From: Nitrosopumilaceae archaeon
Lineage (GTDB): Archaea > Thermoproteota > Nitrososphaeria > Nitrososphaerales > Nitrosopumilaceae
Assembly (NCBI GenBank): GCA_024644385.1
Contig: JAHELB010000014.1
Coordinates: 1-34,078, forward strand
Reading direction: 5' to 3'
DNA: 34,078 nucleotides
Shown: piece after piece, positions 1-34,078 of the stretch
Numbering within the stretch: position 1 is the stretch's first letter
How the letters are laid out: each line of letters begins with the position of its first letter
Position numbers and translations under genes: made by a program
Notes under the pieces: model-generated
Database searches by the model: none
Told to the model about the DNA's origin: nothing
Seen by the model: the letters and a program-made list of their open reading frames with translations, nothing else

Positions 1-47
1 AGTGGAGGAGGTGGGATTTGAACCCACGAACTCCTGAGAGACAGGAT

Positions 48-63
48 CACCCATTATTTTGAT
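48..63 (-). other. Canonical-position tRNA intron (37/38) in tRNA-Leu
   Basis: Sixteen nucleotides separate G37 of the anticodon loop from A38. Removing them restores the seven-base loop CTTAAGA and the five-pair anticodon stem. This is the standard archaeal intron site, cut by the tRNA splicing endonuclease at a bulge-helix-bulge. The exact ends could slip by a base or so because the flanking sequences are similar. Confidence 0.8.
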
Positions 64-76
64 CTTAAGTCCTGCA

Positions 77-98
77 TGTCCAAAAGCATAAAATGCCT
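77..98 (-). other. Non-canonical D-arm intron in tRNA-Leu
   Basis: Twenty-two nucleotides interrupt the D-stem between positions 24 and 25. With them in place no D-stem can form next to the anticodon stem. Without them GAT pairs with ATC, and the D-loop is the ordinary leucine type (AAGCCTGGCCAAA). Introns outside position 37/38 are known in Thermoproteota and Nitrososphaerota. The exact splice points are inferred from restored pairing only. Confidence 0.7.
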
Positions 99-186
99 TC
101 TTTGGCCAGGCTTGATTACTCCTCCAAGATTGTAAAAAAATCTGCGAAATTTAACAGTTTAGAGAGGTCGTAACTATGATGAAGAA

Positions 187-194
187 TTATAAGT
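187..194 (+). promoter_or_regulatory. TATA-like box of tRNA-Thr
   Basis: TTATAAGT centred about 26 bp upstream of the first base of the mature tRNA-Thr. This matches the archaeal box A position and suggests that transcription starts at or very near the tRNA 5' end. Confidence 0.5.
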
Positions 195-216
195 ATTTTC
201 TACAGCGATAAATCGT

Positions 217-290
217 GCTTCGATAGCTCAGCCTGGTAGAGCGTTACATTGGTAATGTAAAGGTCGCGGGTTCAGATCCCGTTCGAAGCT
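217..290 (+). tRNA. tRNA-Thr (GGU anticodon)
   Basis: Seventy-four nucleotides form a standard cloverleaf: acceptor GCTTCGA/TCGAAGC with discriminator T at 290, D-arm AGCTCAGCCTGGTAGAGC, anticodon stem TTACA/TGTAA enclosing TTGGTAA (anticodon GGT), and a T-arm with TTCAGAT in the loop. No intron is present and CCA is not encoded. The last base is shared with the stop codon of the convergent methyltransferase gene. The two tRNA genes are divergent, with 91 bp between them. Confidence 0.95.
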
Positions 291-1150
291 TAAAAATTTT
301 TAATTAACAGTTCAAAATGACCCGTTCTTTTTTTAGAATTTGAATTAATGGACCTATTTGCGGTAATTTTTTTGAGTTTCCATTGTTTTTCGGTAAACAT
401 ATCTGATACTTCTTTTGAATTTGAATTAGATAGCATTACTTTACAACCCTTAGAATCTAATTTTAAACAAAGTTGGGTAAGTCTTTTTAGATCATCATAA
501 GTAAAGGATTTGTTGGTATAGCTTGTAAAATTTGAAGTTTCGCTAACTGGTTGATAAGGGGGATCAAAATAAACTAAATCATTTTTCTTTGCATAATCTA
601 AAACTGCTTCAAAATCCTGACATTGGATTGAAACCAGTCGGGATTGTAACACTTGGCTTACTGCCAGAATATTTTCTTCGTTTACAATGTTTGGATTAGA
701 GTACCTTCCAAGAGGAACATTGAATTTTCCTTTCTTGTTAACTCGATATAGCCCATTAAAGCAAGTCCTATTTAAAAAAATTAATCTCGATGTTTTTTCT
801 ATGTCACTTCTTGGGTTGCTATCTCTAATTGAATAGTAGTATGATTTGGAGTTTTTTTGATAGTTTTTTGAGTGGTTTTTCAAGGAGATAATTACATCAG
901 AGGCTTTATCCCGAATAGTAGTATAAGCCAAGACAAGGTCAGAGTTCAAGTCAGAAATTCTACAACGCTGACTGCTTCTTTTCATAAGAATATGAAATAG
1001 CAGTGCCCCGCCTCCTAAAAATGGCTCAAAGTAAGTTCCCATTGAATCTGGTAAATTTTCCTTTAAAACTGGAATTAGTTGTCGTTTACCTCCTGCCCAT
1101 TTAACAAATGGTTTTGGGCTTACTAAAAGTTGATCAAAGTGTTGTCTCAC
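290..1150 (-). CDS. DNA adenine N6-methyltransferase (Dam / D12 class)
   Basis: This 286-residue protein has the motif order of alpha-class N6-adenine methyltransferases. KWAGGK at 17-22 and FLGGGAL at 44-50 form the S-adenosylmethionine pocket, SDLN lies at 66-69, NRTCFNGLYRVN at 127-138 is typical of the Dam target-recognition region, and the catalytic DPPY is at 196-199. Length and motif spacing fit Dam/DpnM enzymes, so GATC is a plausible target (inference). No restriction endonuclease gene is adjacent, so it looks like an orphan methylase. It sits between tRNA-Thr, whose last base overlaps its stop codon, and the amo genes, so it may be an accessory insertion at a tRNA gene. The start is the ATG at 1150. 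Confidence 0.9.
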   Translation of the reverse strand: MRQHFDQLLVSPKPFVKWAGGKRQLIPVLKENLPDSMGTYFEPFLGGGALLFHILMKRSSQRCRISDLNSDLVLAYTTIRDKASDVIISLKNHSKNYQKNSKSYYYSIRDSNPRSDIEKTSRLIFLNRTCFNGLYRVNKKGKFNVPLGRYSNPNIVNEENILAVSQVLQSRLVSIQCQDFEAVLDYAKKNDLVYFDPPYQPVSETSNFTSYTNKSFTYDDLKRLTQLCLKLDSKGCKVMLSNSNSKEVSDMFTEKQWKLKKITANRSINSNSKKRTGHFELLIKNF

Positions 1151-1290
1151 ATGTAATATTCAAAGTAGGTATTATCGTGGTAGAGGGCAACAAAAAATCA
1201 CAATATGTGCAATATTTTTTTATCAATTTAGAGACAAAACCAGGAAATACTATCAGAAATTAATAAAATGAAAAGGAAAAGGTTTGGGGT

Positions 1291-1941
1291 TTAGTCCCAC
1301 TTTGACCAAGCGGCCATCCATCTGTAGGTCCAGGTGTTTAGTTTACAACCAAGTGCTGTAAACGTAACTCCCAATACCGAGCCAGCACCAGCACCTAACG
1401 CAACAGGACTGTTATAGAACTTGCCTACCTGCGGTTCTATTGGTGTCATGTATGGTGGTAATGTTGGCCGTGGATATTTGAAGGCCGTTTCTAGTGGATC
1501 TGCCACTGTTATCAGGTTTATCATGTTGAACATCGGTAAAGACATTCCAACTAACACTCCTCCGAACAGTATCAACGAATGCTTGTTCTTTTTTGTAGCC
1601 CAATATGCCAGATCAAGCAACATTGCCGATGGCAGCCATACCGGAGTCACAATAAAGTCATATGGGTATCCTAGTGCAAACCAAGCACCTTTTGCTATCC
1701 ATGTGTATACTGTCATGATAAGAGCGTAATACGTAGCTGTTCCTGGAACGCCTGTAAAAGTTAGGTAATAAACTGCACCTACTACAAGCATTAACGTTTG
1801 AGATATAGAAAATACCGTAAACGATGTCCAAGCCCAGTCCGTATAGAAAATGTAGTCACCTGCGTTAATTGTTAACAGTGTTGAGTTAACTGCAACTACT
1901 ACTATGAATAAGTAGTGAGTACATCGTCTTAACCAGACCAT
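1291..1941 (-). CDS. amoA: Ammonia monooxygenase subunit A (archaeal)
   Basis: This is an integral-membrane subunit of the copper enzyme that oxidises ammonia to hydroxylamine at the outer face of the cytoplasmic membrane. The 216-residue protein has the usual archaeal AmoA length and starts MVWLRRCTHYLF. It has several hydrophobic helices, the segment GYPYDFIVTPVWLP near the middle and the C-terminus WMAAWSKWD characteristic of the group 1.1a family. It lies downstream of amoX on the same strand, with its own TATA element in the 100-bp gap. Several nearby open frames, such as 1421-1729 on the plus strand, are antisense shadows of it. Confidence 0.98.
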   Translation of the reverse strand: MVWLRRCTHYLFIVVVAVNSTLLTINAGDYIFYTDWAWTSFTVFSISQTLMLVVGAVYYLTFTGVPGTATYYALIMTVYTWIAKGAWFALGYPYDFIVTPVWLPSAMLLDLAYWATKKNKHSLILFGGVLVGMSLPMFNMINLITVADPLETAFKYPRPTLPPYMTPIEPQVGKFYNSPVALGAGAGSVLGVTFTALGCKLNTWTYRWMAAWSKWD

Positions 1942-1965
1942 AAGAATTTGATAAAAGAGTCACTA

Positions 1966-1979
1966 TATAAAATTTTATA
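1966..1979 (-). promoter_or_regulatory. Palindromic TATA element of amoA
   Basis: TATAAAATTTTATA is a perfect 14-bp palindrome whose centre is about 31 bp before the amoA ATG at 1941. It predicts a leader of only a few nucleotides and suggests that amoA can be transcribed separately from amoX. Confidence 0.6.
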
Positions 1980-2041
1980 GTATAATGATGATCGTGTATT
2001 TTTAATAAAATTAAAAAGAAAATGTCTGAAGGATTTACCTT

Positions 2042-2404
2042 CTAATGTCCAACAGTTAGGGTAATTGCTATTGTAGCGGCTGCAACAAAACCGACTGTAG
2101 CGGCAACCACACCATTACTATTCTTATTGGAACCTTCCTGCATTACTTTAACACAGAAAATATATCCAATTGCCTCAATAATGGTCAAAACAATGAATGC
2201 AAAGTGACCGCTAGGTGTTGGATATGCCCAAGGATAATAGAAATATCCTGCTGCAGTACCGCCAAAGGTAGCGCCCCATGCTGCTAAGAATGATATTGTT
2301 ATCATACCAGTCATGTTTTCGACACGTTTTCCTATCATTCGTTCTACGTCAGCGCTTGATGATCCGCCGCCACCGCCAGAACCGAATCCCTTAGGTAGAG
2401 TCAT
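2042..2404 (-). CDS. amoX: Ammonia monooxygenase-associated subunit AmoX
   Basis: The 120-residue protein lies between amoA and amoC, where the archaeal-only AmoX is always found. A glycine/serine-rich N-terminus (GSGGGGGSSS at about 8-17) precedes three hydrophobic segments at roughly 33-56, 68-86 and 99-118. AmoX copurifies with the archaeal enzyme and is counted as a structural subunit; no catalytic motif is visible. A TATA-like box 25-32 bp upstream indicates a leaderless message starting at the ATG. Confidence 0.93.
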   Translation of the reverse strand: MTLPKGFGSGGGGGSSSADVERMIGKRVENMTGMITISFLAAWGATFGGTAAGYFYYPWAYPTPSGHFAFIVLTIIEAIGYIFCVKVMQEGSNKNSNGVVAATVGFVAAATIAITLTVGH

Positions 2405-2428
2405 TCTAGATTTGTAATATTCAGAATC

Positions 2429-2436
2429 CTTTTAAA
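2429..2436 (-). promoter_or_regulatory. TATA-like box of amoX
   Basis: The minus strand reads TTTAAAAG with its centre 28 bp before the amoX ATG at 2404. This spacing puts the transcription start at the start codon. Confidence 0.55.
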
Positions 2437-2515
2437 TCTTTCTTAAATCAAGTGACCAGTACGATCTACGTTTTTAAAATAAAATAGAAAAAAGGTGTGC
2501 TTTTTTGCACTTTGT

Positions 2516-3091
2516 CTATGGAATTGATCTGCTGTACAATTTACCTTCTAAGGCCATCTTGTACATCTCTGCAACGTATGGATTCTCACCTGGAGTTTCT
2601 GCTCCTAGTTCAACTAGTCTTGCATATACTCGAACTACATATGCTAAGGCTCCCATGAATGCTACTACGACACCCATATTGAACATCCAGTGATTTGGTA
2701 CTGCAAAGATTTCCTCTACAAACCAGAAATGCCACATCTCGTTGACTCCAATTGTAAACATGGTTGCAAGATAACCTAGAATTGTCATCTTTAATCCAGT
2801 GTTTATTGAGTTATTTGGACCTCTGAGAATAGGAATTTTTCTATCATAGATTGCTGCAGCTCCCCATCCAACTGGTAATGCGATGAAGTGGGAGTATAGC
2901 CACCAATGTGCTGGTGTAAATGCGCTGTCTCTGATAGATGTTTGATGTAGAGAGCCGTCAACGAAGTTATCTACTTCAACTGAGGCTGCAATAGATCCCA
3001 AAGCTATTATCATGAGCCAGAGTTTCTTTAGTCTCTGAATCTCAACTTCTTTTGGTATTAATGCGGGCATCTGTGCCATACCTGTTAACAT
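2516..3091 (-). CDS. amoC: Ammonia monooxygenase subunit C (archaeal)
   Basis: This 191-residue membrane subunit carries the candidate copper sites. Two ligand sets can be read by spacing. D45-x3-H49-x12-H62 equals the D-x3-H-x12-H pattern of the PmoC CuC site. N117-x3-H121-x12-H134 closely resembles the N-x3-H-x13-H pattern of the PmoC CuD site. About five hydrophobic segments are visible. The copper assignments rest on my recall of the methane monooxygenase residues and are inference; the subunit identity is firm. amoC is divergent from amoB, with 242 bp between the start codons. Confidence 0.98.
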   Translation of the reverse strand: MLTGMAQMPALIPKEVEIQRLKKLWLMIIALGSIAASVEVDNFVDGSLHQTSIRDSAFTPAHWWLYSHFIALPVGWGAAAIYDRKIPILRGPNNSINTGLKMTILGYLATMFTIGVNEMWHFWFVEEIFAVPNHWMFNMGVVVAFMGALAYVVRVYARLVELGAETPGENPYVAEMYKMALEGKLYSRSIP

Positions 3092-3116
3092 GGTTTTTTA
3101 GAATATAAATGAAGAG

Positions 3117-3125
3117 TTTTAAAAA
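3117..3125 (-). promoter_or_regulatory. TATA-like box of amoC
   Basis: TTTTTAAAA on the minus strand is centred 30 bp before the amoC ATG at 3091, giving a very short or absent leader. A second AT-rich match at 3102-3109 is too close to the start codon. Confidence 0.5.
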
Positions 3126-3244
3126 TAGAATATTTCTTCAAGTTATTAGTAAAATAGAATAGATTTCTTTGAAATTTCAATCTTTTATTTTATAGTTTTT
3201 GAAATATTTATATCAATTTTTTTTTAATTTCAATGTTTAACGTT

Positions 3245-3257
3245 AATGATAATCATT
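3245..3257. promoter_or_regulatory. Fur-box-like palindrome between amoC and amoB
   Basis: AATGATAATCATT is a perfect 6-1-6 inverted repeat. It equals the 13-bp core of the bacterial Fur consensus, and over the full 19 bp (3242-3260) 15 positions match. It lies 77-89 bp before the amoB ATG and upstream of that gene's TATA box, a position that suits an operator or an activator site. A metalloregulator of the Fur superfamily is one candidate; no regulator gene is present in the window. Confidence 0.45.
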
Positions 3258-3302
3258 TGTTACCGATCGATCCTCGGCATTAAGGTAAAACATATAACGA
3301 TG

Positions 3303-3310
3303 TATATTAT
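3303..3310 (+). promoter_or_regulatory. TATA-like box of amoB
   Basis: TATATTAT is centred 27 bp before the amoB ATG at 3334, predicting a leaderless amoB transcript. Confidence 0.5.
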
Positions 3311-3333
3311 TTTTCATTCTATTAGGGATAACT

Positions 3334-3903
3334 ATGGTCGAAAAAAAGATTTTCGTATTAGGACTAACTGTTGTACTTGCCTTGGGAACACTCGGTTTTA
3401 ACTGGGTAGAATATGTTCTTCCAAGTGCAGATGCACACGGTGTCCAAGCACAACTCCAGAGTCGTTTCATCCGAATTGAAGATGAAACCTTCAACAGACA
3501 ATCCCTACAGACTGGCGAAACCCTTACACTTCAAGGTACACTAGTCAGTCTTGTAGAAAGAGACCTTAGAGGATGGCTATCCATTTTCTCAGAATCTACT
3601 AACGCAGGAAATAGATGGGAAATGTTGGCAAGAGACCCACCAGGAAATGTCTTTGATATTTCAGGGAACTCTGTCGTAGAATACTCACTATCTGCAAAAG
3701 CACTCGAAGCAGGTGTATACCACGTACATACACAACTTAATGTTGCCTCGGTAGGTCCAGGACTTGGTCCAGGTCAAACAGTAGTTGTCGAAGGGGATCC
3801 AATAATCAAACCAATACCATATACCAACATCGCATATCAATCAATCATTATCGGTGTAGGTTATGTAATCACGTTTGCAACACGACCCTGGCAAGTAATC
3901 TAA
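3334..3903 (+). CDS. amoB: Ammonia monooxygenase subunit B (archaeal)
   Basis: This 189-residue subunit has an N-terminal signal/anchor segment (about 6-24) followed by an extracytoplasmic cupredoxin-like domain and a C-terminal hydrophobic helix near 167-183. The probable signal-peptidase site SADA|HGV would make H35 the mature N-terminal residue. With H130 and H132 (YHVH) this reproduces the three histidines of the CuB site in methane monooxygenase PmoB (H33, H137, H139). The protein is less than half the bacterial length because the second cupredoxin domain is absent, as is normal for archaeal AmoB. It is transcribed away from amoC. Confidence 0.97.
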   Translation: MVEKKIFVLGLTVVLALGTLGFNWVEYVLPSADAHGVQAQLQSRFIRIEDETFNRQSLQTGETLTLQGTLVSLVERDLRGWLSIFSESTNAGNRWEMLARDPPGNVFDISGNSVVEYSLSAKALEAGVYHVHTQLNVASVGPGLGPGQTVVVEGDPIIKPIPYTNIAYQSIIIGVGYVITFATRPWQVI

Positions 3904-3904
3904 A

Positions 3905-3945
3905 AACTCCACCTTTTTCCTTTTAATTTTAATTTCTTAACTCAA
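3905..3945 (+). terminator. Possible T-rich terminator after amoB
   Basis: The run CTTTTTCCTTTTAATTTTAATTTCTT follows the amoB stop codon within a few bases. Archaeal termination commonly uses such oligo-T tracts without a hairpin. No stem-loop is visible here. Confidence 0.4.
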
Positions 3946-3996
3946 AGTTTAACCAAAAAAATCAAGTCTTATCTTGAAGGAAAAATACGATATCTT

Positions 3997-4311
3997 ATGC
4001 TAAGTTTCAAAATTAAAAAATTAGATATTTTTCAAAGTTATTTTTTTGGCAAAGTTGAATTTAGAAATGATCAATTCAAGGTAAACATACAAAATCAAAA
4101 AAGGGGCAAAGTTCTCAAATTACCATTTGAATTTAATCCAAAAAGAAATCAGCTAATTGTGAGATTAACTGGTCCAAAGGATCTCTTTGTGGAGGATTTT
4201 TTACCATATTGCGGGGAATCGGAGTGGCTCGAAATTGATTCTGATGTCATTACATATTTTCTGGCAGACAATCAAGATAAACTTGACACAATTGAGATTA
4301 TGGATAAGTAA
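3997..4311 (+). CDS. Conserved hypothetical protein of the amo neighbourhood
   Basis: A 104-residue soluble protein with no signal peptide or membrane segment and no motif I recognise. It is lysine-rich at the N-terminus (KIKKLD) and acidic at the C-terminus, with a predicted beta-rich middle (KVEFRNDQFKVNI, NQLIVRLTGPKDLFV). It lies on the same strand as amoB, 93 bp downstream, and 37 bp before the next gene, so it may share transcription with either. GAAGGAAA before the ATG could serve as a ribosome binding site. From memory, a gene of the same size occupies this place in N. maritimus, which argues that it is real. Confidence 0.7.
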   Translation: MLSFKIKKLDIFQSYFFGKVEFRNDQFKVNIQNQKRGKVLKLPFEFNPKRNQLIVRLTGPKDLFVEDFLPYCGESEWLEIDSDVITYFLADNQDKLDTIEIMDK

Positions 4312-4348
4312 GGGAAACGACTTTAAGTAATCTTCGAAGAGAATTCAT

Positions 4349-4867
4349 ATGATTTGGCCTGGGATGGGGGATCCCTACAAGAGGAAAAAAACTTTAAAAT
4401 TTCTTTTAATTACCGCAATTATCGGGATTTCAGTTGCTGCTGCTAGCACTTTTGCTCAGCAAGCTCTTAATCCAAATGACCCCCTCAAGGTCTGCATAAA
4501 TGACAGAATTACGCCGTACAAAGTAAAGGCAACATTAGAATTGATAGTAGATGGTGAAAAAGCGGAAATTCCAGCAAATATTGGATTTACAGGAGATTGC
4601 AAGAAAACCTTGTATACTTTAACCAACGATGGAACCATTTATGCTGAATGGGAGGAGGAATATCCCTTTGAAATTGGCCACTTTTTGTGGATGTGGAACT
4701 TTCCTTTGCGAGAAATGGATCAATCCAAATCTACAATTTATGTAAATGGTGAGGAATCAAGTCAATTTATCAGCCATCCATTAAAAGATGGATATTATTA
4801 CAAGGCAGAGTTCACATCAAAAGCTTATGATGAATCAAAAGATTCTGATTTCCTTCCAGAAAAGTAA
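4349..4867 (+). CDS. Membrane-anchored extracytoplasmic protein of unknown function
   Basis: The 172-residue protein starts with a short lysine-rich cytoplasmic stretch (YKRKKTLK), then one hydrophobic segment at about 17-36 ending in FAQQ, which could be a signal peptide or an anchor. The remaining ~135 residues would be outside the cell. Two cysteines, in KVCIND and TGDCKK, could form a disulfide. The region between has alternating hydrophobic residues like a small beta-sandwich, followed by an aromatic patch (FLWMWNFPL). CTTTAAGTAA about 24 bp upstream suggests a leaderless start at this ATG; an ATG five codons later is possible. Its place in the amo locus and its location make it a candidate accessory or assembly factor (inference). 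Confidence 0.7.
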   Translation: MIWPGMGDPYKRKKTLKFLLITAIIGISVAAASTFAQQALNPNDPLKVCINDRITPYKVKATLELIVDGEKAEIPANIGFTGDCKKTLYTLTNDGTIYAEWEEEYPFEIGHFLWMWNFPLREMDQSKSTIYVNGEESSQFISHPLKDGYYYKAEFTSKAYDESKDSDFLPEK

Positions 4868-4944
4868 TTTTTTAGACTGTATTAATTCAATGCATACTTT
4901 AAGAATTATTAAGAAAAATAATGAAAAGAAGAAAGGAAGTTATT

Positions 4945-5214
4945 TTACCAGTATTTGCCGTTGTCTGGAATAAGACCGATACCCTCTCTCTCAAAGTGTC
5001 TGTCTAATTCATCGACCCATCTCTCACGGTTGTCTTTGTAAGACCATCCGTGTACACGTAACCAGAATGAGATAATTCCCAAGAGGAATATTGAAAACAT
5101 CATGGTTCCAAAGATGTAAATCATTACATCGTAGAATAATGGATCATAGTTTGGTCCTAATTGTCCTGTTACTGATGACAGAATACTTAGGAAAGTTCCT
5201 ACGATAGGAGTCAT
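4945..5214 (-). CDS. amoY: Small membrane protein, candidate AMO subunit AmoY
   Basis: An 89-residue protein with two hydrophobic stretches: a short N-terminal one (about 4-16) and a strong helix at about 29-51 (YDVMIYIFGTMMFSIFLLG). A polar C-terminal tail with WVDELDRHFEREG follows. Position and size match one of two archaeal proteins later named AmoY and AmoZ, which copurify with ammonia monooxygenase and are co-conserved with the amo genes. I recognise the pair by synteny (the two small membrane proteins before S15); which of the two carries the name AmoY is less certain. It has its own TATA-like element and points towards the end of the 172-residue gene. Confidence 0.6.
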   Translation of the reverse strand: MTPIVGTFLSILSSVTGQLGPNYDPLFYDVMIYIFGTMMFSIFLLGIISFWLRVHGWSYKDNRERWVDELDRHFEREGIGLIPDNGKYW

Positions 5215-5238
5215 TGTATATTTTGGCTCAATTTCTGC

Positions 5239-5247
5239 GATATATAC
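5239..5247 (-). promoter_or_regulatory. TATA-like box of the amoY candidate
   Basis: GTATATATC on the minus strand is centred 29 bp before the ATG at 5214, consistent with a leaderless transcript independent of the gene at 5330-5662. Confidence 0.5.
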
Positions 5248-5329
5248 ATTTCTGTTATAATCAAATGGTGCGAGATCAGTATTTCAAATATGGATTATCT
5301 AATAAAATAAGAGAAAAGTATGGTATTTT

Positions 5330-5662
5330 TTATCCTCTACCCATCGCTGCGTATTTGCCAGATCTACCTTTAAGGAAGAATGCTCCTGCGATGCCACCAA
5401 AGATTGCTGCAGAAATTACTGCCGCTCCGCCTACACCACTTGCATCAAGATAAGGTGTTCCTGATCCAGAAGCTGGGTTGGCTGCTGCGGCTTCGACTCT
5501 TCGTTGTTGAATTTCTAGTGCTTCTTCTAAGGTATATGCACCAGTTTCTCCGCCTGAGCCAACGTTGCCCATATACTGTGCAAATGCTACAGAGCTAGCA
5601 CCAAAGGTACCTACGACAAATACAGCCAGTAAGGATGCTGTTAATAGTACTTTTTTATTCAT
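5330..5662 (-). CDS. amoZ: Small exported membrane protein, candidate AMO subunit AmoZ
   Basis: A 110-residue protein with an N-terminal signal peptide (MNKKVLLTASLLAVFVVG, cleavage probably after AFA near 28). A helical glutamate-rich segment (LEEALEIQQRRVEAAAA) follows, then a single C-terminal glycine/alanine-rich membrane helix at about 77-97 and a short basic tail. This gives an extracytoplasmic N-domain held by one helix. Synteny with the neighbouring gene and S15 points to the second of the two recently added archaeal ammonia monooxygenase subunits. The Y/Z labelling follows gene order and should be checked. Confidence 0.6.
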   Translation of the reverse strand: MNKKVLLTASLLAVFVVGTFGASSVAFAQYMGNVGSGGETGAYTLEEALEIQQRRVEAAAANPASGSGTPYLDASGVGGAAVISAAIFGGIAGAFFLKGRSGKYAAMGRG

Positions 5663-5673
5663 ACCGTTTACCT

Positions 5674-5687
5674 GTGGTTTTGAAACC
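5674..5687. repeat. Inverted repeat at the amoZ candidate promoter
   Basis: TGGTTTTGAAACCA is a 6-bp inverted repeat with a 2-base centre. It lies between the predicted TATA box (5695-5702) and the ATG at 5662, about where transcription should start. It could be an operator or a very small leader hairpin. Confidence 0.4.
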
Positions 5688-5694
5688 AGTGTAC

Positions 5695-5702
5695 TTATTT
5701 AA
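5695..5702 (-). promoter_or_regulatory. TATA-like box of the amoZ candidate
   Basis: TTAAATAA on the minus strand, with its centre 36 bp before the ATG, predicts a leader of about 10 nucleotides. This is one of the few genes here that would not be strictly leaderless. Confidence 0.45.
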
Positions 5703-5787
5703 CTTTTATTCTTAACTTCAGATTTTGAAAAATATGTACGAGATCCGATTAAGTAACGTTTAATTTTGTTCTAAATTTAGGCGCCCC

Positions 5788-6237
5788 ATGGGAAGAATGC
5801 ATACTCACAGACATGGGAAATCTCACTCTATTAGACCGGCAACTTTGCGTGCCCCCTCCTGGGTAACATTAGGTCCAAAAGAAATCGAGGAGTTGGTAAT
5901 AAAATATTCAAAAGATGGTTTAACCCCAAGCCAAATTGGAATTAAATTAAGAGATCAGCATTCAATTCCCTTGATAAAACCAATCACGAAGAAAAGCGTA
6001 GGGGAGATTCTTGAAGAAAATAAGATCCTCCCAGAAATGCCAGAAGATCTTGAAAATATTGTAAAAAAAGCAGTGGGTCTCCAAAAACACCTAAAGGCAA
6101 ACAAGGGAGATAATAGAAATGTTAGGTCCCTAGAATTAATTGAAGCCAAAGTTCACAGATTGTCGGTATATTACAAAAGGATAGACAGAATTCCACAAAC
6201 CTGGAAATATAAATCTGTGGTCGCTCAACTAGAATAA
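5788..6237 (+). CDS. rps15: 30S ribosomal protein S15
   Basis: The 149-residue protein is of the archaeal/eukaryotic S15 type, with the N-terminal extension MGRMHTHRHGKSHS and the core helices of the rRNA-binding domain (NVRSLELIEAKVHRLSVYYK). It binds the central domain of 16S rRNA early in small-subunit assembly. TTTAATTT centred 25 bp upstream supports a leaderless start at this ATG. Its TAA stop shares its last base with the ATG of the DHH nuclease gene, so the two are cotranscribed. This gene pair is widely conserved in archaea. Confidence 0.96.
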   Translation: MGRMHTHRHGKSHSIRPATLRAPSWVTLGPKEIEELVIKYSKDGLTPSQIGIKLRDQHSIPLIKPITKKSVGEILEENKILPEMPEDLENIVKKAVGLQKHLKANKGDNRNVRSLELIEAKVHRLSVYYKRIDRIPQTWKYKSVVAQLE

Positions 6238-7649
6238 TGACAAAATCTCTTGATGAATCCCTTTCATATTTCAAAGACAAAATTAATGATTGTATAAAAT
6301 TACGAAAATCAATTTCTGTAACCACTCATATAGATTGTGATGGTTTAACATCTGGTAGTATTATTACCAAAGCTCTCATTAGAGCAGGTGCAAAATGTAC
6401 ACTTCGAACTTCAAAAGAATTTAGCCAGAATGTCATAGACTCACTCAAAAAAGACTCGAGAGATTTTCATATTGTAACTGACCTTGGGGGAGGATTTGCA
6501 CCCGACCTCGATAAATCCCTTCAAGAAGACTGGATAGTTCTTGATCATCATCAAATTTCAGAAGATGAACATGATGTTCCCAGGGTGATAAATGCCTGGA
6601 AATATGGACTTGATGGAGGTACCGAAATTTGTGCTGGTGGGATGGCTTTTCTTGCTGCAATGGCTTTAAATGAAAAAAATTCAGATTTGTCTGCTCTGGC
6701 AGTTGTGGCAGCCTTGGGTGATAGACAAGATCAAGGAGAAAGGAAATCTTTTACGGGGAAGAATTTTGAAATTGCAAAAATTGCCAAAGAATGTGGTCTT
6801 TTAGAAATTGATTTAGATTTACTATTAGTTGGCAGGGAAACAAGGCCTCTACCTGATGCACTTGCCTTTACATCTCAGCCCTTTATCGATGGATTAACTT
6901 GGAATCGAGATGCCTGTTTATCTTTACTTAATTCTTCTGGTATCCCGCTAAAAGATGGTGGGAGATGGAGAGTTCCAGCAGAACTAAATGAGGAAGAAAA
7001 GAGAATTGTTATTGAAAAAATAACCAAATTTACTACGGGGAAAAACGCCACAGATATCATGTCAGAATTGATTGGTTACACCTACACCTTCCCAAGAGAG
7101 GACAGTAGAAGTTTTTTACGAGATGGAAGAGAATTTTCAACCATGTTAAACTCTTGTGGCCGAATCAGTAAATCTGGAGTAGGTATGGCGATATGTATGG
7201 GTGATAGAAACAGGATTCTAAAAGAAGGAGAAACCATACTTTCCGAGTATAGAAAATTAATCCGAGAATACATGAATGTCCTAACTAATGAAAGATGGAG
7301 AATTTCTGAAAGTGATACATGTGTTATGGTAAACGGGGAAGGAATTGTCCCTGAAACCATGACTGGTACAATTTCTTCACTTATAGCTGGATCACCAAAA
7401 AATTCTGGAAAAATTATTATTTTACGAACCAAAGGAGAAGAAAACACAATCAAGTTTTCATCCAGAAAATCATTTGGGTGTAAATCACCCATTAACCTAA
7501 GTAATTTGATGAAAAAGGGTGCAGAAAAATATAATGGGATTGGGGGAGGCCATGATGCTGCAGCTGGGGCAAAAATAACTAAAGACAAATTAAATGACTT
7601 TTTAGATTATTTAGATGTAAATGTCGTTAATCTGTCAAGTTCAAATTAG
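6237..7649 (+). CDS. DHH-family RecJ-like phosphoesterase (GAN/RecJ type)
   Basis: The 470-residue protein has the DHH motifs in order: H31-x-D33-x-D35-G, TDLGG at 81-85, the signature D103-H104-H105, GDRQD at 161-165, and the C-terminal DHHA1 glycine motif GIGGGHDAAAG. These bind two Mn2+/Mg2+ ions for single-stranded nuclease activity. Archaeal members include GAN, which binds GINS and relates to Cdc45, and RecJ-like RNA/DNA exonucleases; sequence alone does not separate them. It is fixed in an operon with S15 upstream (1-nt overlap) and Pcc1 downstream (29-nt overlap), which hints at a tie to translation or tRNA as much as to replication (inference). Confidence 0.88.
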   Translation: MTKSLDESLSYFKDKINDCIKLRKSISVTTHIDCDGLTSGSIITKALIRAGAKCTLRTSKEFSQNVIDSLKKDSRDFHIVTDLGGGFAPDLDKSLQEDWIVLDHHQISEDEHDVPRVINAWKYGLDGGTEICAGGMAFLAAMALNEKNSDLSALAVVAALGDRQDQGERKSFTGKNFEIAKIAKECGLLEIDLDLLLVGRETRPLPDALAFTSQPFIDGLTWNRDACLSLLNSSGIPLKDGGRWRVPAELNEEEKRIVIEKITKFTTGKNATDIMSELIGYTYTFPREDSRSFLRDGREFSTMLNSCGRISKSGVGMAICMGDRNRILKEGETILSEYRKLIREYMNVLTNERWRISESDTCVMVNGEGIVPETMTGTISSLIAGSPKNSGKIIILRTKGEENTIKFSSRKSFGCKSPINLSNLMKKGAEKYNGIGGGHDAAAGAKITKDKLNDFLDYLDVNVVNLSSSN

Positions 7650-7863
7650 TCTCAATAATTTATCAAAGGAAAAGGCTCAAACCGTAAAAAAAGCCCTAGA
7701 TCCTGACAATGTAAATTTCCCTAAAGGATTAAGTCTCAATGTTAAGAATGTTGATAACAAAGTGGTGTTTAATTTTGAAAATGAGGATGATATGAAAAAA
7801 TTAATTTCCACCATCGATGAGGTTCTTTCCCATGTACAGGTTGCTTTGAGGGTGATTGAATAG
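7621..7863 (+). CDS. pcc1: KEOPS complex subunit Pcc1
   Basis: An 80-residue alpha/beta protein with the Pcc1 layout: a first strand CQVQISLNN, a helix KAQTVKKALDPDN, two strands (LSLNVKNVDNKVVFNF), and the final helix DDMKKLISTIDEVLSHVQVAL. Pcc1 dimerises and binds Kae1 in the KEOPS complex, which makes the t6A37 base on ANN-decoding tRNAs. The ATG at 7621 lies 29 nt inside the end of the upstream gene, and the stop overlaps the seryl-tRNA synthetase start. The partners Kae1 and Bud32 are encoded about 21 kb away in this same window. Confidence 0.85.
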   Translation: MSLICQVQISLNNLSKEKAQTVKKALDPDNVNFPKGLSLNVKNVDNKVVFNFENEDDMKKLISTIDEVLSHVQVALRVIE

Positions 7864-9125
7864 TGTTAGATCCAAAGTTAATCAAAGAAAATCCACAAAT
7901 TATTCGAGAGATGCTAAAATCAAGGAATATTGAGTTTGATCTAGATGGCCTGATAGAATCTGATAAACAACGAAGAGAATTCATACTGAAAACAGATGAG
8001 TTAAGAAAAAAGAAAAATCAAGTTGCTCTTGAAATATCTCAAAAAAAGAAGGAGGGTCAAGATGCTACAAAAATTTTTGAGGAGATGAAAGAAATATCTA
8101 AAAAATTATCTGGTCTGGAATCATTTCAGGTGGAAGTTGAAAAAAAGTATATGCACTTAGCTTTAACCATTCCCAATCTAGTCCATCAATCAGTTCCTGT
8201 GGGGAAAGATGATTCAGCAAATAAAGAAATTAAAATGTATGGCAAAATTCCAGAATTTAATTTTAAAGTAAATGATCATATTGAAATTTCTGAAAAATTG
8301 AATCTGGTTGATCTGGAAAGAGCGGCAAAGGTAGCGGGCGCACGATTTTACTTTTTGAAAAATGATTTGGTAAGATTAAATCAGGCATTAATACACTATG
8401 CCTTAGAATTTTTAGCTCAAAAAAATTATTCGCTTGTTCAGCCTCCCTACATGATAAATCATTCATCAATGGAGGGGGCAATAATTACTGATGACTTTGA
8501 ACAGGTTATTTACAAAATTGAGGGTGAGGATCTTTACATGATTGGGACATCAGAACATGCGATGGCAGCTATGCATTCTGGGGAAATTATTGAAGGAAAG
8601 GATTTGCCGCTAAGATATGCTGGAATAAGTCCTTGTTTTAGAAGAGAAGCCGGGGCTCATGGACGGGACCAAAAAGGGATTTTTAGAGTTCACCAATTTG
8701 ATAAAATTGAGCAGTTTGTATTTACTCGTCCAGAAGATTCATGGAAAGAACATGAGCGGATGCTTGCTATTGCAGAGGAATTTTATCAAAACTTAGAAAT
8801 CCCCTACAAGGTAATGCTCCTTTCTTCAGGAGATTTGGGAAAAATTTCTGCCAAAACATATGATATTGAAGCCTGGATGGCAGGCCAAAATGCTTTCAGA
8901 GAGATTGTATCCTGTTCAAATTGTTTGGATTTTCAATCAAGAAGATTAAAGATTCGATATAGAGAGAAAACAAATGAAGAAACTAAATATCTTTACACTT
9001 TAAACAGTACTCTCATTGCCACATCAAGAGTATTAGTTTCAATTATGGAAAATTTTCAAAATAAAGACGGACATTTTTCAATACCATCTGTTTTACAAAA
9101 ATACATGGGCCAAAATACCATTTAG
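7863..9125 (+). CDS. serS: Seryl-tRNA synthetase
   Basis: The 420-residue class II synthetase begins with the long antiparallel coiled coil that grips the tRNA-Ser variable arm (lysine/glutamate-rich, about 30-105). The catalytic domain has motif 2 around CFRREAGAHGRDQKG, the serine-specific HQFDKIEQF segment, and motif 3 near STLIATSRVLVSIMENFQ. It is the common SerRS form, not the rare methanogen type. The start is GTG at 7863, overlapping the preceding TAG by one base, so translation is coupled to Pcc1. Confidence 0.96.
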   Translation: MLDPKLIKENPQIIREMLKSRNIEFDLDGLIESDKQRREFILKTDELRKKKNQVALEISQKKKEGQDATKIFEEMKEISKKLSGLESFQVEVEKKYMHLALTIPNLVHQSVPVGKDDSANKEIKMYGKIPEFNFKVNDHIEISEKLNLVDLERAAKVAGARFYFLKNDLVRLNQALIHYALEFLAQKNYSLVQPPYMINHSSMEGAIITDDFEQVIYKIEGEDLYMIGTSEHAMAAMHSGEIIEGKDLPLRYAGISPCFRREAGAHGRDQKGIFRVHQFDKIEQFVFTRPEDSWKEHERMLAIAEEFYQNLEIPYKVMLLSSGDLGKISAKTYDIEAWMAGQNAFREIVSCSNCLDFQSRRLKIRYREKTNEETKYLYTLNSTLIATSRVLVSIMENFQNKDGHFSIPSVLQKYMGQNTI

Positions 9126-9136
9126 TAACATACCCT

Positions 9137-9144
9137 TATATTTT
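9137..9144 (+). promoter_or_regulatory. TATA-like box of S3Ae
   Basis: TTATATTT is centred 25-26 bp before the TTG start at 9166, supporting a leaderless transcript and the unusual TTG initiation codon. Confidence 0.55.
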
Positions 9145-9165
9145 GGATTCAAAGGTCGATAATAA

Positions 9166-9777
9166 TTGGCTCGGAGAAAAGGTAGGGTAAAAGACAAATG
9201 GAGAGAAAAGAAGTGGATTACAGTTAATGCTCCAGATTCGTTTAACAATGTTCCAATAGCATACATACCAATAACCGATGATGAAAATGCTTTAGGTAGA
9301 GTATTAGAAGTTACATTATATGATATTTTAAAAGGTGATCCTTCACAACATCAATACAAAATGTATTTTCAGTTAGATAAGGTTAAGGAAGATAAAGCAG
9401 GTACTATTTTCAAACGGTTTGAGTATTCAAAAGAATTTTTGAGAAGTTTAATTAGACGAGGTTCTTCAAAAATAAGTTTCATAATGGATGCAAAAACAAA
9501 AGATGGTTATATTTTTAGAATCAAAGTTATAGCCTTGACCCAAAGACAACTAAACACATCAAGAAAGCATGCTTTGAGGTTAATTGCAAGGGACATTATC
9601 AATAAAACAGTACCAGAAATGACAATTGATCAATTTGTACAAGCTACTTGTTATGGAAAAATAAATTCAGATATAATGGCTGCAGCAAAGAAAGTTATTA
9701 GAATTAGACATGTAGGTCTTGAAAAAGTGAAATTGATTAGAACTGCCGATAAAGAAATAGCCTTACTTGAAGCATAA
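9166..9777 (+). CDS. rps3ae: 30S ribosomal protein S3Ae
   Basis: The 203-residue homolog of eukaryotic eS1 begins MARRKGRVKDKWREKKW, the typical basic N-terminus. Family blocks seen include LGRVLEVTLYDIL, KMYFQLDKV, RRGSSKISF and RIKVIALTQRQLNTSRKHALR. It sits at the mRNA exit region of the small subunit. The start codon is TTG at 9166, chosen because it gives the conserved N-terminus and because a TATA box is centred about 26 bp before it. The gene follows serS by 40 bp. Confidence 0.95.
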   Translation: MARRKGRVKDKWREKKWITVNAPDSFNNVPIAYIPITDDENALGRVLEVTLYDILKGDPSQHQYKMYFQLDKVKEDKAGTIFKRFEYSKEFLRSLIRRGSSKISFIMDAKTKDGYIFRIKVIALTQRQLNTSRKHALRLIARDIINKTVPEMTIDQFVQATCYGKINSDIMAAAKKVIRIRHVGLEKVKLIRTADKEIALLEA

Positions 9778-9804
9778 AAAAGTAAAATTTCAGCTTTTAC
9801 TAAA

Positions 9805-10230
9805 ATGTCAAAATTGGAAGTTTCAGTAGACATTATTTTTCATGCAACGGAAAGCCTTGAAAAATTTTTCCAATCCTTCAATGATATTTTTGGATTAAAG
9901 GAAGATATTTTCTTTATTTCAAATGTAGAAGGTCATTTTGAGAATCCAATTACAATTCTTCGGGCTAAATTTACAAAAAAAGATGCTAATCAGTTTTTAG
10001 AAAAATTTCTAAAAAGATTATCAAAAGACCAAAAAAAAGAGATAATACAAGAGATTGACGAAAGAACAGAAAATTCAACTTTGCATATTAGATTTGACAA
10101 ACAGAAATTTATTCAGGGAAGAATATTTTTAGTAGAAAAAGAAGCAATTAAACTGAAAATTCATACAGCAATTTATAATAAAAAAGACACCGTCAAAATT
10201 TTCACCGAAATTTTACAAAACATCACCTAG
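9805..10230 (+). CDS. COG1325-type RNA-binding protein (exosome-associated, putative)
   Basis: The 141-residue protein resembles the archaeal family COG1325/PF01877, annotated as RNA-binding or a predicted exosome subunit with an L5-like fold. Visible signatures are the N-terminal strand VDIIFHATES, EGHFENPI at about 43-50 (family pattern EGHxGNPI) and the later strand TLHIRFDKQKFIQGR. It follows S3Ae by 27 bp with no clear promoter and is probably cotranscribed with it. Function is by family assignment only. Confidence 0.7.
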   Translation: MSKLEVSVDIIFHATESLEKFFQSFNDIFGLKEDIFFISNVEGHFENPITILRAKFTKKDANQFLEKFLKRLSKDQKKEIIQEIDERTENSTLHIRFDKQKFIQGRIFLVEKEAIKLKIHTAIYNKKDTVKIFTEILQNIT

Positions 10231-10238
10231 ATTAAATA
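10231..10238 (+). promoter_or_regulatory. TATA-like box before the candidate C/D sRNA
   Basis: ATTAAATA directly after the stop codon at 10230 is centred 26 bp before the predicted 5' end of the sRNA at about 10260. Confidence 0.4.
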
Positions 10239-10259
10239 TGAATATCGGATAAATTATTC

Positions 10260-10329
10260 TGGGAATGAGGAGATAATAGCCGCTCCAGTCTGAGCTAAAG
10301 CTGTGAAGACGCCGCGACGAACCGACCCA
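10260..10329 (+). ncRNA. Candidate C/D box sRNA (2'-O-methylation guide)
   Basis: An unusually GC-rich stretch in an AT-rich intergenic region has the box order of an archaeal C/D sRNA. The C box-like ATGAGGA is at 10265-10271, D' box CTGA at 10290-10293, C' box-like GTGAAGA at 10303-10309 and D box-like CCGA at 10322-10325. TGGG at 10260-10263 pairs with CCCA at 10326-10329 as the terminal stem. Between D' and C', GC-TAAA-GC forms a tiny stem-loop, as expected for a K-loop. The C'-to-D guide is 12 nt, the usual length; the C-to-D' interval is longer at 18 nt. C, C' and D each differ from consensus at one base, but the GA steps needed for the kink-turn are kept. No rRNA or tRNA target was assigned. 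Confidence 0.55.
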
Positions 10330-10381
10330 ATTTTGAAATGATTGAATCACATACCTTTCACCACATGTAAATAAAGTATTA

Positions 10382-10389
10382 TTTTAAAT
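10382..10389 (+). promoter_or_regulatory. TATA-like box of geranylgeranyl reductase
   Basis: TTTTAAAT is centred about 27 bp before the GTG at 10413, so the transcript should begin at the start codon. Confidence 0.55.
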
Positions 10390-10412
10390 ACCGTTTAACG
10401 AGGATTTCTATC

Positions 10413-11870
10413 GTGGTAGATTACGATGTCATAGTAGCTGGTGGAGGCCTAACTGGAACTATTGCCGCACAAGCTATTGCACATTATTCAAATCAGAATT
10501 TGAAAATCCTTTCAATAGATAGAAATCCTGAGATTTATCCTGGAAGAAAGTCATTGTCAGGATGGACTTGTGGGGATGCATGTTCTAAAGATGCGGTTGA
10601 CTATATGGCAGAAAGAATCAAGATTCAATGGACTAAGCCTGAAATTGAACATGATGTTAAGGGTGTAATGGCATTTTCGCCAGATAAAGAAACGGCCATA
10701 CCTTTTGATGGAGCCGGATACATGCTTAACCGTCAAAAACTACCAGAAATTCAAAATCAAAGAGCAAAAAAAATGGGAGTGGATTTTGTTTTTGAGATTA
10801 ATCTTACAGGATTAATTTATGAGGGCCAACAAGTAATTGGAGTCCAGGGAATTGATAATAAAACCAAACAACCATACAAAAAAACTGCCAAAATCGTAGT
10901 AGATGCAACGGGAGTTACTTCAATGCTAAGAAACACCTTGAAGAACTCTAATAAAATCGAGAAAAGAATCGATAGAAGAGATTTAGAATCTACTGGTAGA
11001 TATATTATGTATTTTGAACCAGAAACAAAAGATCTTACTGACTTTGACCCAAATTATTGTATCATACACTTAGATCAAGATATTGCTCCTGGAGGTTATG
11101 GATGGGTTTTTCCAAAAGGAGAAAAAAAGGTAAACATAGGTTTAGGGGTTGAAAAAACATTACTAGAAAAAAGAAATGAAAGATTAGGTAAGAAGGATAA
11201 TGTTCAAACATTAATGGAAGAATATCTTCATAGAAATAAAGTTATAAAAAATGAAAAATTATCACAGGACCTAGAAGACATTCATAATAATTCAGGAATT
11301 TTCCAAGTTTCAGTACGACGACAAAATGATTGTCTTGTATCTGGGGGGTACATGTTAGTTGGGGATTCTGCCTGGATGCCGAAACCAATTGATGCAGGGG
11401 GGATTGGACCTGCACTTATTGCGGGAACAATTATTGGAAATAATGTAGTAGAAGCTATTGAACAAAACGATGTGTCAGAAAAAAATCTTTGGCAATATAA
11501 TCTCGATTTCATAAAAGAATATGGATACAAAACTGCCGGTTTGGAACTTTTTAGAAGACTGGTGCAAACATTGTCAAATGAACAAATTAGTTATGGAATG
11601 AAACACTTTTTGGGAAATCTAGATGTAGAATCAATAAGTAAAGGTGAACATCCTGATTTTTCGGGACTCGGAAAAATTGGGGTGATTATCAGAGGAATTA
11701 TGAATAAAACAGTTGCAGAAGGGCTAAAATATACATCTGGACAAAACCGATGGTTAGTTGAACATTATTATAATTATCCAAAAGATCCTTCAGGATTTGA
11801 ACAGTGGAATAAATCCTTGCATAAAACTTTAGAAGAATCTTATAAAAAAATTGAATCCTTTAGAAGTTAG
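10413..11870 (+). CDS. Geranylgeranyl reductase family flavoprotein
   Basis: The 485-residue flavoprotein has an N-terminal FAD-binding motif VIVAGGGLTGTIAA (about 6-19), a conserved GGYGWVFPKGEKKVNIGLG segment near 228-246, and a second FAD motif VGDSAWMPKPIDAGGIGPA near 317-335. These features define the digeranylgeranylglycerophospholipid reductase group, which saturates the isoprenoid chains of archaeal membrane lipids. Several paralogs with different substrates occur in archaea, so the exact substrate is not fixed by sequence. The start is GTG, supported by a TATA box centred about 27 bp upstream. Confidence 0.88.
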   Translation: MVDYDVIVAGGGLTGTIAAQAIAHYSNQNLKILSIDRNPEIYPGRKSLSGWTCGDACSKDAVDYMAERIKIQWTKPEIEHDVKGVMAFSPDKETAIPFDGAGYMLNRQKLPEIQNQRAKKMGVDFVFEINLTGLIYEGQQVIGVQGIDNKTKQPYKKTAKIVVDATGVTSMLRNTLKNSNKIEKRIDRRDLESTGRYIMYFEPETKDLTDFDPNYCIIHLDQDIAPGGYGWVFPKGEKKVNIGLGVEKTLLEKRNERLGKKDNVQTLMEEYLHRNKVIKNEKLSQDLEDIHNNSGIFQVSVRRQNDCLVSGGYMLVGDSAWMPKPIDAGGIGPALIAGTIIGNNVVEAIEQNDVSEKNLWQYNLDFIKEYGYKTAGLELFRRLVQTLSNEQISYGMKHFLGNLDVESISKGEHPDFSGLGKIGVIIRGIMNKTVAEGLKYTSGQNRWLVEHYYNYPKDPSGFEQWNKSLHKTLEESYKKIESFRS

Positions 11871-11885
11871 ATCTAAAATTAAATA

Positions 11886-12704
11886 TTGTGGATAACTACA
11901 AATGCTTACTTGTCGGAATTTTCTTATCTTGATTGGAATAACTCTATTGAAGTATTAAACCAAGCATTTGATGCTAATCTTTTTGTTATAATTATTGGTC
12001 CCAAGGGAACTGGAAAGACTTCTCTAGTAAGAGATTTTGCAAGAATGAAAGGAGTAAAACTTGATTCTATTAACTTTAGTCTGCGCACCAGAGAAAGTCA
12101 TCTGGTAGGATCTAAAACTCTCGATAATGGAACTGTGAGTTTTAACGAAGGTCTTTTGATACGATCAATGAGAGAAGGGAGTATTTTGTATTTAGATGAA
12201 ATTAATTCAGCAGAGGCAGATGTCTTGTTAAGACTAGATGAAGCTCTTGATGATAGAAGACAAATTGTGTTAAAGGAATCAACGGGCGAGGTTGTAAAGG
12301 CGAAAGAGAATTGGTTTGTGATAGCAACAATAAATCCTCTTACACATAGTGGGACAAAAGAACTTCCCCCTCAAATACTTAGTAGATTTCCAATTAGAAT
12401 TAGCATGGAATACCCTCCAGAAGATATAGAATTAAAAATAGTAAAAAAATATGTTTCTGGAAATCATGAATCAGAACTTGTTCAAGGGATAAAATTAGCC
12501 AACACACTTAGACAAGCTGCTGCTGTAGAAGAATTATTTTATTCTCCGAGTTTAAGAGAAACGATTGCATTTGGAAAATTATTGGACAAAGGGACACCAG
12601 CCAAAAAAGCGGCTACCATCGTTTTTGGAAATGTGTATACACAGTGGGGAAATATTGAATATCAAAAGGTAAAGGACATCATAACCTCAATGTTTGGGAA
12701 TTAG
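11886..12704 (+). CDS. MoxR/CobS-like AAA+ ATPase
   Basis: This 272-residue AAA+ ATPase has Walker A GPKGTGKT at 38-45, Walker B ILYLDEIN at 100-107, sensor 1 in FVIATINP near 149-156, and an arginine-finger region LSRFPIRI. It lies in the MoxR/CobS branch. Such ATPases work with von Willebrand A-domain partners to insert metals or remodel protein complexes, and exactly such a partner follows with no gap. The start is TTG at 11886, 15 bp after the reductase stop. No ribosome binding site is obvious. Confidence 0.82.
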   Translation: MWITTNAYLSEFSYLDWNNSIEVLNQAFDANLFVIIIGPKGTGKTSLVRDFARMKGVKLDSINFSLRTRESHLVGSKTLDNGTVSFNEGLLIRSMREGSILYLDEINSAEADVLLRLDEALDDRRQIVLKESTGEVVKAKENWFVIATINPLTHSGTKELPPQILSRFPIRISMEYPPEDIELKIVKKYVSGNHESELVQGIKLANTLRQAAAVEELFYSPSLRETIAFGKLLDKGTPAKKAATIVFGNVYTQWGNIEYQKVKDIITSMFGN

Positions 12705-14273
12705 ATGCAATCTTTAGAATTAAGAAATGAAACCCTAGTGGAAATTGCCACATTTTTAGTTAGGAGATGGTCTGAAAAAGAAGATGTCATAGTTGAATTT
12801 TCTGATAAAATGGAAACCAGGACAAGACTGGCTGAGAACAAAGTAATCTTAGCGCCGATGGAAAAAAGAATTGGGAGTTTTTTTCATCGATATAGACAGT
12901 TTAGAACCTCGTTATGGTATGAATCAATGAGAATAAAATTTTGCAAAAAAATTCTTAGCGGTGATCACGCTTTCGGATTTATTCTAAATACGTTAGAAAC
13001 TCTGAGAATCGAACATTTAGGCAGAAAGATTTGGAGAGGAATGGATGAAGAAATTATTTTTAATTATTCTTATATGCTCATTTCAAGACCTCAATTGCAT
13101 ACAGTTTATGGGAAAGCACGAATAGTTGAGGCATTTTATCAGTATTTTATGTTCGGTGCAATAAAGGGAGAAATTCAATCAAGTCATTTTGAAATGATAA
13201 AAAAAGCAACAGAATTTGCAAAGAGAATTGTTGATGAGTCAATCAAAAAAGATTTTGGAACAGAGTGGTTGGAAAAAAAAGTTGCTGAAATAATTAAAAT
13301 TTTAGATTTAGATTCTCTCCTAACGGTTCCTGTCTCCTTACCTTTTATGAAGGCAGGAATGGCTCTGACTGAACAAGAGTTGTTGAAATTTTTAACAATT
13401 ATTACAAAAAACAAAGAAGGTGATTTTGGAAATCCTGATCCAAAAGCAATACTTAGTGGCGATAATGTCTATGATGAGTATAAGGTCCTATTAGATGAAA
13501 ACAAAAAGAGCGATAATAAGGGATTAACCTCTGAAATTATAGAAGTTCAGATACCAAGTACAAATAATGTAGATGAATCAAAAATTTATGATTTTAGCTT
13601 GATTAACAGTCTTAAAACTAAATTCAAAGATTGGAAATCTGGATGGAAAGAACAACATCAAAGATCTGGTGATGAATTTGATGAAGAAAATTTTATTGAA
13701 GGAAACGAGCCATTTTTTATTGATGTAAAAAAATCAATTAAAACCAAAATTGTAATCTTGTTAGATCATTCTTCAAGTATATCCTCAGATGCTCTGGCAT
13801 ATAAAAAAGCCACCCTTGCCCTTTGTGAGGTTTTAGCATATCTTAAAGTAAAATTTTCAGTTTATGCATTTAATACACAAAATCGAGAAGTAGTATGTTG
13901 GCAGATAAAACCAGATAATGTAAAATGGAATATTCTAGCAGCCAAAAGATTAGCCCAAATTGTTGCCAATGGTTCCACACCTTTGGCAGAAGTTTATGGA
14001 AAAATGTTTCCGGTATTACAATCTAAAAGGCCGGATATTTTTTTGACATTAACTGATGGTGAGCCATCAGATCCTAATGCAGTTAGAAATATGACAAAAT
14101 CTTTGAAAAATCTTGGAATAAAGATGGTTGCCATAGGTTTAGGACCAAATCCAATTAGGGCTACCACAATTGCGACAAATCTAAGACATTTAGGATATGA
14201 ACGAACTTTGGCTGTAAGCAGATTAAAAGATATCCCCGGTAAGGTTATTAGGGTTTTAGGAGAGGGAACCTAA
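12705..14273 (+). CDS. VWA-domain protein paired with the AAA+ ATPase
   Basis: The 522-residue protein has a helical N-terminal part (about 1-235), an acidic linker rich in D, E and K (about 236-340), and a C-terminal von Willebrand A domain. The metal-ion-dependent adhesion site is intact: D354-x-S356-x-S358, the threonine in GSTPLAE, and aspartate in LTDGEPSD. The N-terminal half, acidic linker and terminal VWA resemble the layout of CobT of aerobic cobaltochelatase and of CoxE/NorD-type partners of MoxR ATPases. Its ATG follows the ATPase stop codon directly, so the two are coexpressed and probably form one complex. The client protein or metal is unknown. Confidence 0.8.
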   Translation: MQSLELRNETLVEIATFLVRRWSEKEDVIVEFSDKMETRTRLAENKVILAPMEKRIGSFFHRYRQFRTSLWYESMRIKFCKKILSGDHAFGFILNTLETLRIEHLGRKIWRGMDEEIIFNYSYMLISRPQLHTVYGKARIVEAFYQYFMFGAIKGEIQSSHFEMIKKATEFAKRIVDESIKKDFGTEWLEKKVAEIIKILDLDSLLTVPVSLPFMKAGMALTEQELLKFLTIITKNKEGDFGNPDPKAILSGDNVYDEYKVLLDENKKSDNKGLTSEIIEVQIPSTNNVDESKIYDFSLINSLKTKFKDWKSGWKEQHQRSGDEFDEENFIEGNEPFFIDVKKSIKTKIVILLDHSSSISSDALAYKKATLALCEVLAYLKVKFSVYAFNTQNREVVCWQIKPDNVKWNILAAKRLAQIVANGSTPLAEVYGKMFPVLQSKRPDIFLTLTDGEPSDPNAVRNMTKSLKNLGIKMVAIGLGPNPIRATTIATNLRHLGYERTLAVSRLKDIPGKVIRVLGEGT

Positions 14274-14291
14274 AATTAAAACTAGATTGCT

Positions 14292-14747
14292 TTGAAGTGT
14301 TTATCTGTTTCACAGCCTTTTGCAGATCTGATTATTTCTGGAGAAAAAAGTATTGAATTAAGAAGTTGGAATACAAGTTTTCGAGGAGAATTTCTGATCC
14401 ATGCTCCAAAAAAAATTCGTACCAAGGATTATGAGAGATTAAAAATAAATAAAAAATTGGTTACTGGTGCTATTTTAGGGAAAGCAACTCTTTATGATGT
14501 AAAAAAATATAATTCAATTAAAGAAATTAGAATGGATCAGAAATTCCATTTTGCGTCAAAGGATTCATTTAATAAAAAATTTGGGTTTATTTTAAAAAAG
14601 ATTAAACCATTTAAAATTCCAATCCCATGGAAAGGTCAATTGGGTTTTTTTGAAGTTAAGCTACCAAAAACAATTATGAAAAATTCAAAAATTGTTAGTG
14701 ATATTATTGATGAAGAATATAGATATCAATGGATTGGACATCATTGA
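14292..14747 (+). CDS. ASCH-domain protein
   Basis: The 151-residue protein has an N-terminal ASCH (PUA-like) domain: MKCLSVSQPFADLIISGEKS, then IELRSWNT and GEFLIHAPKK, the usual strand-helix-strand of the fold with the G-x-K-x-x-E/W-R pattern. ASCH proteins are thought to bind RNA, and some act as nucleases or deaminases on modified nucleosides. A basic C-terminal stretch supports nucleic-acid binding. The start is TTG at 14292, 18 bp after the VWA gene, so it may be the third gene of that operon. Confidence 0.75.
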   Translation: MKCLSVSQPFADLIISGEKSIELRSWNTSFRGEFLIHAPKKIRTKDYERLKINKKLVTGAILGKATLYDVKKYNSIKEIRMDQKFHFASKDSFNKKFGFILKKIKPFKIPIPWKGQLGFFEVKLPKTIMKNSKIVSDIIDEEYRYQWIGHH

Positions 14748-14782
14748 AATTTTGAAAACTTTAAAAAAAAATCTTACTAGTA

Positions 14783-14790
14783 TATATAAA
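14783..14790 (+). promoter_or_regulatory. TATA box of the TBP gene
   Basis: TATATAAA within the run TATATATAAA is centred 27 bp before the ATG at 14814 and only 15 bp before the ATG at 14802. The spacing favours the second ATG as the true start. It is the strongest TATA box in the window. Confidence 0.65.
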
Positions 14791-14813
14791 GCCCATTTTA
14801 AATGTCCCTCGAC

Positions 14814-15377
14814 ATGCCCGAGACCAAGCCAATTGTTAGTGTTGAAAATGTGGTTGCATCAGCATCAGTAGACCAAAAAATTGATCTTATTGAAATAACT
14901 GAGAAATTTCCGGATTCTGAGTATCATCCTGAACAATTTCCAGGTCTTGTTTTTAGATTAAAATCGCCTAGAACCGCCACATTAATTTTTAGAACCGGTA
15001 AAATGGTATGCACTGGAGCGAAATCTGAAGAACTTGCTATCAAGGCAGTAAATACGGTAGTCCAAAAATTAAGAAAGGAGAAAATCAAAATAAAAAAAGA
15101 CGCCCTAATAACAGTACAAAATATTGTTGCCGCTATAAACTTGGGAGGAAAAATTCATTTAGAAAAAGCAGCAAAAACTCTACCACGTAGTATGTATGAA
15201 CCTGAGCAATTTCCGGGTTTAATACATAGAATGCTAGACCCCAAAACTGTGGTTTTGTTATTTGCATCGGGTAAACTAGTTTGTACAGGCGCCAAAAAAG
15301 AATCTGATGTTTATCGGTCTGTTCATAATTTACATTCGCTTTTAGAAGAGAAAAATCTAATGATATACAGTCAATAA
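14814..15377 (+). CDS. tbp: TATA-box-binding protein
   Basis: TBP recruits TFB and RNA polymerase to archaeal promoters. The protein is two copies of the saddle half-domain. In each, a helix-forming segment precedes PEQFPGL (FPDSEYHPEQFPGLVFR and LPRSMYEPEQFPGLIHR) and ends in GKxVCTGAK (GKMVCTGAK, GKLVCTGAK). I chose the ATG at 14814 (MPETKP, 187 residues) because the TATA box spacing predicts transcription starting there; an in-frame ATG at 14802 would add MSLD. The acidic C-terminal tail of some TBPs is missing; this one ends in MIYSQ. Confidence 0.95.
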   Translation: MPETKPIVSVENVVASASVDQKIDLIEITEKFPDSEYHPEQFPGLVFRLKSPRTATLIFRTGKMVCTGAKSEELAIKAVNTVVQKLRKEKIKIKKDALITVQNIVAAINLGGKIHLEKAAKTLPRSMYEPEQFPGLIHRMLDPKTVVLLFASGKLVCTGAKKESDVYRSVHNLHSLLEEKNLMIYSQ

Positions 15378-15419
15378 AATGGTAATTCATGAATAAAACA
15401 TTAGAATAAAATAAAAAAT

Positions 15420-15641
15420 ATGGATGAAAATTTATTTAAAAAAGAAAAAGAAGGGCTCACTCCAGAAAGAGGATTTAATTTGGTTGGGATAGATTATTTT
15501 GGAGATCCGGATGGACAATTATATTTAATTGAACATTTTGAAATGTATCAAGATGCACTTAATGCAAAAAAAAATCGAAAAAATCCTGAAGAATTTTATG
15601 TTTTGTACAAAGGATCAGGTGGGGAAAATTTATCTCGTTAA
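15420..15641 (+). CDS. Small conserved hypothetical protein
   Basis: A 73-residue soluble protein, charged throughout, without signal peptide or cysteines. The centre reads NLVGIDYFGDPDGQLYLIEH, followed by the helix EMYQDALNAKKNRKN and EEFYVLY. The clear alternation and codon use suggest a real gene, but I recognise no family. It follows tbp by 42 bp on the same strand. Confidence 0.6.
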   Translation: MDENLFKKEKEGLTPERGFNLVGIDYFGDPDGQLYLIEHFEMYQDALNAKKNRKNPEEFYVLYKGSGGENLSR

Positions 15642-15713
15642 ATTTCAAAAAATATTTTAACTTTATTTTATTTAACAAACCATTTTATCATTAGGTAATT
15701 CAATTATGTTTTC

Positions 15714-16289
15714 ATGACCAATGAAACTAGTGATTTGATAGAAAATTTGTACAAGAAGGAATCTTCCATTTCTGAAAATACCCAAATTGGTCAAATAGCA
15801 AGAAAGAGTCCTAAGGCAAAATACCAGATTTATGATGAAGAGGAGTTTACTCGAGGAAGGGAGGTTTTAGGTAATTTGATAGTTCATGGAATGATTACAA
15901 CAGGGGGAACTGATATTGATTGGTTAATCGAACATAATGGTGGTTTTATACTCCTTGAATTCAAAGGATTGCACAATGATAAAATCAATATCCCTATGGG
16001 GCAAATGATAGCCTATGAAAAATTACATGAAAAATTAAACGAGTCTTCCAAATGTTTTCTATATTTTATTGGTTGTGATGATATTGATTTTTCAAACCCA
16101 GATGCAAATGTATGGATTTTTGAAATGAAGCAATGGAAAAAAGGTGTAATACCAAAAAACACCTGTGATATTTATGGAGATTCTAGAATAAAACAAAATA
16201 AATTCATTGTTTATCGTGAATATATGGAAGAAATTAGTGTTGAGAAATTAAGAAAAATTATTGATTCACATTGGAAAGAATTCGAGTGA
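15714..16289 (+). CDS. PD-(D/E)XK nuclease-like protein (unclassified)
   Basis: The 191-residue protein carries a pattern like the PD-(D/E)XK nuclease core. D67 and D69 in GGTDIDWLIE lead a strand, E82-x-K84 (LLEFKG) comes about 14 residues later, and Q97 in IPMGQMIAYEKL starts the helix where this fold often has a conserved glutamine. The rest is alternating strands (CFLYFIG, NVWIFEM) and ends in a charged helix. I do not recognise a named family; Hjc resolvases and restriction-like enzymes share the core. It is convergent with the next gene, and the two stop codons abut at 16289/16290. Confidence 0.6.
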   Translation: MTNETSDLIENLYKKESSISENTQIGQIARKSPKAKYQIYDEEEFTRGREVLGNLIVHGMITTGGTDIDWLIEHNGGFILLEFKGLHNDKINIPMGQMIAYEKLHEKLNESSKCFLYFIGCDDIDFSNPDANVWIFEMKQWKKGVIPKNTCDIYGDSRIKQNKFIVYREYMEEISVEKLRKIIDSHWKEFE

Positions 16290-16988
16290 TTATCCGCTAA
16301 AAGAAAAGGTGTTGGAAGTTTTTTCTGAATCACTTTCTGCCATTATGGTAAAGGTTCCAAATTGTTCCCAACCTGACCCACCTGCAAAGGTTAGTGTAGA
16401 GAATTGACCATTAGTTTTTACATTTGCTTGTTCAGACCATACTAATTCATTTTTAGAATTATTAATAGAAATGGTAACCGAATTTCCAAAAGAGAGGTTA
16501 GATTCTCCACTAATTGAGATTATATCTCCTTTTTGGTATGATTTTAAATCTGTTTTTATTGCAAAAGATTTGGAAGTATTTGGTGTTGGGACAGATTCCT
16601 TTTGGCCAGTAAAAGTATCCGAGATTCCTCCTAGAGATACTGCCCCGATAATTATAATTAATAATGCAGCAACCCCAAATCCTAAGATTATTCTATTATT
16701 ATTTGAACTGGGTTTTTTAATACCAGATGTAGGAGGCCAGGTTTGTATGGTTTGTGAATTTCCAATGGATGACGCTGGTGGAATCACAACATCTGGGATA
16801 ATTGGCTTGGGTTGCTCTGGTGGTTTTCGTCCCAAGTGTTTTTCTGCCAATTTTTTGACATAATTCCTTTCAAAGTTACTTATTACCTCGTTATTTTGAG
16901 CAGCCCTTTGAATCTGTTCTAAAATTCGTTTGTCTCCTAGTTCTTTATCCAAAAGGGTTTGGACATCATCCAAAATAGGATCAGACAT
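16290..16988 (-). CDS. Single-pass membrane protein with extracellular Ig-like domain
   Basis: The 232-residue protein has three parts. First comes a cytoplasmic helical region (about 1-55) with a short SHOCT-like helix pair (DKRILEQIQRAAQNNEVISN) and a proline-rich linker. A strong membrane helix follows near 99-121. The extracellular domain of about 100 residues has YQKGDIISISG, SVTISINN and GTFTIMAES, which looks like an immunoglobulin/macroglobulin-type beta-sandwich. Such domains are common in surface proteins of ammonia-oxidising archaea. No enzymatic motif is visible. Confidence 0.7.
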   Translation of the reverse strand: MSDPILDDVQTLLDKELGDKRILEQIQRAAQNNEVISNFERNYVKKLAEKHLGRKPPEQPKPIIPDVVIPPASSIGNSQTIQTWPPTSGIKKPSSNNNRIILGFGVAALLIIIIGAVSLGGISDTFTGQKESVPTPNTSKSFAIKTDLKSYQKGDIISISGESNLSFGNSVTISINNSKNELVWSEQANVKTNGQFSTLTFAGGSGWEQFGTFTIMAESDSEKTSNTFSFSG

Positions 16989-17147
16989 AGCTGTATTATT
17001 CTATGAACAGATTGTTTATGAAGTTACCGTGTTTAAGATTAGTAATTAAATAAACAAAAAATAATCCTTTTTATTTCCAGTATGAACCAAAAATGGAGTA
17101 ATTTTTTCTAAATTAAGTACTTGAAATTAAATTTCTGGAAAAATAAT

Positions 17148-17324
17148 TTATTGTGAATAAAATTTTTTTGCTTGGATAATTACTGTTTTGATATAATCTT
17201 TTGCCGTAGAATCTGCCACTCCCAATTGCTTTACTCGAAGATACAAATCTTGTTCTTTTGGATTATTCAAGTAGTATTTTAAAAGATAATTTAGTCGATG
17301 GGATCTTTTTTCATCACTTTTCAT
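17148..17324 (-). CDS. Small 58-residue HTH-like protein
   Basis: An intact minus-strand frame from ATG 17324 to TAA 17148 encodes MKSDEKRSHRLNYLLKYYLN and onward to KKFYSQ. The middle, YLRVKQLGVADSTAKDYIKT, has the helix-turn-helix look of a DNA-binding domain, with the glycine at the turn and STAKDYI as recognition helix. The protein is basic. It fills most of what would otherwise be a 455-bp gap between two genes. I recall similar short proteins in other Nitrososphaerota. It is divergent from the PII gene, with 125 bp between the start codons. Confidence 0.65.
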   Translation of the reverse strand: MKSDEKRSHRLNYLLKYYLNNPKEQDLYLRVKQLGVADSTAKDYIKTVIIQAKKFYSQ

Positions 17325-17420
17325 AGATTAAATTTTAATTTCCTACTAAAAAGATCAGAGTATAATGACATTACCTTGGGATTATTGTATCATAAAATTT
17401 CCATTAAAACATATGATCTT

Positions 17421-17428
17421 TTTTAAAT
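17421..17428 (+). promoter_or_regulatory. TATA-like box of the PII gene
   Basis: TTTTAAAT is centred 25-26 bp before the ATG at 17450 and 19-20 bp before the ATG at 17444, which favours the later start. Confidence 0.5.
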
Positions 17429-17449
17429 AATAGGGATTTAGGAATGCAA

Positions 17450-17791
17450 ATGAAACGAATCGAGGCAACCATTCAAATCGATAAGATTGGAGCAGTTTCC
17501 GATGCACTTAAAGAGAAAGTTGGAGGTTACACCATTTTAGAAGGTAATGGACGAGGTTCCGGAAAAAGACAAACTATGAGAGCTGGGAGAGGCACAGGCA
17601 CTTTTGAGGCCGAATACAACAAAGTTGCCACAATTAGTACTATAGTTGAAGATTCTCAAGCGGAATCAGTAGTCTCTGCAATTGCCGAGGCTGCTTTTAC
17701 TGGGAATGGAGGAGATGGAATTATCGCAATTGAAAATGTTGAAGATGTTCTAAACATTGCTTCAAAAAAGAGAGGTAGTGAAGCCCTCTAA
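17450..17791 (+). CDS. Divergent PII-family signalling protein
   Basis: PII trimers sense ATP/ADP and 2-oxoglutarate and control nitrogen uptake. The 113-residue protein has the family frame: MKRIEATIQ at the N-terminus, a T-loop between about 32 and 56, KVATISTIVED as the following strand, and a B-loop TGNGGDG at 84-90 leading to IENVEDVLNI. The T-loop is unlike the canonical GFGRQKG...YRGAEY: it reads GNGRGSGKRQTMRAGRGTG, lacks the modified tyrosine, and has glycine where Q39 would bind Mg-2-oxoglutarate. The B-loop lysine is replaced by isoleucine. The start at 17450 gives the family-like N-terminus and fits the TATA spacing; 17444 would add two residues. No amt gene is adjacent. Confidence 0.85.
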   Translation: MKRIEATIQIDKIGAVSDALKEKVGGYTILEGNGRGSGKRQTMRAGRGTGTFEAEYNKVATISTIVEDSQAESVVSAIAEAAFTGNGGDGIIAIENVEDVLNIASKKRGSEAL

Positions 17792-17932
17792 TTATTTTAT
17801 TTTATTTAAAATAAAAAATTTTCATTTTGCTTTTGCAAGTTTGAAGGATTAAAAAACTCACTATGTTAATTCCTAAATTAAAGTAAATTCAGGAGTGAGA
17901 TACGATTACCCAAAAATTAGGTATATCTTTTA

Positions 17933-18358
17933 TTGATAAAGACTGTAAGTTTGTCTGGGAGATTTAAGGTGAATAACAAAGTTTCTGAGAGTTTGCTCAA
18001 AATATTGACTGAAATTATCTCTGACAAAGATATCAGATTTGCTGGATTTATTGATTTGCAAGGAGATTTAGTGGAAAGTCAATATAGAAAGGATCTTGTA
18101 CCGTTTGAAAACGATGAGGACCAACTAAAGATTTTTAGAGAATTGGCATTGAGGATTTCAACTAGAAAGAAATTTGATTATTCAATGGGACCAGTAAAAT
18201 ATTCTGCCTCAAGACGAGAAAAATTGGTAATGATGAGTTTTCCATTAAAAAACATGATACTTTTGGTTATTGCTGAACCAAATGTCAATATCGATAGGCT
18301 GGCTTACAAAATTATTCAAAGTCTTGGAAAAAGCTGGAGTGAATTTTATGGTGAATGA
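17933..18358 (+). CDS. Small alpha/beta protein of unknown function (DUF6659-like)
   Basis: A 141-residue soluble protein with a roadblock/profilin-like rhythm: helix SESLLKILTEIISD, strand GFIDLQGDLVES, helix QLKIFRELALRIS, strands LVMMSFPLKNMILLVIAEP and a C-terminal helix. I believe it belongs to a family of about 130 residues that is abundant in ammonia-oxidising archaea (DUF6659), but that is recall, not a search. The start given is TTG at 17933. A TATA-like GGTATATC near 17920 would place transcription close to 17945, so the GTG at 17969 is a possible alternative. Confidence 0.55.
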   Translation: MIKTVSLSGRFKVNNKVSESLLKILTEIISDKDIRFAGFIDLQGDLVESQYRKDLVPFENDEDQLKIFRELALRISTRKKFDYSMGPVKYSASRREKLVMMSFPLKNMILLVIAEPNVNIDRLAYKIIQSLGKSWSEFYGE

Positions 18359-18448
18359 TTTCCAATCAGTATCTAAAAAAAATTACGGTAATTCATAAAC
18401 TAAAAATATTAAATAATTCCGAAATGACTTAGATGTAGAAAAATTTTT

Positions 18449-18688
18449 CTATTCTTGACCCTCAATTCCCATTAGAGTTAATGTGGATCTTATTTTTGGA
18501 ATTTTTCTTACCTTCCAAGTGATAATTTCTCGGAGTTTTTCAACTTGGTCTGATTGTACTTTTGCAAGAATATCATAGGCCCCAAACGTCCCATGGACCT
18601 CTTTGATCCCTTCTATGGATTTCAATTCTAAAATTACGCTTTCTTCAGAACCTAGTTCACAGTTGATAAGAACAAATGCGATTGCCAT
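18449..18688 (-). CDS. Stand-alone Lrp/AsnC ligand-binding (RAM) domain protein
   Basis: This 79-residue protein is only the effector-binding half of an Lrp/AsnC regulator. The strand AIAFVLINCELG, helix SEESVILELKS, IEGIKEVHGTFGAYDILAKV with the glycine-rich GTFGAYD motif, and a final helix and strand form the RAM fold. There is no helix-turn-helix domain. Such single-domain proteins oligomerise and bind amino acids, and may modulate full-length Lrp proteins; they are multiplied in archaea. It is flanked by AT-rich spacers of 90 and 160 bp and appears monocistronic. Confidence 0.85.
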   Translation of the reverse strand: MAIAFVLINCELGSEESVILELKSIEGIKEVHGTFGAYDILAKVQSDQVEKLREIITWKVRKIPKIRSTLTLMGIEGQE

Positions 18689-18848
18689 TTTTATTTTCCC
18701 ACCTCTAACTTCACAGATAAAATTCAGATTGGAAATATATAAGTAATAATCTATTTTTATTAAATTTTCTTTTGAAATTTTTTAAATTTTTTTAAAATAT
18801 GTACAGGTTAAAAAAATTAAAAAGGTAATTTCTGTTCATTTCATATTT

Positions 18849-19814
18849 TTATTTAATTACTAGTAGAGCATCTTTCATTATTTTTTCTAATTCACTAATA
18901 TTTTTAGATAGAGATATTTTTGCACGCAACTTAGAGCCCCCTTTGATTCCTTTTGTAAATCTCATGGCTTGACCTTTGATGTTTGCAAATTTTATTTTAT
19001 AATTCTTGGTAAGAAAAAGATATTCAAAAAAAGAATCAAGCCTATTTTTAAAAGAATAATGATTATAGCTACCAGTTTTAAGATAATCATTTATTTGTTC
19101 AAATAAAAACGGATTTCCCATTGCGCCTCGCCCAATCATTACATAATCACAATTAGTTTCATCCATCATTTTTTTGGCATCCTCAGGGGTTGTAATATCT
19201 CCATTTCCAACAATTGGAATGTTTGAAATTTCTTTTAGTTCTTTTATCATATTCCAATCGGCCTCACCAGAATATCCCTGGTTGACGGTTCTTGGATGAA
19301 GAGTTATCATTTCAATACCCTCATCTTCTGCAATTTGTGCTATTTCTTTAAACAAATACCTACTAGCATCTGTAACACCTAATCTAATTTTAAGAGTAAC
19401 AGGTTTTTTAACTGAATTTATCAAGGTGGAAAAAATTTGTTGTGTAAGATTTGTTTCTTGTAAGAGAGCTCCTCCTGCCATTTGTTGAGTTATATGAGGT
19501 GCAGGACATCCCATATTATAATCAATAATATCAAAAAATGGCTCTACAATTTTAGCTCCTTTTTCTAGTGCGATAAGATCTGAGCCAAATAATTGAACAG
19601 AGAGGGGTCTTTCATTCTCAGAAAATTGAATAAATTCTTGAATTGTCTTTTGGTTTTCTCTCAGATGCCGTTCTTTTGCAACTATACTGTGAATACTTGT
19701 AAATTCAGTAACAACCAATCCTGCACCAAATTTTTTGCATTGCAATCTAAGGGCAGGGTCGCTTACTCCTGCCATAGGAGCTAAAAAAGCTCGACTAGAG
19801 AATTTTGGAAGCAC
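18849..19814 (-). CDS. dus: tRNA-dihydrouridine synthase
   Basis: This 321-residue FMN-dependent enzyme of the Dus family reduces uridines in the tRNA D-loop. The N-terminal FLAPMAGVSDPALR, VQLFGSD, the catalytic cysteine in YNMGCPAPH, KIRLG, TLHPRTVNQGYSGEADW and IVGNGDITTPEDA are all present in order on a TIM barrel. FMN-phosphate ligands are in MIGRGAMGNPFLF. A shortened C-terminal helical domain follows. Which uridine is modified is not predictable here. The gene stands alone on the minus strand downstream of the repeat-protein cluster. Confidence 0.92.
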   Translation of the reverse strand: MLPKFSSRAFLAPMAGVSDPALRLQCKKFGAGLVVTEFTSIHSIVAKERHLRENQKTIQEFIQFSENERPLSVQLFGSDLIALEKGAKIVEPFFDIIDYNMGCPAPHITQQMAGGALLQETNLTQQIFSTLINSVKKPVTLKIRLGVTDASRYLFKEIAQIAEDEGIEMITLHPRTVNQGYSGEADWNMIKELKEISNIPIVGNGDITTPEDAKKMMDETNCDYVMIGRGAMGNPFLFEQINDYLKTGSYNHYSFKNRLDSFFEYLFLTKNYKIKFANIKGQAMRFTKGIKGGSKLRAKISLSKNISELEKIMKDALLVIK

Positions 19815-19888
19815 TTATGTTATTTTTTCTTCGAATATATTTATCCTGTTAAAATTTAGATGGATATTCTAAACCTATATTAAAAATT

Positions 19889-22057
19889 TTAGGGATCGGG
19901 GCAACCATCTTTATCTAGGTAGCCGTCATAATCTTCTGGTTCCAAAGGACACATATCTTCATCATTTATGATACCATCCAAATCGTCGTCATGAACAAAT
20001 CTTTGTTGTTCTGGTGCAATGTCTGGACAACCATCAGAATCCTTGTATTTGTTCCATGTTTCTGGGCTTATTGGACATGAATCTACCGCATCAGGTAAGC
20101 CATCTCCATCCGAATCCAGTCTTGGGGTAGCTGTTGATTTTTCTAATTTTGAGTCAGGGCAGCCATCCCAATCCATATAATCATTAAAGGTTTCTGGAAG
20201 ATTAATACACTGGTCTTTTCGATCTTCGATGCCATCTTCATCTGAATCTGGGAATTGATATGTTTTCAGATCTTCGGTGACACTATCTGGACACCCATCT
20301 TCATCTTGGTAAAAGTTGTAAACTTCGGGTGCTATTGGACATAAATCCATTGAATCAATTATCCCATCCATATCCCTATCTAGTGTTGAGGAGGTTTTGT
20401 CTGGACATCCATCAGAATCTTGGAAATTATTGTACACCTCAGCTTGAGTAGGACACAAATCCAAATTATCAATAATTCCGTCATTATCTGTGTCTACTGC
20501 ATATCTATTATGAGAAATTAGGTCAGGGCAGCCGTCATCGTCTTCAAATTTGTTGTAAGTTTCCCTAACATATGGGCATAAATCATGTGTGTTTGGAACT
20601 CCATCTCCATCTGAATCCCCAGATAGTCCATAGTCAACCACATCTGGACAACCATCAGAGTCCATGAATTTGTTAAAATTTTCCCTATCTAAAGGACAGT
20701 TGTCTATTGAATCGGGAATTGAATCATAGTCGGTGTCAATTAATCCCAGAGATTTAAATCCTTCAACTTCTGGACAACCGTCTCTGTCTAGAACACCATT
20801 AAAGTTCTCTGGCTCGTTAATGCATGCATCAAACCTATCTTGAATTCCATCCCCATCTGCATCTGGAAATTCAAAAATAGAGAGTCCGCTGCTAGAAGAA
20901 TCTGGGCAACCGTCTTCATCTTGGAAATAGTTGTAAACTTCTGGTTGATTTGGACAAGCATCCATTGCATCAATAATTCCATCTCTATCACTATCTAAAG
21001 TTGAGACAGTTTTGTCTGGACAGCCATCAGAATCTTGAAATTTATTGTAAACTTCTGGTTGGTTTGGACACAAATCCAAGTTATCAACAATTCCATCTCC
21101 ATCAGAATCCATTGTTGTTTTTCTATCAGTTACTAAATCAGGGCAACCATCAGAATCTTCAAATTGGTTGTAGGTTTCTTTGCTGTAAGGACAAACATCA
21201 ATTTGATTTGGGATACCATCACCGTCGGTGTCACCTGAAATTAAATAATCCGCAACATCAGGACAACCATCAGAATCCTCAAACTTGTTAAAATTTTCAC
21301 GTTCAAATGGGCAAAAATCAATAGAATCTGGAATTGAATCATAATCTGAGTCAATCAAACCTTCAGATTTGAATCCGGAAGCTTCGGGGCATCCATCTTT
21401 GTCTAAAACACCATTAAAGTTCTCTGGTTCATCAATACATGCATCCCATCTATCCTCAATTCCATCTCCATCAGTATCTGGAAATTGGTATGAGGATTTG
21501 TCTTCAGGTACAGTATCTGGGCAGCCATCATTATCTTCAAATTTATTATAAGTCTCTTTTACCGTTGGGCAGCCATCATTATTATCGGAAATTCCATCTT
21601 GATCAGTATCAAGTAAAGAAACATAATCATCAGGGCAGCCATCTTTATCATCAATTCCATTGAAGGTCTCTGGTTGGTTTGGACATAAATCTAAAAAGTC
21701 AACAAATCCGTCCTTATCAGAATCCTGTGATCTGACACCTCCAGTTGGCGATGTGTCAGGACAACCATCTTCATCTTGGAATTTATTGTAATTTTCTCTT
21801 ACCGTAGGACAATCATCTATATGATCTTCTATACCATCATAATCTGCATCATACCAAGGTACAAAATCTGATGGACACCCATCAATAATTCCAAATTCTG
21901 GGTCATAGTCTTCTTTAAGATGGGGGCATCTATCAACAATGTTTGGAACTCCATCACCATCATTATCGGTGATTTCTGCACCATAAACGCTTTCAGTAAG
22001 CATACCAATAGTGGAAGCAAGTAACAGCAGAGAGCCAAAAAATAGGTATTTTTTCAT
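19889..22057 (-). CDS. Secreted thrombospondin type-3 repeat protein A
   Basis: After a signal peptide (MKKYLFFGSLLLLASTIGML), the 722-residue protein is almost entirely 17 thrombospondin type-3-like units. Each has an aspartate loop (DxDxDGxxD), Cys-Pro 3-4 residues later, and a closing DGCPD about 20 residues on. Calcium binding and disulfides between or within units are expected from the family. Units 5-9 and 10-14 match one another in order, so a five-unit block has been duplicated. It ends DGCPDP with no membrane anchor or sorting motif. The start at 22057 is preferred over an in-frame ATG at 22096 because the signal peptide begins there and TTAATAAATA lies about 28 bp upstream. Confidence 0.88.
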   Translation of the reverse strand: MKKYLFFGSLLLLASTIGMLTESVYGAEITDNDGDGVPNIVDRCPHLKEDYDPEFGIIDGCPSDFVPWYDADYDGIEDHIDDCPTVRENYNKFQDEDGCPDTSPTGGVRSQDSDKDGFVDFLDLCPNQPETFNGIDDKDGCPDDYVSLLDTDQDGISDNNDGCPTVKETYNKFEDNDGCPDTVPEDKSSYQFPDTDGDGIEDRWDACIDEPENFNGVLDKDGCPEASGFKSEGLIDSDYDSIPDSIDFCPFERENFNKFEDSDGCPDVADYLISGDTDGDGIPNQIDVCPYSKETYNQFEDSDGCPDLVTDRKTTMDSDGDGIVDNLDLCPNQPEVYNKFQDSDGCPDKTVSTLDSDRDGIIDAMDACPNQPEVYNYFQDEDGCPDSSSSGLSIFEFPDADGDGIQDRFDACINEPENFNGVLDRDGCPEVEGFKSLGLIDTDYDSIPDSIDNCPLDRENFNKFMDSDGCPDVVDYGLSGDSDGDGVPNTHDLCPYVRETYNKFEDDDGCPDLISHNRYAVDTDNDGIIDNLDLCPTQAEVYNNFQDSDGCPDKTSSTLDRDMDGIIDSMDLCPIAPEVYNFYQDEDGCPDSVTEDLKTYQFPDSDEDGIEDRKDQCINLPETFNDYMDWDGCPDSKLEKSTATPRLDSDGDGLPDAVDSCPISPETWNKYKDSDGCPDIAPEQQRFVHDDDLDGIINDEDMCPLEPEDYDGYLDKDGCPDP
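21276..21492 (-). repeat. Near-identical nucleotide patches shared with gene B
   Basis: Within gene A, 21276-21346 matches 23524-23594 of gene B at all but one of 71 positions, and 21393-21492 matches 23641-23740 at 98 of 100. The 46-bp linker between the patches differs strongly, as do the flanks. Identity extends to third codon positions. Confidence 0.7.
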
Positions 22058-22136
22058 TATTGATGTCTTCGATATTTTGTATTTATTAAGTCTCACGTTA
22101 AAAAGTCATTTCCTTTAAGGTAATCTGGTAAAATCA

Positions 22137-24308
22137 TTATGGGTCAGGGCAACCGTCATCATCTAGGAAACCATCATAATCTTCAGGTTCAAATGGACAT
22201 AAATCTAAATCGTTTATGATACCATCCAAATCATCATCGTGTACAAATCGTTTTTGTTCTGGGAAAGTATCTGGACAGCCGTCTTGGTCAAGATATTTGT
22301 TCCAGGTTTCTGGACTAGTTGGACACGAGTCTACAGCATCAGGTAAACCATCACCGTCAGAATCAATTTTTGGTGTAACATTGGATTTTTCAATTTTTAT
22401 GTCTGGACAGCCATCCCAATCCATATAACCATTGAAGGTTTCTGGGAGATTTATGCACTGATCTTTTCTGTCTTCAAATCCGTCACCGTCAGTGTCGGGG
22501 AATTCGAATGGTACTTTATCATCTGAAATACTGTCTGGACATCCATCATCATCTTGGAATTTGTTATAGTTTTCAGGTAAAAGAGGACAGTCATCGATTA
22601 TATCAAAAATTCCATCTCTGTCGCTATCAAGTGTTGATACGAATTTATCAGGGCAACCGTCGTTATCCTCAAAATTATTGAATGTCTCTGCTTGGGTTGG
22701 ACATAAATCCAAATAATCTATTATTCCATCACCATCAGTGTCTGTTGCAAATTTATTATCTGCAATAAAGTCTGGGCAACCGTCTAGATCTAAGTATCTA
22801 TTATAGGTCTCCTTTACTAGAGGACATTGGTCAACATCATCCATAATTCCATCTTTATCGGTGTCGCCAATTATTTCAAAGAGGACAGTGTCAGGACAAC
22901 CGTCATCATCTTGGAATTTATTGTATCTCTCACCTACTGTAGGGCATTGATCCCTAAAATCTGGAATTCCGTCATAATCAGAATCTCTGGGCTCTCCAAC
23001 AATAACTCCAGAGACTTCTGGGCAACCGTCATGGTCTAAAACACCATTAAAGTTCTCTGGCTCATCAATACAAGCATCCCATCTATCCTCAATTCCATCC
23101 CCATCAGAATCTGGGAATTGGTATGGCGTAACGTCAAATGCAAGATGTTCTGGACAACCGTCATCATCTTCAAAATTGTTGTAATTTTCTGCCATTTGTG
23201 GACATTCATCAACATCATCAGCTATTCCATCTCTATCCTGATCATTGGTAATAACAAATTTGTCTGGACAACCATCTTTGTCCTTAAAGTTGTTGAAAGT
23301 TTCAGGTTGAGTGGGACATGAATCCAAATAATCTACAATCCCATCACCATCAGTGTCTGCAGTTAATTTATCATCTGCAACTATATCTGGACAGCCATCC
23401 AAGTCGTTGAATTTATTGTAAGTTTCTGGATTATAAGGGCAAGAATCCTCATGATCTAAAATTCCATCATTATCAATATCACCACTTATAACACGATCAA
23501 CTTTATCTGGACAGCCATCAGTATCCTCAAACTTGTTAAAATTTTCACGCTCAAATGGGCAAAAATCAATAGAATCTGGAATTGAATCATAATCAGAATC
23601 TAAAGGTTCATCTGAAGTAACTCCTGAAACCTCTGGACAGCCATCTTTGTCTAAAACACCATTAAAGTTCTCTGGTTCATTTATACATGCATCCCATCTA
23701 TCCTCAATTCCATCTCCATCAGTATCTGGAAATTGGTATGTTGATTTATCCTCAGGTGCAACGTCTGGACAACCGTCTTCATCTTGGAATCTATTATAGT
23801 TTTCAGGGATTTGTGGGCATTCATCTAGTTCATCAGAAAGTCCGTCACTATCAAAGTCACGTAAATTAAAAACATCATCAGGGCAGCCATCTTTATCATC
23901 AATTCCATTAAACGTCTCTGGTTGATTTGGACATGAATCTAAACCGTCAACGAATCCATCCATGTCAGAATCTACTATTCCCTTCCCTCCAGTTGGGGAT
24001 ATATCAGGACAACCATCATCATCTTGGAACCGATTGTAAGTTTCTTTTACTGTGGGACAGTCATCAATATGATCTTCTATACCATCATAATCAGCATCAT
24101 ACCATGGAACAAAGTCAGCAGGGCAACCGTCTATTGTTTTTCCAAATTTAGGATCATAGTCTTCTTTCAAAAAAGGGCACAGGTCTATATTATTTGGTAT
24201 TCCATCATCATCATTATCATTAGGTGCAGCCGCATAGGAATTACCTTGTAGCATACTAATTGTTGAAACAAGTAAAAGGAGAAATCCTAAAATTTGAAAG
24301 TTTTTCAA
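22137..24308 (-). CDS. Secreted thrombospondin type-3 repeat protein B
   Basis: The 723-residue paralog of protein A has the same architecture: a signal peptide (KNFQILGFLLLLVSTISML), 17 type-3 units and the same DGCPDP terminus. The five-unit super-repeat is again visible, units 5-9 mirroring 10-14, each block opening with FPDxDGDGIEDRWDACI, where the usual proline after cysteine is missing. It starts with TTG at 24308, only 13 bp after the stop of gene C, with GGAG about 10 bp upstream as a Shine-Dalgarno candidate. It is therefore probably translated from a C-B transcript. Gene A begins 79 bp downstream with its own TATA-like box. Confidence 0.87.
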   Translation of the reverse strand: MKNFQILGFLLLLVSTISMLQGNSYAAAPNDNDDDGIPNNIDLCPFLKEDYDPKFGKTIDGCPADFVPWYDADYDGIEDHIDDCPTVKETYNRFQDDDGCPDISPTGGKGIVDSDMDGFVDGLDSCPNQPETFNGIDDKDGCPDDVFNLRDFDSDGLSDELDECPQIPENYNRFQDEDGCPDVAPEDKSTYQFPDTDGDGIEDRWDACINEPENFNGVLDKDGCPEVSGVTSDEPLDSDYDSIPDSIDFCPFERENFNKFEDTDGCPDKVDRVISGDIDNDGILDHEDSCPYNPETYNKFNDLDGCPDIVADDKLTADTDGDGIVDYLDSCPTQPETFNNFKDKDGCPDKFVITNDQDRDGIADDVDECPQMAENYNNFEDDDGCPEHLAFDVTPYQFPDSDGDGIEDRWDACIDEPENFNGVLDHDGCPEVSGVIVGEPRDSDYDGIPDFRDQCPTVGERYNKFQDDDGCPDTVLFEIIGDTDKDGIMDDVDQCPLVKETYNRYLDLDGCPDFIADNKFATDTDGDGIIDYLDLCPTQAETFNNFEDNDGCPDKFVSTLDSDRDGIFDIIDDCPLLPENYNKFQDDDGCPDSISDDKVPFEFPDTDGDGFEDRKDQCINLPETFNGYMDWDGCPDIKIEKSNVTPKIDSDGDGLPDAVDSCPTSPETWNKYLDQDGCPDTFPEQKRFVHDDDLDGIINDLDLCPFEPEDYDGFLDDDGCPDP
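23524..23740 (-). repeat. Near-identical nucleotide patches shared with gene A
   Basis: This is the gene B copy of the patches at 21276-21492. The two patches (71 and 100 bp) are separated by the same 46-bp distance in both genes, although the sequence between is unrelated at most third positions. Confidence 0.7.
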
Positions 24309-24321
24309 TTTTTAAACACTC

Positions 24322-26757
24322 CTAAGGATCAGGACATCCGTCGTTGTCTCTGTCTCCATCATAGTCCTCTGGTTCGAAAGGACATGAATCTTTGTCATTG
24401 ATAATACCATCTAAATCTAAATCATGTTTGTACCTTGATTGTTCTGGAATAAGGTCAGGACATCCATCATCATCTTGGTATTTGTTCCAAGTTTCTTTAA
24501 GGTTTGGGCATTTATCAATTGAATCATCAATTCTGTCCCCATCAGAATCTACCAAGCTGGCCACAGTTGGAAGAACATCATAACACCCATCATGATCTAC
24601 ATATCTATTCCAATTCTCTGCTTGGGTTGGACATAGATCCATGATATCTGCAACTCCATCTCCATCAGAATCAGGCAAGGTTGTATTGGAATCAGGGCAA
24701 CCGTCTTCATCTTCAAATCCATTGTATGCTTCAGCTTCCAAGGGACATTTGTCGAACCTGTCTTCTATACCGTCATTATCAGAGTCTACTACAAAAGATT
24801 TTGAAATTACATCAGGGCAACCGTCTTCATCCTGGAATTTATTGTAAGTTTCGCGTAAAAGTGGGCATGCGTCAATTGCATCTGGTACTCCATCTCCATC
24901 TCTATCGGTACTTTTGATATAATTATCTGGGCAACCATCCCTATCTAAAATTCCATTAAAGGTTTCAGGTTGGTTTGGACAATTATCGACAAGATCAAAA
25001 ATTCCGTCGCCATCAGAGTCTACCCTGCTTGATTCTGTGATGATAAAGTCTCGACAACCGTCTTCATCCTCAAATTGGTTATAGTTTTCGGGAATCTGAG
25101 GACATTGATCCTTACTGTCTGGGATACCATCAAAATCACTGTCAACATCTGTCAAATAACTAGGGAAATCTGGGCAACCGTCTTCATCTTCGAATCCGTT
25201 GTATCTTTCTCTCTCAGTAGGGCATTGATCTACACTATCTAAAATTCCATCCATGTCAGAGTCAAGTTCTAAAGGATTATCTGGACAACCGTCATAGTCC
25301 AAAAATCTATTCCATGTTTCTTTTTCATTTGGACATTGGTCAGTAGAATCAGGAACTCCATCACCATCTGAATCTGCAATCGAGACGTCTGGACATCCAT
25401 CCTCGTCCTGGAAACCATTTAAAGTCTCTGGGTCTTTGGGACATTTGTCCAACAAATCTATAATGCCATCGCCATCAAAATCAGATTTCGCCAAACCGAT
25501 AATTTTATCAGGACAACCGTCTTCATCTTGGAATTTATTAAAAGTCTCTTTCAAAGTAGGGCATTGATCAATGGAGTCGGGAATCCCATCACCATCTCTA
25601 TCTCCAGAGGATATTTTGTCAGGGCAACCATCTTTATCAAAAAATCCATTAAAGGTTTCTGGTTGAGTTGGACATAAATCAACATAATCTGAAATACCAT
25701 CACCATCACTATCTGGAATAAAGCTTGTAGGATTTACATAGTCAGGACAACCATCATCATCTTGGAATTTATTGTAAGTTTCTTTTACTGTAGGGCATTG
25801 ATCAATGGAGTCGGGAATACCATCACCATCTGAATCTTTGTCAGAAATCATTGGTGGGCTATCTGGGCAACCATCTTCATCTTCGAATCCATTGTATCGC
25901 TCTGGTGTCGATGGGCATAAATCATCTTTATCAAATATACCATCATAATCTAAATCATTTAATTTTCCTGAAGGAGGAGGAATTGAATCTGGGCAACCAT
26001 CATAATCAGCGAATCGATTAAAGGTTTCTGGTTGTTTTGGGCAGATATCATACCTATCTGCTATTCCATCACCATCCGTATCAGTAAAATCTGATTCTAG
26101 GATAACGTCAGGGCAACCATCTGTATCGAGGTATCCATTATAAGTTTCTGGCTGGTTAGGACAGGAATCAATTTCATCTGGTATGTTATCATTGTCTCTA
26201 TCAACAAATTTAGAATCAGAAATGCTGTCTGGGCAACCATCATCATCTTGATATCGATTATAAGTTTCAGCTTTTAATGGGCATAAATCAAGGGCATCTG
26301 GAATACCATCTCTATCTCTATCACTTGAAATTTGAAAACTATCTGGGCAACCATCTCTATCTAAAATACCATTGAAGGTTTCCGGTTGGTTTGGACACAA
26401 GTCGACCAAGTCAATAAAACCATCACCATCAGAGTCCGCAACTGCAGAGCCAGTTTCTAAAGTATTATCCGGACAGCCATCATAATCTCGGAAATTGTTA
26501 TAATTTTCTTTAAGAGTAGGACATTGGTCAATATGATCCTCAATTCCATCAAAATCCTCATCATACCAAGGAACAAAATTGGATGGACATCCATCAATAG
26601 CACCTTCATGATCTTCTTGAAGATTTGGACAGCTGTCTACCTCATCTGCAATCCCATCTCGATCTAAATCATGGGTTGCAAAAGCAGGGTTTATTATTAC
26701 ACCTGATATTGGAATAATTAGTAATACTAGGAGTGCTACAAAGTACTTTTGGTTCAA
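24322..26757 (-). CDS. Secreted thrombospondin type-3 repeat protein C
   Basis: The largest of the three paralogs has 811 residues and 20 type-3 units after a signal peptide (KYFVALLVLLIIPISGVI, ending near AFA). Units follow the same DxDxDGxxDxxDxCP...DGCPD plan, but the five-unit super-repeat of A and B is not evident, so it expanded separately. Units 1-2 (DGCPS-NFVPWYDEDFDGIEDHID) and the final two units (PEQSRYKHD, DGCPDP end) are shared by all three proteins, marking fixed N- and C-caps. The start is TTG at 26757, with GGGAG about 11 bp before it and TTTAATAA at 26784-26791 as possible promoter. No anchor is visible. Confidence 0.88.
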   Translation of the reverse strand: MNQKYFVALLVLLIIPISGVIINPAFATHDLDRDGIADEVDSCPNLQEDHEGAIDGCPSNFVPWYDEDFDGIEDHIDQCPTLKENYNNFRDYDGCPDNTLETGSAVADSDGDGFIDLVDLCPNQPETFNGILDRDGCPDSFQISSDRDRDGIPDALDLCPLKAETYNRYQDDDGCPDSISDSKFVDRDNDNIPDEIDSCPNQPETYNGYLDTDGCPDVILESDFTDTDGDGIADRYDICPKQPETFNRFADYDGCPDSIPPPSGKLNDLDYDGIFDKDDLCPSTPERYNGFEDEDGCPDSPPMISDKDSDGDGIPDSIDQCPTVKETYNKFQDDDGCPDYVNPTSFIPDSDGDGISDYVDLCPTQPETFNGFFDKDGCPDKISSGDRDGDGIPDSIDQCPTLKETFNKFQDEDGCPDKIIGLAKSDFDGDGIIDLLDKCPKDPETLNGFQDEDGCPDVSIADSDGDGVPDSTDQCPNEKETWNRFLDYDGCPDNPLELDSDMDGILDSVDQCPTERERYNGFEDEDGCPDFPSYLTDVDSDFDGIPDSKDQCPQIPENYNQFEDEDGCRDFIITESSRVDSDGDGIFDLVDNCPNQPETFNGILDRDGCPDNYIKSTDRDGDGVPDAIDACPLLRETYNKFQDEDGCPDVISKSFVVDSDNDGIEDRFDKCPLEAEAYNGFEDEDGCPDSNTTLPDSDGDGVADIMDLCPTQAENWNRYVDHDGCYDVLPTVASLVDSDGDRIDDSIDKCPNLKETWNKYQDDDGCPDLIPEQSRYKHDLDLDGIINDKDSCPFEPEDYDGDRDNDGCPDP

Positions 26758-26895
26758 CTTACACGTTTCTCCCGAAGATCCAGTTATTAAACCTCACTCC
26801 CAAATCAAGGAAATTTTGTAATGATCATGATGCAAATTCCCATTATCTTAGAAAATCTCGATCAATTTAAGTAAACCAGAATTTGATTTTATTTT

Positions 26896-27921
26896 ATGAG
26901 TTGCTCTGGTGAAACAGTTGAAGATGATCAAATAATTCAAATCAAACCAAGAATTTCTCAGCAGTTAAAAAAGGCAAAATATGGTGTTTCGGATCATTCA
27001 ACAGTAGCACTTTGTCATTGGACAAAAAAATCTTTCAAACATGAAGGTAGCTGCTACAAACACAAGTTTTATGGAATTTCTACACATAGCTGCATGGAGT
27101 TTTCTCCTGCTGGTATGTATTGTGAAAATCGTTGTGTATATTGTTGGAGACCAATGGAATTTTATGATTCTTTGCAAATGGATCCAAAAAATGTAGCAGA
27201 ACCAGTTGAAATTATTTCTAAATTAATGGAAGAAAGAAAAAATCTAATCATGGGACACTACGGGGATTCTAGAAGCGATAAAATGCGCCTAGATGAGTCT
27301 CTTAAACCCAGTCATTATGCAATTTCTTTATCGGGGGAACCCACAATGTATCCAAAACTCCCTGAACTAATAAAATATCTTAAATCTCTAAAAGAAACCA
27401 AATCAATTTTTCTTGTAACAAATGGACAAGAACCTCAAATGATTAAAAAATTACAAGACCAAGATGCCCTACCCACACAATTATACTTGTCAACAAATGC
27501 AGCTGACTATGAATCTTTTTTGAAAATAAATAAACCAAGATATGATGACTCTTGGGAAAGATGGAACACAACCTTGGAAATGTTGAAGAACTTAAACACA
27601 AGAACGGTTCTACGAATAACTCTGATAAGAAATTACAATGATAAGGAAGAGATGATATCTGCTTTTGCAAAAATGTTAAAAGAAGCAAGTCCCAATTTTG
27701 TTGAAATAAAATCCTACATGCACATAGGTCGTTCTACAAATAGATTAGAACATGAAAATATGTTAGAGATGGAAGAAGTAAAAAAATTTAGTGAAGAGGT
27801 TGCAAAACAGAGTGAAATTTTTTCAGTGATGGATGAAAGTTATGTTTCTAGAATTGTAGTATTACAAAATAACAAACAAAAAATTGATCGATGGATTCCT
27901 ACTTACCTAGATACCAATTAG
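26896..27921 (+). CDS. taw1: 4-demethylwyosine synthase TYW1 (radical SAM)
   Basis: This enzyme builds the tricyclic base at G37 of tRNA-Phe from N1-methylguanosine and pyruvate. The 341-residue protein holds the radical-SAM cluster C76-x3-C80-x2-C83 and a second [4Fe-4S] set C40, C53 and C66. The 13- and 13-residue steps, and the 10-residue step to C76, equal those of the Methanocaldococcus enzyme as I recall it. The SAM-binding LSGEPTMYPKL segment follows. TTTAAGTA about 28 bp upstream suggests a leaderless start at the ATG. The last 23 bp overlap the convergent HAM1 gene. Confidence 0.94.
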   Translation: MSCSGETVEDDQIIQIKPRISQQLKKAKYGVSDHSTVALCHWTKKSFKHEGSCYKHKFYGISTHSCMEFSPAGMYCENRCVYCWRPMEFYDSLQMDPKNVAEPVEIISKLMEERKNLIMGHYGDSRSDKMRLDESLKPSHYAISLSGEPTMYPKLPELIKYLKSLKETKSIFLVTNGQEPQMIKKLQDQDALPTQLYLSTNAADYESFLKINKPRYDDSWERWNTTLEMLKNLNTRTVLRITLIRNYNDKEEMISAFAKMLKEASPNFVEIKSYMHIGRSTNRLEHENMLEMEEVKKFSEEVAKQSEIFSVMDESYVSRIVVLQNNKQKIDRWIPTYLDTN

Positions 27922-28447
27922 AAAAATTTTTTAAAGCTTTGAATCTATGCGACAATTCGTTTTTGTTTTTTAATTGTGCAAATGTTTTGTTCGATTCGGA
28001 GGGAATAAAGATTGGATCATATCCCCAACCTTTTCCTTTAATTTTGTCAGAAATAATTCCATATACTTTAGATTCAAAGAATTCAAGATTTTTTTTATCA
28101 TGAAACGAAATTATTGAAATAAATTTTGCCTTTCTATTTTGGTTTAGAAGTTTTAAGATTCCTTTGTTTCCAATTGTTTTGAAAACATATGATGAATACG
28201 GTCCAGGAAATCCGTTAAGGGAATTGATGGAAAGTCCATCATCTTCAACTATAATGGGATTTTTACATTTTTTAAAAGCCTGTAATGCCTTCCCTTTAGT
28301 GATTTCTAATAATGAATGAGATTGAATTTCTTCTAGTTCACATTTAAAAAATCCAAGATTAATCTTAAAGTCTTCTAGAATTTTTTTTGCCTCACGAAAC
28401 TTGTGAATGTTTGAAGATGCAAAATAAAGATCATACGACTGTGGCAT
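27899..28447 (-). CDS. XTP/dITP diphosphatase (HAM1/RdgB family)
   Basis: The 182-residue protein removes inosine and xanthosine triphosphates from the nucleotide pool. Family blocks are the N-terminal FASSNIHKFREAKKIL, the metal-site EDDGLSINSLNGFPGPYSS, GWGYDPIFIP and the C-terminal SHRFKAL. The ATG at 28447 lies 17 bp inside the end of the Bud32 gene, so they are translationally coupled. Its 3' end overlaps the end of taw1. Pairing of this gene with bud32 is common in archaea. Confidence 0.92.
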   Translation of the reverse strand: MPQSYDLYFASSNIHKFREAKKILEDFKINLGFFKCELEEIQSHSLLEITKGKALQAFKKCKNPIIVEDDGLSINSLNGFPGPYSSYVFKTIGNKGILKLLNQNRKAKFISIISFHDKKNLEFFESKVYGIISDKIKGKGWGYDPIFIPSESNKTFAQLKNKNELSHRFKALKNFSNWYLGK

Positions 28448-29051
28448 ATCGGCCTCTACCTTCTATTATGGAAACTAAATTTATTATTTTTTGAAATCGT
28501 GATAGTCCTACTTTTGATTTATATCCCATCAAAAAGTTTTCCCAGGATGGTTTCATTATTTTGGCGTGCGCACTATTTAGAATTTCTTTTATTAATCTCA
28601 AATCTACTGCATGGTCTTCAGGTTTATTTGTTTTTTGGGATAGTCCAAAATCAATTACGTAAATTTTGTTTTTAAATAAAATAAAATTTGATGTCGTCAG
28701 GTCTCCATGCATTAACCCATTGTTATGTAATATACCAACCAGATTTCCAATATTTTTAGATAAAGAAATAATTTTAGAATTTGATAAATCATGAATTGGT
28801 TTTCCCGGAATTTTTTGCATGAGTATGGATGAGTTTTTAAGATTTACAAAATAGACCATTGGAACTGGAATTCCATATGATTTTACTTCAGAGATTGTTT
28901 GAGATTCCTTTATTGTTCTTTGTTTTCTCAAGTTGGAATCAAGAATAGAATTACGATAATTTTTTGTCTTTCTTATTTTGAGAATTGCTTCAGAATTATT
29001 CCAATTTGTAACATAGATATCCGCTTCTGCTCCTTTTTTTATTAGTCTCAT
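28431..29051 (-). CDS. bud32: KEOPS-associated protein kinase Bud32
   Basis: The 206-residue minimal atypical kinase/ATPase of the KEOPS complex activates Kae1 for t6A synthesis. It begins MRLIKKGAEADIY (glycine-poor nucleotide loop), has ILKIRK with the ATP-binding lysine, the catalytic loop LMHGDLTTSNF and IDFGLS (DFG), and ends EGRGRYATVV. A longer frame opens at 29156, but the extra 35 residues are hydrophobic and unlike the family and would overlap the divergent gene, so I use the ATG at 29051. It is a separate gene from Kae1, with one opposite-strand gene between them. Confidence 0.92.
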   Translation of the reverse strand: MRLIKKGAEADIYVTNWNNSEAILKIRKTKNYRNSILDSNLRKQRTIKESQTISEVKSYGIPVPMVYFVNLKNSSILMQKIPGKPIHDLSNSKIISLSKNIGNLVGILHNNGLMHGDLTTSNFILFKNKIYVIDFGLSQKTNKPEDHAVDLRLIKEILNSAHAKIMKPSWENFLMGYKSKVGLSRFQKIINLVSIIEGRGRYATVV

Positions 29052-29126
29052 GTTATTTTTTATTATTGGCTCATAATTTAGAAGTTGTTGATAAACACAC
29101 AAATTTCCCAAAAAAATAACATTTGC

Positions 29127-29450
29127 ATGGAAGAAGGTGAGAAGAGACTGAAACAAGAGGATTGTAATGAAGATAACTTAGGTTCAGGAATTCTCACTCT
29201 TACCAATAAAAGATTGGCTTTTGATAAAACACGTGCTAGAATGATGGATTTTTCAAAACATTTTGGAGATACATTAATTGATGAAAAATTAAGTAATGTT
29301 GTCAAAGCATGGAAGGAGGGAAGATTGATGAAAAAGGTTTGTTTCACTGTTAAAGTAAACGATGAAGAAAAAACTTACAAGTTTGGAGTATTTAATACCA
29401 AAGATTGGTTAAAAAATATTGAATCTGCCATTGAAAATTACCAGAATTAA
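29127..29450 (+). CDS. Small conserved protein, possibly GRAM/PH-like
   Basis: A 107-residue soluble protein without membrane segments. LGSGILTLTNKRLAFDKTRAR looks like the first hairpins of a GRAM/PH-type domain (pattern G-x-L-x-L-T-N-x-R-L-x-F), followed by basic helices, the strand VCFTVKVNDEEKTYKF and a C-terminal helix. Such domains bind lipids or proteins; nothing more specific can be said. The ATG at 29127 is used; an in-frame ATG at 29085 adds a poorly matching leader. It lies between bud32 (divergent, 75 bp) and kae1 (convergent, stop codons overlapping by 4 bp). Confidence 0.6.
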   Translation: MEEGEKRLKQEDCNEDNLGSGILTLTNKRLAFDKTRARMMDFSKHFGDTLIDEKLSNVVKAWKEGRLMKKVCFTVKVNDEEKTYKFGVFNTKDWLKNIESAIENYQN

Positions 29451-30430
29451 TAATTTATGATAACAGAATCTAGTCTCCAAGATTGAGTAACGAAAGTATC
29501 TTCTAAAGGAACCCCCTTTTTATTTTGATTTTCTAAAAGTCCTGTCCAACAGATTTGACTCCCACAATCACCTGCGTATTTTTGTGGAGATACAAAAAAT
29601 TTACAGGAATGTCTCCTACAAACCTCTTTTAGCATTTCAGATAAGCGTTTGTTGGCAGCTACCCCCCCAACAATTAACAATTCTTTTTTTCTTGTAAACG
29701 ATAATGCTCGTTCTACCGCTTCGCTAACCATTGCAAAAGCTGTTTCTTGTAATGAAAAACATGCATCTTCTTTATTTCGCGAAGGAATTGATTTTGTTGC
29801 AGACAGCAAACCAGAAAAGGAAACATCATTTCCTTTTACAGAGTAGGGTAAAGGGATATAATTTGAAGAATTGTTTGCAAGAGTCTCAATATTTTTTCCA
29901 CAAGGAGAAGCAAATCCCATGGATCGTCCAAATTGATCTAAAAGTTGGCCTAGCGTAATATCCAAAGTCTCACCAAACACCCTCCATTGTTTATTTAGAA
30001 ATGCGAGTAACATAGTATGGCCTCCAGAAACTAAAAGGACTAGAGGATTTTTTGCTCCAGTTAGAAGTTTTCCTAATTCTATATGCCCTATGGCATGATT
30101 TACTGGATATATTGGAATTTTATAATATGATGCCAAAGAACGTGCTACTACAGCCCCTACCCTAAGGCATGGACCTAGACCTGGGCCTGCTGCATAAGAA
30201 ACAAGATCTAAATCGTTTACATTAATTTTTGCCTCATCAAGACAATCAGATAAAACTTGGGAGCTATTTTCAATGTGATGTCTTGCTGCTTCTCGAGGGT
30301 GAATTCCTTCACCGTTAGGTGGACGATAAATTTTCCTCACATCAGATAATATTTTTCCATTCTTTCCAGTTTTTTTAATAATTGCGCATGAAAATGTATG
30401 GGCAGTACTTTCTATTCCTAATCCAATCAA
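29447..30430 (-). CDS. kae1: KEOPS catalytic subunit Kae1 (t6A synthase)
   Basis: The 327-residue ASKHA-fold protein transfers threonylcarbamoyl to A37 of tRNA. GIESTAHTFSCAI opens the nucleotide fold, H112-x3-H116 (NHAIGH) binds the metal, SGGHT lies at 135-139, the family KSVKGNDVSFSGLLSA-type segment follows, and GGVAANKRL and AGDCGSQICWTG close the site. The start is TTG at 30430, one base after the YchF-family gene stop codon, indicating one transcript. Unlike many euryarchaea there is no fused Bud32 domain. Confidence 0.94.
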   Translation of the reverse strand: MIGLGIESTAHTFSCAIIKKTGKNGKILSDVRKIYRPPNGEGIHPREAARHHIENSSQVLSDCLDEAKINVNDLDLVSYAAGPGLGPCLRVGAVVARSLASYYKIPIYPVNHAIGHIELGKLLTGAKNPLVLLVSGGHTMLLAFLNKQWRVFGETLDITLGQLLDQFGRSMGFASPCGKNIETLANNSSNYIPLPYSVKGNDVSFSGLLSATKSIPSRNKEDACFSLQETAFAMVSEAVERALSFTRKKELLIVGGVAANKRLSEMLKEVCRRHSCKFFVSPQKYAGDCGSQICWTGLLENQNKKGVPLEDTFVTQSWRLDSVIINY

Positions 30431-30431
30431 G

Positions 30432-31622
30432 CTAACCCCTACTTAATGTGGAAACGATTTTTATTACATCCCCGTTTTTTAGGTTGTGATCCCCTCCAAT
30501 CCTTTGTTTTGTTTTACAATCTATCGCGTGCAAAAATCCTTTAGCAATATCAGCGTGAATCAAGGCCGCAAGATCTTTTGTAGTAGAGTCTTTTGGTAAC
30601 AACTTAGCATCAGGTAAAACATCTCCGTTTTTATTTGTAAGTTTTGTCTCATCTTCAACTGGATATACAACAATAAATTTTAAAGAATCAAAAACCGCAA
30701 TATTTAGGATTTTTTGAATTCCAGTAGACTTGATCTTTGAAAATACCATTCTAACAACATCTAGTGCCTTCTTTTGTTGGGAGGAAATATCTTTATTTTC
30801 CAATAGGGTAAAGTCTTCTTCTCCAGGCGAATAGTTTAAAATTCCAGATTTAGAGGCTTTTCGTAAAAGTAGTTCTGTTTCTGCACTACAAGGGACAACG
30901 ATGGTGTCTTGAATTTTTTCAATTATGGTAAGATCCTCACAAAGATCCGCCTTGTTTGCAGCAATTATAATTGGTTTTGTATTTTTCCTAAGATCCTTTA
31001 CAAAATTTTGAATATCAGAGTCTGACCATTCCTTAGGATTTTTAGAAATTAAATTTAATTTTTTCAATATTTCTTGTACATGATAATCCTTAATTCCAAG
31101 ACCTGTGAATCTTTTAGCAATTCCATCTGTTAGTTTTGCTCTCTTTTGATCAATTTCCCTAGTTATTTTATCCCATTCTCGTTGAAGTATGTTCGCAAAC
31201 CATTGATCAAATTCATTTTGTACAAATTCAATATCTTCAAGTGGGTCGTGTGTTCCTATAGGAACAGGTTGACCTTGAATATCGGTCGTTCCAGCAATAT
31301 CAACTACATGGATTAGAACTTGAGCTTGCCGAGCATCATCCAGAAATTGATTTCCTAAACCCTTGCCTTCGTGAGCACCTGGAACTAATCCAGCTACATC
31401 AATTAATTTTACAGGTATGAAACGAACTTTGTTAAAACATAGTGGATTTTTATGCGGAATATCAAAATATTTGCAAGCACAATCATTCTTTACATATGCT
31501 ACACCAATATTTGGCTCTATTGTCGTAAATGGAAAATTTCCAATTGCTACCGGAGTTTCAGTTGCAGCTGAGAAAAAGGTTGATTTTCCAACATTTGCCT
31601 TTCCCAGTAAACCTATCTGCAT
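30432..31622 (-). CDS. OBG/YchF-family GTP/ATP-binding protein with TGS domain
   Basis: The 396-residue P-loop protein has G1 GKANVGKST near residue 7, the switch II segment IDVAGLVPGAHEGKGLGNQF, NKAD for base recognition and CSAE as G5, followed by a C-terminal TGS domain (LAALIHADIAKGFLHAID). This is the archaeal/eukaryotic branch of the YchF/OLA1-related translation factors. I use the ATG at 31622 because the Walker region then begins as in relatives and an AT-rich box is centred about 26 bp upstream; a TTG at 31631 would add three residues. Kae1 follows directly. Confidence 0.9.
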   Translation of the reverse strand: MQIGLLGKANVGKSTFFSAATETPVAIGNFPFTTIEPNIGVAYVKNDCACKYFDIPHKNPLCFNKVRFIPVKLIDVAGLVPGAHEGKGLGNQFLDDARQAQVLIHVVDIAGTTDIQGQPVPIGTHDPLEDIEFVQNEFDQWFANILQREWDKITREIDQKRAKLTDGIAKRFTGLGIKDYHVQEILKKLNLISKNPKEWSDSDIQNFVKDLRKNTKPIIIAANKADLCEDLTIIEKIQDTIVVPCSAETELLLRKASKSGILNYSPGEEDFTLLENKDISSQQKKALDVVRMVFSKIKSTGIQKILNIAVFDSLKFIVVYPVEDETKLTNKNGDVLPDAKLLPKDSTTKDLAALIHADIAKGFLHAIDCKTKQRIGGDHNLKNGDVIKIVSTLSRG

Positions 31623-31695
31623 AGAGGGCAAAACATCAATTGTACATATTAGTATTGCAGAAATTGTTTAATGGGGCTCATTGAAATTTTAAATT

Positions 31696-32247
31696 GTGTC
31701 TTATGTAATTACAGGAACTCCAGGAGTAGGTAAACATACAATCGCAAAAGAAATTAGCAAAAAACTAGGTTTACCCATTATTGACATAAATAAAATTGCC
31801 CATGAGTTTGAATTGATTGAAGTTAATGATCAAACTAATGATGTGGACGTCAATAAACTCAAAAATTTAATTAAAAAAAAAATATCTAGTCCAGGTTTAT
31901 TTGTAGGTCATTTAGCACCATATGTTTTATCAGCCAACCAAATAAAAAAGGCAATAGTGTTAAGAAAAAATCCATATGATTTGATTTCAATCTACAAGGA
32001 AAGAAAATACCCTAATGAAAAGATAAAAGATAATTTGGGTAGTGAAGTCCTTGGAATTATTCTTCAAGATGCTGTTACTAGATTTGGAGCCAAAAACATT
32101 TTGCAAATAGATGCCACTGACATAAGTATTGAGAAAATCACCAAGAGGATTATTGATTCTTTTACTGTTGAGACTAAGTGGGATGATGTTGATTGGTTAG
32201 GTCTAGTAACTAAAAAAAATGACTTGAAGGAATTTTTCTCTTATTGA
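31696..32247 (+). CDS. AK6/Fap7-like adenylate kinase
   Basis: A 183-residue small kinase with the P-loop TGTPGVGKHTIAK at about 6-18, the family-typical GHLAPYVL (about 71-78) and a lid-like segment around LRKNPYDLISIYKERKY. AK6/Fap7 proteins have adenylate kinase activity and bind ribosomal protein S11/uS11 in 40S maturation. That role in archaea is an inference from family. The start is GTG at 31696. It is divergent from the YchF-family gene (73 bp) and precedes tgtA by 13 bp. Confidence 0.88.
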   Translation: MSYVITGTPGVGKHTIAKEISKKLGLPIIDINKIAHEFELIEVNDQTNDVDVNKLKNLIKKKISSPGLFVGHLAPYVLSANQIKKAIVLRKNPYDLISIYKERKYPNEKIKDNLGSEVLGIILQDAVTRFGAKNILQIDATDISIEKITKRIIDSFTVETKWDDVDWLGLVTKKNDLKEFFSY

Positions 32248-32260
32248 TTAAATAACGCCT

Positions 32261-33796
32261 TTGTTAGGAATTAATTGCTTGTTTGAGATTTTAAAAACAG
32301 ATCTAGCCGGAAGAATAGGGGTAATTCATACTAATCATGGAAAGATAGAAACACCTGCATTTGTACCTGTTATCCATCCTGTAAAACAAACAATTCCTTC
32401 AAAAAAAATTAAAGAGATTGGATTTAAACTTGTCATTACAAATGCGTACATAACTAAGAACCATTATGGACAAGATGCAGTTACAAAAGGAATCCATAAT
32501 ATTATTGATTTTGATGGCGCAGTAATGACTGATTCTGGTGGATATCAGGTTCTTGAATACGGGGATGTAGATGTTCTACCGCATGAAATGGCTGATTTTG
32601 AAAAAGGAATAATGACTGATTTTGCAATTCCGTTGGATAAACCAACAGGATATGGTTTACCAAGGAAAAAAGCTGAGGCTTATGTTAATCAAACTTTGAA
32701 GGTTTCAAAAAAAACTCTTCAAGAGAGTTTTAACAATGGACAAATTTGGATTGGTCCGATACAAGGAGGTGAACATTTTGATTTGGTTGAAAAATCTACC
32801 AAATCTCTAGTAAACATGGGCTTTAAGATGCTAGCCCTTGGAAGTCCTGTAGAGTTTATGGAATCTTATGAATTCAAATTATTAGCCCAAATGATAGTCT
32901 CCGCAAAAAAACAAATACCATACTCTATCCCTTTACATCTATTTGGTGCAGGCCATCCACTAACAATTTCCTTTGCTGTAGCCTTGGGATGTGATACCTT
33001 TGATTCTGCATCATACATGTTGTATGCAAAACAAGAGAGGTACATTACCGATGATGGCACACGCTACCTCTCAGACATTTCTGTTTTTCCTTGTAATTGT
33101 GAAGTATGTTCAAAATTTTCTCCTGATGAGTTGCGTCAATTAAAAGGACAAGAAAAAACCAATCAAATTGCTATACATAATTTACATGCAATAAAGCTAG
33201 AAGTTGATAAGGTAAAACAAGCCATATACGAAGGAAGATTATGGGAATATGTTCTAAAAAAGGCAAGGGCTCACCCTAAACTATTTGAGATGATTGATAT
33301 TTTTATCGCAAATTCTGAAAATTTTATTATCACCACTCCCAAATTTAAGGAAAAGGCTATTTTTCTTTTTGATAAAAATGACCAATTTAGGCCAGAGGTT
33401 CGCTCATACCATAATATGATTAGAAATTTTAAGACCAAGAAAAATTGTCTAATTTTAATAAAAGAACCAAAAATTAAACCAGGATATCTATCCAATGAAT
33501 ATTCTGCCCTAAAACGAAAAATTAAAGAAATTGATTCGTTTCAGGTATGTTACTATAATCCTCTACTTGGATTGATACCAAATGAAATATCTGACATATT
33601 TCCAGCTGCACATTATGAGACTGCACGAATTGTTTTTAATTCAAACGAGTTTCCAGAGTTCAAAAAAACATGGATAAAATTTTTTGAAAATAACAACTTT
33701 TCAGAAATTTATTTTGATAAGAAGGATGGATTTTTGAAAAACTTTATTAAAATTCTCCCTAGCGACATTAAGAAAAAATCTATTCCTAAAAAATAA
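32261..33796 (+). CDS. tgtA: Archaeal tRNA-guanine transglycosylase (archaeosine pathway)
   Basis: The enzyme exchanges guanine-15 in the tRNA D-loop for preQ0. The 511-residue protein has the catalytic TIM barrel with the aspartate in MTDSGGYQV, GPIQGG for the base, the HLFGAGHP segment, and a zinc site C-x-C-x2-C (CNCEVC) with a later histidine (AIHNLHAI). After about residue 360 come the archaeal C-terminal domains (FRPEVRSYHNMIRNF). The protein is about 70 residues shorter than the Pyrococcus enzyme (582 by recall), and I see no PUA domain at the end. The start is TTG at 32261; a second TTG at 32279 is possible. Confidence 0.92.
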   Translation: MLGINCLFEILKTDLAGRIGVIHTNHGKIETPAFVPVIHPVKQTIPSKKIKEIGFKLVITNAYITKNHYGQDAVTKGIHNIIDFDGAVMTDSGGYQVLEYGDVDVLPHEMADFEKGIMTDFAIPLDKPTGYGLPRKKAEAYVNQTLKVSKKTLQESFNNGQIWIGPIQGGEHFDLVEKSTKSLVNMGFKMLALGSPVEFMESYEFKLLAQMIVSAKKQIPYSIPLHLFGAGHPLTISFAVALGCDTFDSASYMLYAKQERYITDDGTRYLSDISVFPCNCEVCSKFSPDELRQLKGQEKTNQIAIHNLHAIKLEVDKVKQAIYEGRLWEYVLKKARAHPKLFEMIDIFIANSENFIITTPKFKEKAIFLFDKNDQFRPEVRSYHNMIRNFKTKKNCLILIKEPKIKPGYLSNEYSALKRKIKEIDSFQVCYYNPLLGLIPNEISDIFPAAHYETARIVFNSNEFPEFKKTWIKFFENNNFSEIYFDKKDGFLKNFIKILPSDIKKKSIPKK

Positions 33797-33824
33797 GAAA
33801 AAAGTGTGTGCTGTAAGATACAGG

Positions 33825-34078
33825 CTATAAGGCTGCGTCTTCTGCCCAGCCGTTTACGAAGACACCGTTTTTGTGAAGAGGCACTGGTTGTCCAGCTGTG
33901 TAATTCATTGGTCTCATCCAAAAGATTGATTTTGTTGGGCATACACCGATGCATGCTCCATCAGAAATACATCTTTCTGGGTAAAAGACAAATGCTTTAC
34001 CTCTCTTCCAGCCTTCGACTGGTTTTACTCTAAGGACATCTGGACCAAGAGTTGTACAGATTTCTACACATAGTGCAC
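33825..34078 (-). CDS. 4Fe-4S ferredoxin-type protein (partial, C-terminal 84 residues)
   Basis: The gene runs off the right edge; the visible part ends at TAG 33827-33825. It shows the end of one cluster motif (LCVEIC) and a complete second one, C-x-x-x-x-x-C-x-x-x-C-P (RCISDGACIGVCPTKS), in the bacterial-type two-cluster ferredoxin arrangement. An insertion rich in aromatic and basic residues (GWKRGKAFVFYPER) lies between, and a C-terminal tail NGVFVNGWAEDAAL ends it. It is likely a cytoplasmic electron carrier. It is convergent with tgtA, 28 bp between stop codons. The strong codon bias suggests high expression. Confidence 0.85.
   Translation of the reverse strand, partial: ALCVEICTTLGPDVLRVKPVEGWKRGKAFVFYPERCISDGACIGVCPTKSIFWMRPMNYTAGQPVPLHKNGVFVNGWAEDAAL

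Follow-up and report, generated by a model that had tools for sequence, protein, structure and literature searches.

A putative twin operator at a fixed distance upstream of amoC in ammonia-oxidising archaea and in viruses carrying amoC

A large share of global nitrification is due to ammonia-oxidising archaea (AOA), and we know of no transcription factor or operator that has been established for archaeal amo genes. Sites of archaeal Lrp/AsnC (feast/famine) regulators consist of 13-bp quasi-palindromic units with an A/T centre that are used in tandem. A second point of comparison is the Fur box, whose 19-bp consensus we take to be GATAATGATAATCATTATC. A third comes from viruses, as the NtcA sites before focA and nirA in cyanophages (PMC8115048) are a case of a virus keeping a host regulator's site at a captured metabolic gene; the section of that paper on such sites does not describe archaeal viruses with amoC.

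Here we analyse a stretch of 34,078 nucleotides from a Nitrosopumilaceae archaeon (the window), in which a 242-bp region separates the divergent genes amoC and amoB (Table 1). This region holds a 26-bp element, referred to as the twin. It is like the Lrp/AsnC operators in having tandem 13-bp quasi-palindromic units with an A/T centre, and differs in its fixed distance of ~126 bp to the amoC TATA-like box, which is unlike the promoter-proximal sites known to us for that family. The likeness to the cyanophage case is that the twin also occurs at viral copies of amoC. The differences are that the viruses here are archaeal, that the twin is the only common non-coding sequence found, and that its distance from the gene is not that of the host. 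A search of the literature found no earlier description of the twin, and a mention in Ahlgren 2019, on amoC viruses, is possible.

Table 1. Features of the amo locus in the window
Feature	Position	Strand	Remarks
amoA	1291-1941	-	Pfam Archaeal_AmoA 3.1e-116; downstream of amoC on the same strand
Probable amoX	2042-2404	-	Named from position; no Pfam match
amoC	2516-3079	-	Start taken as MAQMP...; reading frame extends to 3091
amoC TATA-like box TTTATAT	3103-3109	-	-24 to -30 from ATG
Spacer, twin to amoC start codon	3080-3231	-	152 bp here; length conserved; A/T-rich with phased AA/TT tracts
Twin operator (putative)	3232-3257		Pair of 13-bp quasi-palindromic units in head-to-tail order, at 3232-3244 and 3245-3257
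Second conserved block ATCGATCCTCG	3266-3276		Between twin and amoB TATA-like box, in the 72-locus alignment
AAGGTAAAA upstream of amoB TATA-like box	3282-3290	+	Nearly invariant in the alignment
amoB TATA-like box CATATAAC	3291-3298	+	Nearly invariant in the alignment
amoB	3334-3903	+	Pfam Monooxygenase_B 1.4e-5; divergent from amoC

The paired element and the palindrome within it

The twin reads roughly AATGTTWAWCATYRATGATWAACATT, with a unit consensus of TG[A/T]TNA[A/T]CA that is repeated 13 bp apart, and as a whole it is close to an inverted repeat. In the window its right unit is AATGATAATCATT, a perfect 6-1-6 inverted repeat with a core common to the Fur box, exactly as a preliminary description of this DNA had claimed. 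Relatives were collected by amoB and 80 were kept (79-96% identity), making 81 sequences with the window. Loci L005, L014, L015, L022, L036 and L065 were left out for length and L081 because it duplicates the window, and 75 amoC-amoB regions were aligned. The twin was present in all 72 aligned rows in which amoC and amoB are divergent neighbours, which bears out the suggestion of a conserved control site in their shared region; in rows L069, L073 and L079 amoB has no neighbouring amoC, and the twin is missing at that place. The loci excluded for length also carried it (L005, L014, L015, L022 and L065), with L036 too short to read.

Four positions of the twin (G3235, C3241, G3248 and C3254) were identical in 72 of 72 aligned sites. 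The same was true of 87 of 87 sites in a wider set, A1, which combines the unique sites among the 72, numbering 69, with 18 distant sites hand-picked from 40 regions. In a less selected set of amoC regions, all four were present in the best match of 41 of 47; this set includes three regions that repeat loci of the first set (L089, L092 and L094, equal to L072, L078 and L080). The truncated locus L065, which lies outside both the 72 and A1, has an A at the first invariant G.

Judged only by how often it occurs, the palindrome does not stand out: five places in the window match it at up to two mismatches, where 6.9 are expected, and the 1.56-Mb assembly of its own genome has one exact copy. The exact 13-mer was found in the upstream regions, some of them truncated, of two of the 80 relatives, at the same place in L026 and in the left unit in L070. 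Conservation therefore failed for the 13-mer and held for the twin that encloses it, and the significance of the palindrome derives from its place within this larger element.

The count of 15 matches to the 19-bp Fur consensus at 3242-3260 was reproduced, and was also the top score on rescoring against that consensus. The naming of Fur as the regulator was not upheld. The core AATGATAATCATT is the point of likeness, common to the window's own genome, L026 and L070, whereas the twin departs from a Fur box in its consensus across the family, in its flanks, in the gene content of the genomes that carry it and in its target. Agreement at the outer consensus positions 1, 2 and 19 is limited to 2, 1 and 7 of the 72 sites, respectively, and 65 of the 72 right-hand units score 9-13 of 19. 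The window's own genome has a single, partial FUR-family match (positions 9-67, 24.0 bits, cut-off 23.1). Any FUR match at all was found in 35 of 61 family genomes, one over the cut-off in 18 and a strong one (>90 bits) in nine. Five genomes (G002, G005, G008, G009 and G027) have no FUR match, yet carry the twin, an absence that is not absolute since the assemblies are incomplete (the window's own is 96% complete).

Spacing and the partner gene

In the 72 loci the distance from the twin to the amoC start is 151-154 bp (sd 0.71), and that to amoB is 71-82 bp (sd 2.17). Locus L014 has an intergenic region ~77 bp longer, with the extra length on the amoB side only and the amoC distance the same as in other loci (140 to the aligned end). 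The amoC gene itself was read as a 191-aa open reading frame (Pfam AmoC 2.4e-14), and many relatives align only from residue 5.

The twin was also read in genomes in which the two genes lie apart. In family f1 (genomes are grouped here by f and g numbers, with inferred family and genus names), the twin stood at 152-154 bp from the start of nine of ten readable amoC copies that are separate from amoB. These were two copies in G001 and one each in G006, G015, G033, G052, G072, G336 and G339 (loci L128, L140 and L148-L154; scores 14.2 to 30.9). The exception was the second amoC copy of G050, which has no clear twin; the second copy of G144 was too short to read. G015 has no located amoB at all, and the twin is still ahead of its amoC. 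Conversely, the amoB upstream regions of the five such genomes tested (G001, G006, G033, G336 and G339; loci L090, L091, L093, L116 and L117) had no twin in five of five cases. The TATA-like box CATATAAC is kept upstream of amoB in G001, G339 and G336, all without the twin there.

Beyond the aligned loci, the best-scoring site lay 150-156 bp from amoC in 36 of the 47 amoC regions, from four families, where about one would be expected by chance. No amoC start could be placed in L091, L102 and L121, and L167 did not extend far enough to be read; on re-reading, the distance was 151 bp in G016 and 162 bp in G304, whose aligned start reads TTG. In f8, which we take as Nitrososphaeraceae and which has multiple amoC copies, the site is commonly either degenerate or an array of two to three units, at 141-167 bp. 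An array was seen on one amoC copy in G201, G223, G225, G304, G308, G188 and G216, and most extra amoC copies in f8 have no site. The best array of G225 is not at the amoC copy nearest amoB. In f2, the one genome read (G151) had no twin.

Based on the fixed distance to amoC, the retention of the twin when the genes are apart and its absence at separated amoB genes, its partner is amoC, and we regard amoC as very likely the primary target. The earlier view of amoB as the main gene served was rejected on the same grounds.

The TATA-like boxes on the two sides are both conserved. At amoC, T at -29 is present in 100% and T at -28 in 96% of the 72 loci, with 86-88% at the other positions, and the position of the box suggests that the amoC mRNA is leaderless or has a short leader. 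At amoB, CATATAAC lies ~50 bp from the twin centre. The second conserved block, ATCGATCCTCG, is perhaps another regulator site for amoB.

The spacer between the twin and amoC has a fixed length and a variable sequence, its median pairwise identity being 0.49, against 0.73 in the twin. Its AA/TT dinucleotides recur with a period of 10.5 bp. The mean per-sequence power was 2.21 for the 72 loci, while dinucleotide shuffles gave 0.78 (sd 0.085), a z of 16.8. The sequences are related rather than independent, and both z and p make the result look more certain than it is. The neighbouring periods 10 and 11 were also in excess, small excesses were seen at 12 (z 3.4) and 13 (z 2.1), and periods 8, 9, 9.5 and 11.5 showed none. 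The AA/TT phases agree across the 72 loci (R 0.91). At the median locus 1% of other windows were as periodic as the spacer, and, among A/T-rich control windows, the 95th percentile was exceeded by 31 of 72 single spacers. A set of 43 distant regions showed this same phase at lower strength (V 0.58, with p ~3e-8 on the assumption of independence, and V of 0.13-0.36 at control periods); in several g9 and f8 spacers periodicity was weak or absent although the length was kept. A/T tracts phased with the helical repeat are, judged from the letters alone, what is expected of intrinsically curved promoter-upstream DNA. An RNA leader or riboswitch in the spacer was considered and rejected, as no stable structure was found in the 15 of 72 spacers folded (mean MFE z 0.12, mononucleotide shuffles) and Rfam gave no match above gathering score in 2300-4500.

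The twin in whole genomes and at viral amoC

A search of the window's own genome with up to three mismatches returned the twin in six rows, of which four were two amo sites on both strands and the remainder two 3-mismatch places, and a regulon elsewhere in this genome was therefore rejected. At one mismatch or fewer only the two amo clusters remained, and further copies near metal genes, for which the preliminary description had advised a search, were not found in this genome, nor was an iron regulon seen. The second site belongs to an amo cluster on contig C84 (G000; loci L082 and L085), with its own twin and with identities of 97% at the start of amoA, 80% in amoX, 94% in amoC and 80% in amoB. 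This cluster is either assembly contamination or a true second operon.

Across 151 family genomes, a strict twin pattern with at most one mismatch hit 82, usually at one place each, and a reversed control pattern hit five. Among the 84 places listed, 62 are in genomes with a located amoB; 50 of these 62 lie 75-112 bp upstream of amoB, and two more (G001 and G006) lie upstream of amoC. With a sequence model, the amo site was the best match in most f1 genomes, and in some, such as G013, G016, G017 and G028, the best match was elsewhere. The model gave a best E of 0.033 or worse in families f4, f7, f9, f10, f12, f13 and f14, none of which was among the amoB matches. Of 20 secondary places, drawn from model and pattern matches in several genomes, two were upstream sites of amoC (L128 and L140); the other 18 had no amo gene adjoining, and 11 of them were inside a reading frame. 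One pair (L134 and L135), from two g9 genomes, falls within a reading frame of 395 aa that is probably one and the same gene.

Viruses with amoC are thought to infect AOA. A scan of IMG/VR with AmoC identified 24 viral loci, and the twin was ahead of amoC in all 24, at 65-66 bp before the start (L191 being counted from its own ATG), in ten distinct sequences. In five of the loci (L183-L187), which have one of these sequences in common, it was a weaker variant with units 14 bp apart and a score of only 7.4. A TATA-like box follows the viral twin after ~8 bp, by eye. Matches to amoA, amoB and amoX were absent from the 24 loci, and a major head protein was encoded upstream of amoC in six of eight loci tested. 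Ten 65-bp viral leaders, one per twin type, were no better matched to host spacers than the best of 20 shuffles. When 13 viral records were searched whole, nine matched the model, each at amoC, with two further weak places in G355; the other four are records of the variant type, whose twin falls outside the reach of the model. Scanning the entire IMG/VR collection with a strict pattern gave 13 contigs, three with the site at amoC and ten with it elsewhere.

Several different genes precede amoC in these loci (L168-L191) while the twin and its spacing are constant, by eye, as if operator and gene travelled as one cassette. The g18 genomes (L096-L101) and some viruses (L183-L187 and L188) have variant units in common, TGTTCAAC/TGTTGAAC among them, and these may reflect a variant of the regulator and may hint at the hosts of those viruses.

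Possible regulators and mode of action

The invariant G and C positions, together with viral twins that lack the spacer, indicate sequence-specific recognition, and the twin is very probably an operator for a sequence-specific protein. The best explanation overall, and in our view a probable one, is that the twin serves a single conserved DNA-binding regulator of AOA as its operator and is tied to amoC.

We envisage two dimers of a helix-turn-helix regulator binding the two 13-bp units and, once bound, activating the amoC promoter; we lean towards activation over repression. In the host, the ~126 bp from twin to TATA-like box (about 12 helical turns, kept within 1-2 bp) would be bent by the phased A/T tracts, and perhaps wrapped by an archaeal histone, such that the bound regulator comes to lie beside the basal machinery. 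In the virus, with the operator so close to its TATA-like box, a bend would not be needed. The divergent amoB promoter, on the other side of the twin, may also respond. Binding, the direction of control and bending are what we infer from these patterns. The chances that a bent or wrapped spacer is needed for function seem to us evenly balanced. We put forward tentatively, at somewhat less than even chances, the fuller proposal of a long-range, rigidly phased module, in which an activator bound about 13 helical turns away is folded onto the amoC TATA-like box by phased curved DNA or by DNA wrapped on histones. Such a module would have been kept in most sampled AOA lineages wherever amoC moved and shortened in viruses, and its host and virus copies would answer to the same regulator.

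Repression is the first alternative, and a rather unlikely one. A repressor bound to the twin would turn amoC, and amoB, off in starved cells, and the curved spacer would close a repression loop or nucleate the spread of histones. Copper limitation of N. viennensis is reported to lower amoA, amoB, amoX and amoC1, as such a repressor might, and to raise amoC3, amoC4 and amoC6 (PMC7785015). Fixed spacing and curvature would suit a loop or a wrapped repression complex too. The viral twin, however, abuts the upstream side of the TATA-like box with no overlap, a placement more usual for activators, and a repressed copy would gain the virus little.

The layout of the twin is most like archaeal Lrp/AsnC sites. 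This comparison is a possible lead, on the doubtful side. Each of 12 genomes tested has 6-20 Lrp/AsnC-family matches, and no single protein was singled out among them. It is nearly an even call that the regulator belongs to neither this family nor DtxR/MntR. A DtxR-family protein binding the twin as a 22-bp inverted repeat, and so linking amoC to manganese, iron or copper status, is unlikely. The whole twin is close to an inverted repeat and each of the 12 genomes has two or more DtxR-family genes that score over the cut-off, and through such a family the earlier idea of a metal-dependent regulator could survive the loss of its Fur part. On the other hand, the DtxR/MntR consensus sequences known to us are unlike the twin, the three-unit arrays of f8 do not fit a single palindrome, and no metal-gene regulon was found.

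A purely structural reading, by which the twin and its spacer lack a regulator of their own and only fix the place of a histone or another chromatin complex, is improbable: it would accommodate the 10.5-bp phasing and the one histone-family match in each of the 12 genomes, but not invariant G and C in units 13 bp apart or viral copies without the spacer. Finally, a Fur-type metalloregulator binding the palindrome to control amoB can be dismissed as barely credible, its 15 of 19 matches and the nine genomes with a strong Fur match being set against unconserved outer bases, a Fur match that is partial in the window's own genome and missing from several twin-bearing genomes, sites that in this genome, at up to one mismatch, are confined to the two amo clusters with no iron regulon, and a target that is amoC.

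If the twin is an operator it would be of use in several ways. It is a concrete bait for finding the amo regulator and may help to tell the main amoC copy in species with several. It offers a control site common to host and virus amoC, and its fixed spacing and phased tracts make it a test case for the part that bent DNA or histones play in controlling archaeal genes.

Some other features of the window were also recorded. The naming of amoX by position follows the gene order in PMC4010524. Two small minus-strand genes at 4945-5214 and 5330-5662 (89 and 110 aa, no Pfam match) fit AmoY and AmoZ, described as AMO subunits in PMC10030591, an assignment inferred by size and order only. Downstream of amoB is a 104-aa gene at 3997-4311 with no Pfam match, and a similar reading frame of 105 aa follows amoB in the second cluster on C84. 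About 14-15 kb from the amo genes are a P-II nitrogen-regulator gene (17444-17791) and a region that contains an AsnC ligand-binding domain (18470-18673).
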